64,000 bases of DNA from Cenococcum geophilum 1.58 (Eukaryota > Ascomycota > Dothideomycetes > Gloniales > Gloniaceae): the NCBI GenBank assembly GCA_001692895.1, contig KV748188.1, positions 62,001 to 126,000 of the forward strand, read 5' to 3'. The notes under the pieces are model-generated. The model was not told the origin of the DNA, made no database searches, and saw only the letters and a program-made list of their open reading frames with translations. Within the stretch, counting starts at the first letter, position 1. Every line of letters begins with the position of its first letter. Below, in pieces: positions 1 through 64,000 of this stretch. Made by a program: the position numbers and the translations under genes.

Positions 1-865
1 TATAGTAACCTAAACCGCTAAGCTACTATTTAGAGAAAGATAAACTACATAGCTTAAGGAACAAAAAGTTTCCTAATATACTTTTCTAAATTTAACCGTT
101 ACGTAAGGGAAATAGGCTAGAATAACTCCGCACTAATTAACAGCCTTATTAAATCTCTAAGCCCTAAACTAAAAACCTCCCTAATAGGCGTAGACCTACT
201 AGGAGCCCTTAACGCCTATATAAATGTTATTAATAAATAGTACAATAATATACTACGCCTAACACCAAAACACGCTCCTTAATACAATATAATAACCCCG
301 TAAACGCCCATTAAGTCATCTTAGCCTAAGCACCCTAACGCCGTAGATATTAACACTAGAACCCTAGAGTATACCCTACTAGGGTCCCTTAAATAAGAAA
401 GACGCATTAAGCTAGGCCTCTACTTTAAGTACGGAAGTAAGGACCACATCTTAAAATACTGTTTCGTCCCTATACCTACGCCCTAAAATAATTTACAAAT
501 GGCTAATACTAGCAACCGTTCACCGTATTAATCTTCTAGTTACCGCCCCCAATCTTTACCTAGTTCCAGCCCTATATTTAGTAAGCACCACTTATAAGGG
601 TAAAGCTATAACCGACGTTTTATAAGAACCCCTTCCCGCTTACTACTAAAAGGCACGTTCTAAAGTTAAGTCGCTCTCCGGGACGGCTCTGCCTTAGGAT
701 CTCGTTAAACGCTTTAGATATTATAAACTTTAACTCTTAGGATTGTAGTATAACCGTTAACTATTATCTTTAGTAGAATAATTAATAGGCTAATACTCGA
801 GTCCTAATTAATACAGGAGCTAGTAGTATAGGATTTATTAATAAGACCTTTATATAAGATAATAG

Positions 866-1124
866 TGTATAATTACAGCACCTGTTTACTAACCGCGTGC
901 TTACGCGTTCGGTACACTAGGTATACGTTTACACCAACCACCCGCTTATGCGTCTAGTGCACTTATAAAGCACTAACTAATTAGGGGGGAGGTGTATTAG
1001 TATATAGACCACGTAGTCTGCTTTATATAATCGATAGTTACCATTATCTAAAAGAGCATATGATACTATATGTATTTCGTGCCCCTGGATCTAACTCACT
1101 CGTGCTATTAAATTGGTACGAACA
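866..1124 (+). repeat. 5' LTR of Copia element
   Basis: This 259-bp direct repeat matches 6931-7200 along its length. It starts TGTATAATTACAGC and ends GGTACGAACA, which is the usual TG...CA form. The sequence just inside it (from 1125, CTGATCAGTAAGCGCG) is nearly the same as that just inside the 5' LTR of the Copia element at 28,180-34,217. It is therefore the likely primer-binding region. Confidence 0.9.
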
Positions 1125-4100
1125 CTGATCAGTAAGCGCGTATAGATCAGCAATCACTTAACACCTCCCCCTAAGCGATACTCAACAGCGACCACCCGTT
1201 TAGACTCCTAGTACGACCTATTAGAAGGTCGGAAGTCGGGGATTACGGACTTATCTCTAACTCTGTATACTTATTTAAGTCTTAGTACGGTTTACCGAAA
1301 GTATAATAGACGCGAATACAGACCTGTATAGAACCCCTACCCTTAAACCTTAAACCCCTATTCCTACTATACCTCCCCTAACCTCTTTTTAGACCCCTTA
1401 CGGAGACCTCTTACCCTTCTACAAACCGTTACGGACCCGTTAATTACCTTTACGGACCGTTACAAAACCTCTTACCCTTCCGCGAACTATTACGGACATT
1501 AACTGCCTTTACGGACCACTACAAAACCTCTTCCACCTACTACGTACTATACTACACTATATAGTATGGCAGACCTAAGGAAGCAAGTCGATAAAGGCTA
1601 GGAAAAGTAGAGGTAGGGAGCTGACCTTACGTCTATACCTGACGTTAATAACTATATTAAATTTAAAGTTCTTAAATATAAATATTTTAAGCTTATAAAC
1701 GTCGACCTATAGGAGTAATACTAGGAAGACTTCGCGGACTTTACGGAAGCTATCTTTAAAGTATATAACCTTACTACTATCTATAACCTACGGACCCTCT
1801 TACGTAACTAAGGTGTATGGGTTAAAAGGAATAAATAAGTTACTGTTATATAGTCCTTATATAATATAATATATAAGAAGGACTAAACAGAATAGACTAA
1901 AGAGGAAATCCTAAACCAGTTCTAAGAAACTAAGGAACTCTTTACTTCTTCCAAACTTAATATAATTGCTGGCCTTATACCTAACCTACTTAACCAAATT
2001 CGTCCTATAAACCTAAGTAGTTTTGGAATTGATCTTACTGGCCAAAGTATACCTAGCACTTAAGTTACGGACCGTAATACCCCCGCAACCTAAATTATGG
2101 ACCGTAATACCCCTGTAAACCAAAATACGGACCAAACCCCTTCTGTTATTTAAGTTATAGATCTATAAGCTATATATCCGCAAGTTACAGATCTACAACC
2201 TACCTAAGTAAAGACCTACGGTAAGGAGCTAGTAAACCTAGCTAAGCTCTATACCGACGAATCTAAGTATAGCGGTGAAAACGATAACTTTAACTTTAAA
2301 CTAACTATCTTTACGGACCTCTGCCAGAAGGCTAATATTCCTAAATAGAAATTTAGCCAAGCCTACTCTACTATGCTGCGCGGCCTAGCACTTAACCACT
2401 ACTACACCAACCTTAAGAGCAACCCCCTTGGTGTTCCCTTTGATAAGCTATGTAAAGCTACCTATAACTACTTTAAAGGACCGGAATATAAGCGTAATAT
2501 CCTTACCTAATAGAATGCGACTAAGCTATGGACCGTAATTGACAAGAACACTAAAAAATCGACTATAGAGTGCCTGCAAATTCTTATTAAAGACCTTTAG
2601 CACCTATAGCACGGCCTTAACGCTAAGCTTCGAATAGACGACTTCCTGTATAATAAACTTATTACGGCCTACCAGGAAGTAGAGCCCTGTAAGTACGCCT
2701 ACTATAAGCCTATAGATACCTTAACTGGCCTCATTAATAATTTACGCTCCTCTATTATAATGTATAAAGTCTTAAACCCACCAGGCAGCACTTAAGCCTT
2801 TATTACGGATATTTAATATCTATAAACAGACTTAGACGTCTACTTTACAGACCGCCGCTACTGCTAGCAGCACCTATACCGACTAAGTCCTACCTATAAC
2901 CCCCGCAGTAACCCCTATATAAAAGCATACCCCTATAGACGAATTAGCTAGAAGTGCTTTGTGTGCGGTAAGGAAGGATATTAGTCTATAAGGTATACCT
3001 AGGAAGAATATAACAAGTCTAAGAAGAGATTTAACAATCGGATTAACTAGTTTATCTTAGACTATAAAGGAGAGGAAGTGGAGGAGTCTCTTGATAAGTT
3101 AATAGAAGCCCTTATAATTAACTTTAATTTAGATATTTAGGAACAGGAGACCTTAGAGACGTTCTTAACTACTTTTAAACCTTTTACGGATAACTAAGCC
3201 TTTAATATTACGACCGTATTAGCCGACCACTCCTTTATACACTTAATTGCACCCGAAAACTGGCCTATAAGTATACCTGTTGGACCTATTACGGACGTTA
3301 TGGACCGCGAATAGGATCTATTTGCATATATTACTACAAAACGCTACACCCCTAAAGAATTCTATAGCGTTATAATTGATATAGGTGCCTCTAAGAAGTC
3401 TACTATAGGTTATGGACAATACCTTATATATAAAACCACCATAAATAATAATACGGATATCGATACTATGCAAACTAGGGCCGTAAACGTCTAATTCGGC
3501 ATTAGCTTAACCGCATTAATTAGATTAGTTAAAGTTAAGACTCTAATTGGCCTAGTTAACTTCCATATAGTAAAAGTAGACACCCCTTTTCTACTCTGCC
3601 TTGCAGATATAGATAGGTTATAGGTTTACTATAATAACGTTACGGACACCTTAATTGGCCCCGCAACTGCCCTAGGAAGTAAGTATATTACCTTACCAAT
3701 TATACGACGATTTGGACACCCGTTCCTTATATAGGGAGAGACTTTACGGACCTATATTTAGGAATCTTTTAACTATAACCCGTATTACCTTACCAGTACT
3801 AAAATCCACTACCTACACCGCCGTTTTGGCTACCTATTAGCCGAAAAGCTATATAGAGTCCTTAAACGCTCTAGACACGATAATGTTAATAGGAAGGCAA
3901 TTAACCACCTAACTAAATACTGCTTCTTTTACTAGAAATACGGACGTTCCCTAGGCCGATTTAAGTTTACCCTTTATAAGGACCTTAACTTTAACCACTT
4001 AGTATACGTGGATATTATATACATTAACGGCAGTCTAGTATTATATATAATTAACAAGGTAACCCACTATTAAGCCGCCCGTTAGTTATAAAATATATTT

Positions 4101-6668
4101 ATAAAATATACTTAGGATATTTTATAGACCTGCTGGATTAACATATATATTGGACCCCCTGAGTATATTACCCATAACGCTAGTAGGAACTTTATTAGTA
4201 AGGAATTCTAATAGTATGCTATGGCCATAGCTATTTTAACAAAAGCCGTTCTAGTTAAGGTGTACTAGTTTATTAGGCTTATTAAGCGAGCTTACCTAGC
4301 TCTACAGAGAGCTTACTAGATTATTATAGACGAGTGTAAGGATATCTAAAAGGAACTAGCTTTATAGATGGCCGTAAAAGCTATTAATAATACCGCTGGC
4401 CCGGATGGGCTAATACCCACCCTCTTAGTTTACGGAGCCTACCTAAGGATAAGCAACCTAGGCCCTCCTGCCCCGTCTATTACGGAATAAGCAGCTGTAA
4501 TACGGAAGGCAATAGCCGAAATAGTTAAATTACGGGCTAAACAAACTGTTAATAACGCCCTATACTACCGTAACGGACCTAATATAACCTTAGTACACAA
4601 CCTCCCGCTTAACTCTAAAGTCCTTATATAACGTAAAAGCGGTAGCTAGAATAGACCCTATCGTCTACTAGCCGTAGAAAACGAGACGTGCTGCGTATAG
4701 CTTCTTAGTGGGCTAACTAGCTTTAGAAGCACGTCCGTAAAACCCTACTTTCGGCCTAAAACCACCTATAACGTTAAGCTAGATAAACTAGAAGTAACCG
4801 CCAAACTAGATAAACTAGAAGCGACTGCTAAATCAAACGAACTGGAAGCACCCTTGCCTACCCTAAAAGCCCCCTAGAAACCTACTAAACCTACTAAACC
4901 TACCGTAAAGTGTAGTTAAGGACGCCCCTAAAAGCACCCTATAACCAAGAACCCTATAATAAAGAATTACCTAACCTCCGCAGGAATATCCGTAAGGTAA
5001 CCTCCGCCTATAGATATATCAGTTCTAGTATAGGAAACCCCGTTTATAGACTTATAACATAAAGAAATTAACGGACTACTTAAAAAGGGTGTCTTTGCGG
5101 TTATAATGGAGAGAGACGTTCCGCAAGGCGTCCGTATATTTAACTTACACTTTATTAACGAAATTAAGCACCCTAGTACTAATAAAGCTTTTGAAAAATT
5201 AAGGCTTATTATATAAGCCTATAATGACTAAGGAAAGGACTTAATCCTTATGTAATTACCTACAATTTAACGAGTTAGTTAACGGATTATATTTGTATTT
5301 ATGCCCGGACTACAGCAAAGTAAACCCGTAGCTCTTTACCTACGGGATATCTTATAAGCCTATGTACAGTCTAATACCTACCTAAGTAGGGATATCTTTA
5401 TATAGCTACCCCCTAAGCTTAACCTATAACTAGGAATAATACTATAGGTTATAAAACCTTTATACGGAGTACCGGAAGCTAGAAACTATTGGTTTAAGAC
5501 ATACTACTAGCACTATATTAGTAAACTCAAAATAAAATAGTCGACCTACGACCCCTGCCTCCTATATAGCCCATTAAACGGCCTTAGTATTATTAGACTC
5601 TAAATAGACGATACCCTATTTTTAGCAGACTAGACCTTTACGGACGCTAAAGAAACTAAACTATAAAAGGCTAAGTTCTTAGCAAAGCCGTAAGAGTAGT
5701 TAACTAAGTAGAATCCGATTAAGTTTAATAGAGGCCTAATTATATAAAAGGGCAACCTAATTAAGCTAACTTAGGAACGCTAGGCTTAAAACCTAAAGCC
5801 TGTTATAGTAAAGCCTACGGACCTTACTAGCTCCTATAAAGAGACCCGCAAGACTATAAATATAAAGGACTAATACGTTGCACAGCGTATAAGAGGCGCC
5901 TATATTGCCACAGTCTGCTAACCCAAATCTGCCTATAATTTATCCTTTACGGCCCAGGCAGTAGATCTATAAGAAGAAAATATTAAGCAGCTTAATAAGC
6001 GCATTTAGTAGCAAATTAACAATATAGTAAGGGGACTTACTTTCGTACCACTAGACCTAAGTTCCCTTAGCTTACTAGTATTTATAGACGCCTCCTTTAC
6101 CAATAATAAAGACCTATTATTACAGATCGGCTTTATAATTGTACTTACGGACCGTAATTAGGACGCAAATATACTATATTAGTCTTCAATTAAGTGCAAA
6201 TAAGTAACCCGTAGTGTACTAGCTTCTAAACTATATAAATTAGCTTATAGCTTTAATATAGCAGCCGCAATCAAATTAACGGTCCAGAAGATTCTATAAC
6301 TGGAGTAGTTACCCTTAGTTTTATGCACTAATTTAAAGTCCCTTTATAACTGCCTAGTTAAACTAGGTATAATATAAGAGAAGAGGCTTATGGTCGACCT
6401 AATATACTTACGTCAGGCCTATAAACAATATAAAATTATAAAGGTTAAATGGATTAGCGGCGGAAATAACCTAGTAGACGCTATAACTAAGGCAAAGCCA
6501 TATTAAGCCCTTAAAACCCTAATTAACACAAATAAGCTTAACCTAGAAGTTATAGAATAGGTAAAACGAGACTGACGGAGTATCTATAGTACGTCTACGG
6601 CCTATTGGAAGACCGTACGGCTTATACGGCCTATTATTCTGCCGCGGTGGTCAAATTAACCAATTACA

Positions 6669-6693
6669 ATTTTCCATCCCCGGGATAGAAAAT
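6669..6693 (+). repeat. 25-nt hairpin in Copia 3' region
   Basis: Inverted repeat with arms ATTTTCCATCCC and GGGATAGAAAAT around a single C. It is followed by CGCCATTAGCTCGCTT. The same block recurs in the LTRs of the Copia element at 28,180-34,217 and in the 3' region of the Gypsy element at 37,674-44,718. Confidence 0.8.
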
Positions 6694-6930
6694 CGCCATT
6701 AGCTCGCTTAGTACTAGCGCCTTGGCGGCCCTTAAGATCTAACTTACGACTAGCTCGGAGCACCGTTTAGAAGGCAGCCTAGAAGGCACCTTAAGAGGGG
6801 GGATTTCCTATATACTTCCTTTGCATCTTATAGTTCTATTTCCTATATATTTTCCTTTATATTTTATGGTTTTATTAAAGCAATTACGGAGGCTATATAT
6901 AGGTGGTTTCATTTTTTCAAGTACCGCTAG

Positions 6931-7200
6931 TATATAATTATAGCACCTGTTTACCAACCGCGTGCTTACACGTTTGGTACACCAGGTACACGTTTACGCG
7001 TCTAGTGTACCAACCACCCGCTTACGCGTCTGGTGCACTTATAAAGCACTAACTAATTAGGGGGGAGGTGCATTAGTTTATAGACCACGTAGTCTGCTTT
7101 ATACAATCGACAGTTACCATTATCTAAAAGAGCATACGATACTATACGTATATCGTGCCCCTAGATCTAACTCACTCGTGCCATTAAATTGGTACAAACA
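6931..7200 (+). repeat. 3' LTR of Copia element
   Basis: This 270-bp partner of 866-1124 differs mainly by transitions and a short internal length difference. It is followed at once by the target duplication AATAG. A purine-rich GAGGGGGGA run near 6795 is a candidate polypurine tract, although it lies well upstream of the LTR. Confidence 0.9.
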
Positions 7201-10200
7201 AATAGTTTTACCTTAGCCCCCCTTAACTAGCATATTAACGTATTTAGATTTAATAGCAAACGTATAGTCTTAGGCTAAATTACCTACGTAGTATACCTAA
7301 GACTTTAATACCTAAACCATAAAGAACTAATTAAGCTTTTTGTTACTACCTTAGGTCACCTAGTAATCCTTAAATAACCCTAGATAAAGCTATATAAAAT
7401 AACCATTAATTAGAACAACCTTAAGCTTTTATTTACTGCCTCTCGTTATAAGTAGAAGTGCCTTATAATGTACTATCCTAACCCTAAACTAAAATCTAGG
7501 AAATCTACTAGATTTTACTAGCATAAGAATTCTACCAAATTTTACTAATATAAGAATTCTACCAACATCCACTAAGGATCTAAAAACCCTACTAAATTCT
7601 ATAAGTTATTACTAAGTACTATACCGCCCCGAGTCAAGCAGAAGCTTAAGCTTAATATACAAAAATACTAAAAGGACTAGTATTCTACTATAAAAAGAAT
7701 TCTTAAAGAACCTAAACCTAAATCTAACACTAACTCTATACCTAATACTAAACCTAAACCTAAATAAGAAACTATGGACAATCCAAGCGAGCTCGGCACC
7801 CTAGATATCCGCCTAATTAGAGCTACCCTACTAGCGTAACTTACTAAGAAACCCAAATATATAATCTTCGCTATTACTATAGCTAATATTAAGAAGGCCT
7901 TAACACTAAAGAAGTATACCAACCCTACTATAAAGGTACTAGTAGAGTACTATAACCGCCTAAAGGTATTCTTATAAAAGGAAGCTAATAAGCTACCAGA
8001 ACACTAATTATATAACTATAAGATTGTACTTAAAGAAGGAAAGCAGCCTAGATTTAAACCCCTATACGGGATATCCTAAAACAAACTCTAAGTACTATAA
8101 AAGTATTTAGACGAGAACCTAAGTAAAGGATTTATTAGAGTAAGCTCGTCGCCTATAACTATACTAGTAATCTTCGTTAAGAAACCTAGTAGCGGTCTAC
8201 GCTTCTATATAGACTACTAAGCTCTTAACGCTGTTACTGTTAAGAATTAATATCCAATTCCGTTAATATAAGAGACGCTAAACTAACTAAGTAAGGCTCG
8301 TTACTACATAAAGCTTAATATTATCTCTGTATTTAACCGTCTCCGTATTATAAAAGGAAATAAATAGCTTATTACATTTTATACCCAATATAGACTATTT
8401 AAGTACTTAGTAATACCCTTTGGCCTTATAAACGCTCTAAGCTTATTTTAACATTATATAAACGACACTCTACGCCCTTACCTAGATATCTTCTATACTG
8501 CTTATATTAACGACATCTTAATATATCGTAATAACCTAACTAAATATTAGAAATATATTAACCTTATTCTATAAGCCCTATATAGAGCTAGTCTATAATT
8601 AGATATAGATAAATACGAATTCTATAAAACGGAAGTTCTATACCTTAAACTCCTTATTTTTATAAATAGTATATAAATAAACTTAAAGAAAGTCGAAGTA
8701 ATTATAAACTAGTAAGAACCTAAGAACGTTAAGGATGTAAGAGCCTTTATAGAATTTGCTAATTTCTACTAATAGTTTATTAATAACTTCTCCGCCCTAG
8801 TTTTACCCCTTATAGCTTTAACCTAAAAGAATAAGGTTTTTATCTTTAATAAGGAATATAAGAAGGCCTTTACCTATCTAAAGGTTATATTTACTACTAC
8901 GCCTATACTCTAATACTTTAACCTAAACTAAATAAGTGTTATAGAAGCCGACTTATCTAACTATATTACTAAAGGCATTTTATCTTAATATAACGAGAAT
9001 AGAGTATTATACCCTATAGTATACTTTATAAAACGATTAAGCCTAGCTAAATATAACTACGAGATCTACGATAAGGAATTATTAGCTATTATTAGATGTT
9101 TTAAATAATAGCAACCTAAACTAAAAGGCGCTAGATTTCTAATTAAGGTCCTTAACAACTATAAAAACCTATAATACTTTATAACTATAAAACAGCTAAA
9201 TTATTATTAGGCCCGCTAGTTAAAATATCTATCTTATTTCTAATTCTTAATTATATACCGCCTAGGCGTTTAAGGTTAAAAGCCTAATACCCTAACCTAA
9301 CGCTTATAAGATGCGCCAGCCCTAGAAGAAGCGCGCTTTTACCAAAATTAGACCCTACTTCGCCCTAAACTATTTAACCCTTTTACTAAAGATCTTACGG
9401 TATACGTCCTTAAAATAACTAATTAATTAATTAAACAGATTATAGTTAACAAATACCTAAATAACAAGTTTATTTAAAAAATGCTTAAGCTAATATATAA
9501 TGGCATTAAATGCTTTAAAAAGATTTCTCTAAGTAAAGATAAAGCCTATAGAAACCGCTTATATTACTAGAACCGCCTAGTTATACCTAACTATAATAAA
9601 CTTAAGCTTAAGCTTCTTAAACATATATATAATTTACCAGTAGCCGGCCACCTAGGCTAAGAAAAAAACCCTAAAACTGCTCTAATAAGAATACTATTAG
9701 CCAAATATATATAATATAATATGAAGGTATATCTCTAGCTACTATATCTACTAATAAGCTAAAGCTTTATATAAGATGTATAACAGCTTCCTAAAGCCAC
9801 TACCTATTCTAGACTAAAGATAGAAGGATATCTTAATTAACTTTATTATTAACCTCCCTATAAGTAAAGGCTATATAAATATTATAGTAGTTATAGACCA
9901 ACTATCTAAGATAAGGCACTTAATCGCCTGCCCTAATATATTAACGCCTACTATTACCTAACTATTCCTAGATTATATATAGAAACTCCACGGACTCCCT
10001 AAAATAATTATCTCCAATAAAGGCAGCTAGTTTATTTCTATATTTTAAAAAGAACTAACTACTTAACTCCATATTAAAGTATTACTATCTGTTATATATT
10101 ACCTAGAAACAGATAGTTAAATAAAACGTATAAACGCTATAATAGAACAGTATATCCGGATATACACATTATATTTATAAAATAACTAAATTAACTAGCT

Positions 10201-10937
10201 TATATTTGCTAAGTTTACTATAAATAATTCGTCTTAGAAACTATAAAGGTCTTCCTATTCCTAGCTAATTACGGCTAGCACCTATAAATAGGTTTTAAAC
10301 CTTTTAGTAATATTCCTCGCCCTACTTATTACGCCTTATAAGTCGCAGAAATAAATAAATTTATAAAAAAGATAGAGGAACTATAACGGTTCCTTATTAA
10401 TAAAATAATATAGGCCTAATTTATCTATAAAGCTATAGCGAATAAGAAACAAACCCTAGCACCAGCCTATTAGATTAGTAACTTCGTCTAGCTAGATATA
10501 AAAAACCTAAATATAAAACAACCTACTAAGAAACTTAATTGGAAGAACGCTGGCCCTTATAAGATTAAAAGGATTATTTCCTCTTACGCCTACTAACTAA
10601 AGCTCCCTAATACGGTTAAAATCCATCCCGTATTCTATACGTTAGTCCTCTGCCCTACTACCCCTATATTAAACGCCCTGCCTAGATAAATATAAGACCC
10701 TCCCCTACTAGTTAAAGTAGATAGTAAGAACGAGTACTTTATTAAAAAAATTAATAATATTAAGTATAATAAACGGAAACGCTAGTATATATACCTTATA
10801 AAATGGAAAGGCTTTATTAAGCCCTTATAGGAACCCGTTAACTCTATAAGACTTATATAAGCTATAAAAGACTTTTATAAACTTTACTTAGAACTACTAC
10901 AGCCCTATCTCGCAGAAGCTTAAGTTTAAAGGGGGGG

Positions 10938-11452
10938 TACTACTATAGGATAACCCTGTAATACCTTGTATATATCTACCTATTTCTACCAACTTAGCAA
11001 TTAGAGACTAACCGTAAAATAGCAATTTAATGGCAATCTAATGGTAATCTATGGCATTCTGCTATATTCTGCCAAGTTCTACCAAATTTTATTAAGTTCT
11101 ACTAGGACTACGACCTAAACCCTATTCTGCCCTATATATATATTAACTAAGCAACTAAGTTAACGATATATGCCCTTTTTCCTATTTTCCTACCTTCTTT
11201 CCTTATATAACGTCTTAACTTCTTACACAGTTTATATATATAGCTTAATAATATCTACCTTGCTATATATTATCGCCGCTTATACTTACTCCGTAACAGT
11301 TTATATAGAAGCTAAAATCCTTAAGGGCAGTATATTAATTATATATAGGTATTATAATACGGCTCTTATATAGTAAGGATATAGTATTTCTTTAGGTCTA
11401 AACTGTCCAGTAGGGGCCTTACAAGATGGTGGTTTGTATTACTGTAGTTATA
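10938..11452 (+). repeat. 3' LTR of the first Gypsy element
   Basis: Begins directly after the polypurine tract (AAAGGGGGGG, 10,928-10,937). Its first and last ~11 bases are imperfect inverted repeats (TACTACTATAG against CTGTAGTTATA), which set the end near 11,452. The partner LTR is outside the window, so the 515-bp length rests on the terminal inverted match alone. Confidence 0.55.
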
Positions 11453-11472
11453 TTATATAATAAATAGGTAGC

Positions 11473-11491
11473 GGACCCCCGGCGGGGGTCC
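11473..11491. other. perfect GC-rich palindrome followed by T-run
   Basis: GGACCCCCG-G-CGGGGGTCC is a perfect inverted repeat with a one-base centre, and it can be extended by GCG/CGC outside. It is followed within a few bases by eight T. It sits about 20 bp beyond the Gypsy 3' LTR in very AT-rich DNA. It contains no CpA or TpG, so RIP would leave it alone. It looks like a hairpin-plus-T terminator, but its function in a fungal genome is unknown. Confidence 0.6.
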
Positions 11492-13080
11492 TTCGCCTTT
11501 TTTTTATTCCTCGCTTCTTCTATTTCTACTTTCTCTAAAATATTCGGAACTTCTATCTCGTATATCTGTACCCTAATTACTACTTATTTTTTATAGAGCT
11601 TTTCATTCCCGTATCTTATATTTCTACTAATACTTCTATATCTAAATCTATTATATCTCCGGTTCTTTCCCTATTCTTACTAGTTAGCTATATACCCTTT
11701 ATAAGTTGGCTACAAATATTATATTTACCGCGTTAAGTCTAATTCTTAATTGTCCTGGTCTTAAGCTTGCTATAGCTGTCTATAAGGGTCTTCTTATAAG
11801 GCGTCCTCTCCCTTATATCCCCTATGACCCTTATATCCCTATTTAGTCTAGTAATATCGCGCGGCATCACTTCTAGCCCGTTAAGGCTTATATTAAATAA
11901 TAATGTTATGGCTATATTATATAAAATATTAGATATGGGTAGTCGGTCATATTTTCTATCGGTCGCATTTTCTCGTTGGCCGCATTTTCTCGCTAGTCGC
12001 AATCTTGCCTTACCACTACTTCTCTACGTCTAATTATCTCTAAAATACTATAAGGTAAAAGCTCTTTGTCTTCTCTATCGCCTCTACGTTATAGCGATAT
12101 TGTAGCTTTATTTTATAAGAAGTTAGATATAGGTAGTTGGTTAGTTTTAGTAGTTTTATCGCAATCTTGCCTTACTGCCAAAACTTATATACTTCTCTAG
12201 GTCTAATTATCTCTAAAATACTATAAGGGAAAAGCCCTTTATCTTCTCTATAGCCTCTATATTGAGGCGATATTATAGCTCTAGTATATAAAAAGTTGGA
12301 TATAGGTAGTCGGTTAAGTTTAGGTCTAAAATTTATAAAGATTCCATTAAGAATCTAACTCACGTTTTACAATAATATATCTCGCCCCTTAGTGTTCTAG
12401 ATATAGGGTTATAGTATATATTTATAAAGATATAATTCCCTAAAGAATTTATTACATTAAATATATATAATATAACTATTGTGGTTAGGATATAATTTAT
12501 AGAAATACACAAAATTTAATTCTTAAAATATTTACTTCTTACCAAAGCGAGGCCTATAAGCTCTTAGACGCTCTGTAAAAGATTTTATTAAGTAATAGGG
12601 GTGCGCAGGGGCTGAAATTAGTGCGCTGTTCTAATTGGTTTAGGAGTTAGCAGGTCGTCTATATGTTATCCTATATCACGAAACAAATCTTACCTTAGCG
12701 AGCTTAGACGTGATTTTTTAGCTAGCGTTGGAATAACCTACGCCGGCTTCTAAATTGTAAAATTATGTCCAATAGCCTTTGGCGAGTTTTGTTAAAATTA
12801 TAAGTAAAATCTATAAAATGGATATTGCGGATATCTAATTTATTTATTTATATAACGCGTTATTATTACCAAAAGTTAATATAATAATTTTAAGACTTAG
12901 GGCTTCTAAATAGTATAAATTTTATAATATAGCTATCGCTTAGTCCTAATATTAATTTTATTAAAGTTAAAAAACGCGTTATTAAAAGCGTAAGCATATA
13001 TTATACCTTATTAAATAGTCTACTAATATAGACAAAACTATATAGATATATAGATATATACTACTTAAAGCTATTATAAT
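11492..13080. other. AT-rich RIP-decayed stretch without an assignable gene
   Basis: No gene can be assigned. Short residual frames on both strands near 11,740-12,030 are products of a tandem repeat (described separately) and match no family I recognise. A slightly less altered patch at about 12,560-12,760, with GCGCAGGGGCTGAAATTAG-like DNA, may be the edge of another old element, but I found no terminal repeats or target duplication. Confidence 0.4.
11900..12320. repeat. degenerate tandem repeat, period about 170-190 bp
   Basis: Three imperfect units each contain GATATRGGTAGTYGG (11,934, 12,126 and 12,299). Two of them contain the block TCTAATTATCTCTAAAATA followed by a CTTTNTCTTCTCTA run. 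On the minus strand each unit reads a similar peptide of about 60 residues (residual YSILEI...REV...RLPISN), so the array may once have coded for a repeated protein module. I do not recognise the protein. Confidence 0.55.
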
Positions 13081-13610
13081 ACCTAGTAGATGCTATAGTT
13101 AGGTCCTTTCTTAAAAATATCCTTCTTTAGCCTAGACTGCCTCTACTACTACTATTACTAGGTATTATATCCGTATAGAAAACCCACTATAGCTTAGAAG
13201 AAAAGTACTAGTTATTAGGGTTAGAAGAACTATAGTTAAATAAAAACGCTAGTAGGTCTTATAGAGCTTATAGGAGCTAGATAATCGTATATAGGAGGAT
13301 CTTATATTCCTAGTAGAGAGGCAGTTATAGAACGTATAAGATAAGCTTCTAGCCTTATAGGAGGTAAGTAAAGATAAATGTTAAGCTTAATAGATAGAGC
13401 TATTAAGCTTCTATATCCGTACAGCAGACAACCTAGTTAAATTAAAGTGTTAAGACTGGTAATACATAGGCAGAAGGACTTATTCCTAGCGGTAAAGATA
13501 TTATAGGGTAAGAGCATAATAATATAGGCAACTTTATTACTAATTTAAGCTTCCGTTACTATTATTATATTACCTCTAAATATAATTAAAGAGGAGTAGC
13601 TATTAAAGAT

Positions 13611-13672
13611 ANNGGCCATNCTANNAGNAAATCCNNTATTTNTATNTNNNGAGGTAATAAAAGNNTATANAG
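13611..13672. other. cluster of ambiguous bases (N)
   Basis: Scattered N calls inside the helicase remnant. A second cluster lies at about 17,194-17,245 in the Gypsy element, and single Ns at 25,617 and 45,275. All fall in repeats, which suggests collapsed or polymorphic repeat copies in the assembly. Confidence 0.95.
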
Positions 13673-13891
13673 ATATCCTAAAACATATTAAGGCGGGTTA
13701 GTTTATATATATTCTAGTATCGCTAGAGTTGCTATTAAGTAAACGGTTCTACTATATTCTTACTTAGCCCGCTTTTTACTTATATATTTCCTTAGTTATA
13801 ATTAATAAGTATTATTTAGTTGCTAACTAGAGTAAGAGCTTCTAGCTCTATTACGTATAGCTCTTTAAGGTCTAATTACTACTTAGTCTAA

Positions 13892-13905
13892 TAGTGCCGT
13901 GGTTT
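13892..13905. repeat. 14-bp target site duplication of LINE (left copy)
   Basis: TAGTGCCGTGGTTT, identical to 22,338-22,351. A variable 10-20-bp duplication is what target-primed reverse transcription by a LINE leaves. The next bases (13,906-13,933) are the complement of an (AAAAAT)n tail, which places the 3' end of the LINE here. Confidence 0.85.
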
Positions 13906-14258
13906 TTTATTTTTATTTTTATTTTTATTTTTTATATCCGTTATATTATACTATATACAATACTGCGCATGTAGCCTCTAGGCTATAGCGCTATAGTTTT
14001 ATATATATGAATCCTTTTTAGGTAACTTAATATATACTAGTAGCTATATCCTAGTAGTTTATAGTTCCTTAGTAAACTAAGTTACTATAACTACTAAGGA
14101 ATAAGAAATCGGTGGGAAAAACTATAAGAAATCCTAATACCTGTCCCTGTCCTTTTGTAATTTATTTCTATCCTTTTGCTCTCTAATATCTTTTTAAGAG
14201 CCTAGTAGGAGTTCCCTCCTTCTAGAATCCTATCTGTTTTATTCTTTTATAGAATCTT

Positions 14259-14451
14259 TGTCACGGAACCCCACCGCAGGGGCCTCCATAGGAGAGCCCC
14301 GTGCTCTCGCGTACACCTCGCGTACAGCTTATGTCAGCTACGCGTAGGTATATCACCTCCTTACGCCCTCGACCCTTACGATTGATCGCGTAACGTCTTG
14401 TAGACTCCTTGAATATATACGCTCTGTAGTTATTGCCCCCATTCCGTAACA
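14259..14451 (+). repeat. 5' LTR of chromodomain Gypsy (193 bp)
   Basis: Starts TGTCACGGAACC and ends ATTCCGTAACA. It matches 20,411-20,603 with roughly two dozen differences, nearly all transitions, so the divergence is dominated by RIP and not by time. This copy is the more GC-rich of the two. Confidence 0.92.
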
Positions 14452-17400
14452 TTATGTTACGCCTTTTTTACTACTAACGCCCAGCCTATGACCAATTCTA
14501 CATCTCTATAATACTGTAGGCGCTGCTAAAAGCAGCGTGTCTACAAATTACCTTACTTTATACTTCTAAGGAACCTATAATAGTAAGACGATATTTCTTA
14601 CTAGCTACTATATTAAACCTAAAGAATAATCCAATACCTATACTTAACCTACAACGCCAATCAATCCCAGGAGAATTTGATTTATTAGCCCTAACCCCTA
14701 AGGAGATAGACACCAATAATATCTTATCTTTTATTGACTATATAACTACGGACAAGTAAATAGAAGGGCTATTACCTATTAAAATTAAAATATAAGACGC
14801 TGAGACGTTTATAAAAATGGTAGCATAAGACCCTAATAAATACTACTACCTTCTATAGAACTACTACCTAAAGCTTATATAAGCTGAAATACGTACTACC
14901 TAAGATCGCGATATTATCTAAGACCTATAAGCTTATAAGGCGCTCACCAATAACATACGTTAAGAAACTAAAGATAACCTCTGTGTGTTTAAACGCGATA
15001 TCTAATAGTTAAAGAAGAATAAGATTATACTAATTGCTATAGTTACTAAAAAAGAAGGCATAATTAAATACTTATAATCTTAGCTTAATAAGCATATTTA
15101 TAATAATACTAAATACCTCTCTACTATATATAACGCTACCTAAGTCTTTATACCCCCGGCAACTTTACCTACTTAACGCTTAACGGAGGGTTAGCGCTAA
15201 GCAGCTTTACCTAATAGGAACCCCTACTAAAGTAGCAACGATAAAAGCTATAATAATTGGACCTAAACTGCCACCGTAGGATCTAATATACGCTACCTTA
15301 ATCCCCTAGTCTTTTAAGGAGATCGCAAGGAATACAGCTACTAGAAGATGTAAATCCGCAAGAAACTAACTTAGAGCGCCTACCTTTTTCCTACGGAAGA
15401 CACTAAGATTAGTTATATTATTAGGCGAATAAAGGGTATACTATTTAATAGACTCTTCGCCTAATGGGAGACTAGTAGCCCCTAAAAGTGGTAGTTTTAT
15501 TAAGAAGTTCTTAATAATCTTAACCTAATATACCGTGACTATAACCTACTGGCTACTAACCGAGCTAAACTACGTGCCCTAAAGATAAGCCCTACTAAAT
15601 TATTTAATAAGTTTTATGTTAAATTCTAGGAATATACTAGAGCTCTTACCTAAGACGATACTAAAGACTAAAAGGATCTCCTTAAAAAAGTTACTTATCG
15701 CCTTAGTTACGCAGCCGCTAGCTATAACTATAACAATATTTATAAGATGGTAGCAGCTCTATAGAAGATTAAACGATAACTAAATTAGATTGCTACTACT
15801 AACCCTTGTTTAAAGACCTCTCTATAGAAGCCCTCTAGGCCTATAAAACCTATATATACTAAGCCACCGACGCCTATTGCCTTAGGTGTTACTAAAGCCA
15901 ATATTAACTTCTCTATACCGACCTTTCCGTAAAAACTCCTAGATAGAGAGCGCGAGCTACTTTAGAAATTAGGACGCTGCTATAGATGCCATTAAAAAGG
16001 CTATTATTGCGATAACCTAAACTACCTAATAGCTAGGTTTAGTACCTACTGCCTAATATCTAACCTAATGCCCTAAATACTAAATACGTCGCTATACGCC
16101 ACTACCGTATAAGACGAAGACGTAGTAATAGCAGTAGAATTAGATACGGAAATGGAAAACGCTAAATCCTAGCCCTAAGTCATAGGTTAGGACACCCTAA
16201 CAATGGAGGGATCTATATATTGGCCTACTTAATAGATAACTTAGTAAAGATAAATAGACGGAAATAGATAGTTTTACCTATAATAGGAACTACTGCTATA
16301 AAATAATATAAAAGCCGTTTTATAATTAACTACGGAGCTATTAACTAATTTATAGATACCTAACTTGTATATACTTATAACTTACTTACCTTACCCCTTA
16401 CTAAAGCCCACGCCCTATAACTTGCTAACAGTAGTTATACTATATAGAAGATTACCTACGTAGTATAACTCTACTTAGATATAAACGGGCACTAGAAAGA
16501 GCTCTAGGCCTATATTATACTACTTACTAACTACCCTATTATCCTTAGAATAAGCTAGCTTAAATAATATAACCCTACTATTAACTAGGAAAAGAAAGAA
16601 GCAACCTTTAACTCTAAATACTATAGAGAGACTTGCCTAGGACATAGCCTAGCCGCCTCTATTTACTTACTAGGATATTAACCTAAGAAACCCCTTATTA
16701 CTTTACCTATGACTAACTACTACTATATAAGTACCGCGGCCTTCTACCGTATAGTATATAGGAAAGGCTAGACCGTTACTGTAGCTTCCTAATTATAACT
16801 ATATAAGCTTAATAAAGAATAGGACTATGTCCTCTATAGTAATAGGATAGATATAGTCGACCTTTTAGAAGATAACGCCCCTATAGAACTCTATAGACTT
16901 TTACCTTTAGACTTTAAGAAGTTTATAAAACTTAAAAAAGGACTTACCAATAAAGAACTCCGTAAGCTCCTCTCTAAGAGGTACTACGACTTTATTAATA
17001 TATGCTTATAAAAGGGCGTAGATATACTTCCCCTATATTAACCTAATAACTATGCCATTAATATTAAATAAGGAAAAACGCTACCTTATAAGAGACCCTA
17101 CCTAATATTAAAAGACGAACTTCTAGTTGTAAGAAAGTATATTAATAAGCACTTTAATAAAGGTTTTATTTATCCTAGTATATTACTAGCAGCNNCCCCT
17201 ATTCTTCTNNCTAAGAAGCTANAANNAGGTATNTAATTCTANNTTAACTATAGAGGACTTAACGCTATTATAATTAAAAACTAATACCCAGTACCGCTTA
17301 TACGGGAGACCCTTAAGCGGCTTAGCCAAGCTAAAATCTATACTAAGCTTAATATTATCGCCGCCTTTAACTATCTCTAAATATAAGAAGGTGATAAATA

Positions 17401-20223
17401 GAAAACCGCATTTATATTGTGCTTTGGCCAATTTAAATATACCGTTATGCCCTTTAGCGTATATAATGGCCTAGGCACCTTTTAAAGCTATATTAATAAC
17501 GCCTTATAGGACTACCTTAATGACTTTTGCTCCGCGTACCTAGACGATATACTTATTTATAGTAATAACCCTTTTAAATATACCGAACACGTTTAAAAGG
17601 TCCTATAGCGCCTTAGGGACATAGGACTTTATATTAACTTAAAGAAATATAAATTCTTAGTTATAGAAGTAAAATACCTTAGACTAATTGTTACTACTAA
17701 GGGTGTCCGTATAGACCCCGAGAAGGTATATATAATTACTAAATAGTAAGCCCCTAACTATATTAAGGACGTATAAGCCTTCCTTAATTTCGCTAACTTC
17801 TATTAGAAATTTATATATAACTTCTTAGGCGTAGTAGCACTACTTATAGCAATAATGCGAACGAAGGGCCTTTCTGTAAAAGGAAGAAAAACGTACCTAT
17901 GCTTTACCTGGACGCCTAAATGCGAGAAGGCGTTCTAAGACCTTAAAAATGCCTTTACTAAAGCACCTATCTTAGCCCACTTTATATTAGGATAACAACT
18001 TTATCTTAAAACTAACTCCTTAGACTACGTTAACGTAGGCGTTCTCTTTTAGATAGGTAATAACGGTTTCCTTTACCTAGTTATATTCTACTTATCTAAG
18101 CTTATACTATAAGAGTGTAACTATAAGATTTATAATAAAGAACTCTTTATAATCGTATAAGCGTTTAAAGAATTCTAACTAGAACTCTCCTTAGTAGAGC
18201 CTGACTAGCTAACTAAAGTCTTTACGAACTATTGTAACCTTAAGTACTTTATAACTATAAAGTAGCTAAACTAACGCTAAGTATATTAGAACGAGTTCCT
18301 CTCTAGTTTTAACTTTAAAATTGTATATAGACTAGGAGTATAAGGTATTAAACCTAATAGCCTAATACGCTGCTTATAAGACCTTCTTTAGTCTAAAGAT
18401 AACCCCTATAATTAGTTCCAATAATAGACAATCCTAAAAGCACGAAATTTAGCCCTAGGTATACTACCTATAATAGAGCTAACTATATCTTAGCTTTATA
18501 CTATAGAACTAGAGTTACCTCCTAAAATTAATAAGCTTATTACTATAGCATATAACACCTCTGTTAACCTATTACTATATTAACTTATTACCGCAAAGAC
18601 TGCTGGCGCCTATATACTGCCTACTAACCTTTAAAGCTTAGGCTAGATTAATATAGCAGCCTTAGAAGTAAAAGAGAATAGGCTCTATTATAGAGGTTGC
18701 CTATTTATCCCTAACTTAGAAAATCTATAACGGTAACTAATCTAAATGGCCTACGACCTCCGATTAAGCGGCTACCTAGGTAGAGGAGGAACCTATAAGC
18801 TTTTTAGCTAATACTACTTCTAACCAAAAATAATAGACTTAGTTAAACGCTTTATAGGCGCCTGCTATAGTTATAAGCGCGCTAAGGCCTTTAATATAAA
18901 GTACTAAGGACTACTATACCCTCTACTAGTACTTATATAACGATGGGCAGATATCGCCATAGATTTCGTTATTGACCTACTACCCTATAAATGATATGGC
19001 CGTACCTATAAGAATATCCTTATAATAATATGCCGACTTATAAAAGAGCGCCACTACGTCCTAACTAAAGACGTAGCCGTTAGCGACGTTACTAACGCCT
19101 TTCTTTGCGAAGTTTACTGACTATATAGGCTACCTAACTTAATTACGTCCGACTAAGGTATATAATTTAACTCTAATGTATAGAGACGAATCTGCTAACG
19201 CCTTAGCATCTTCGTTAAGATATCTATATCCTTTTAATATAAAACTGCTAGGTAACCGGAAAACGCTAATACTAGTATAAAAGCGTACCTATAATAGGTA
19301 GTTGCCTATAGTTAAGATAACTGGGTAGATTACCTCCTACTAGGTAAATTTATAGCGAATAACTACGTCTTAACCACTATAGGACTTACCCTGTTCTTCG
19401 CGAATAAGGGTTATTACCCCTAATCCGGCATAGAGCTACTAGAACCTATTAATAAGAAACTGCTATATAGAAAACGCCTTAAGATACTACTTGCCGACTA
19501 GCATATAGACCATATAAAAAATCTACTTAACTACTGTAAGGGAGAAATGGCCTAGGCTTAAGTAAAGTAGGCCTACTTTGCTAACTGCTATAGAACGCCA
19601 CTACTAAAGATGCGTGTTGGCGACTAGGTATAGCTAGATATACGCAATATCTCTACATAGAGGCCTATAAAGTTACTTAATTATAAGAACCTCGGCCCCT
19701 ATCTGATTAAACGAGTTATTAATAGGGGGGCCGTATATAAGCTAGAACTCCTACCTACCCTAGCTACCCGCGGGATATAGCCCGTATTTTACCTATAGCT
19801 ACTATACCTCTATTAGCCTAACCCCTTACTAGGGCAGATATAGCCTAAACCCCTACTAGTACTAATCCGAGATAAGAACAAAGATGAGAACTATAAGGAG
19901 TGGACCGTTAAACGAATTATTAACTCTAAATACTTTAGTAAAGGCAGAGGACGATGGCTCTACTACAGAGCTATATATATAGGATTTGATATAAATTAGC
20001 TAGAATGGCAACTATGGGAAGACTTTAAAAATGCAAAGGATTTAATTAGCGACTTTTACTACGCGAACCTATAGAAACCGGGCCTAAGTAGAGATTTTAT
20101 ACCTAATTCTCTATAGGAGCCCTTATAGAGTTAAACGGTTGTATATTGCCACGTAAGGGCAAATTGCCGTTAGATTGCGGTAAAGTGCGATTACGTGACT
20201 AGAATATTGTTAAGATGTCTAGG

Positions 20224-20246
20224 AACTTTAACTGGCGGTTAAAGTT
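20224..20246 (+). repeat. 23-nt palindrome in Gypsy 3' region (copy 1)
   Basis: Arms AACTTTAACT and GGTTAAAGTT around GGC, with one mismatch. The flanks (AAGATGT upstream, TCTAATTGG downstream) also match those of the copy at 44,253-44,275. Confidence 0.75.
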
Positions 20247-20410
20247 GTCTAATTGGTTGGATTTTTAGATGCTAAGCCTTATTATATAACGTTGTTTTAA
20301 ACCTTTAGCAATACCCCCCTTTCTTCTTTTCTATACCTTAAGTGTCCCTTCTATATATATATAGTAACTATAGCGTCGCCGGAGCTCCGCCTTTATAGGA
20401 GGGGGGGTAG

Positions 20411-20603
20411 TGTTATAGAACCCTACTGCAGGGGCCTCTATAGGAGAGCCCTGTGCTCTTGCATACACCTCGCGTATAGCTTATGTTAGCTACGCGTAGT
20501 TATATTACCTCCTTACGCCCTCGGCCCTTATAATCGATTACGTAACGTCTTATAGACTCCTTAAATATATACGCTCTATAGCTACTACCCCCGTTCCGTA
20601 ACA
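20411..20603 (+). repeat. 3' LTR of chromodomain Gypsy (193 bp)
   Basis: Partner of 14,259-14,451, same length, ending CCGTTCCGTAACA and followed by the target duplication ATCTT. Confidence 0.92.
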
Positions 20604-21979
20604 ATCTTTTTCACGTACTAGTTTAGCTGCTTTAAGAGTCTTGCAGTCTTTACTATTAGTAAAGTGTTTTTCTTTACAATTAATGCAAAGAGGGGTAGTG
20701 TGCTTATAAGGCTTGCCTATTGCTATATAGGTAGGGCAGTAGTGGTCTTTAGATAAATATGCAGCCGCATAAAATCTATAGGCTCTAGTAGAGCATCTAT
20801 CTCCTATATGGCCAAATTTTTAATAGCTAGTGCACTGCGTAGTAGGAGAGACTTTAAGGTATTTTACTACCTTAGTAGCTGTACCTGCAATTAATATCTC
20901 TTTTTGCTTAAGGATTTCTTGTCTTTTTCCTCGTTTTTTATAGTAAAAACTATAGAGCTAAATCTGGTCTATAGATCGTATCTTTTTACACTAGATAAGA
21001 TCTTTCTAGGTAGTCCTTATATCCTTATAGGATTAAAAGTCTCAATTTCTTCTTTTAGAAGCTTAGAGCCTCCTTCTCCTAGGAACGGTATAGTAGGAAC
21101 CCTATAGGCTATAATTTAAACCCATAGTTCTAGTTTTTGTTCTCTTTAAAAGGTAAAGCAATTATGCCAGATATCCTTATGTTTGACTAGGAAATCTATA
21201 TTATACTCTTCTATAGTTATTAGGAGAATATTTTATTTTCCTTTAGTTCTAGCTATAGACGCTAGTACTGGCTTTTCTACTTATAGTCCCAATATAAATA
21301 GTTGATTGACTTTGTTTCGTATAGAGAAGGTATCTAGAATTTAGTCCTTTTCGTCTATAATTAAAACTAGCTTCCTTTCTTATAGCTACTTTTTCTTACT
21401 TCTAGTAGAAGTAGAACTCCTACTAGAAGGAGAAGAGGTAGAATATGGTAATAAGGGTAGGGAGGATAAAGAAGGGAGGTCCTTCTTTAGCCTCTCTGCG
21501 TAGGTTTTTTTAGTAGGGGCTACCTCCTTACGGAGAGCTCTTACTTCTTCGACCAGTCCTTTTAGGACATCTTTTGTCTTTTCTTTTCCTTTTATAAAGG
21601 GATTTTCTCCTACTAGGACACTACATGTATAGTCCTCTAGCTGTTTAACTTATTCCTTTTTATCTTCTTCTTCTTCTTCTTCTTCTAGCCCTTTATAGGC
21701 CTGGGTTAGGCTATCTAGAGCCTTTTATAGGTGTTGTTTTGGAGAAGGGGGAGAGAAAGATATACTAGGTATACCAGCCGTAAAAGTTATTAGTTTGGTT
21801 GTCTTTTTTGCAGGTTTTTAGGTTTCTTTTTTAGTAAAAGACTAAAGATGTCCTCTTTTTTCTCCTGCCCCAAATAGGCCAGGAGAAGGAGAAGGGGTAG
21901 AAAAAGTGAATGTAGATATAGACTGATTATCACTTATTTCTATAAGAGGTTTCTTTTTAGGCCTACCGGGCCTTGGCAT
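20604..21979 (-). pseudogene. LINE ORF1 (gag-like, CCHC zinc knuckle)
   Basis: Reads from an ATG at 21,979 with the start MPRPGRPKKK, a basic N terminus. It has a Ser/Pro/Thr-rich region, a poly-glutamate stretch from an (AGA)n-type run (about 21,660-21,690), and a cysteine-rich C terminus near 20,640-20,700 reading CINCKEKH...KDC, a CX2CX3HX6C knuckle. This layout fits ORF1 of fungal Tad1-type LINEs, whose product binds element RNA. Several in-frame stops of TAG/TAA type interrupt it, consistent with RIP. The last residues lie across the Gypsy insertion, at about 14,160-14,253. No ORF2 follows. Confidence 0.6.
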
Positions 21980-22337
21980 TTTGTATCTTATAGGGGGTCC
22001 TTATACTCTTTCTCCTTACTAATCCTACTAGAAGATTTCTGGGGAGATTAGGCTAAAAGGTAGTAGAAAAACTACCCCCTATTTTATATTGGTAGTTATA
22101 GTAGTAGTTTTAGTATTCCTGTCCGTGCCTCGCTTATAAGCTAGGGCTACCCTTAAAGAAATTTTTCTATTAGGAGAAGGGTGTAAAACGACAAATAAAT
22201 CCACCTCTAACTCGCTGGGAAGTAGGAATTAGGTCTTAAAAGTTGGAAAATCGATTGTTTTTGATGGTAAGATGGGTATGCGTAAGTTTTGGAGTGTGGC
22301 GCTACCTTTTAGTAAGGTTGCATGTGCGGTGAAGGTT

Positions 22338-22394
22338 TAGTGCCGTGGTTTATATATACTATAATACTTAATAAGGAGATATATATAAAGGTAA
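22338..22394 (+). pseudogene. RecQ-like helicase remnant, continuation after LINE
   Basis: Starts with the duplicated target site of the LINE (22,338-22,351). It then reads a short stretch like the helicase motif III region (a T-I-L remnant followed by NKEIYIK). It stops at the left LTR of the next Gypsy element. It is very short, so the assignment depends on the first part at 13,100-13,905. Confidence 0.4.
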
Positions 22395-22397
22395 TAG

Positions 22398-22819
22398 TAT
22401 TATAGACCTTATATTAGCAGTAGTAGCACTACTAAGGAGATATATAAACGGGTTAGTTAAGATAGTATAGAAGATACCAGAACTAATTAAGCTATAGGAT
22501 AAAGGGTAGCCGAGTTACGTAGCCAGTTACGTTATAAGTTTAGAACGTAGAAACGTAGAAATGTAGGAATGTAATATACCGACGTACTAACGTACTAATG
22601 TACTTAGTATATTTCTTAGGCGCAGTATTATATATTTAAAGGACTATAGTCCCTACCTAGATAGTTCTCTTCTTTATAGTAAATCTTAGAATATAATTAG
22701 AGTTAATCTATTAGGTAATATACTTCACTAGTTATATTTACGTTATTAACTATTTCTTAACCTATATACCTAGCCTATTAATAAGTTTATAGTAGTATTT
22801 CCTATAAGGCTTTATTATA
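22398..22819 (+). repeat. 5' LTR of Gypsy 22,398-35,713
   Basis: Matches 35,309-35,713 over its whole length, including the stretches GCAGTATTATATATTTAAAG and CCTATATACCTAGCCTATTA. It also matches, more loosely, the LTRs at 47,519-47,939 and 55,122-55,544 in reverse orientation. Confidence 0.8.
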
Positions 22820-23623
22820 TATTTACTACTAAGGCTATAGTAAAGGAAGTTAAGTAATATGCCACCTAAGTAAGTAACTATAATACCATCTACAGTAGTA
22901 CCTACTTTAAGATTAGGAGGAGATACCAGTATACATAATAACGACTCTTAGGTAGTTATAATAAACTAATTTAGAAGTGTTATAGAGCAAAACGATGCTA
23001 ATAATTAGGCACTACTCCTATAGCTTTAAGACATAAAGGGAAAAAATTAAGATGCTATTAATTAAAAGATTCTTAGGAAAAAAGCATAAGCTAAAGAGAT
23101 TCCTTATGCAGATAAAATTAAAGATCCAATATAAAGGAATAAAGTTAAAATAGGTAGTGGACTAGGTTATATATATAGGGTTATTCTTAATAGGTTAGGC
23201 ACTAAAGTAGTTTAAACCTTATTATATAAATATATAAGCTAATTAAATAGCAACTACTAACTTAGAGGCGCGGTATATGTTCTTAAGCTAAAAGGGATTT
23301 ACTAGTACACTTATATAGATATATAGAGATCTAGAATCAATAGTAATGGCTAAAGAAAAGTTATACTAGCTAACGTAAAATGGATCGGCTATAGACGAGG
23401 TCTAAAGGCCAAAGTTTAAGCAACTATAATACTAATAGATAATTTAAGTAATTTAAGAGAGATTATAGAGTAAGCTATTAAAGTTAATAACTAACTATAC
23501 TAAAGTAAAAGAATAAGCAGAATATAGTAAAAACCAATATATATAAAAAAAGACGCAATAGATGTCTAAACTATAGTATAGCGCAGAGCTAATAGACTTA
23601 AGTAGTATAAAAAAAATTCTAAA

Positions 23624-24757
23624 GGCCGAGCTAACTTCTCTTTATTGGTATACTTTTAGTATTCCTTATAGTGGCTGCCTGCGGTCCTTTAACTTGCGTG
23701 CGTAGCACTAGCGTTTAAGTGGTCCCCTAAGCCGTCCGGCTTTTAGGTAGTCTCCCTAGAAGTTTACTTAAAGCGTTACCCTTTTTAGGTTTTATTCCTA
23801 AACCTAACTCTACAGAGCCTATACTATAACTACGCTTTATTCGCAATAATTTACTACTACTACTTACGCGATCTTCCGTAAGCTTTATGGTATTAAGCAA
23901 TTACTCTATATAGCGGATTTTATTAAAGAGGTCTTTAGCGGTTCTTACCCATTAGGTAAAGTTCTAGCAAAAGAGCTCTGCTTATAGGTAGGCTAGGAGG
24001 TATATAAACTAAAAGTCTACCTATTATTTAGGATTAATAAAAGGGGTATATAAGAAGAGGTCCTCTAAGCTATATATACGGGCTAAAAAAGCGTTAAACC
24101 TCTAGTTCTCCTTTATAACAGCCGTCTAGTATATAGTAGCGTTATTAAAGCGTCTTACTATAGGGTTCCTAATTTAGTCTTAGACTATAGTATTAAACTT
24201 ATTCTATAGTAAAGGACCCTTATCCTTAGTACCTAACCGGCAATAAACTAGTTAGGCGATTATCTTTTCTTTTATAAGACCTTTAATAGCTTAGCGTATA
24301 CGTCGCTTATAGTTATAGTTAGCGTTATTAACCTTAAATTGGTTCTTAACTACGGCAATCCACAGATTAAAATGCTGTTAAGTAGTACCGCTAATATTAG
24401 GTAGTAACTTCTTAACTAGGGCGTTAAGATTTATTCGGCGTATACGTTTGCCATGTAACTTATACTCTTTACTAAAGAGGCAATAGGAGAACTTTATTAA
24501 ATTAACAATACTCTATAAGTTAGCTATTTTCTTAGCTAGCTTATCTAGCTCCTTTATATCAGTAGTATTAGGTAGGACGCTAGTAACTTTACTAAGCTCA
24601 TATTAAGCCTAGGTATATAAGTTAAACTAGTCTTTAGTATTTATAGATATCTAATTATTTTAAGGTTTAGGAGGTGGCTTAAATGCTACTAGTATGCTTC
24701 TAGCGGTTTTGTCTATACTAGATCCTAAGGCGTTCTATAGTTATATTACTAGCGTAT
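23624..24757. other. unidentified insert within Gypsy element
   Basis: The related element at 47,519-55,544 matches this Gypsy up to about 23,623 and again from about 25,079. The DNA between does not match and replaces the late gag and protease part. On the minus strand it reads protein-like stretches with many stops (for example KTARSILVAFKPPPKP and PNTTDIKELDKLAKKIANL) that I do not recognise. It ends at the 311-bp repeat. I saw no terminal repeats of its own. Confidence 0.45.
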
Positions 24758-24762
24758 TACTA

Positions 24763-25073
24763 TTAGGTACAGGCGTTGGTTTTCTTTTTAAAGGTATTAT
24801 AGAAAAATTAAACCAGCTATCCTCTTAAAGGGATTAGTAAGAATTTAAATATAAGGTAAGGATATAGATAAGGAGTCTAATAATAGAATAATAGGGTATA
24901 TTGTATAGATAGAGACGAATCCTTAAGGGAAAAGGAGGAGTCTATGTGCGAGGTAGGAAGGGTTTTTCTTAAGTACGTGTAGTGTATATACCTTATAGGC
25001 GAGTTACCCCTAGGTTGCCTTAGGGTCGCCCGTACCTTGCGGCTATATAATTATCTACTTAGGTTTTACCTAA
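24763..25073. mobile_element. 311-bp repeat with TSD, possible solo LTR or small transposon (copy 1)
   Basis: Flanked by TACTA on both sides (24,758-24,762 and 25,074-25,078). It ends in a 7-bp inverted repeat TTAGGTA/TACCTAA. A second copy of exactly the same length is at 35,714-36,024. It shares an internal block (AGACGAATCCTTRAGG) with the solo LTR at 25,830-26,044, which suggests an LTR-like origin, but the ends are not TG...CA. Confidence 0.65.
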
Positions 25074-25156
25074 TACTAAGTTAGAGCGATATAGAAGGAG
25101 ATTAAATAAGGCTTAAGTTATATACAAAAAGATACTATAAGTATAGTAAGAAGCTA

Positions 25157-25306
25157 CCCCTTAACCCGCTAAAATTTGTCCACACGTTATCGATAAGGGT
25201 TGGCTAATAGAATTAATAAGATTAAGGCTCCATGACCATACGCGTACTTTTAATTCTATTGTTCCGCATGGACCACCTACCTTATAGACGTTGGCGGGTT
25301 AAGGGA
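25157..25306. mobile_element. Pogo/Fot1-like MITE, 150 bp
   Basis: Terminal inverted repeats CCCCTTAACCCGC and GCGGGTTAAGGGA, flanked by TA on both sides (25,155-25,156 and 25,307-25,308). TA target sites and short inverted ends are the mark of Tc1/mariner/Pogo elements. It has no coding capacity. An internal TTATCGATAAGGG block is shared with the MITEs at 41,719 and 59,518, in opposite orientation here. It lies in the pre-RT part of the Gypsy element. Confidence 0.85.
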
Positions 25307-25829
25307 TAGAGCCTAGAAAGTAAAAAGCTATTAGAGTATATAGCATAGAACTATAAAATAAAGTTAGAGCTAGAAATAAGTCTAAAGTTCTTTCTAATCT
25401 ATAAGCTAATAGAAGAGGAGTTAAGAGCACTTAAGGAGTTTATCTAAAAGAACCTATGAAAGGGATATATTAGACTATTATAGTTATTAGCGGGATATCT
25501 AGTGCTATTTATACTAAAGAAAAATAGAAAGCTTAGGCTATATATTAACTATAGATAGTTAAACAGTATTACTAAAAAGGATAGATATTCTTTACCCTTA
25601 ATTAGCGAAATCTAAGNTAGGATAGGTAATATATAAATCTTTATAAAGATAGATCTAAGATTAGCGTACTATTATATTAGAATTAAGGAAGGCAATAAAT
25701 AAAAGGCAGCCTTTAGGTTAAAGGAAGGACTCTATAAGCTATTAGTAATGTAATTTAGACTTATAAACATGCTAGTAATATTTTAGAAACAAATTAATAA
25801 TATATTAGGAGAATATCTTAATAAGTTTA

Positions 25830-26044
25830 TGTAAGGAGATCTTGTAGATAGGGGGCTATAAGGACACGATTGGAACAGGATAGATTGGTGAGAGAGACGA
25901 ATCCTTGAGGAGGTAAGGCCTCTGGGATTGTGGAGACTATATACTACGGGCACGTGCCTCCGGCACGTGACCGGCGACTATCTAAGGGGCGTCCGGGGGT
26001 TGTCCTGAGGGCAACCCGAGGTGTCCGCAATAATATCCCTTACA
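25830..26044. mobile_element. solo LTR, 215 bp, little altered
   Basis: TGTAAGG...CCTTACA ends, flanked by the 5-bp duplication GTTTA (25,825-25,829 and 26,045-26,049). It is inserted into the reverse transcriptase region of the Gypsy element. Its base composition is near normal, with many CpA and TpG retained, unlike its surroundings. It contains a hairpin at 25,951-25,969 (arms CACGTGCC and GGCACGTG). No full-length partner is seen in the window. Confidence 0.8.
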
Positions 26045-26510
26045 GTTTATTATAGTATACCTTAACGATATTATTATTTACTTAATAAGTAAGGAGAAAT
26101 ATAGGGAATATATTAAATATGTTTTAAAGAGACTATAAGAGGAACAAGTACTAGTATCAATTAAAAAATGCAAATTCTTTACTAAGAAGACTAATTTTAT
26201 TAAATTTATTATTAAACTAGAATATATTAGTATAGGTCTAAAAAAGATTAAAGCTATAGTAGGTTAGTAAGAACTAGAGAATGTAACGCAGTTAAGATTA
26301 TTCCTAGGATTTTATAACTACTATAGGAGATTTATAGTATAATAGTTAAAAAATAAAAAAACTATTTACGAGACTTATAAAGAAAAATGAACCACAGGTA
26401 TAAAATAAAAAATAAAAAAAACTGTTTAAAGAACTTAAGGAGTTATTTATCTAGAAACTAATTTTTAAGATCTATTAACTAGGGTTTAAAACGGTTATAG
26501 AAATAGATAT

Positions 26511-26730
26511 TATTTGTATTAACTTAATAATACAAGTAAGTTATATCTAGGGGCACGAAATACGTATAGTATCGTATGCTCTTTTGGATGGTAGTAACTG
26601 TCAATTCTATTGAAGTAGACTACGTAGTCTATATACTGACGCGCCCTCCCCCCTAATTGGTTATAAGCAGGTAGTTAGTGCACCAAACGCGTAAATACGC
26701 GTTTGGTATACTAGGTGCTGTAATTATACA
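26511..26730 (-). mobile_element. solo LTR of the Copia family at 866-7200, minus orientation
   Basis: The reverse complement matches the LTRs at 866-1124 and 6931-7200 from end to end, including the AGCATACGATACTATACGTA block. It is flanked by GATAT on both sides (26,506-26,510 and 26,731-26,735). A single LTR with its target duplication is the usual product of recombination between the two LTRs of a full element. Confidence 0.88.
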
Positions 26731-28179
26731 GATATATTAAACTTTATACTAAAAGTATCTTTGCTATATAAATATAGGAATATATAGTACCCAGTAGTAT
26801 ATTATAGTAGAAAAATAATACTACTAGAACTAAACTATAATATTTATAATAAGGAGTTATTAGGTATAGTTATAGTACTTAAGAAATAAAAAGTATTCTT
26901 ATAAGATATAAAGAAACTATTTATAGTTAAGACGGATTATAAAAACTTAATAGGGTTTCTAATAATAAAAGAACTTAACTAAAGATAGGTTAAATAGGCG
27001 GAGATACTTATAGAATACTATTTTAAGATTTAGTACACTAAAGGAACTAAAAATGTAAGAGTAGACGTACTAAGTAGGAAAGCTAAATTACAAAATAATA
27101 AGAAGCCATTAGGGGCAATATTATAAAAAGATAAGGACGGATTGATTAGATATAATTATCCTAAAATTATAATAACTTAGGAATATAAATTACTGGAAAG
27201 CAATTAAACTAGGAGAATCTAAAAGGCGTAAACTAAGGATATAGACTTAGAGTAGTATAAAAATTAAGAAGCAACGTATATACCTAAGTTAATTGTAAAA
27301 GAATTTATTAAGAAGTTCTATAAGGGAATGATATAGGGATATAACAGAGCCTAAGGACTAGTGTTTAGACTCTAAAAGGAGTATATTATTAATAAAATCT
27401 AGTATTTAACAAGAGAAATTATAAAAGAGTATCTAGATTGCTAAAGGAATAAACTAATAAGGCATAGACCGTACGGAAAACTATAGCCTATTAAAGTACT
27501 AAAACGGCTATAGGAAATAATATTATAGAACTTTATAGTAAAGCTACTAAAGTTAAAAGATTTTATTACTAAATAGGAGTATAATATAATCCTTATAATA
27601 GTAAATAAGCTAACTAAATAGGGATACTTTATAGCATATATATAAAAAATCTTAGTAGAGGATATAGCTAGAATCTATATTAAAAAAGTGTTTATAAGAC
27701 ATAGAGTACTAAGTAAGATTATATTAGATAGAGATTTAAGATTTATAGCAGTATTTTAGGAGGTATTTTTAGCGGAATAAGAGGTTTATACAGTATTATT
27801 AACAGCGTATTATTTATAAATAGATAAATAAATAGAAAGATTAAACTAGACGCTAGAACAATACCTAAGATATTATATTAACTACGTATAAAATAATTAG
27901 GTATTATTACTACTAGTTATATAGTTTGTATATAACACAACACTATAGAAAGGTATAGAGATATTACTATTTTAGGTAAATTATAGATATAAGCATAGAA
28001 TATTATTATTACTATAATAAGTAAAATAGTAAAATAGAGGATAAAAACTCTAATAAATCTTTATAAGGACCTTTATTTTATAGCAAAATTAGTATAAAAA
28101 AAGATAAAAAGGTACTATAACGCTAGGAGATCTAAGGGACTAAATCTAAAGAAGGGGAATAAAGTATAGCTATTATATA

Positions 28180-28437
28180 TGTTGGTATGCTTTAACAACG
28201 TGCAGAATATATATATTACAATAATATGTACTATACAGTGTTAAAAATAGATATTAATTCTTTTAGATCTACGCGTTATAAAGGATAAAGCTCTTTACGT
28301 GTTCTCCCGGAACTTCTATTAACCAATTATAATTTTCCATCCCTAGGATAGAAAATCGCCATTAGCTCGCTTGCTACTAGCGCCTTGGCCTCCCTCGTAA
28401 TATATCCACTATTGCAATGCAATATATTTTAGCTACA
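28180..28437 (-). repeat. 3' LTR of minus-strand Copia element
   Basis: Read on the minus strand it runs TGTAGCTA...CCAACA. It contains the 25-nt hairpin at 28,331-28,355 (arms ATTTTCCATCC and GGATAGAAAAT) followed by CGCCATTAGCTCGCTT. Confidence 0.9.
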
Positions 28438-31359
28438 CTAGGAGTACTTTAAAAAAAATGCGAAGAACTAGTATCCTATAACTATGTAGTTTGAAAATCT
28501 ATATACGCACTTCTCTTTTCTTCCTTCCTTGCTGTTGTAGGTATAGGTAGATTGCTATAGATTGTCGTAGATTGCCGTAGATTGCGGTTACGTGACGCGG
28601 AGATCGTATATAACTTCGAGCGGTGCTACTTATCCTCTCAAGCTTGCATATATCCTCCTTGCTATATTTATACCTTAGTTAACTAAGTCGCTAACATAGT
28701 ACGTTCTACCCATTCTACCGTCTTTAACTTAATTTAGTTTGTGTTAATAAGTTACTTAAGGGCTAATAATGGTTTACTTTTAGTTATAGCGTCTATAGGG
28801 TTGCTATCTCTATTAATTTACTTAACTTTAGCTATTTCGCGTCTTTTATAGGACTGGAGTAGGCATATAATATTAATTATAAGTCTCTTCTCCTATATAG
28901 TTCCTAGCTTAATAAGGTATTTATAAATTAACTTAGAATTAGTATAAAGGATAAGCGGTAGACTAATGTTGAGTTATAATTTAACTATGGCCTTAATTGT
29001 AGCGCCAATGTTAAAACTATAGGCCATAGCGTATAATTTAGAGGCTAGTATACTTCTAATGACTTTCTTATACTTAACTAAGGACTAGTAAATAATATTC
29101 GCCTTATTTAATAAGTTTACTAGTCCTAGGATATATCTAATCTATAATAAAAGGTCCTTATTATTTATAAATAAGGAATTAGTAAATATAAGTAGCTAAA
29201 GTATCTTTATGTTAAGTTTAATAAAGCTTAAGCCTCTTATTAAGTTCTTAATTTGCTACTAAATTCTCTTATTAAGTAGTTTTGCGTCTTTCTTATTAGG
29301 GTTAATTACCTAGGCAGCGTAGAATAAATTAAAAGAAGCTTTAGGCTGGCATATAGACGCAATATAGGCTCCTCTTGCTTATTGGGCGACGTATTAGTCC
29401 TTAGGTATAAGTGCTATATAAATAATACCTCTAGAACTAGTTATTATAATAGCTTCCTTAATATTAATAAGGGTTAAATTCTGGCATTAGCGCTCTTATA
29501 TAAGCGTAATTACGTAATCCTATTATCGGATAATGCCTCCATTAAACTTAATTGGGTGCTCCAGCGTAAGTTACTTATATTCCTTAATTAGGAACTTAGC
29601 TTCCTTAATCTTCTTCTATTCTAAAGCTATAAAGACTAAGTTAGCTAGTAGGAGGGTATTATTGGTCTGCAGACTAACTATTCTAAAATTTATAGGGTTA
29701 TTAAGGTAAAGTAAATAGGGGTTATAAGTAAATTAGCTTATGTTTAGTTCTTTAATATAGTAATTATAGTAAGTCTTAAACTAATAATTACCTACCTTAG
29801 GGATACCATATAAAGGTCTAACGACTTTTAGAATTGTGCCTTATAAGACTTTAAGTGCTATGCTAAGTTTAAGAGGTGCTCTAATATAGAAGTCTTAATT
29901 TAGTTTTAAAGCTAATCGTATATAGGCCTATAAGATATCTTATAAGAAGAGATATATACCATTGTTCTAAGTTATAGCTATAATGCAGAGAATAAGGCGT
30001 TAGCTAACTTATTAGATTATAGGTAATTAGGTTAGTATAAGGTCTTTTTCTAAGTTATTATATGCCTATATAACTAGTCTTAACTTCTTAAAGGCTTTAT
30101 TAATACTGGGGTTCTTAATCTTGTTAATAAATCTAGAGTTAAATACTCTATTACTTTGTGGTATATCTTTGGGGTTAACTAGTTTAAAAACTCCTTTCTT
30201 AAGTAATCCCTTAATCTCCTTTTAGCGTAATACTATAAACTAATTTAAATTTATAAGTTAATTATTATCCTTATCTTATAGATATATTAAAATGTTCGCG
30301 GTATTAGCTTTAATAGGGTACTTATATAGTTTACCTCTTCTACACTTAACAGGTTAAGGTCTAGGCTTAGTTTAAGGTAGTTCGCTCTTATTATTTTTTA
30401 GCTACATATCCTCTATAATCTTAGGGTCTACTAAATATAGTTTTACAACTATGCTGTGGAAGTTAGTAGGTCTATAGGGAAGTTATATAGTATAGGTCTT
30501 ATTTTTAATACTAAGTAGGTTATACGGACTAGACTAGTAACTAGGTTAGCCTATAGGTTTTTCTCTCTATACTAATATAGGTAAGTTAAGTAGTAGGTTA
30601 TAAATCGTAGTTGTCTTAGGTCTATTGCGCATATTAAGGGCATCTACTACTTAGCGCTTAGCTCTAAGCTTCTTAACTTCTTCTATAGCCTTTTTAAGAG
30701 CTACTGCTTATTATGCAACTGTAGAATTAGGTGCGTTAGATTCTATTATACATGGGTAAGCTTTAAATACTAGTAAGGTAGGTATAAGGCCGTTAGGGCC
30801 TATAAAATTGTTAATTGCTTTAAAAGCTATTTATAGAGCTATGTCCTTACTAATATCCGGTAGTTTTATAATAATAATATAGTATATGCGACAGAGGGGG
30901 CTATAATAGCGTTCTACTATTCTAACTAAATTGTGGGCTTTAATAGGCATGCGTCTTATAGCTGTTTTAAGTATTATGGCGTATTGTTTAAATTCCTTAC
31001 TTATAAAGCTCTTGCCTATATTATATATAATAATATTAGGGGGTCCTAGGTATATATTAATCTAGCACATTTATAATATATCCTATATATACTTAGCGCT
31101 AATACTTTACAGCTATCTACTAGTTTAAAATTATATTCCTTTATTAATAATATATAAAAGGGGTGCGATATTAATATATATAATATTAACCATAATTAAA
31201 TAGTTAAAGTTATTATTATTATATAAGGTAAATCTAAATCTACTAGGCAACTTCCTATATTTTTAATAATGGTGGTAGTAGTGTATAAGATTATCTAAGG
31301 TCTTACTGTTAATATTATATCCTAAGCGTTTAAGTATTCGTGTAAGACGCTCAACTAAA

Positions 31360-31588
31360 GGGTGGCTAAAGCGACGATATAATCGTCTTAATTTAATATT
31401 AGTTAAGTAGCAAGGGTTTTAATTAAATAACTTAGTTAGGTAATTGCATAGGGATGTTTTCTAAAGTAGGAAAGGGTGGCCAAAGCGATAATATAATTGT
31501 CTCAATTTAATATTAGTTAAGTAGTAAGGGTTTTAATTAAATGACTTAGTTAGGTAATTGCACAGGGATATTTTTTTAAAGTAGGAAA
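31360..31588. repeat. tandem duplication, about 115-bp units, in Copia element
   Basis: Two units (31,360-31,473 and 31,474-31,588) each start GGGTGGCYAAAGCGA and end in AAAGTAGGAAA. The start of a third copy follows at 31,589. It lies just before the integrase region of the minus-strand Copia element. Confidence 0.8.
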
Positions 31589-33959
31589 GGGTGGCTAAAG
31601 CGATGTATAACCAGTACTTCGCTCTAAGGGGTGATTAGTATATTTTTTAGGTTATTAAAGTATACTTATAGGTGGTCTATATTTGCTACGTAGAGTAAAA
31701 ATGGGGTGTTAACCTTAATAATGTGAAACTTAATTATACTAATTAGGGTAGTTATTTTAGTTAATTTAATTAATAAGGTTAATCTAATGCCAAACTATAC
31801 GTTAACTATGCCTTATATGGTGGTATTAAGCTATATATCGGTATTAAGTCTCTAGAATGCTAAGAATTGGCTATATCCTATTATAGATCGTTTAGATGCT
31901 CCTGTATTAATTATTATGCCTATAAAGTTGTCTGTAGTATAGCGGGATATAAATATAGTTATATTGTAGGTAAAGGGGTCCTAGTTAGTTATAAGAGGTG
32001 CTATATTATTTATAGTTATAACCAAATGGCTAAAGGCTTTGTCGGCTAGGGTAGCAGCTATAAAAATTACTTTATACTGTTCTACTTAGCTAAAGGAGGT
32101 ATAAAAGTAATCAATATTTAGTTATAAGTTCTCGTTAGTTGCCTTATAACTTACGTTAATAGTTAGTGCTTAGAAAGCTTCCTTAAGCTCTTTTTCTAAG
32201 TTATTATTATTATCCTTATAGTCCATAATATATTAATTAAGTTATTTCTTAAATTGGTCGCTAAATTTGCTAAATCTATCTCTATTAGTAGTCCTAAATT
32301 TAGCTTTAGACTCTTCTTGCTCCTCCTTAGTATATTTCTATAAGCAATATTATTCTTTATTATATATAAAGCAATATAGCCTCTATTAGTTACTGCGGTT
32401 GCTACAGTTATTGCGGTTATAGTTATTGTCTCTTTTATAAAATTATTAGTCCGTAAAGAAAGCTTATATCTTCTCTATATACTCTTTTTCATATACTATA
32501 ATAGACGATTAAAGTTTATTAATAAGGGCTCTAAGGTTATCCGGTAGGTTAGAGACTGTATATCTATATACTAGTATTCCCTAGTAAGAAATAATAATTT
32601 TATTATAGAGGAAGTCTATAGTTTATAAGGTAGGTCTAAGGCTATACTATAGTTAACGAAGTCTATAAATTAGCAATTAGAGACATTCGCTTATAGGCTT
32701 ATCTATATTTCCTACTATTACTATTATAAGTATAATAGTATTCTATTCGTCTAGATTCTTACGTTAAAATCCTAGTCCTTTAAAGAAATTCTAAAGGTGT
32801 TCGTAAGCTTTAGCAAATAGTAGGTAGAATAGTTAGTTTATATAAAAGCGGTCTAAAGCTAGTCCTTTTAGCATAGTAGGGAATACCTTAAGGTAAGCTT
32901 TTTAGGGTACATCCGCTTAATTATAGATGTCGTAAAATATTGTTAATTTATAGTTAAGGCTTTTATTTGTGCCACCGTATTTCTGCTTCTCTATATATAT
33001 CTTAGCTACATTTACAATTTCCTTTTTATAGCCAGTTATAGTAATAGGGCGGTTTTCCTTGTCCATAGGTTATTTATAGAGTTACTATATTATTATTATA
33101 GGTTAAGGCGTAATAGATAGTATAAAGGTAAAAGTAATTATAAATTAAGATATAGTAGAAAGTATAGGCACTGGGGAATATCTTACTTAATACTCTTCTA
33201 GAGTTTTATGTGTCTTATAATACTAAATACTTCTTAACTTAATGCTAGTATTAAACTTTTTCTTAAGTGCGTTTATCTCTTCTCTAGTCTATTCTATTTA
33301 GTTCTCTTTTTATACTATTTTGTATAAGGACTAAGGGAGTAATTTACCTCATTTATAGTTAGTATTAACCTATACTCCTCTAATATTTAGATAATTATAT
33401 AGGTGCTAAAGCTAGTATAAGGGGATTTTCGTAAAGATATTAACCATAAAGTCCTTAAAATCTCCCTAGAATGATTCCTAGAGTGTTAAGTCTAGCTAGT
33501 TATATATCTTCGTATATACGTACATCTTATATTATATATAGTTGGTTAGCTTATCCTTAGTAACTTCTATTAGGTTAATTCTATCTTCCTATTTAGCTAC
33601 TTTTTCCTTTTAGTCTTTCTCTGTTCCTAATATCTTATATTTTATATATTATTTAGGTAGGTAAGGGTATTTATAGAATAAAAGTAGGGGAATAGTTAGG
33701 GAGGCGGTTAAGGAGGTAGTTAAGGAAGTGGTTAAGGAGGCGGTTTGAGTTAGTTAAGTAGGGTAAGGTGTTCTACGCAGTAGTCTTTTAAAATAAATAG
33801 AATAAGATGTTTAGTAGTTGTTGTGGATACCAGATAAGTACTCCTAGGTAGTTTTTCTTTTTCTCTTTAACTAAAATAAGCTAATATAAAAGGTGGATAA
33901 GTATAACTATCTTCTAAGCTATCTGCGTGTTTCCTAATCTATACGCGCTTACTAATCAG

Positions 33960-34217
33960 TATTAGTATGCTTTAATAACGTATAGAATATATATATTACA
34001 ATAATATATACTATACGGTGTTATAGATAGATATTAATTCTTTTAGATTTACGCGTTATGAAGAATAAAGCTCTTCGCGTGTTCTGCCATGGCTTCTGTC
34101 AACTAATTATAATTTTCTATCCCTAGGATGGAAAATCGCCATTAGCTCGCTTGCCACCAGCGCCTTAGCATCCCTTATAATATATCTACTATTATAATAT
34201 AATATATTCTAGCTACA
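33960..34217 (-). repeat. 5' LTR of minus-strand Copia element
   Basis: Same length as its partner at 28,180-28,437. It carries the hairpin at 34,112-34,136 and is followed by target duplication ATATA. Confidence 0.9.
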
Positions 34218-35308
34218 ATATAAAACTTTTATAAGTTAATAACTAAGTAAGAAGTTAAATTACGTTAGACTAGGACTATTTAAAATCGTAGCTAAGATAT
34301 TAAAAGTTATATATAGACTTAACTTACTAGTAAAAATAAAAATAAAAATCTACCCTATATAGCATATTATAATACTAGAGCCAGTGCATAAAAATATAGA
34401 GCTACTAGTTTATAAAGCGGATATATATAGAGGATAAAAGGAAGACAAATAGCAGGTTTTAAAGATTATTAATTATAAGGATATTAATAATAAAATATAG
34501 TATAAAGTAAAGTAGATAGGTTATAATAAGACTACCTAAGAACCACTATAGAACATAAAGAATTTTATAGAAAAGGTATAGGAGTATTAAAAGAGAACGG
34601 GTTAGGTAATATTAAGGAGCTAAAAATTAAAAAATTAGTTAAAGGCGATAAATAAGTAGAATTATTTAGGGGATCTACTACTAGCGTATAAGTTATTTCC
34701 GCCTCTTTTTAATTAGAATCCTTTTTAGCCTCCTTAGCCTTAAGCTTAGAGAGACCTTACTTAACTAAATATAACTCTTTAAAGCGCACCCTTTTATAAC
34801 CCTTTATTAGATAAGATAATTAAGTATAAGCTTTTAGTTAAGCTTTTAGGGCCTAAGACGCTTTATTAGAATAACGTTAAACTTTAATAAGGACCTTAGC
34901 TAGCTTACTTTTTAGGGTTTTAGCCGCTACTAATACGCGAGACCCTAAGATAAATTAGATAAGGAATAAGGAGATTATATAGAATTATAAGACGTGTATA
35001 TTTAGCATTAAAGGCAGATTAAACGTTATAAGATAACCGTATATTTGCTCGCGTATACTTAGTATAAAAAGAAGGTTAGTAACTAAATAAAGCCGCAATT
35101 ATAATATATACTAACTTCTTCTCTACACAACGAGAATAGGACGGTATAACTTTACTAAGTAAAAGAATAAATAATACTAGCTAATTATAACGATTAAACA
35201 TAAAGAATCTAATAAAGGTTATTAAATTAAAAACGGGAATATTATACCTCTAATAAATAACTTAAAGATAGGAGATACCTTTAAGGACAAAGATAAAGAG
35301 GGGGATAG

Positions 35309-35713
35309 TATTATAGACCTTATATTAGCAGTAGTACGACTACTAAAAAGATATATAAATATGTTAGTTAAGATAGTATAGGAGGCGCTGGAACCAATTA
35401 AGCTATAGGATAAGGGGTAGCTAAGTTATATAGCTAATTATATTATAAGTTTGGAACGTAAGAATATAGGAACGTAGAAATATAATATACTAGCGTACTT
35501 AGTATATTTCTTAGGCACAGTATTATATATTTAAAGGACTACAGTTCCTACTAAGATAGTTCTCTTCTTTATAGTAAATCTTAGAATATAATTAGAGTTA
35601 ATCTATTAGGTAACCACTCTACTAGTTATATTATTATTATTAACTTATTTATTACCTATATACCTAGCCTATTAATAAGTCCACCGTAGTACTTCCTATA
35701 AGGCTTTATTACA
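35309..35713 (+). repeat. 3' LTR of Gypsy 22,398-35,713
   Basis: Follows the polypurine tract and partners 22,398-22,819. It ends ...GGCTTTATTACA, directly abutting the second copy of the 311-bp repeat. Confidence 0.8.
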
Positions 35714-36024
35714 TTAGGTATAGGTACTAGTCTTCTTTTTAAAGGCATTATAGAAAAATTAAACTAGCTATCCTCCTAAGGGGTTTAGTAAGGATTTAAA
35801 TATAAGGTAAAGATATAGATAGGGAATCCAATTAATAGAACAATAGGGTATATTATATAGATAGACAAATCCTTAAGGAAAAAGGAGGAGTCTATATACG
35901 AGGTAAGAAAGGGGTTTTCCTAGGTATATATAATGTACGTACCTTATAGGCAAGTTACCTCTAGGTTACCCCTAGGTTGCCTATACCTTATAGCTATATA
36001 ACTATCTACTTAGGTTTTACTTAG
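35714..36024. mobile_element. 311-bp repeat (copy 2)
   Basis: Aligns end to end with 24,763-25,073 and has the same length. It lies directly between the end of a Gypsy LTR (35,713) and the truncated Gypsy element that follows. No matching 5-bp duplication flanks this copy (TTACA before, TAATA after). Confidence 0.65.
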
Positions 36025-36025
36025 T

Positions 36026-37673
36026 AATAGTCCCTTAAAAATAAACTGCTTAAGCACTAGAAACGGCTAGTAGTAGTAAAGGAATAGGACTTATAGACTT
36101 AGCTTATTACTAAAGTATATACTTAGGTTTCTATAGCCTACCCTAAAAAAAAGATCTATAAGATTATTAGTAACCGTTACTACTAGTCTAAAATAATTAT
36201 AGATATTAACTATTATATATAGAACTATAACGGCTACTATAGGTTTATAATTCCGCAAGATAAGACCTTAAAATTATTAAAACCTCTTCTAATACTAGAA
36301 TGCCCCTAATAGTATATCTTTATAAAAAAATTATAAACTACCTCTAGACTATAACGGATATAATATAGTTATAATTTAAGTTAACTACTTTAGTAAGCGT
36401 CTGTTTTTAATTCCCTATTATAAGAATATTAATGCTAAAGAGGCGGCCTAACTATATATTTACTATATCCTCTAAATTTACGGACTACTAAATACTATTA
36501 TATCTAATCGCGGGCTATAGTCTATATTAGCCTTCTAGAACAATTCTACCTAGATTTTAGGTATTAGGCTAAAGCTTTTTATAGTATACCACTCCTAGAT
36601 AGACGGTTAGATAAAGATTATAAATTAATACTTAAACTAAAGACTCTGGCTCTTTATTAACTGCTTTTAGGATAACTAGGCTAAACTACTATCCCTAATA
36701 AACTATACCCAAATAACCTTACTCTATAACTTTATGGGATTTGCCCCTATCTAATTAGAAATAGGCTACTTACCCTATATAAGCTTTAACTAGGAAAAAC
36801 CAAAAGAACCCTAGACTATACGCAAAAAACTAATTTATAAGAAAGCCTAGTAATACGCTAAGCGCTTAGAAAAAGCCTAGATAGTAGCCTATATAAATCT
36901 AAATAAAGTCTAAAAATTAATAAAATAGTAGGTAAATAAGTATAGGTATAAGCCTAACTTTACTATAGGTAATATAGTCTAGGTTATAATAAAGAACTAA
37001 AAGACAGGACGGCCTAGCTATAAGCTAGACTATTAAATAGCAGAACTATATAAGGTCCTTAAGAAGATAGGTAACTCGTATAAAGTAAAGCTCCTAGATT
37101 TAATTTAGGTTTACTATATCTTTTTACTAAATAAGCTATAGAAAGCTATAAATAACGTATTACCTAAATAAAAGAATTAATCCCCCCTACTAATTTAAGT
37201 TAATAGTAATAATAAATAGAAAGTTAAAAAAAATACTAGCTTATAAACTTATAAGGGAAACGTTAAAGTACTATATTAGTTAGATATGCTATAACTTAAA
37301 CCTAATATAATACCCTACCTAGAATTTTATAGGCTACCCCCAGAAGCCTAAAGAGTTCTATAATTAATATTCTAGTTTACCTAAACCCCTAAAGTACTTA
37401 GATAAATAAATAAAATGCTAGTATAATAAAGATAATAAGCTACCGGAAAAGTATAGGGATAGGAATACCCTAAGGCCCTAATTTAAAAAAATTAGAACTT
37501 AGTAGAACCTAGTAGAAATTATAAAATTATAGCTACCCTTTTTACTTTATTTCTAACAAAGCTAAAGGGTAGGCTTTTTAGAAGGGGGGGGGTAATATTA
37601 TAGTACTGGTAGAACTTAGTAAAGAGATACGATTATATAACTAGAGGACCGTATAAAAGAACCCTACTATAAA
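36026..37673 (+). mobile_element. 5'-truncated Gypsy element: integrase to 3' LTR
   Basis: Plus-strand Gypsy fossil that starts abruptly after the 311-bp repeat. The readable parts are the linker before integrase (near 36,100), the integrase zinc-binding and core region (about 36,150-36,800) and a C-terminal region to about 37,560. A polypurine tract (AAGGGGGGGGG) lies at about 37,583-37,592 and the start of an LTR at about 37,593, with a TATAAAAG box at about 37,652. The next Gypsy element cuts in at 37,674. The C-terminal part resembles that of the element at 45,046-59,257 (shared stretch before CTTTAG...GATAATAAG), so they are relatives. The 5' half is missing. Whether its LTR continues after 44,719 or gives way to LINE sequence is unclear. 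Confidence 0.65.
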
Positions 37674-37860
37674 TGTCACGGCACTGACCTAACGCATACT
37701 GTTTTATACTGTCTTATACTGTTTCCTACTATTAGCTAGCCCACCACTAGCAACTTAGCGGCTGGCCCTACTATTTATATACAATACCCCCTTTCCACCT
37801 TCTTCCCCTCTTTATACCATAACGTAGTTATTTAGTCTACTTTATTGCAGCACTGTGACA
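37674..37860 (+). repeat. 5' LTR of chromodomain Gypsy (187 bp)
   Basis: TGTCACGG...CACTGTGACA, with an 8-bp inverted terminal match. It contains the GCCCACCACTAGC and CCCCCTTTCCACCTTC blocks found unchanged in the partner at 44,532-44,718. Confidence 0.92.
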
Positions 37861-40800
37861 GTTTATAGTATCTTTAATTTGCGCCCTATCGCGATCACTA
37901 ATTCCCTGTACCCTAGCCAATTAACCTCTACCCTAGAGCAATCGCAACCTATACACGCCCCTGCTAAAACCAATACGTCCCCAGCATAGTTTTAAAACAA
38001 TCCTTAGTTTTTACCTAGCGCCTAAATAGGCGACACTAACGACGCCAAAATGGCCGAAACCTAAAACCCCTACAACGTTTTCGTAGACCTCTTTATAAAG
38101 ATATACCCTAATATCGCGTAGATAATCCGCCGCTCCCTACTATACTTTAAAACCTTTAAGCCTAGCAAAGCTTACCTTACCCTTATTAACTATACTAACG
38201 AGTTCCTTAGCAATATTAAAGTAGGACTACAGTGTATATATAATACAAACACCGTTAATAAAAAAGCCAACGAAAACCTTAGTACCCTTATCGCTTCCTA
38301 GATAGGAACTATTAACTCTTAGGTAGAGACTATTACCGTTCTAAAATAATTAACCCCTATAACAACGGCAGTAACCTAGTAGAAAAAACGGAGATTTAAA
38401 GACCCGCCAATATTTAGCGGAAAAGGCACCCCGCTAGAATAATAAGCTAATTTTAAGACCTAGTATATTAAGATTAAGGGAGTCTTTAACCGGGACTAGG
38501 ACTACTTTAACACAGTTTAGTCCTAGATCCTTTATATTTTAGATATACTAAAGGATAAGGCCTATAAGTTTATTAAGTAGGGCCTAAAGCTTATACACGA
38601 GAACCCAAACAATATATCTACGTGGAAATGGCCTACTAAAGAAGATATACTTAAAGACCTTACTACCTACTATAAGGTCCTTAATATAACCTAGGTCGCA
38701 AAGAATAAGCTTAACCATTTCCCCTAGGGCGAGCGTAATTACTAGTCCTAGAAGGGAGAGCTTAATAAGCTAATAGTCCGCGCTAAAAAGATAGACGAAT
38801 AGAAGGTAAACCTACTTTAAAAATTTATTTCTCTAAAGATAGAAGAGCTAGTACTTAGACTTGCCTATAAAATTAATAATAGTAACTATATAGGTTAGAG
38901 TAAGTAGATAGATATATTTGCTAAGAACCTCGCGAACTATATATACTAAGCTAACCTTAAGAAGAACGCTAACTACCGCCTACCTACCTAAGCCCCTACC
39001 CCTATGTTAACCCTAACCCTAGCAGTAACTAGAGAACCTATAAACCTTAATAGAATCTTAGATACGGAGCGTAAGCGCTGCGTTAATAATAGACTATACC
39101 TTACCTATAGCCTGCCCGGCCACTAGAAGGATGCCTATAACCCTACTAAGACAGTAAACCTAGTTTTAATGCCACCCTATTAAATAACGTAAACTAATAA
39201 CCGCGGATACGGCGACTATAAAGTTCATTATAAACGCGGCAACCGCGGAGCCTATTATAGCCGCGGCGGACAACCCCCCCCCCTTTAATCCTACGGCTTA
39301 GTTACTCTAAACCATACCCTATATAGGAGCCTAACCCGTTAACAACGCCTAGTATTAGCGACTTCGCGCTAGCAAATATAAATACGGCCATATTATTGGC
39401 GAGGTATTATCTTCTTATACCCCAACTAAAACTAAAACTAATACTACTAGCCAGACGGACACTAGACCACCTTGCTAAGACAGCTCTATACCCTAGTTAT
39501 TAAAAGGTAAACCCTTAGACTAAGTTATATCTAAGGGTTTAAACTATATAAGGAGGAAGACAAGAAGATTAGGTCCCTATTACTAGATTAATTAGTCCTT
39601 TTTATTAGTAAACTACTACTTAATCTTAGATTAGCAAATAATAATAAAAAATTAATCCTTATTTAAACCCAACTCTCCTTATTATATAACCTATACCCCT
39701 AAGTTTATATTAATATAGTAAGCCTAGTAAACTCTGGTAGTACTATAATAGTATTTACTAACATAGAGTTTATTATAAGAAAGTATAACGTTATAACTAA
39801 GAAGCTGCTAGTGCTTAGGCCACTACGCCTCGCAGATAGTATCCTAACTTTGCTTATTACGGACTACTTTACCACCTAAATATTAATCGGCCTCTATACT
39901 AAAGCCATACTCTTTTTTATTACTAAACTCTCACCTACTACCCTAATTATCCTAGGTATACCCTAGCTTTAGAAGTATAAGCCCCGTCCTAGCTTTAGGA
40001 AACTTAAGATCCGCTTTAACTTAGACTACTACTTTAGGCACTACCTCCTATAGGGGATAACCAACGTTAGTAAGGACGCCCTATATAGATACTTAGTACT
40101 ACTAAGCCTAGTGCCTAAGACTATATATAAAGCCCTAATAGTAAAAGACGTTCCTAATAAAGGGGAGCCTATATAGCTATAAAGAAATAAAATAGTAGAA
40201 GACTGGACTACCCTAATATTTAAGACTAAAATAACGGGCTAGCCAGCCCCGCTAAGACTAAGGAAGAAGGTCCGCTTTATACCGCTATTACTAAGAATCT
40301 AACCCTAACCTAGGCACTATTTAAACCCTAGCTGCCTAGCCTAACACCTAAAACTAAGCTATATACCATATACGCATACTATAGCTCGCGTTATAGTAAG
40401 GACTGGCTATAGAACTACTAAGACCTAAATAATAGAAACCGCGCTACTATAACGCCTAACCTTATACTTATCTTCCGCGCGTACTATATAGGGCCGCCGC
40501 TTTATTTCCGCCCCCCTAGGCTAACTAAGCTATACTAGCCTAGCCGTAGCACTAAAGAACTAGATACGCCCTAACCTAGACAATATTAAATACACTTATA
40601 CTATTAATTTTACCCAGTTTTATAAATAAAAAGATATAAAGGTAATAAGGATTTATATAGCGGAGCTAGTAGAACTAGTTAAATAAGATAAGTATTAATA
40701 GCTGCTTAAAGAGCTGCCTATAGGCCTAATAGAAGTACCAAACCTATTAAAAAGGTCTTTCCGCCGGCTAGTAGAAGGCGACTATATAATAAAGAAAGCC

Positions 40801-41718
40801 CGTAAAATGCTCCCCCCCTATTTCTACGACTTCCTTAAAATAAATCTAAAAACTAAACCCAAGCTTTTATATTGGAAGATAGTTGACACTAATATTAAAA
40901 AATTCCTAAAAAGTAAACTAGGATTAACCCGCGAAGATATTCTATAACGCCTACTAAAGGAGTTTAGTAAATATATTAAGCACTTCCTCCCTAAAAACGT
41001 AGATAAGCTGCCCCCTTACTAACTATAGGACCATAAAATTAAGATTACCCCTAGAAACTAGGCCCTATACTATAAAAATAGACCACTCTTACTTACTAAA
41101 CTTAGGCGTATAAAGAAGTGGATTAATGAGATACTAGATAAGGGTTTTATCCACAAATTAACCTTACTAGCTGCTATACTACTCCTCCTCACTACTAAGC
41201 CCGGTAGTGGTATATAAATCTACTATAACTACTAAGGCCTAAATATAGTTACTATTAAGAATTAATACCCACTGCTACTAATCCGCAAGACACTTAACGC
41301 ACTTTATAGTGCTAATTACTTTACTAAACTTAATATAATTGCTACGTTTAACTGGATCTAGATTACGGAGGGCTATAAGTAGCTTATAGCATTTATTACC
41401 CAGTTTAGACTCTATAAGATGCTAGTTATACTATTTAGCCTTTATAATACACCCGCTATATTTTAGAACTATATTAACCATATTCTACATAACGCCCTTA
41501 ACAACTACTATACTGCCTACCTTAATAATATCCTTATCTTTTCTAAAATACGCGCTAAGCATACTAAGTATATAAATGAAATTATCCAAAGACTCGGCAA
41601 TACTGGACTTTAGATTAATATTAATAAGTCTAAGTTCTACTCTACTAAAACAAAATACCTCGGCTTAATTATCTTAACTAATAGTATAACTATAGACCCT
41701 AAGAAGGTATAGGCCTTA

Positions 41719-41847
41719 TCCCTTAACCCGTTGGGGTCCTTTGAGAATTCGCTACTGGATTTGACTGGGCACCTGCATTAAACCGGGTTCTCCGATTGGC
41801 TGGTCCCTTATCGATAACCGTAGGACCCAAATTAACGGGTTAAGGGA
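41719..41847. mobile_element. Pogo/Fot1-like MITE, 129 bp
   Basis: Inverted ends TCCCTTAACCCGTTGGGGTCC and GGACCC(6 nt)AACGGGTTAAGGGA, with TA on both sides (41,717-41,718 and 41,848-41,849). An inner ATTGGCTGG...TTATCGATAA block is shared with the MITE at 59,518-59,818. It is much less altered than the Gypsy element around it. No coding capacity. Confidence 0.9.
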
Positions 41848-44252
41848 TAGAAATAAAAGGACCCAACATTAATTAAAGAACTATAATAATTTCTTAGCTT
41901 CGCGAACTTCTACTAACGATTTATCTAAGGCTACTCTGCTATTGCTATACCTATAACAAAACTCCTAAAGAAGGATATTAGATGGCTATAGGGACTAGAA
42001 TAAGCCAAATTATTTAAGGCCCTTAAGGGAGCCTTTACTTTAGCACTAGTACTAGCATACTATAACTATATAAAGAAAACAGTGGTAGAGATAGACGTAT
42101 TAAATTAGGCTTCCAGCGGAGTCCTTTCCCAGTATAATAATAACGGAAAATTAAGACCGGTTATATTCTTCCCCGTAAAGCACTTTACGCTAAAGTATAA
42201 CTACAAGATCTATAATAAAGAACTCTTAGCTATTATTAAGGCTTTAGAGGAATAGTATCCTAAGCTATAAGGGACTAAGGAGCCGTTTAAAATTATTACT
42301 AACTATAAAAACCTATAGATGTTTATAACTACTAAGCAGCTAAACTAGCGCTAAGTCTAGTAGGCAGAGTTCCTTTTATAGTTTAACTTTATAATTATAT
42401 ATAGACCTAGTAGTAAAGCCACGCTCTCTAACGCCTTAAGCTAGCTACTAGGAATAAGGCCTAAGGATGCTAATAATAAACGCCTCCGCTACTAAGCCTA
42501 AGTTATTATACCGCCCTAGAAAGTTAACCCTATAATCTTAGAAGAATTACTATATAAGTCCCGTAACTCTAACAATATAGAGTTTATAGCCGCTCTAGAC
42601 CCTAAAATAGCCGAAAAGTTACTAGATAAGTTAATTTAGCTAGAATACTAGGAGAACGAACTTATAAGAGATATAGTGGCAGCCCTATATAATTAGAAAG
42701 CTTACTATTAGCTAAAGAAGATTAGGAAATTACTCTGTTATAATAAGTCAGAATATAGTATCATTAATAGATAGATCTACTTCCGCTAACGTCTCTTTAT
42801 TCCTAACGCCCTAGACCTCTACCTAGAAGTTACCTATCGCTCTTATAGTAGTAGCCCCGCTAATTACCCTAGCTAGGTTAAGACTCTTAACCTCTTAAAC
42901 TAAATATACTAGTAGCTAGGAATCTTCCAGTTTACAGCTACCTTTATTAAAAACTATACCCTATACTTTCGCACTAAGACCCCCCGTTCTACCCCGCCCG
43001 GTTTTTTAAAACTACTAAAATTACCCGCTCGCCCATAGACCGATATCTTAATTAATTATATTATAACGCTACTAGTATACTAACGCTACGGTAAGGTATA
43101 TAAATATATCCTTGTTATTATAGACCGCCTAACTAAAATATAATACTTTATTTTAGTAATAGGACTCTTAATAGAGGAGCTAGTTAATAGCTTTATTAAT
43201 AACGTATATAAGCTCCACGGTGCACTAAGCATAATTATCTCTAATTATAGTATATAATTTATTAGCGACTTCTAGTAATAATTAAGTAAACGCCTTAAGA
43301 TAACCTTATAATTAAGCTTAGCCTAGCACCTAGAAATAGACGGCTAAACTAAAATTATTAACGCTGCTATAAATAAATACCTTTATGCTTTCGTTAGCTT
43401 TATATAGGACAACTAAGTTAACTACCTACCGCTCGCTAAGTTTACTACAAATAACTAAGTCAATAAGAGCATAGGCATCTCCCCATTTTTTATAAACTAT
43501 AGCTTTAACCCTCGCCTCAGAATTAAGCCTACTAGCCCCTGCCTACTAATACTATTAGTATAAGCAAAGAAGGAGTTCTTCTATATAGACTTTGTGGCTA
43601 ACCGCTTTAAGCGGATATTAATATAACTTAAGGCCCTAGCTCGGATTTTACAGTAACGCTATAAAGATAATGCTAATACCCGTAGGGATAAGAGTGCGTT
43701 ATTCTACGAAGGTAATATAGTTATAGTTAGCTTAGAAAATATAAAGATAAACAGACCTAAGAAGAAATGGGATAATAAATAGGACGGCCTATACCCCGTA
43801 CTCGCAGTATACTAAGGAGTAGTTATAGTAAACCTCCTAGACTATATCTAAGTAAATAAATCCTTTTATATATCTAAGGTCCGCCTCTAGGCTACTAAAA
43901 AGATCCCTAGCTAAGTAAATATTAATACTATAGAGCGCCGTAATATATAAGGACGAGTAGTAAAGAGAAATAATAACGGTAATATAGAAGATAAATAGGA
44001 GTTTAAAAAAATCCTTAATATATATAATAAAGACCTCTAGGGCCTAACTTATAAGATTAAATAGAAATATTATAAGGATATAACCTAGTAGCTAAAGGAA
44101 GACCTAAAGGGTTATAAATAAGCTGTATAGCGTTTTTATAAGCAACACCCTAAGAAGCTAAGACCCCTAGACTGGGCACGAGATAAGGAAAAGTTACGTT
44201 AAAGTTACGGCCGACTACTATATTAAAATTTATGGTGGTTAAGATGTTATAG

Positions 44253-44275
44253 AACTTTAACCAGCGGTTAAAGTT
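44253..44275 (+). repeat. 23-nt palindrome in Gypsy 3' region (copy 2)
   Basis: Arms AACTTTAACC and GGTTAAAGTT around AGC, a perfect inverted repeat upstream of the 3' LTR. Confidence 0.8.
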
Positions 44276-44374
44276 ATCTAATTAGCTAAATTCTCGCTAA
44301 GAAACGCCATATAGACCGATTTAGGTGGCGGTATAAAGTTCTACCAACCTTACTTACTAAACCAACCAATTAGG

Positions 44375-44399
44375 ATTTTCCATGCCCGGCATAGAAAAT
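44375..44399 (+). repeat. 25-nt hairpin in Gypsy 3' region
   Basis: Arms ATTTTCCATGCC and GGCATAGAAAAT around C. Against the Copia versions, one internal pair is changed on both arms (G-C in place of C-G), so the pairing is kept. It is preceded by CCAATTA and followed by CGCTATTAGCT, as in the Copia copies. Confidence 0.8.
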
Positions 44400-44531
44400 C
44401 GCTATTAGCTTAGTTAAGGGCGGTAAGCGGAACTAATATCTTCGCGGTAAAAAATAGGCAACCCTGTATACTATGTATTTTTAAGTTATTTATTTAGTTT
44501 GGGGACTAAACTGTCTAGGGGAGAGGAGTAC

Positions 44532-44718
44532 TATCACAGCACTAACCTGACGTATACTGTTTTATACTATCTCGTACTATTTCCTACTATTGGCTAGCCC
44601 ACCACTAGCGACTTAGCGGCCGGCCCTACCATTTATATACAATACCCCCTTTCCACCTTCTTCCCCTCTTTATACCATAACGTAGTTATTCAGTCTACTT
44701 TATTGCAGCACTATAACA
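44532..44718 (+). repeat. 3' LTR of chromodomain Gypsy (187 bp)
   Basis: Partner of 37,674-37,860, same length, preceded by a purine-rich AGGGGAGAGGAG tract and followed by target duplication ATAAA. Confidence 0.92.
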
Positions 44719-45045
44719 ATAAACGACGCCTGTTATCTTCTTTTCCTTTCCTTTTTCTAGCTTTAGATCCTCGTTTATAGACAATCCAATTATATAGACT
44801 TGCGCGTCCATCCTTAACGTACTTATGCCTCGATTAGCGAAGTCGCTAATATTATACTACTGCTAATATAAGGTCCGTAATAAGTAGTACGTTTACTATA
44901 GAAGTATATAAGCTCTACTTTACTAATATTAAAACTAATAGCAGCTTCCTTAGCTCTAGATATTAACTTTAGCGCTATCCTCTTTAGCTTTTTATAATTA
45001 GATTTAGCTAAATTTAAAGTAACCGTAATTACAAATTCGTTTATA
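44719..45045 (-). pseudogene. LINE reverse transcriptase fragment (downstream part)
   Basis: On the minus strand this reads like the thumb side of a Tad1-type LINE reverse transcriptase: a helix-like AKSNYKKLKRIALKLISRAK, then ISFNISKVELIYF (equivalent of the FxxxKxExxxF motif), then an IIGLSINEDLKLEK stretch (equivalent of the RWLGxxxDxxLxF motif). Stops are present. It is bounded on both sides by later LTR elements (ending 44,718 and starting 45,046). The upstream part of the same frame lies at 59,258-60,000. LINE reverse transcriptases copy element RNA at a nicked chromosomal site. Confidence 0.6.
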
Positions 45046-45255
45046 TATTACGGCTTATATAAATACCTCTAAACCAAAGCTTATAGAATGCTGTATTACA
45101 AAGATACTAAGCTAAAGAGAAGGAAAAGAGGTTGCTAGGACCGATGTAAATAAATATATAGGGTGAGCCGCTAAGGCGCTAGCTTTAGGCGGGCTAATCG
45201 TAAGTTAGTAGAATATAGTAGAATTTAGTAGGTAACGTGCGATAGCGCCATTACA
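45046..45255 (-). repeat. 3' LTR of minus-strand Gypsy (210 bp)
   Basis: Matches 59,048-59,257 closely, including the block TAGGGTGAGCCGCTAAGGCG. On the minus strand it begins TGTAATGGCGC directly after the polypurine tract. Confidence 0.9.
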
Positions 45256-45472
45256 TCACCCCCCTCTTTAAAAGNAAGCCTGCCCTTAGGCTTAGTTAGA
45301 AATAGGGTAGTACTAGGCTTATAAATATAGGATTATAAAATATAAGATAAGGAGATAAAGGGGATATAAGTATATCTAGACTATATATAAAGGGCGATTA
45401 TAGGCTAAGTAGAAGCACTAGACTAGAAAGAGTAGCCGCTAAAAGTCTTAGCACGGATCTAACTAATTAAAT

Positions 45473-45495
45473 AACTTTAACCGGCGGTTAAAGTT
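45473..45495 (-). repeat. 23-nt palindrome in Gypsy 3' region (copy 3)
   Basis: Arms AACTTTAACC and GGTTAAAGTT around GGC, a perfect inverted repeat in the 3' untranslated part of the minus-strand Gypsy element. The flank AATTAGTTAGATCC resembles the other copies. Confidence 0.8.
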
Positions 45496-47518
45496 TCTAA
45501 ATATCTGAAATTTTATAGTACTGGTAAAAAACAGCAGAATTTAGCAGAATTTAGTAGACAGCTATATTAGGGCTTTAGGGCGTTTTTATCCCTATATTCT
45601 TCCGGTAACTTATTATCTTTATTATACTAGTATTCCATCTATTTGTTTAGGTACTTTAGGGGTCTAGGTATATTAGGGTATTAATTATAGAATTCTTTAA
45701 GCTTTTAGGGGCAGCTTATAAAGTTCTACATAGGGTACTAGGTTAGGTTAGAATTATAGCCCTTCTATTAGATATAGTACCCTAGTATTCCCTATACTAT
45801 CTTATAGGCTAATATTTTATTAACCTCCTATTTATTATTGCCGTTTACTTAAACTAGTAGGGGAGGCTTGTTCTTTTATTTATGTAATAGGTTATTTATA
45901 GCTTTCCGTAACTTATTTAGCAAAAAAATAGGGTAAACCCTAATTAAATCTAGGAGCTTTATCTTATATAAGTTGCCTATCTTCTTAAAAACCTTATACA
46001 GTCCTGCTATCTAGTAGTCTAGCTTATAGCTAGGTTATTTAGTTTTCTAATTCCTTATTATAACCTAGACTATATTACTAGGGGCAAAATCGGGCTCTTA
46101 ATAGTGTTTGTTTACCTACTATTCTATTAACCTTTAAGCTTTTTTTAGGTTTTTACGGGCTACCATCTAAGCTTCCTTTAATTGTTTAGTATACTATTAG
46201 GCCTTAGTATAGGATAGCTTCTCTTATATAGTCTAGGGTTCTTCTAGCCTTTTCTAGTTTAAGCTTATATAGGGTAAGTATCCTATTTTTAGCTAAATTG
46301 GGGCAAACCCTATAGAGTTATAGGGTAGGGTTGCTTGCGCGTAGTTTATTAAGGGTAGTAGTTTAAACTAGTTGTTTTAGAAATAGCTAATAATGGGCCT
46401 AAGACTTTAGTCTAGGTACTAATTTATAATCTTTGTCTAACCGTCTATCTAGGGGTAATAAGCCGTAGAAAGCTTTAGCTTAATACTTAAGATTTAGGTA
46501 AATTTATTCTAGAAGGCTAATATAAACTATAGCCTATAATTAAATATAATAGTATCTAGTAGTCCGTAAATTTGGTAGATATAATAGATATATAGTTAGG
46601 CTACCTCTTTTATATTAATATTCTTATAATAGGGAATTAAGAATAGGCGTTTACTAAAGCGGTTAACTATAACTATAACTATATTATATCCGTTACGGTC
46701 CCTAGGTAGTTTATAAAAGTCTATAAAGATATACTGCTAAGGGCGCTCTAGTATTAGGAGTGGCTTAAGTAATCCTAGGGTCTTATCCTATAGGATTATA
46801 GCTCTTTAGCAGTCTTCGCAGTTCTATATATATTAATTAATATCTGCAACTATTTTCGGCTAGTAATAGTAGTAGTTAATAATTTTACTAGTCTTATTCT
46901 TGCTAGGGTATACTATAGAGACTTAATAATAAGCTTTGCAGATTAGTTTAGTCTATAGATTATTAACGTTAGGGACTATAAGCCGCTCTTAGTATAGGAG
47001 TAATCCTTCCTCCGTCTTAAAATCGGGGTCTCCTTTTATAGCTTATTTATAGAGGGCCCTTAAGGCATTAGCCATGCGGTTTATAATTAGGAGGCAGTTA
47101 ATTGGCCCTATTAGCTTATCTAATAACTCCTCTATTAGTACTAGCTTATTTTACCAGAAGTTTAGCTCCTTAAGAATTTATAGGTTAAGCTATTCTAAAT
47201 AAAGAAGGGCGCGCGTCTGATATTAGGTCTTTAGCTTATCCTAGGGTCCTATATCTTATTCTCTTTAGGTTAAGGTATTAGCCTTAGAGTTTTACTTACT
47301 AGAATAATATATAATTATAAAGAAGAATTAGGAGAGTATTTCGGCCTACTAGGCTTATTATTTAGTAAGCTGCTTTATAGTTATAAAGTACTTTAGGGCT
47401 TTATAATCTGTATATATCTTAATCCGGGAGTTTATACCTTTAAGCTCTATATACTATTAGGAAAGTAATTAAATAATAGCTAGTATTTCTTTATTATATA
47501 CTTTATAGTTATACTTAG

Positions 47519-47939
47519 TGTAATAAAGCCTTGTAGTAGTAACTACGGTGGACTTATTAATAGGCTAGGTATATAGGTATTGTAAGTAAGTTAACAACGT
47601 AATAACAACTGGTGGAGTGGTTGCCCAACAAATTAACTCCAATTGTATTCTAAGAATTACTATAAGGAAGGAACTATCTAGGTAGGGACCAAGGGTCCTT
47701 AAATATACAACCGTACTTCTATAAAATCCTCCTTATACGTAATATATGTGTTATATATATTATACGTGTCGTATACCGCGTATACTGCGTATACTACGTA
47801 TAACATTATATAACTCGCTTACTATTCTTTATTATATAGTTCTACGGGTTCCATCCTAAACCATACTTATATTAACTAACTAGCTTCTTTTAACTCTTCT
47901 CTAAGTAGTTATAACATTATACTTAAAGCGTCCGTAACA
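47519..47939 (-). repeat. 3' LTR of nested Gypsy (421 bp)
   Basis: Matches 55,122-55,544 from end to end. It holds the repeated CGTATACTGCGTATACTACGTA-type stretch near 47,780-47,800. Confidence 0.9.
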
Positions 47940-50900
47940 CTATCTTCTTCTTCTTTATCTTTGTCCTTAAAGATACCTAGTATCTCTAAGTTGTTTACTA
48001 GAGGTGTAATATCCGTCTAATTAATTTAGTTAATATCATTACTTATAATACCTAAAGCCTCTTCTTCTTTATAAGCGCAACGTTATGCCCACACTATTGC
48101 TATAATATTATTGCTTAGTAAAATAATGCCATCTCCGTGTTCTTGTTGTGCGAAAGAGGGGTTAGTGTATATCGTGTTAGCGAGTCCTTTGTCTTAACAA
48201 CCCTTTTTTTACTTAAAGTGCACTAAAGCAAACGTTTAATTATTCTACGATATTTGCTCTACTTCTAACGCTAAGTATACGCGTCCTATAACTCTTAATA
48301 GTCTCTAAGTTCCCTAAGTAATTTATTATAGGGTTTTGTGTTTAATTCGCTGCTATAAAGCTTAATAGTAAAATATCTGTTACCCTAGCGGAACTTTATT
48401 GTTTACGCGACGCTAAAAAGGAGGCCGCTAATGCTTAACAACGGGCTCTTAATTCTCGTCTTGCTGCGTTTACTTAATTAATTCGTCTTAAGAAAGTTCG
48501 TAAGAAGGTTCGTTTAAAGGAGTAGAAACTTATAAAATAAGGTTTATAAGAACTTGGCGATAAAAAAATGGATCCTTTTTTAACAGAGAAGGAAATAACT
48601 CTAAGTAGTTCGGTAATCGCTCTTCCTAGGTCCCCCTTAGGTAACTCGTTTTTTAGCGATTCCTCTTTATTAATATTACCTAACCTTTTCTCTTCTAATA
48701 CTCCTATACCTTTCCTATAGCGTTCTTTAGGTTCTCTAGTAGCTCTTAGGTAGTCTTATTATAGCCTATCCACTTTACTTTATACTATATTTTATTGTCT
48801 ATGTCCTTATAACTAACGATCTTTAAAACTTACTATTTGTTTTCCTCTTATCCTCTATATATATCTGCTTTATAGACTAGTGGCTTAATATTCCTATATA
48901 CTGGCTCTAGCATTATAATATACTATATAGGGTAGATCTTTATTCTAGCTAGTAGGTTTAACTTAAATATAACTAATAAAATTTTCTGTATAATTTTAAA
49001 AGGTCCTAGTCTAATATAGTCTAACTTCTTGCTTAGCTATTAACTTTTAAAATTTTTATATAGTAGCTATACTTTATCTCCCTCCTTAAGATCTAGTCCC
49101 TTAGATCTCTTAGCATTATAGTACTTTTTTATCCTTTACTGTACCACCTTAGCTATTTCTATAAGGTCTACATAAAGATTTATTAAACTCTTTATTCTTT
49201 ACTTAGCTGTGCTATTTATCTTCTTTACTTAATATGGCGATAATAAGGTCCTTAGCTTATATCCATAATTCGCCTTAAATAGTAACGTGCATATTCCTTC
49301 TTATGGTGTTATATTATATATAAACTATATAACTAGTAATAGCGATACCCAATTATTCTATACGTAATTAATATAATGCTTTAGATACTATTCTAGTGTC
49401 TAATTTAATCTTTCCGTTTAACCGTCTGTCTATAAATAATATACGGTGGAAGTTACTACTTAAACTCCTTACTTTACTAAAAACACTTCCTAGAATACTA
49501 CTATAAATCTTAGATCTCTGTTTAATATAATCTTACTTAATGCTTTATATTTTGCAAACACTTCTTTAATATAGATTCTAGTAATATCTTCCGCTAATAT
49601 TTCTTCTAAATATGCTATAAAGTATCCCTACTTTATAAGCTTGTCTATTATTACTAAGATTATATTATAATCTTATCCGGTAATAGGATCTCTTAACTTT
49701 AGTAACTTAATAATAAAGTCCTATAATATAACCTCCTATAGTCTCTCTGATATTTTAATAGGTTATAGCTCTCTATATAGCTTATACCTTGTTAGTTTAT
49801 TTCTTTAGCAATCTAGATATTCCTTTATAACTTATCTAGCTAGTCCCTTGATTCCATTAATAATATACTCCTCTTAAAGTCTTAATACTAAGCCTATAGC
49901 TCCGTTGTATCCTTAAGTTAGTCCTTTATAAAATGATTTAACAAACTCCTTTATAATAGATCTTAGCATATATATTACTTCTCAATTTTCGTACTACTCT
50001 AAGTCTAGATCTTCTATCTATATATCTTAGATCTTTTATATCTAATTACTCTCTAATAATTTATAGATCTTTTCTTTTTATATTGCTATAATTTTCGGAT
50101 AATTGTATCTAATTAATCTATCTATATCCTTTCGCAATAAAGCCCCTAATGGCTTTTTATTGTTCTATAGTTTAGCCTTTCTACTTAGAGCATCTACTTA
50201 TGCATTCTCTATACCCTTAATATACTAAATCTTAAAATAATATTTTATAAGCATCTCTGCCTATCTAACCTATCTTTAATTAAGTTCTTTCGTTGTTAGG
50301 AACCCTATTAGATTCTTATAATCCGTTTTAACTATAAATAGTTTTTTTATACCTTACAAGAATAATCTCTATTTTTTTAGTGCTATAACTATACCTAATA
50401 ACTCCTTATTATAGATATTATAGTTTAGTTTTAGTAGTGTTATCTTTTAACTATAGTATGCCACTAGGTGCCATCCATCTTAATATTTCTATAAAAAGCA
50501 CGCTCCTAGTACATAGTCTAATGCATCCGTTTTAACCACTATCTCTAACTATAGTTAATAGATTTTAAGAACTAGCTCCTAGGTAAACAACTATTTAATT
50601 TTCTTAAATAGTTCCTTTTATTCCTCTCCTTATACCTATAGTTCTTCCTTCTTTATTAATCTTATAAGTGGCTTAATATCCTTTAACCATTAAGCTATAA
50701 ACCTTCTGCAGTAATTACAGAACCCTAAAAATAACCTTAACTATATTGTATTTTCTAGTTTTTACCAATTTACTATAGCCTTAATCTTCTTTAGATCTAT
50801 ACTAAGTTGGCCTAGTTTAATAATAAATCTAACAAAATCGGTCTTCCTAGTAAAGAATTCGCATTTCTTAATTGCTACTAGCATCTATTTTTCTTATAGT

Positions 50901-53900
50901 CTTCTTAAGACCTATTTAACGTATTCTCTATATTCTTCCTCGCTTATTAAGTAGATAATATTATTATTAAGATATACCATAATAAATTTATTTAAGTGTT
51001 CTCTTAATACATTATTAATACGCTTCTAAAACGTTGCTAGTGCGTTTATAAGCCCGAATTGCATAACTAGTGGTTTATATAGTCCTTCCTTTAACCTAAA
51101 GGCTGCCTTCTATTTGTTACCTTCCTTAATCCTAATCTAATAGTACGCCTATCTTAGATCTATCTTTATAAAGATTTACACATTACTAATCCTATCTTAA
51201 ATTTCGCTAATTAAGGGTAAAGGATACCTATCCTTTCTGGTAATGCTATTTAACTATCTATAGTTAATACATAGCCTAAGTTTTCTATTCTTCTTTGGTA
51301 TAAATAGTACTAGATATCCTACTAATAACTATAATAGTCTAATATATCCTTTTTAAAGATTTTCCTAGATAAACTCCTTAAGTGCCTATAACTCTTTTTC
51401 TATTAACTTATAGGTTAGGTAAAACCTTAAACTTATTCCTAGTTCTAACTTTATCTTATAGTCCTATGCTATATACTCTAACAGCTTTTTACTTTTTAGT
51501 AACTATAACTTTTTACTATATTTATAGTATCTCTTTAGTATATAACTTAATCCTTAATTGGTCTCCTTATATGTTACTCTAACTTAATACTATACTAACT
51601 TAGTTTATTATTGCATCTTATGTTATTATATATCTCTAATATTAACCTAACCTATAACCTAATTAATCTTTAGATTATATTCCTATAACCAAGGCATTCC
51701 TAATACTGCCTTATTATTCCCTAATGGTAATATATTAAAAGACATCTTAACTTATCTCCCTTTAATGGTTATCTAAATTGGTCCTATTTTAAGATTAATA
51801 ATGCCTCCTCCGTAAGCTATTAGATCTCCTAAAATCGTTACTAATAAATAAGGGTGCTCTTTTTGCCTATGTGGTAACCCCATCCTTTTAACTACTACTA
51901 GTAAAATATAGTTTCGCGTTACTCCACTATCTACTAACGCTTTAAACTGTTAATCTTGCCACTTAACTCTTAAATTCAGGTATTGTCCTTAAATTCCTTT
52001 AAGGGTTTAAGGCTCTACTACTAGCTCCCTCTAGTTCTATAGGCCTTTACTTTTCCTAACTATTAGCTGTTTAATCCTATTATACTTAGCTTATTTTTTA
52101 GCTAATGCCTAGTTCGCTTTTTGTTTTTAATATACTATAAATAGGTGTTCTTTAGATATTTCTACCATTATTGTCCATCTAAGCATTCTTCCGTAAGGAA
52201 TCTTTCTAATTAAAGTATTAAACTTCCTTTCTCTTAAACTTCTGCTAGATGCCATCTATATATATACTTAGTATTCCTATACTGTTGTTCTTCTATTATC
52301 TAGTATATCCTTATAGGGTATTTCTGGTTCTTTTCCTTTAGATTCTTATATATTTCATATATATCGTCTACGCATGCAATCTATAATAGCGTATAGTATG
52401 CTAGGTACTTTAGGTTAACTCTTAACTCGTCTTTGTCTTTAAGTTTAAACCTCTATTATACTAATCTAAACGTTACAACTTCGTTCGCAGGTACTAAGAC
52501 GTACCTCTCGCTTCTCTAGTCCTCTAATCGTTCCTTTAGATCTTTTAAAGTTATGATTAAGGCTCCCTTAATATAATTTATTGCTTTTTCCGTAATTGGG
52601 TAGTCTTAGATAACTTTTTTGTTTAACTACATATAGAAATCTTTCCACTTATTATTATGTTGTTGCCTATACTACTTTTAGTATAGCTGCTGGAGTGTAT
52701 ATAGTCTATCCGTAAAGAAGTATCTTCTTATTACTACGTTATAATAGCCTTTTATATATCGTTCTTCAAACCTAGTTAGAATCCCTAGATCCTCTTTATT
52801 TTTTAGTTTAGTAAGCCACTTGGCTCTTAGTGTGCCTATTCTTAGCCTATTGGTGACTCTTCGTACGGGTACTCTATCCCTTATACGACCTAGTGTGCTA
52901 GATCTTTTATCTAGTTTCTATTCTTGCTATAAGGTAATTCTTGCTCTAAATTCCTCTATAGTTTCTTTCTTTTCGCGTCTTATAAGTAGATCCTTAAAGT
53001 CTTCTTACTTCTTAATCTTAGTATTAAACTCTTAATCTTTAGTCTGAACATCTTATTTAACTAGTAAGTCCTCTAGGTCCATATATCTATCTCCTAATTT
53101 AACTGCTATTTGTATTATAGATTCTCTAATCTATAGTAAAGCCGCTTACTTCTTACTTATAGGTGTCCTTATTTATACTCTAAACTCTTAACCCCTTAGA
53201 TTCTTTAATCCTAAGCTTGCTTCTTTCTTAAGCTACGCTCCAGTCTTAGTCTAACTAGGCTTTACTAGTGTTCTTATCTCGTTTTAAGAGTCTTAAATCT
53301 TACTTATCTTATCTTAAGAATCTTATGCCATTAGGAACACTTATCCCGAGCTTATTTATATATTCTTAAACTAATCTACTGCCCTGCTCTATTAGTTTGC
53401 GTCCGTTATAGGTCCTTAAGCATACCTTATCTCTTCTTAAGAATCTTAGTTGTCTCTTATCTCATCTTAAGAATCTTAAGCCTTTGGCCTTTTGCCTTTA
53501 TTAAGTGGTAAGCTAGCACTAGCAGTCGTCTGCTTGCTTAATCATCTCTAGATATTACTCCTTCCGTCTTATAAAGCAATAAATGCCGTATCTAACGGTA
53601 TTATAATACCCGTTATTAAACCTTGCTCTATAGCGGTCTTAGTCTCTACTTCTATTACATTATTAAGGTTTAGATACCCCTAGTTAGTTCCTTTACTGTT
53701 CTTATCGCTATTAATTAATAAGTACTCCGACTCTATTATTATTATTACTAATTATTATCCGCACGTTGCTATAATATCTTAATCCAGCTTATAGAGTTAA
53801 TCTTATTCTTTATCTAACTCTTTAGTTCCTTTAAGTCCTCTTAACTCTAGCTCTTATAGCTAATAGCTTATACCGTACTTGGCGTCTTTATAAATTTGGC

Positions 53901-55121
53901 ATACGTTATTATAATAAAACGCAAAACTTCTAATTAAACATTTTTTTATTCCTTGCAGTATACTATCGTCCCTCTATATATATATGTTATATACTATTAG
54001 TCTAGTTCCCTTTACTATATAATAACTTTAACCACTTCTATAGTCTCTAGCAAAATAACCCTATTTTCTATAATTTATACAAGCTCTATTTTTAAACTAT
54101 TGCTTTTACTATAAAGTCCGCTTAAACGTCTTCCGCTATTAAGATTCTTGGTTTAGCCTATGCTCCTTAGTCCTATAATTACTTAATCCTTAACTTCTAG
54201 GTTTCCATAGTTGCTTTCCCCATCTCTTATAGATTTCTTTAATACTACTTAGGTCTATTAGCTCTGCGCCATACTATAGTTTCTAATTTAGCTTTAGTCG
54301 TTGCGTGCTCTGCGTCTTATATAACTATAGAACTCTATCCTAGCCTCTCTTAGCCTGTTCCCTTTAGAAGATCCTATTGTCGATCTTAATCGCTTAATCT
54401 ATTAATTCCCTTAGGGTGTCCGCATCTTCTATTAAAATAATTATGTCCTAGACTTTAGCCTTAAGTCCCTGTTTATACTATACTATAAGCGCCTTATTGT
54501 TCTATTTAACCTATATAGTAAGTATTTAAAACTATATCGTGTACTTAATTACTAAAGTTTACTGTATTAGGTTCTGAAGCTTTCTCTTTACTATAGTTGT
54601 TGCTTCCGGGTCCCTAAATATCTATATTAATTGTTCCGCGAATCCTACCTAGCTAGAAAATATAAATCGTACCTCTTAATTAGTAGTAGTTATTCCGTTA
54701 GTCTGTATTTCCATTAAGTAGGGTTTAAACTATTTAAGTGCCTAACCTGTTAGGAATAGTCCTGTGTAGGCTATCTAATCCATTGTTATAGCTAACTTGG
54801 CCCCTTCTTGCATGACTTTAAAATATATTTGCGTTAGAAATCCTTTAAGCTTTAATCTCTCCCCTAAGAATTATTTAATTAAAGGTAACTTAACCTTTAC
54901 TGCTCTAATCCCATTAAGTCTTTCTTTAAGTATTTAGTTGTTCTTATTTAACCTATTAACGATTTCCTATAACTGCCCAACCGTAACTAGTTATAAGTCA
55001 GTATCTTATATACTTATATCTTTACTTAACCTTAAAGTAGTTGCTGCCGTTAACGGCGTCGTGGTGGCTGCTTTTGGTGGCATATTATTTAACTTATTAA
55101 AACTATAACCGTGGTAGTAAT

Positions 55122-55544
55122 TGTATAACGGAGCCTTGTAGTAATAACTACAGTAGACTCGTTAATAGGCTAGGTATGTAGGTATTATAAGTAAGTTAAT
55201 AACGTAATAACAACTAGTAGAGTGGTTGCCTAATAGATTAACTCTAATTGTATTCTAAGAATTACTACAAGGAAGGAACTATCTAGGTAGGGACCGAGGG
55301 TCCTTAAATACACAACTATACTCCTATAAAATTCTCCTTATACGTAATATACGTGTTATATATATTATACATGTCGTACACCGCGTACACTGCGTATACT
55401 GCGTATAACATCATGTGACTCGCTTACCATTCTTCGTCATATGGTTCTACGGGTTCCATCCTAGACCGTGCTTATATTAACCAACTAGCTTCTTCCAACT
55501 CTTCTCCAAGTAGTCGTAACATCGTACTTAAAGCGTCCGTAACA
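55122..55544 (-). repeat. 5' LTR of nested Gypsy (423 bp)
   Basis: Partner of 47,519-47,939. On the minus strand it starts TGTTACGGACGC and ends GTTATACA. It is followed on the plus strand by the target duplication CTTAG. Confidence 0.9.
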
Positions 55545-58500
55545 CTTAGCCGGGTTTATTATCTTTAAGAAGAAAGCTATAAGGTACCATTTACCGTCTA
55601 GATATAACTATAATAGGATTTCCGCTATAACCCTATTAAAGGCGTCCGTTTTTAGCATTAATTTAAGGTCTAGGTTATAGTAATAAAGGATTAGGGAAGA
55701 GATAAGCCGATCCTTTATCTCTTTAAAGGCTTCTATATAGCTATTATTAAAGATAAAAGGCGTATCCTTCCTGGTTAGTCGTATAAGAGGTTTTGCTATA
55801 ATTCTATAGTTATAAATAAACTAGTAGTAGAAGTTATAAAAGCTAAGGAAGGATTAGATTTCTTTTACTATATAAGGGGGCTTCTAGTTACGGATTACTT
55901 TTACCTTTTTAGGGTCGACCTTAATTCCTTCTATAGTTATAATAAACCTAAGGTATTTTATACGTTTTACCCTAAACTTATATTTCTTAATATTAACTTA
56001 TAAGCCTGCGTTCTATAGTCTCTCTAGGACCTTTTTAATATAAACTTAATACTTAAGTTCATTGTCTAAGTATATAAAAATGTCGTCTAGGTATACTATA
56101 TAGAATTCGTCTAGGTAATTAAAAAGAACATTATTTATATACCTTTAGTACGTAGCTAGTCCGTTTATTAGTCTAAAGGAAAGAACTTTATATTTATAGG
56201 AGCTATAATAGGTACAGAATATAGTTAAATCTTTAGATATGGGGTCTATTCTAATTTAGTGGAAAGCTTAACGGATATTAAGTTTAATAAAGATCTTTAC
56301 CTAGCTTAGACATATAAGGGTCTTATTAATTAAAGGAATAAAATACTAATCCTTTTAAGTAATAGCGTTTAGCTTTTAATAGTCGATGCAAAAGCGGAGG
56401 CCTCTATTAGGCTTTTTTATAAATAAAATAGGGGAAGTAAAAGGGGCTTAACTTAGCTTAATAAACCCTTTATCTAGGTTATTAATTAAGTACTACTTTA
56501 TTACTTTTAGCTTATCCGTTAATTATTAGTAGAGGGGGCTATAACTTAGCGAGTTATTAGCTTTTAATTAAATCTTATAATTATATATCTGGTAAGGGGG
56601 TAACTTATCTAAAGCCGCCTTTAAGAATACATCCTTATAATTTATATAAATAGTAAGAAGGAGGTATTTAACTAGTTCTTTATTGGTTTCTATAGCTAGC
56701 TCTTCCTCCCTATTATTAATAATTTAGTTAATCTTATATAGGCTCGTTATAAAGACCTTATTATCCTTCCGGTATATATTAAAGTAGAACGCTATAGCAC
56801 TAATTATAGTAATATTTACGGCGGGGGGGTTATATAATAATAGGGGCGTATATAACTTTGTGGACTTTTAGAGCACTAGCGTTATTATTACTCCTTTTAA
56901 CTCCTATTGTATCTTTTAGAGGTTATCCCTTATATCCTATTAATATATTCTTTTCTATACCAGTCGGATCTGCGCGATTTAGATATTGTTTATGTTACTA
57001 TTTATCCCATTTTTATATATAGAGTCCTCTTTAAATATAGCGCTTTAAGAGAGTATTTTTATTAGTATAGGGTTTTTTCTAGCTTTGTGGCGGGCGTCTT
57101 CTTAAATAAAGGCTAGATTATAGGCTAGGACATCCTACTAGTAGGTAGGGTTAGCCCTTACGGCTAGTATCTTACGGTTAGTTTAAATTTCCCTAATAAA
57201 GGAGGGTAACCTTAGTCTATCCTCCGGCTAGATAAACTATTTTTATTATATATTTAACCAAATATTAAAATAGAATATCTATTTTTATTTAAGGATTATA
57301 TTATAGGACCCTAGGTCTAGGATATAAAAGGGAATACTATATTAGCGTCGTCTGTTAAGAGCGATATATAACTTTAAGACGTAGGTAATAGGCTAACTGG
57401 CTTAGCCGTTAGCCTTTTACCTAAATAGGCTTCTCTAGTTAAATAGCTTCTGTATTTAAAAACTTAGCAATATTATTTATATAGGCAGTGTTTATAAAGG
57501 TAAAGCTATTTACTCTAGTGTTAATAAGGGCGGTTATATTAACTTTATATCTATTTTAAAATACTATATATAGAACTATAAAATACTTTCTACCTATTAA
57601 CTAACTAAAATTAATTTCTTTAAGATTAATAGGGTACCCTAAGGGGGAGTTTATCCTTAGGGTTCTTCTTTTCCTAACTTATTGGACGTTTCTCCTTCTT
57701 CTATCTCCTTAATATCGCCTATATCCTTTAGCTCCAGGCAAGATAAGGTAAAGTAACCCTCCTTATTATAGTTATAGCACATAGCTAAGGTAGGGTTAAT
57801 TAAAGTATTATAGTAAATACTAGTTAATAGTGTGGTATATAGCTGGTTAGGCGTTACTTACTAGTACGTAGTTATAACCGCCTTTAATATAAGAGTAGTT
57901 ATAGCTTATCTTCCTACTTTAGCTTCTATAGGTATAGCTAGTAAGTTTTAATTACTATAGAGTCGCTTCTGCTAATTAGGGCGGGCATTAATCCGCTTTA
58001 GTTCTAAGTCTAATAATAGGTAATAAGTTATAAGTCTTTTATAAGTTAATAGGTTATCTAAGGTAATAGCAATCCTTTTTTATAGCTAGATTATTAGCTT
58101 ATTATATAGGTCCAACTAGTAGTTCTTAAGGGGAACCTAGCCTTCTTCTATAAGGTATAGGAATTAAGTTTAAAATTTAGCAAAGGGTTAGTTTAGTTTT
58201 ATTATTAGGCGATTATAGTTATAACGGGCATCCTATACTTTATTTGGGTTAATATAAATAGCCGCTAGGTGCTATATTATCTTATTAACAAATATAAATT
58301 AGATAGGGGAATCGTCCTTAAACTTAGCTTAAAGGTACTATTAGGCGTCCCTAGTGGTTTAACTAAAGAGGTAGAGTATTTTAGCTTCTTTAAAAAGGAA
58401 ATAGTTATAGTTAATACGGAGCTTTCCTTATACTTAAATCCTCTAATTCTTAAAGGTAGGGTCTATCCCGTTAAATAATAGTAGGGGGTTAAGAAGCTTA

Positions 58501-58879
58501 ACGAACTTTAATTACTTTATTATTATATCCGTACTCCCTAATATATTATATTTAGTAGAGTAAATAGGTTAGCTAGGGCTTTAAAAAGGGGGAGCTAGGC
58601 TATTTTATAGGGCTATAAGACTTTTTAGGATCTCTTTTAGGGTCTCTTATATATTTCTTACTTTAAGACAATTAGCTTCCTAGCTAGCTATAAGGGCGCA
58701 AATCTACTCGCGTACGTCTACAATGTTATTATTATCTTTAATTTCTAATCCTAATTAGATCTTAGGTTCCTCTTAGGTAAAAGTAGCTCTTTTAAATAAG
58801 CTTACTTTAGGTACCATTATTAGCTTTCTAAGGTTCGTTAGTATTATACGCTTTAGTTTTAATTCTAGGGGTATAGGTT

Positions 58880-59030
58880 TAGTCCTGTCTAGCTTATAAG
58901 GTAGGATATTATCTAGGCCTTCCCAGGCAATATAGAGTTATTTTAGTGTCTAAGTATAGCGCGTTAATACGTCGTTGCAGACAAAGTTTCTTTAAGGTAG
59001 AATATTATTAAGGCCTTCCCAGGCAAGGTA
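58880..59030. repeat. 96-bp direct repeat in Gypsy leader
   Basis: The 16-mer AGGCCTTCCCAGGCAA occurs at 58,915-58,930 and 59,011-59,026. Each is preceded by AAGGTAGRATATTAT. It lies between the 5' LTR and gag of the minus-strand Gypsy element, where packaging signals usually sit in LTR elements. Confidence 0.7.
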
Positions 59031-59047
59031 GGGTAAGCTTAATATAA

Positions 59048-59257
59048 TATTACGGCTCGTACAAATGCCTCTAAACTAAAGCTTATAGAATGCTATATTA
59101 CGAAGATGCTAAGCTAAAGAGAAGGAAAAGGGGTTACTAGGACCGATGTAAATAAATATATAGGGTGAGCCGCTAAGGCGCTAGCTTTGGGCGGGCCAAT
59201 CGCAGGTCGGCAGAATATGGCAGAATTTGGCAGGTAACGTGCGATAGCGCCGTTACA
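59048..59257 (-). repeat. 5' LTR of minus-strand Gypsy (210 bp)
   Basis: Partner of 45,046-45,255. It retains more G and C and contains the short tandem GGCAGAATATGGCAGAATTT. Confidence 0.9.
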
Positions 59258-59517
59258 CTATATAGCTAAGAGAATAGGCTCCTTCTATCTCTAGGCCGTA
59301 GATATTATATATATTATATATTTATTACTTAACAACTAATACGGATCCTAGCTCGGCTACCTAAACTACTCCGTATATAGGGGAAAAGTAATATTAATAG
59401 GAAAAACCCCCAATATTATATATATAGTAGAAATAGAATAGAGGATATAAGCGAACCCCATAGTATTCATATTTCTATTTTTACTTTTTCTTATATTTAC
59501 CTATTAAAGTAAAACTA
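59258..59517 (-). pseudogene. LINE reverse transcriptase fragment (middle part)
   Basis: AT-rich DNA between the Gypsy 5' LTR and the MITE. The minus strand reads a weak match to the GxPQGSPxSPxLFxxYI region of LINE reverse transcriptases (residual L-Y-x-I-Y around 59,400-59,460). It is supported mainly by its place between the two better fragments at 59,819-60,000 and 44,719-45,045. Confidence 0.4.
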
Positions 59518-59818
59518 TCCCTTAACCCGTCGGGGTCCGTAGAGTACATGATCTGTGCGCGAACACCAGAATCAAGACTGTTGAATTCAACCATTAATTA
59601 CACCACCATTATGCCCCGCAATCATGCGGGAACGACGCCTGCTGGCAGCCTCATATTGAGCGACTCAACTCCAAAGAATGAGCTTGTATAGAGATTTTGT
59701 ATGAGAAATAAGCAATATCCAAAGGCTTTAAATATCTGAGCACGACTATCGAATCTAGTTAATCTAATTGGCTGGCGCTTATCGATAAGTTACGGACCCA
59801 AATCGACGGGTTAGGGGA
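59518..59818. mobile_element. Pogo/Fot1-like MITE, 301 bp
   Basis: Inverted ends TCCCTTAACCCGTCGGGGTCC and GGACCC(6 nt)GACGGGTTAGGGGA, flanked by TA (59,516-59,517 and 59,819-59,820). The interior has normal base composition, with many CpA and TpG left, and no long frame. It shares the ATTGGCTGG-TTATCGATAA inner block with the MITE at 41,719. It is the longest and least altered of three related copies, and lies inside the LINE fragment. Confidence 0.92.
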
Positions 59819-60000
59819 TAGCTTTCTATTACTAAGGAAGGTAGCTACCTATTATATAAACGCCATAGATAATCCTAGTTCCTTATAGATAAATAGAAGC
59901 CAGTTTGTAGAAATATAGTTAAAGGCCCCTTTTACGTCTAGAAATAGCGTAGTAGGGTTAAGAGTATTATTATATATAAAATTCAATATATTTTTATATA
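59819..60000 (-). pseudogene. LINE reverse transcriptase fragment (palm, upstream part)
   Basis: On the minus strand the frame reads FLDVKGAFNYISTNWL followed by KELGLSMAFI and then TFLSNRK. This is the first catalytic block of Tad1-type LINE reverse transcriptases (xxDxxxAFDxVxxxxLL ... FLxxR). The first aspartate of the catalytic set is visible in FLDVKGAF. The frame is interrupted downstream by a MITE and two LTR elements. Nothing of ORF1 or the endonuclease can be recognised above 60,000, so the copy appears truncated at the border of the gene island. Confidence 0.7.
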
Positions 60001-60331
60001 ATGTTAAAAGTTTTAATATTTTAATTAACTTGATTTAAATAGGATATCTAGATTAAATGCGTTGCTAAACCAGTGAGCTCTTAGCTGATTAAATTAATTG
60101 AGTCTTTGGTATTCAATTCAATTCAATATTAAAGTCTCGTTGATTGATTGGCAAGCCTGGAGATATCTCTTTTTCTCCCTCTGCATACGCTGACGCACCA
60201 CATCATAGCAACCCTAGAACTCCAAGCAATCACAAATCTAAAACTCCGAACAATGCATGACTTGCTTCAAATCGCTAGTAGCGCACGTCAGACCGTCAAA
60301 ATCAAATTCCCGCAACACCTATTTCCAACTC
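60001..60331. other. border between repeat desert and gene island
   Basis: Composition changes within about 100 bp, from RIP-altered AT-rich DNA to balanced sequence at about 60,060. A short ATTCAATTCAATTCAAT tandem lies near 60,110. No gene is seen. It should contain the 3' untranslated part of the minus-strand gene that ends at 60,332. Confidence 0.6.
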
Positions 60332-60905
60332 CTACCCCCCTTGATCTCTCTTCTCCAACGGCACCAACACATTTCCAAAAATCATCCTCGGCCCCTCCAT
60401 ACTCGGCGCCAGCAAACAAACACACAGAATCCTCGCTCCAAGCGTAGCCGCAAACCCGGTAATGACAAAAACATTCTTCTGCCGTCTCAAGCCGCGCTGG
60501 CACGTTTGTCAGCCCTCATTCCTCAACTCCAAACTCCAAACCCCAAACACCGGCCTCTCCGCAACTAACAAGCAGGTAAAGAACCGAGTATAAGAGAAAT
60601 ATAAAAAAAAATATAAAAAAATACACACTCACCCGCCTCATAAACCTCCAAAGGCTGACCTTCTCGAGCTCCGCAAACGCCGCCTTGGCCGCCTCTTTGG
60701 TCTCGCACTTCGAAACATGCACCACCAGCACGCTGCCCAGCACGAACTGCTGCGTGCGCTCGGTCCGGCCTCTCCGATGGTGCACCGCTGTAGTCTTTCT
60801 GAATATCGCTTCCGGCGGCCGCACGTGCTTACACTGTGCTTTCAGGGCCTGGAAGAGGGAGAGGGTGGGGCGCGGGATGCTGCAGGGGATGTGGGGTTTG
60901 AGCAT
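60332..60905 (-). CDS. hypothetical protein, 145 residues, two exons, one likely membrane segment
   Basis: I do not recognise this protein. Exon 1 (60,905-60,633) starts MLKPHIPCSIPRPT and exon 2 (60,496-60,332) ends KRDQGG and a TAG. The intron at 60,497-60,632 (136 bp) starts GTGAGT, ends CCAG and has a CTGAC branch site 13 bases upstream of the acceptor; it joins whole codons, so the frame is kept. The N-terminal half is basic and Arg/His-rich (RKTTAVHHRRGRTERTQ) and is followed by a helix-like KEAAKAAFAELEKVS. Residues about 98-116 (VFVITGFAATLGARILCVC) look like one membrane span, after a basic RRRGLRRQK cluster that would favour a cytosolic or matrix-side N terminus. It lies about 580 bp downstream of the FKBP-STIMATE gene on the same strand. 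The splice model is my inference, and an earlier acceptor near 60,565 would give a shorter protein. Confidence 0.5.
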
Positions 60906-61487
60906 TTTTCGGGTGCGGGTTATATGTCTATGGGACCATAGGGAAAAGGGTTTTGGAGGGCTTATGGAAATCTATTTTGTGGGCTTGATGAATGTGGATT
61001 ATTGAGTGTGAGGTTAGGCAACGAAGGTAGCGGGGAGGGCGAATCAGAATGCAGGATAGTTTGGGTCCTGGTTTGCCAGGCGAAAAGCCAAGCTTTGCTT
61101 ACATTGTGTTTCCCAATCCTGTTCGTGTCCATTTTAAAAACCACTCTCCTCCCGAAATATCGTTTTACCGGGTGTTCTTCATCGTTTGATGGGCGGAAGT
61201 GGGGACATGCTGCTGTGCACTGCAAAGCAAGACAGACCCATCCCAGTGTACGGAGGACCAAAGGTGCACTAAGAGAACAGGTCAGAAATAGGTCTGATGA
61301 TAACTGGCTGTGCAATTGCAGCACTAGCCATTCCATGTTATGCACAAACTATACAATGCCCGACGCGTGTCACTAGGTATATATCCTCGAACCAGTCCTC
61401 ATCTCGATACGAATAACAACGAAAAAGCCCAGCCCATGCGTAACGATTCCAACGCCTCAACATCCTAAACTCGACCCGCAAACCATG
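60906..61487. other. intergenic region, no convincing gene
   Basis: Balanced base composition. Open frames on both strands overlap here without family resemblance, codon preference or splice signals, so I treat them as chance. The region should hold the promoter of the 145-residue protein gene and the 3' untranslated part of the FKBP-STIMATE gene. Confidence 0.6.
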
Positions 61488-63134
61488 CTACATTCTCCTA
61501 GAATTCAACGCTTCCTTGTCATTTTCCTCGTTTCCAAAGTGCTCAGAGCCACTACTGCCTGCGCCATCTATCACCGGATCGTATTCTGACCTCCTAGAAG
61601 GTATAGGAGTTGGATTCGCCTCCTTCAATGGCCCCCTTTCGGCAATCCTCTCTTTCTTCTTCGCGTTGACCTCCGCCTCGTCCTCGCTATCTTCCTCGTC
61701 CGACTCATCAAGCCTGCGTCTCCTCCGCTGCCCAAGCCACGCCTCATCCCCGCTTTCGTCGTCGCTCTCATCGTCGGTTGGGAGGGGCTGATGATCGCCG
61801 CTTCCTGGATCCTTGATGAATCCATCGATGATCCAATATTGGAGTGCGTTCATGATGAGCGGGAAAATAAGCATTACAAAGGTAATCTGGATTGCTTCAT
61901 TCCCTTCTGTCCAACTAAGTGCCCAGTCGCCTACCCATGCGATCCACGGGAGGAGTTGGAAGATGAAGAAAACGCAGAGTTTCATGCCGAAGAGGCCGAG
62001 GAAGTAGATTATGGATTGCTTCAGCCACCACACAGCGCGTGGTGGGTGGCCATAATTACCTGACCGGATCGACTCTGGGGGGTTGGCGAGGGGTGTAAGG
62101 AGAGCACCCTTGTGCAAAAGCTTGAGGAGCAGGACTAGGATGGGGATGCCGATAGTTGTCTGGCTATCAAGTTAGAATGGGCCTTCTTAAAAAACTATCC
62201 GTTTATAGGTGACTGGAGTGACTTACATCAATAGCTAAATTGAGTAGGTAAAAGGAGCATGGGTTGGGTTGTCGGCCACCGTCGTCCTGTACGAATTGCG
62301 CGGTCTGTTTAGTCTTTGCGGCGACATCGAATTCGCCGGAGGAAAGCATCGACATGAAAAGGTTGGCAAGATGCAAAAGGACGGATCCGAAAACTTGTTT
62401 CGAAACATCGAACCACCAGATCTTGAGTGGCCGCCGAGGAGTCTCGCGCCATCGTTTGTAGACAAGCGACGAGAGAGCAAGCGCACCAAGAGCGCCTTGA
62501 ACGAGTAAGGCAAAGGGTCCTAATAACTTGCATTCGCCGTCGTTCTCAGGGCCGTCATGATCCTTAGGTCCACCTTCTAGTCCACCCACCTTGTCAGGTT
62601 GCGCTGTGACAGTCACATCTGTAGTCGAAGTTGGAGAAACAGCTGCAATAGTGGATGATGCAGGCTCCTCCGCTTTGACTCCATCGATTCCCATAAGCTC
62701 CGTTTCAAAGACTGTGACCACATATTAGCTTTAACATCACCTAAATATTGTCAAGGATGCCTACTAAGTGTTGACCCGGCGGGAATTTTCCCGATCGCAC
62801 GATTCCCGTACGCCATTTCCGGCGGAATTGTTAACGTCCTCCCCTCACCAATACACATATCCAGCAGTCCCTTATCCCAGCCAGCAATAACCTGTCGAGC
62901 TCCTAACACAAACTCGAACGGTGGACCCCTGTCATAGCTGCTATCAAACTTTGTGCCGTCACTCTGGAGTGTTCCACGATAATGCACGTAAATGTCATCG
63001 CCGTTGCGCGTTTTGCGGGTGCATTCTACAGCTTTGGTGACTTCTATTCGAAGATCGTCTGCGGAAACGGGGCTGAGTAGAAGAGATAACGCGAGGGTCG
63101 TGAGGAGAGTGTTGAAAAAAGAGAAGGGCCGCAT
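61488..63134 (-). CDS. FKBP-type prolyl isomerase fused to STIMATE-family membrane protein
   Basis: Three exons (63,134-62,765; 62,711-62,227; 62,159-61,488) give 508 residues. Introns of 53 bp (GTAGGC...CACAG) and 67 bp (GTAAGT...GCCAG, branch CTAAC) keep the frame. Residues 1-25 are a signal peptide with a cleavage site after SPVSA, which sets the start. Residues about 40-133 are a complete FKBP domain with the ligand-pocket residues in place ([52 protein letters not shown]). Without a stop, a Thr/Pro/Ser linker (134-183) leads into a STIMATE/vacuolar membrane domain (Pfam PF12400) with about five spans (187-207, 230-247, 277-301, 332-357, 376-396) and motifs [19 protein letters not shown] and [11 protein letters not shown]. 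The tail is acidic and Arg-rich. FKBPs catalyse cis-trans isomerisation of prolyl bonds. STIMATE proteins act in ER or vacuolar membranes (human TMEM110, yeast YPL162C). Five spans would leave the FKBP lumenal and the tail cytosolic (inference). Confidence 0.82.
62160..62226 (-). other. intron 2 of FKBP-STIMATE gene (67 bp)
   Basis: GTAAGT donor, CTAAC branch site about 13 bases before the CAG acceptor. It joins LLNLAID to TTIGIPIL inside a membrane segment of the STIMATE domain, in phase 0. Confidence 0.88.
62712..62764 (-). other. intron 1 of FKBP-STIMATE gene (53 bp)
   Basis: The donor GTAGGC is weak compared with the GTAAGT and GTGAGT of the other introns. The acceptor is CACAG and a GCTAAT branch-like site lies near the 3' end. 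Splicing joins ...PAGSTL to [10 protein letters not shown], which restores the last strand of the FKBP fold. If the intron is kept, the frame stops four codons later (SRHP). Confidence 0.8.
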
Positions 63135-63560
63135 TGGCAGCGTGAAGGGCGCGAGCTTTCAACTCGCACGACTATAGATGAGAGGTAGTGTGCGCGTTGT
63201 AGAGGAAGAGTGTTAGGTATTGTGGTCTTGTGCATGTGGTTGACGTGATGCGAAACTTGGGGTGGCAAATGGAAAGTGGCCGCTTAACTGGATAATGAAA
63301 CCGGTCGGCAACCCTGTGGCGGTCACCAGATAATACCAAGCTAATGGCACGAAGGAAGGTCAAGAAGACAGCGAAAAGTGTAGAAGTGTCTGCTATACAG
63401 AGTACATGAGGCAAGTGTTCAACCAAAAGACAAGGCGCAGCAATGGTTGAGGCAGTCATGGAACAAGGAGGCACTGGCTGGAGGGCTGTGTTGGGGAAAG
63501 GACAGGGGTTGTTCAAGGCGGAGACGGCCCGCCAAGCCTAGACTTTCCACCAAACGCCGA
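63135..63560 (-). promoter_or_regulatory. 5' flank of the FKBP-STIMATE gene
   Basis: Balanced-composition DNA upstream of the start codon, with no convincing coding frame. No TATA box is clear. It is the only available promoter space, because the tandem repeat and AT-rich DNA begin about 450 bp upstream. Confidence 0.4.
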
Positions 63561-63581
63561 AAGCCAAATTATCGGGGTACA

Positions 63582-63666
63582 GCTGAGCGTGGTCCGGAGA
63601 AAGTTGAACGTGGTCGCCGATGGGGGTCGGCGAAAGTTGAGCGTGGTCGCCGATGGAGCGCCGGCA
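63582..63666. repeat. 33-bp tandem repeat, GC-rich
   Basis: Two units, 63,601-63,633 and 63,634-63,666, each read AAGTTGARCGTGGTCGCCGATGG followed by a variable tail. A partial unit (GAGCGTGGTC) precedes them from 63,582. It lies exactly at the edge where GC-balanced DNA turns AT-rich. Confidence 0.8.
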
Positions 63667-63679
63667 AAAGGTCGGCGGT

Positions 63680-64000
63680 ATTTAACTTTTACCCATATAG
63701 AACGCGCATTAGTAGCCATATCTAACTTAAGTAACTACACAAACTAAAATATCTAGAGTATATGCTATGTATATACTCAGAGACGTATATATAGAGATAT
63801 ATATATATATATACACGCGTATTTATACGTCCTATACTATACTAATAATAAGTAAAAACTATACTAAAGTAAACGAGAGTATAGTAGGGTGGTTAAACGG
63901 CCTACTAGTTAGTATCTATAACTATATACTACGCATATGCTAAGTATACGCAGATATCCTAGATCGCACCTAATATTAAATACGAAGATAATAGTTTTAA
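63680..64000. other. AT-rich RIP-like DNA at window end
   Basis: TpA-rich DNA resembling the desert on the left, with an (AT)n microsatellite at about 63,797-63,813. No gene or element ends can be recognised in the 320 bp available. The gene island is therefore only about 3.6 kb wide. Confidence 0.55.

Follow-up and report, generated by a model that had tools for sequence, protein, structure and literature searches.

Gene structure at the locus

The window, by which we mean the whole stretch of 64,000 nucleotides analysed here (Cenococcum geophilum 1.58, contig KV748188.1, positions 62,001 to 126,000 of the forward strand), carries a minus-strand gene of three exons (63134-62765, 62711-62227, and 62159-61488) at 61,488-63,134. 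In silico splicing of these exons yields a coding sequence of 1,527 nt for a protein of 508 amino acids without a single internal stop. From N- to C-terminus, the product consists of a signal peptide, an FKBP_C domain, a linker of 51 residues, five hydrophobic spans that include the STIMATE domain PF12400, and a charged tail. An in-frame fusion of an FKBP with a STIMATE protein is present in the DNA. Exon 1 (62765-63134) opens with the ATG and encodes the signal peptide and the FKBP domain minus its last strand; a GT donor follows at 62764. On the basis of the frame and of hydropathy, exon 2 (62227-62711) was assigned the last FKBP strand, the linker, the first two spans (TM1 and TM2), and the start of TM3, and exon 3 (61488-62159) most of TM3, TM4, TM5, the predicted cytosolic tail, and the stop codon. 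Intron 1 (62712-62764, minus strand; 53 nt, phase 1) runs from GTAGGC to CAG, while intron 2 (62160-62226, minus strand; 67 nt) combines a GTAAGT donor with a TCTAAC branch-like site and a CAG acceptor.

Both introns have to be removed for the full product to be made. Retention of intron 1 gives a protein that ends in STLSRHP and misses the last FKBP strand, and when exon 2 is left unspliced at intron 2 the frame ends at a stop. With stops allowed, 2 of the 100 GT-AG pairs tried for intron 1 preserve the FETELMGID of the last strand, and both continue in frame into TM1 and TM2; the second one (donor at 62800) removes the 12 residues immediately before the strand and gives a product of 280 instead of 292 amino acids. 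Exon 2 was open in a fraction of 0.0008 of 5,000 single-base shuffles. For the linker alone this fraction was 0.091, and as it would be open in about 9 % of the shuffles, its openness by itself is weak evidence.

The exons, the two GT-AG introns, the frame, and the two Pfam domains proposed in a preliminary description of this DNA were borne out by the 508-residue reading frame and by the Pfam scores given below. The same goes for the join of the FKBP to the membrane part within one exon, as exon 2 carries everything from the last FKBP strand through the linker to TM2. The description had also placed a full STIMATE/PF12400 domain in that exon (62,711-62,227), which has to be corrected: the match covers residues 275-401 and exon 2 ends at residue 285, leaving 11 of the 127 matched residues in exon 2 and the remainder in exon 3. 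Since PF12400 is mostly encoded by exon 3, the STIMATE part of the fusion also needs splicing of intron 2, the junction of which is crossed by the profile match without interruption.

The FKBP domain and the FKBP2 gene of the same genome

A signal peptide is predicted at residues 1-25 (63060-63134, minus strand) from a hydropathy peak over residues 5-23, with the cleavage site placed by eye using the -3/-1 rule. The FKBP_C domain (PF00254; residues 38-129; 62695-63023, minus strand, across intron 1) was found with an E value of 2e-32 and a score of 111.8 bits, the curated cut-off being 21.1. Among the best 60 of 156 matches, the nearest single-domain relative of solved structure was human FKBP2 (4nnr; 105 bits), which ranked above FKBP14 and FKBP12; two multi-domain wheat FKBP entries outrank it only through their summed domains (best single domain, 76 bits). 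A check of the letters showed that Y52, F63, D64, R69, F73, V82, I83, W86, Y109, and F125, which we take to be the lining of the FKBP active site, are all present. With these residues kept, the FKBP of the fusion is predicted to be a prolyl isomerase.

A search of the organism's own genome (177.2 Mb, 162 contigs) with the FKBP_C profile, gave three places, a number to be read as a lower bound because the search was run exon by exon. No cytosolic FKBP12 was seen in this search; its gene may be split by introns. The three places are the fusion gene, a gene on contig C52, and a site elsewhere on C13, the contig of the window. The last one carries a nucleoplasmin-like domain upstream and appears to resemble the nuclear Fpr3/Fpr4 type.

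The C52 gene is of the FKBP2 type. It encodes, after splicing, a secretory FKBP of 133 amino acids with the C-terminus GGSVLIFETELVAIQGISKDEL-stop, its stop-terminated end also being given as IFETELVAIQGISKDEL-stop, with SKDEL as the last residues. Thus, the preliminary statement that FKBPs of the ER lumen end soon after the last strand holds for the fungus itself, whose own FKBP2 stops 11 residues past FETEL, in KDEL. The intron of the C52 gene (56 nt) follows nucleotide 349 of its coding sequence, in phase 1, at SVL-I-FETEL, and intron 1 of the fusion follows nucleotide 370, also in phase 1, at STL-I-FETEL; residue and phase are identical, the C52 splice having been selected by homology from four strand-preserving options, half of which use the chosen GTGAGT donor. 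The FKBP parts are identical at 75 of 130 aligned columns, 42 % differing, and over the matching stretch with human FKBP2 they score 105.0 bits (fusion) and 105.5 bits (C52 FKBP2). The shared position and phase of the intron and the alike FKBP2 scores indicate that the FKBP of the window is, as far as can be judged from sequence, a duplicate of the FKBP2 gene in which KDEL and the stop codon have been replaced by the linker and STIMATE. The fusion protein carries no KDEL-, HDEL-, or HNEL-type end; it reads on at the aligned position and has ALNSRRM as its C-terminus. The C52 gene is located in a GC-richer region (0.47) and has a UvrD-type helicase gene at a distance of about 2 kb.

Four loci in bacterial metagenome-assembled genomes, the relatives found among 21 pattern-matched stretches, match the FKBP part at 59-63 % identity, and none of the four alignments reaches beyond query residue 136, that is, beyond the FKBP part. 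Three of these four genomes are titled candidate-phylum bacteria. A similar figure, 62 % over 98 residues, applies to the paralogue within the fungus. A bacterial origin of the FKBP was considered and rejected, as the window gene and the C52 FKBP2 gene have the signal peptide and the intron in common.

The linker and the STIMATE part

The linker (residues 134-184; 62530-62682, minus strand; 153 nt) is rich in Gly, Thr, Pro, Asp, Glu, and Ser, is open in frame, and starts near the position of the KDEL-stop in the C52 FKBP2. Each of its five other frames contains 1-5 stops. Its codon score was 10.1 in frame and negative in all five others. The test has little force: its training set was just two genes, the FKBP part reached -4.0 in its own frame, the highest of all six, and in TM1-TM2 as well as in PF12400 the true frame was outscored by a reverse frame containing 3-4 stops.

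PF12400 was matched over positions 1-123 of the 124 in the profile (residues 275-401; 61812-62259, minus strand, across intron 2; E = 1.8e-43) with a score of 148.4 bits against a cut-off of 22, and exon 3 on its own still gave an E value of 1.9e-36. A domain match by chance is ruled against for both halves, as both domains score far over their curated cut-offs and intron 1 is common to the second FKBP gene. A hydropathy scan places five spans after the signal peptide, at residues 190-208, 230-248, 279-297, 334-352, and 373-391. The first two, at residues 190-248 (62338-62514, minus strand) with a basic loop of 7 K/R between them, lie outside the Pfam model and may belong to STIMATE, an assignment made from hydropathy and from what is known of the family. 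Proteins of the STIMATE family have a short N-tail before the first span; in the fusion, TM1 starts near residue 190, behind the FKBP domain. The charged C-terminal tail (residues 402-508; 61491-61811, minus strand) is predicted to be cytosolic and has acidic runs around RRRRR.

The loops between the spans contain, in turn, 7, 3, 5, and 0 Lys plus Arg, with the loops of 7 and 5 predicted to be cytosolic and those of 3 and 0 lumenal; the charge of the long N-terminal segment (17 K+R, 27 D+E) says little. Four to five spans are given for STIMATE/TMEM110 in a review (PMC7889955), and PMC8327215, on five-span proteins, lists STIMATE with locations in the ER and the vacuole. In the same review, PMC7889955, the C-terminus of TMEM110 is described as contacting the STIM1 coiled coil, from which it follows that this C-terminus is cytosolic. 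The charge bias and the published span counts would fit an FKBP domain in the lumen and a C-terminal tail in the cytosol. The topology first suggested for the protein, with its FKBP lumenal, is supported by them as a prediction.

Only the fusion gene was matched in the fungus's own genome by PF12400 and by the whole STIMATE part, and neither search detected a free STIMATE in this assembly. The STIMATE part had no relative at a useful level in the PDB, the single entry at E ≤ 10 being a chloroplast oxidoreductase subunit with an E value of 0.24.

Related proteins and earlier reports

The fusion appears to be a new domain architecture made of two known families, although domain databases may already list it. 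A report of an FKBP-STIMATE fusion was not found among the titles and abstract openings listed in the literature searches, and the accessible portions of three papers on fungal FKBPs (PMC1618848, PMC8192932, and PMC4569257) contain no such fusion. PMC8192932 mentions an ER group of FKBPs carrying a KDEL sequence, and PMC4569257 describes four FKBPs of A. fumigatus, the single long one of which has an extended N-terminus. No word starting with fung, yeast, or FKBP occurs in the main text of PMC5627428, which deals with the STIMATE family, and that of PMC5816826 contains neither FKBP nor isomerase. TMEM110/STIMATE and FKBP2 are mentioned once each in PMC4667504, the single co-occurrence among 31, and STIMATE, FKBP, and "fung" co-occur in PMC9513094. 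Pattern searches of viral contigs returned 2 stretches in one case and 6 in another, without a relative in either, and plasmids gave no match; no STIMATE or fusion relative was present in these non-fungal viral contigs, genome contigs, and plasmids, which says nothing on conservation.

With the FKBP2/FKBP13 family (yeast Fpr2, human FKBP2, and fungal Group C of Pemberton 2006), the fusion shares the signal peptide, the single FKBP_C domain, the intron of its own FKBP2 copy, and a near-equal score to human FKBP2; it differs by having no KDEL-type end and by continuing into the linker and five spans. In the STIMATE/TMEM110/Ypl162c family, a near-complete PF12400, five predicted spans, and a charged tail are found as well, whereas the signal peptide and FKBP domain in front are particular to the fusion. 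FKBP11 of animals likewise has a signal peptide, then an FKBP domain, then a transmembrane region, according to PMC9027113. It may serve as an earlier example of a secretory FKBP that is anchored by a membrane span, although it ends in one transmembrane region whereas the anchor of the fusion is a five-span family. Another FKBP to be compared is NcFKBP3 of Neurospora, which we take to be of the FKBP22 type. In Pemberton 2006 (PMC1618848), it is an ER FKBP of a filamentous ascomycete with a C-terminal extension, but this extension is charged, is predicted to form an amphipathic helix, and ends in HNEL, whereas that of the fusion is a membrane protein. The same paper describes Group D, a second set of FKBPs from N. 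crassa and G. zeae, which are likewise predicted to be in the ER and come from Pezizomycotina; they branch with Group C and are of unknown function (PMC1618848). They are described there as uni-domain, by which they would differ from the fusion. Finally, the dual-family FKBP-cyclophilin chimeras of PMC6316441 are natural FKBP fusions made via a flexible linker, with a second isomerase as the partner in place of a membrane protein.

Possible function and origin of the fusion

The run-on of both strand-preserving pairs at intron 1 into the membrane part, combined with a short linker in which AATAAA, AATGAA, and TATAA do not occur, makes one protein the simplest reading. We consider it rather probable that the locus is one gene with a single protein product, namely, a prolyl isomerase tethered to the membrane and facing the lumen. 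Such a protein could have arisen by duplication of FKBP2, after which one secretory copy would have lost its KDEL-plus-stop and become the lumenal head of STIMATE. The signal peptide would deliver the FKBP domain to the lumen, and the five spans would anchor the protein with its tail in the cytosol. STIMATE would take over the role of KDEL in determining the location, which might be the ER, or the vacuole as for yeast Ypl162c. The isomerase could then work on prolyl bonds in the lumenal loops of STIMATE itself or on membrane or lumenal clients gathered by STIMATE, and the soluble, KDEL-ended FKBP2 would retain the general folding duty. The gene would be a case in which, once a gene had been duplicated, a membrane anchor took the place of a retrieval signal, the shared intron marking the two FKBPs as having one origin.

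Partners that are fused in one organism tend to act in the same process elsewhere, a line of reasoning known as Rosetta-stone logic. That a duplicated FKBP is joined to the only STIMATE detected suggests, at the level of sequence, that the two parts work together, and the same logic predicts that a free FKBP2 and a free STIMATE share a process in other eukaryotes. We know of no role for the five-span STIMATE proteins outside animals. A fusion in a genome in which no free STIMATE was detected provides a concrete hypothesis here, namely, a lumenal partner of the FKBP2 type. A stronger proposal is that the architecture is old and selected, that STIMATE proteins need an isomerase of the FKBP2 class on the lumenal side, and that the tethered form fully replaced the free STIMATE in this lineage. 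This can only be put forward tentatively, the odds being clearly against it; if true, animal STIMATE/TMEM110 and yeast Ypl162c would have in FKBP2 a lumenal partner that had not been suspected.

The opposite possibility, a young or strain-specific fusion without joint function in which the FKBP is a passenger and STIMATE continues in its ancestral job, is unlikely. In its favour, the gene is located in a GC-rich island (about 3.7 kb) amid AT-rich, RIP-like DNA, a setting in which rearrangement is common, and the collections searched, which by design contain no fungal genomes, yielded neither a fungal nor a STIMATE relative. A mere passenger, however, does not match an FKBP domain that is as FKBP2-like as the retained copy and has diverged from it at 42 % of the columns without decay, its active-site letters being preserved. 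Such divergence without decay, together with the kept active-site residues, suggests from the sequence comparison that the FKBP part has been under selection for a long time.

Improbable, too, is the expression of two products from the locus, in which an internal promoter or start (M130, GAGCTTATGG) would give STIMATE alone and a separate transcript a soluble FKBP, the continuous frame being partly incidental. M130 is the sole in-frame Met between residue 107 and TM2, and a STIMATE begun at this Met would carry some 60 residues as its N-tail; the context of M130 is weak, however, with a C at -3. The 153 nt of the linker leave little room for a 3' end, a promoter, and a 5' leader, and AATAAA, AATGAA, and TATAA are all absent from 62530-62700. 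A short FKBP might also be made by means of a second intron inside exon 2, as 20 of 58 GT-AG pairs tried there yield a product of less than 230 amino acids that retains the last FKBP strand. Some of these are soluble FKBPs of 135-173 amino acids; the rest are longer and include pieces of the membrane region or have their frame shifted. Both main introns are well signalled, but the 20 cryptic donors are poor: none is GTAAGT or GTGAGT, examples are GTCAAA, GTTTCT, and GTGGAC, and the best looking one is GTGGGT at 62589. An FKBP-only splice form from a cryptic intron of exon 2 thus seems unlikely.

An error of sequencing or assembly, by which a lost stop or a small deletion merged two neighbouring genes, is very hard to reconcile with some 50 in-frame codons between the FKBP end and TM1 that show no trace of an intergenic spacer, with a frame that holds through two independently plausible introns, and with a linker codon score that, in the two-gene training set, is positive in the true frame only.

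The proposed connection of the fusion to calcium fared poorly. According to PMC7889955, STIMATE/TMEM110 of animals is located in the ER and regulates STIM1-Orai1, and the preliminary description had read the fusion as linked to STIM-Orai signalling. Profiles for Orai (PF07856) and for the SOAR domain of STIM (PF16533) had no match in the fungus's own genome, which is weak evidence as neither search had a working positive control. Fungi are commonly considered to be without STIM and Orai. The yeast protein Ypl162c is, we assume, a homologue of the STIMATE family. Its GFP fusion is listed in PMC8176713 among the proteins with only a vacuolar rim in log phase. The calcium reading is thus unsupported, and a lumenal isomerase arm on a regulator of ER calcium entry through STIM-Orai is most improbable. 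In one study (PMC9889089), knock-out of human TMEM110 roughly halved the amount of DPP4 at the surface, an effect that is compatible with a role on the secretory route but is no proof of it.

Genomic setting

The fusion gene is part of a GC-rich island, with a GC content of 0.50 over 60.0-63.7 kb of the window. The flanks (59 kb to the left and 20 kb to the right, C13:125901-145900) have a GC content of 0.31-0.36 and a TpA/ApT ratio of 1.5-1.8, which we take to be the signature of repeat-induced point mutation (RIP). In this AT-rich DNA (window 1-59000 and C13:125901-145900), the (CpA+TpG)/(ApC+GpT) ratio is low (0.37-0.65), as RIP would leave it. The TpA/ApT ratio of the fusion gene is 0.65, as against 1.5-1.8 around it; the gene is without the RIP signature and its frame is open. 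No stop-to-stop reading frame of at least 130 codons starts within the window's first 60 kb, and none was present in the two 10-kb flanks on the right.

A few smaller features were observed close to the gene. A possible short gene lies in the same GC island at 60636-60905 on the minus strand (MLKPHIPCSIPRPTLSLFQ...), followed by what looks by eye like a GTGAGT donor; its first 90 codons had no Pfam match. A short minus-strand reading frame at 59852-60034 carries LFLDVKGAFNYI, presumably a motif of the reverse-transcriptase type, and looks like a decayed reverse-transcriptase fragment, with nothing over the Pfam cut-off. At 63599-63656, roughly 0.5 kb upstream of the ATG of the fusion gene, a short unit, AAAGTTGARCGTGGTCGCCGATGG, occurs in two near-identical copies 33 bp apart.
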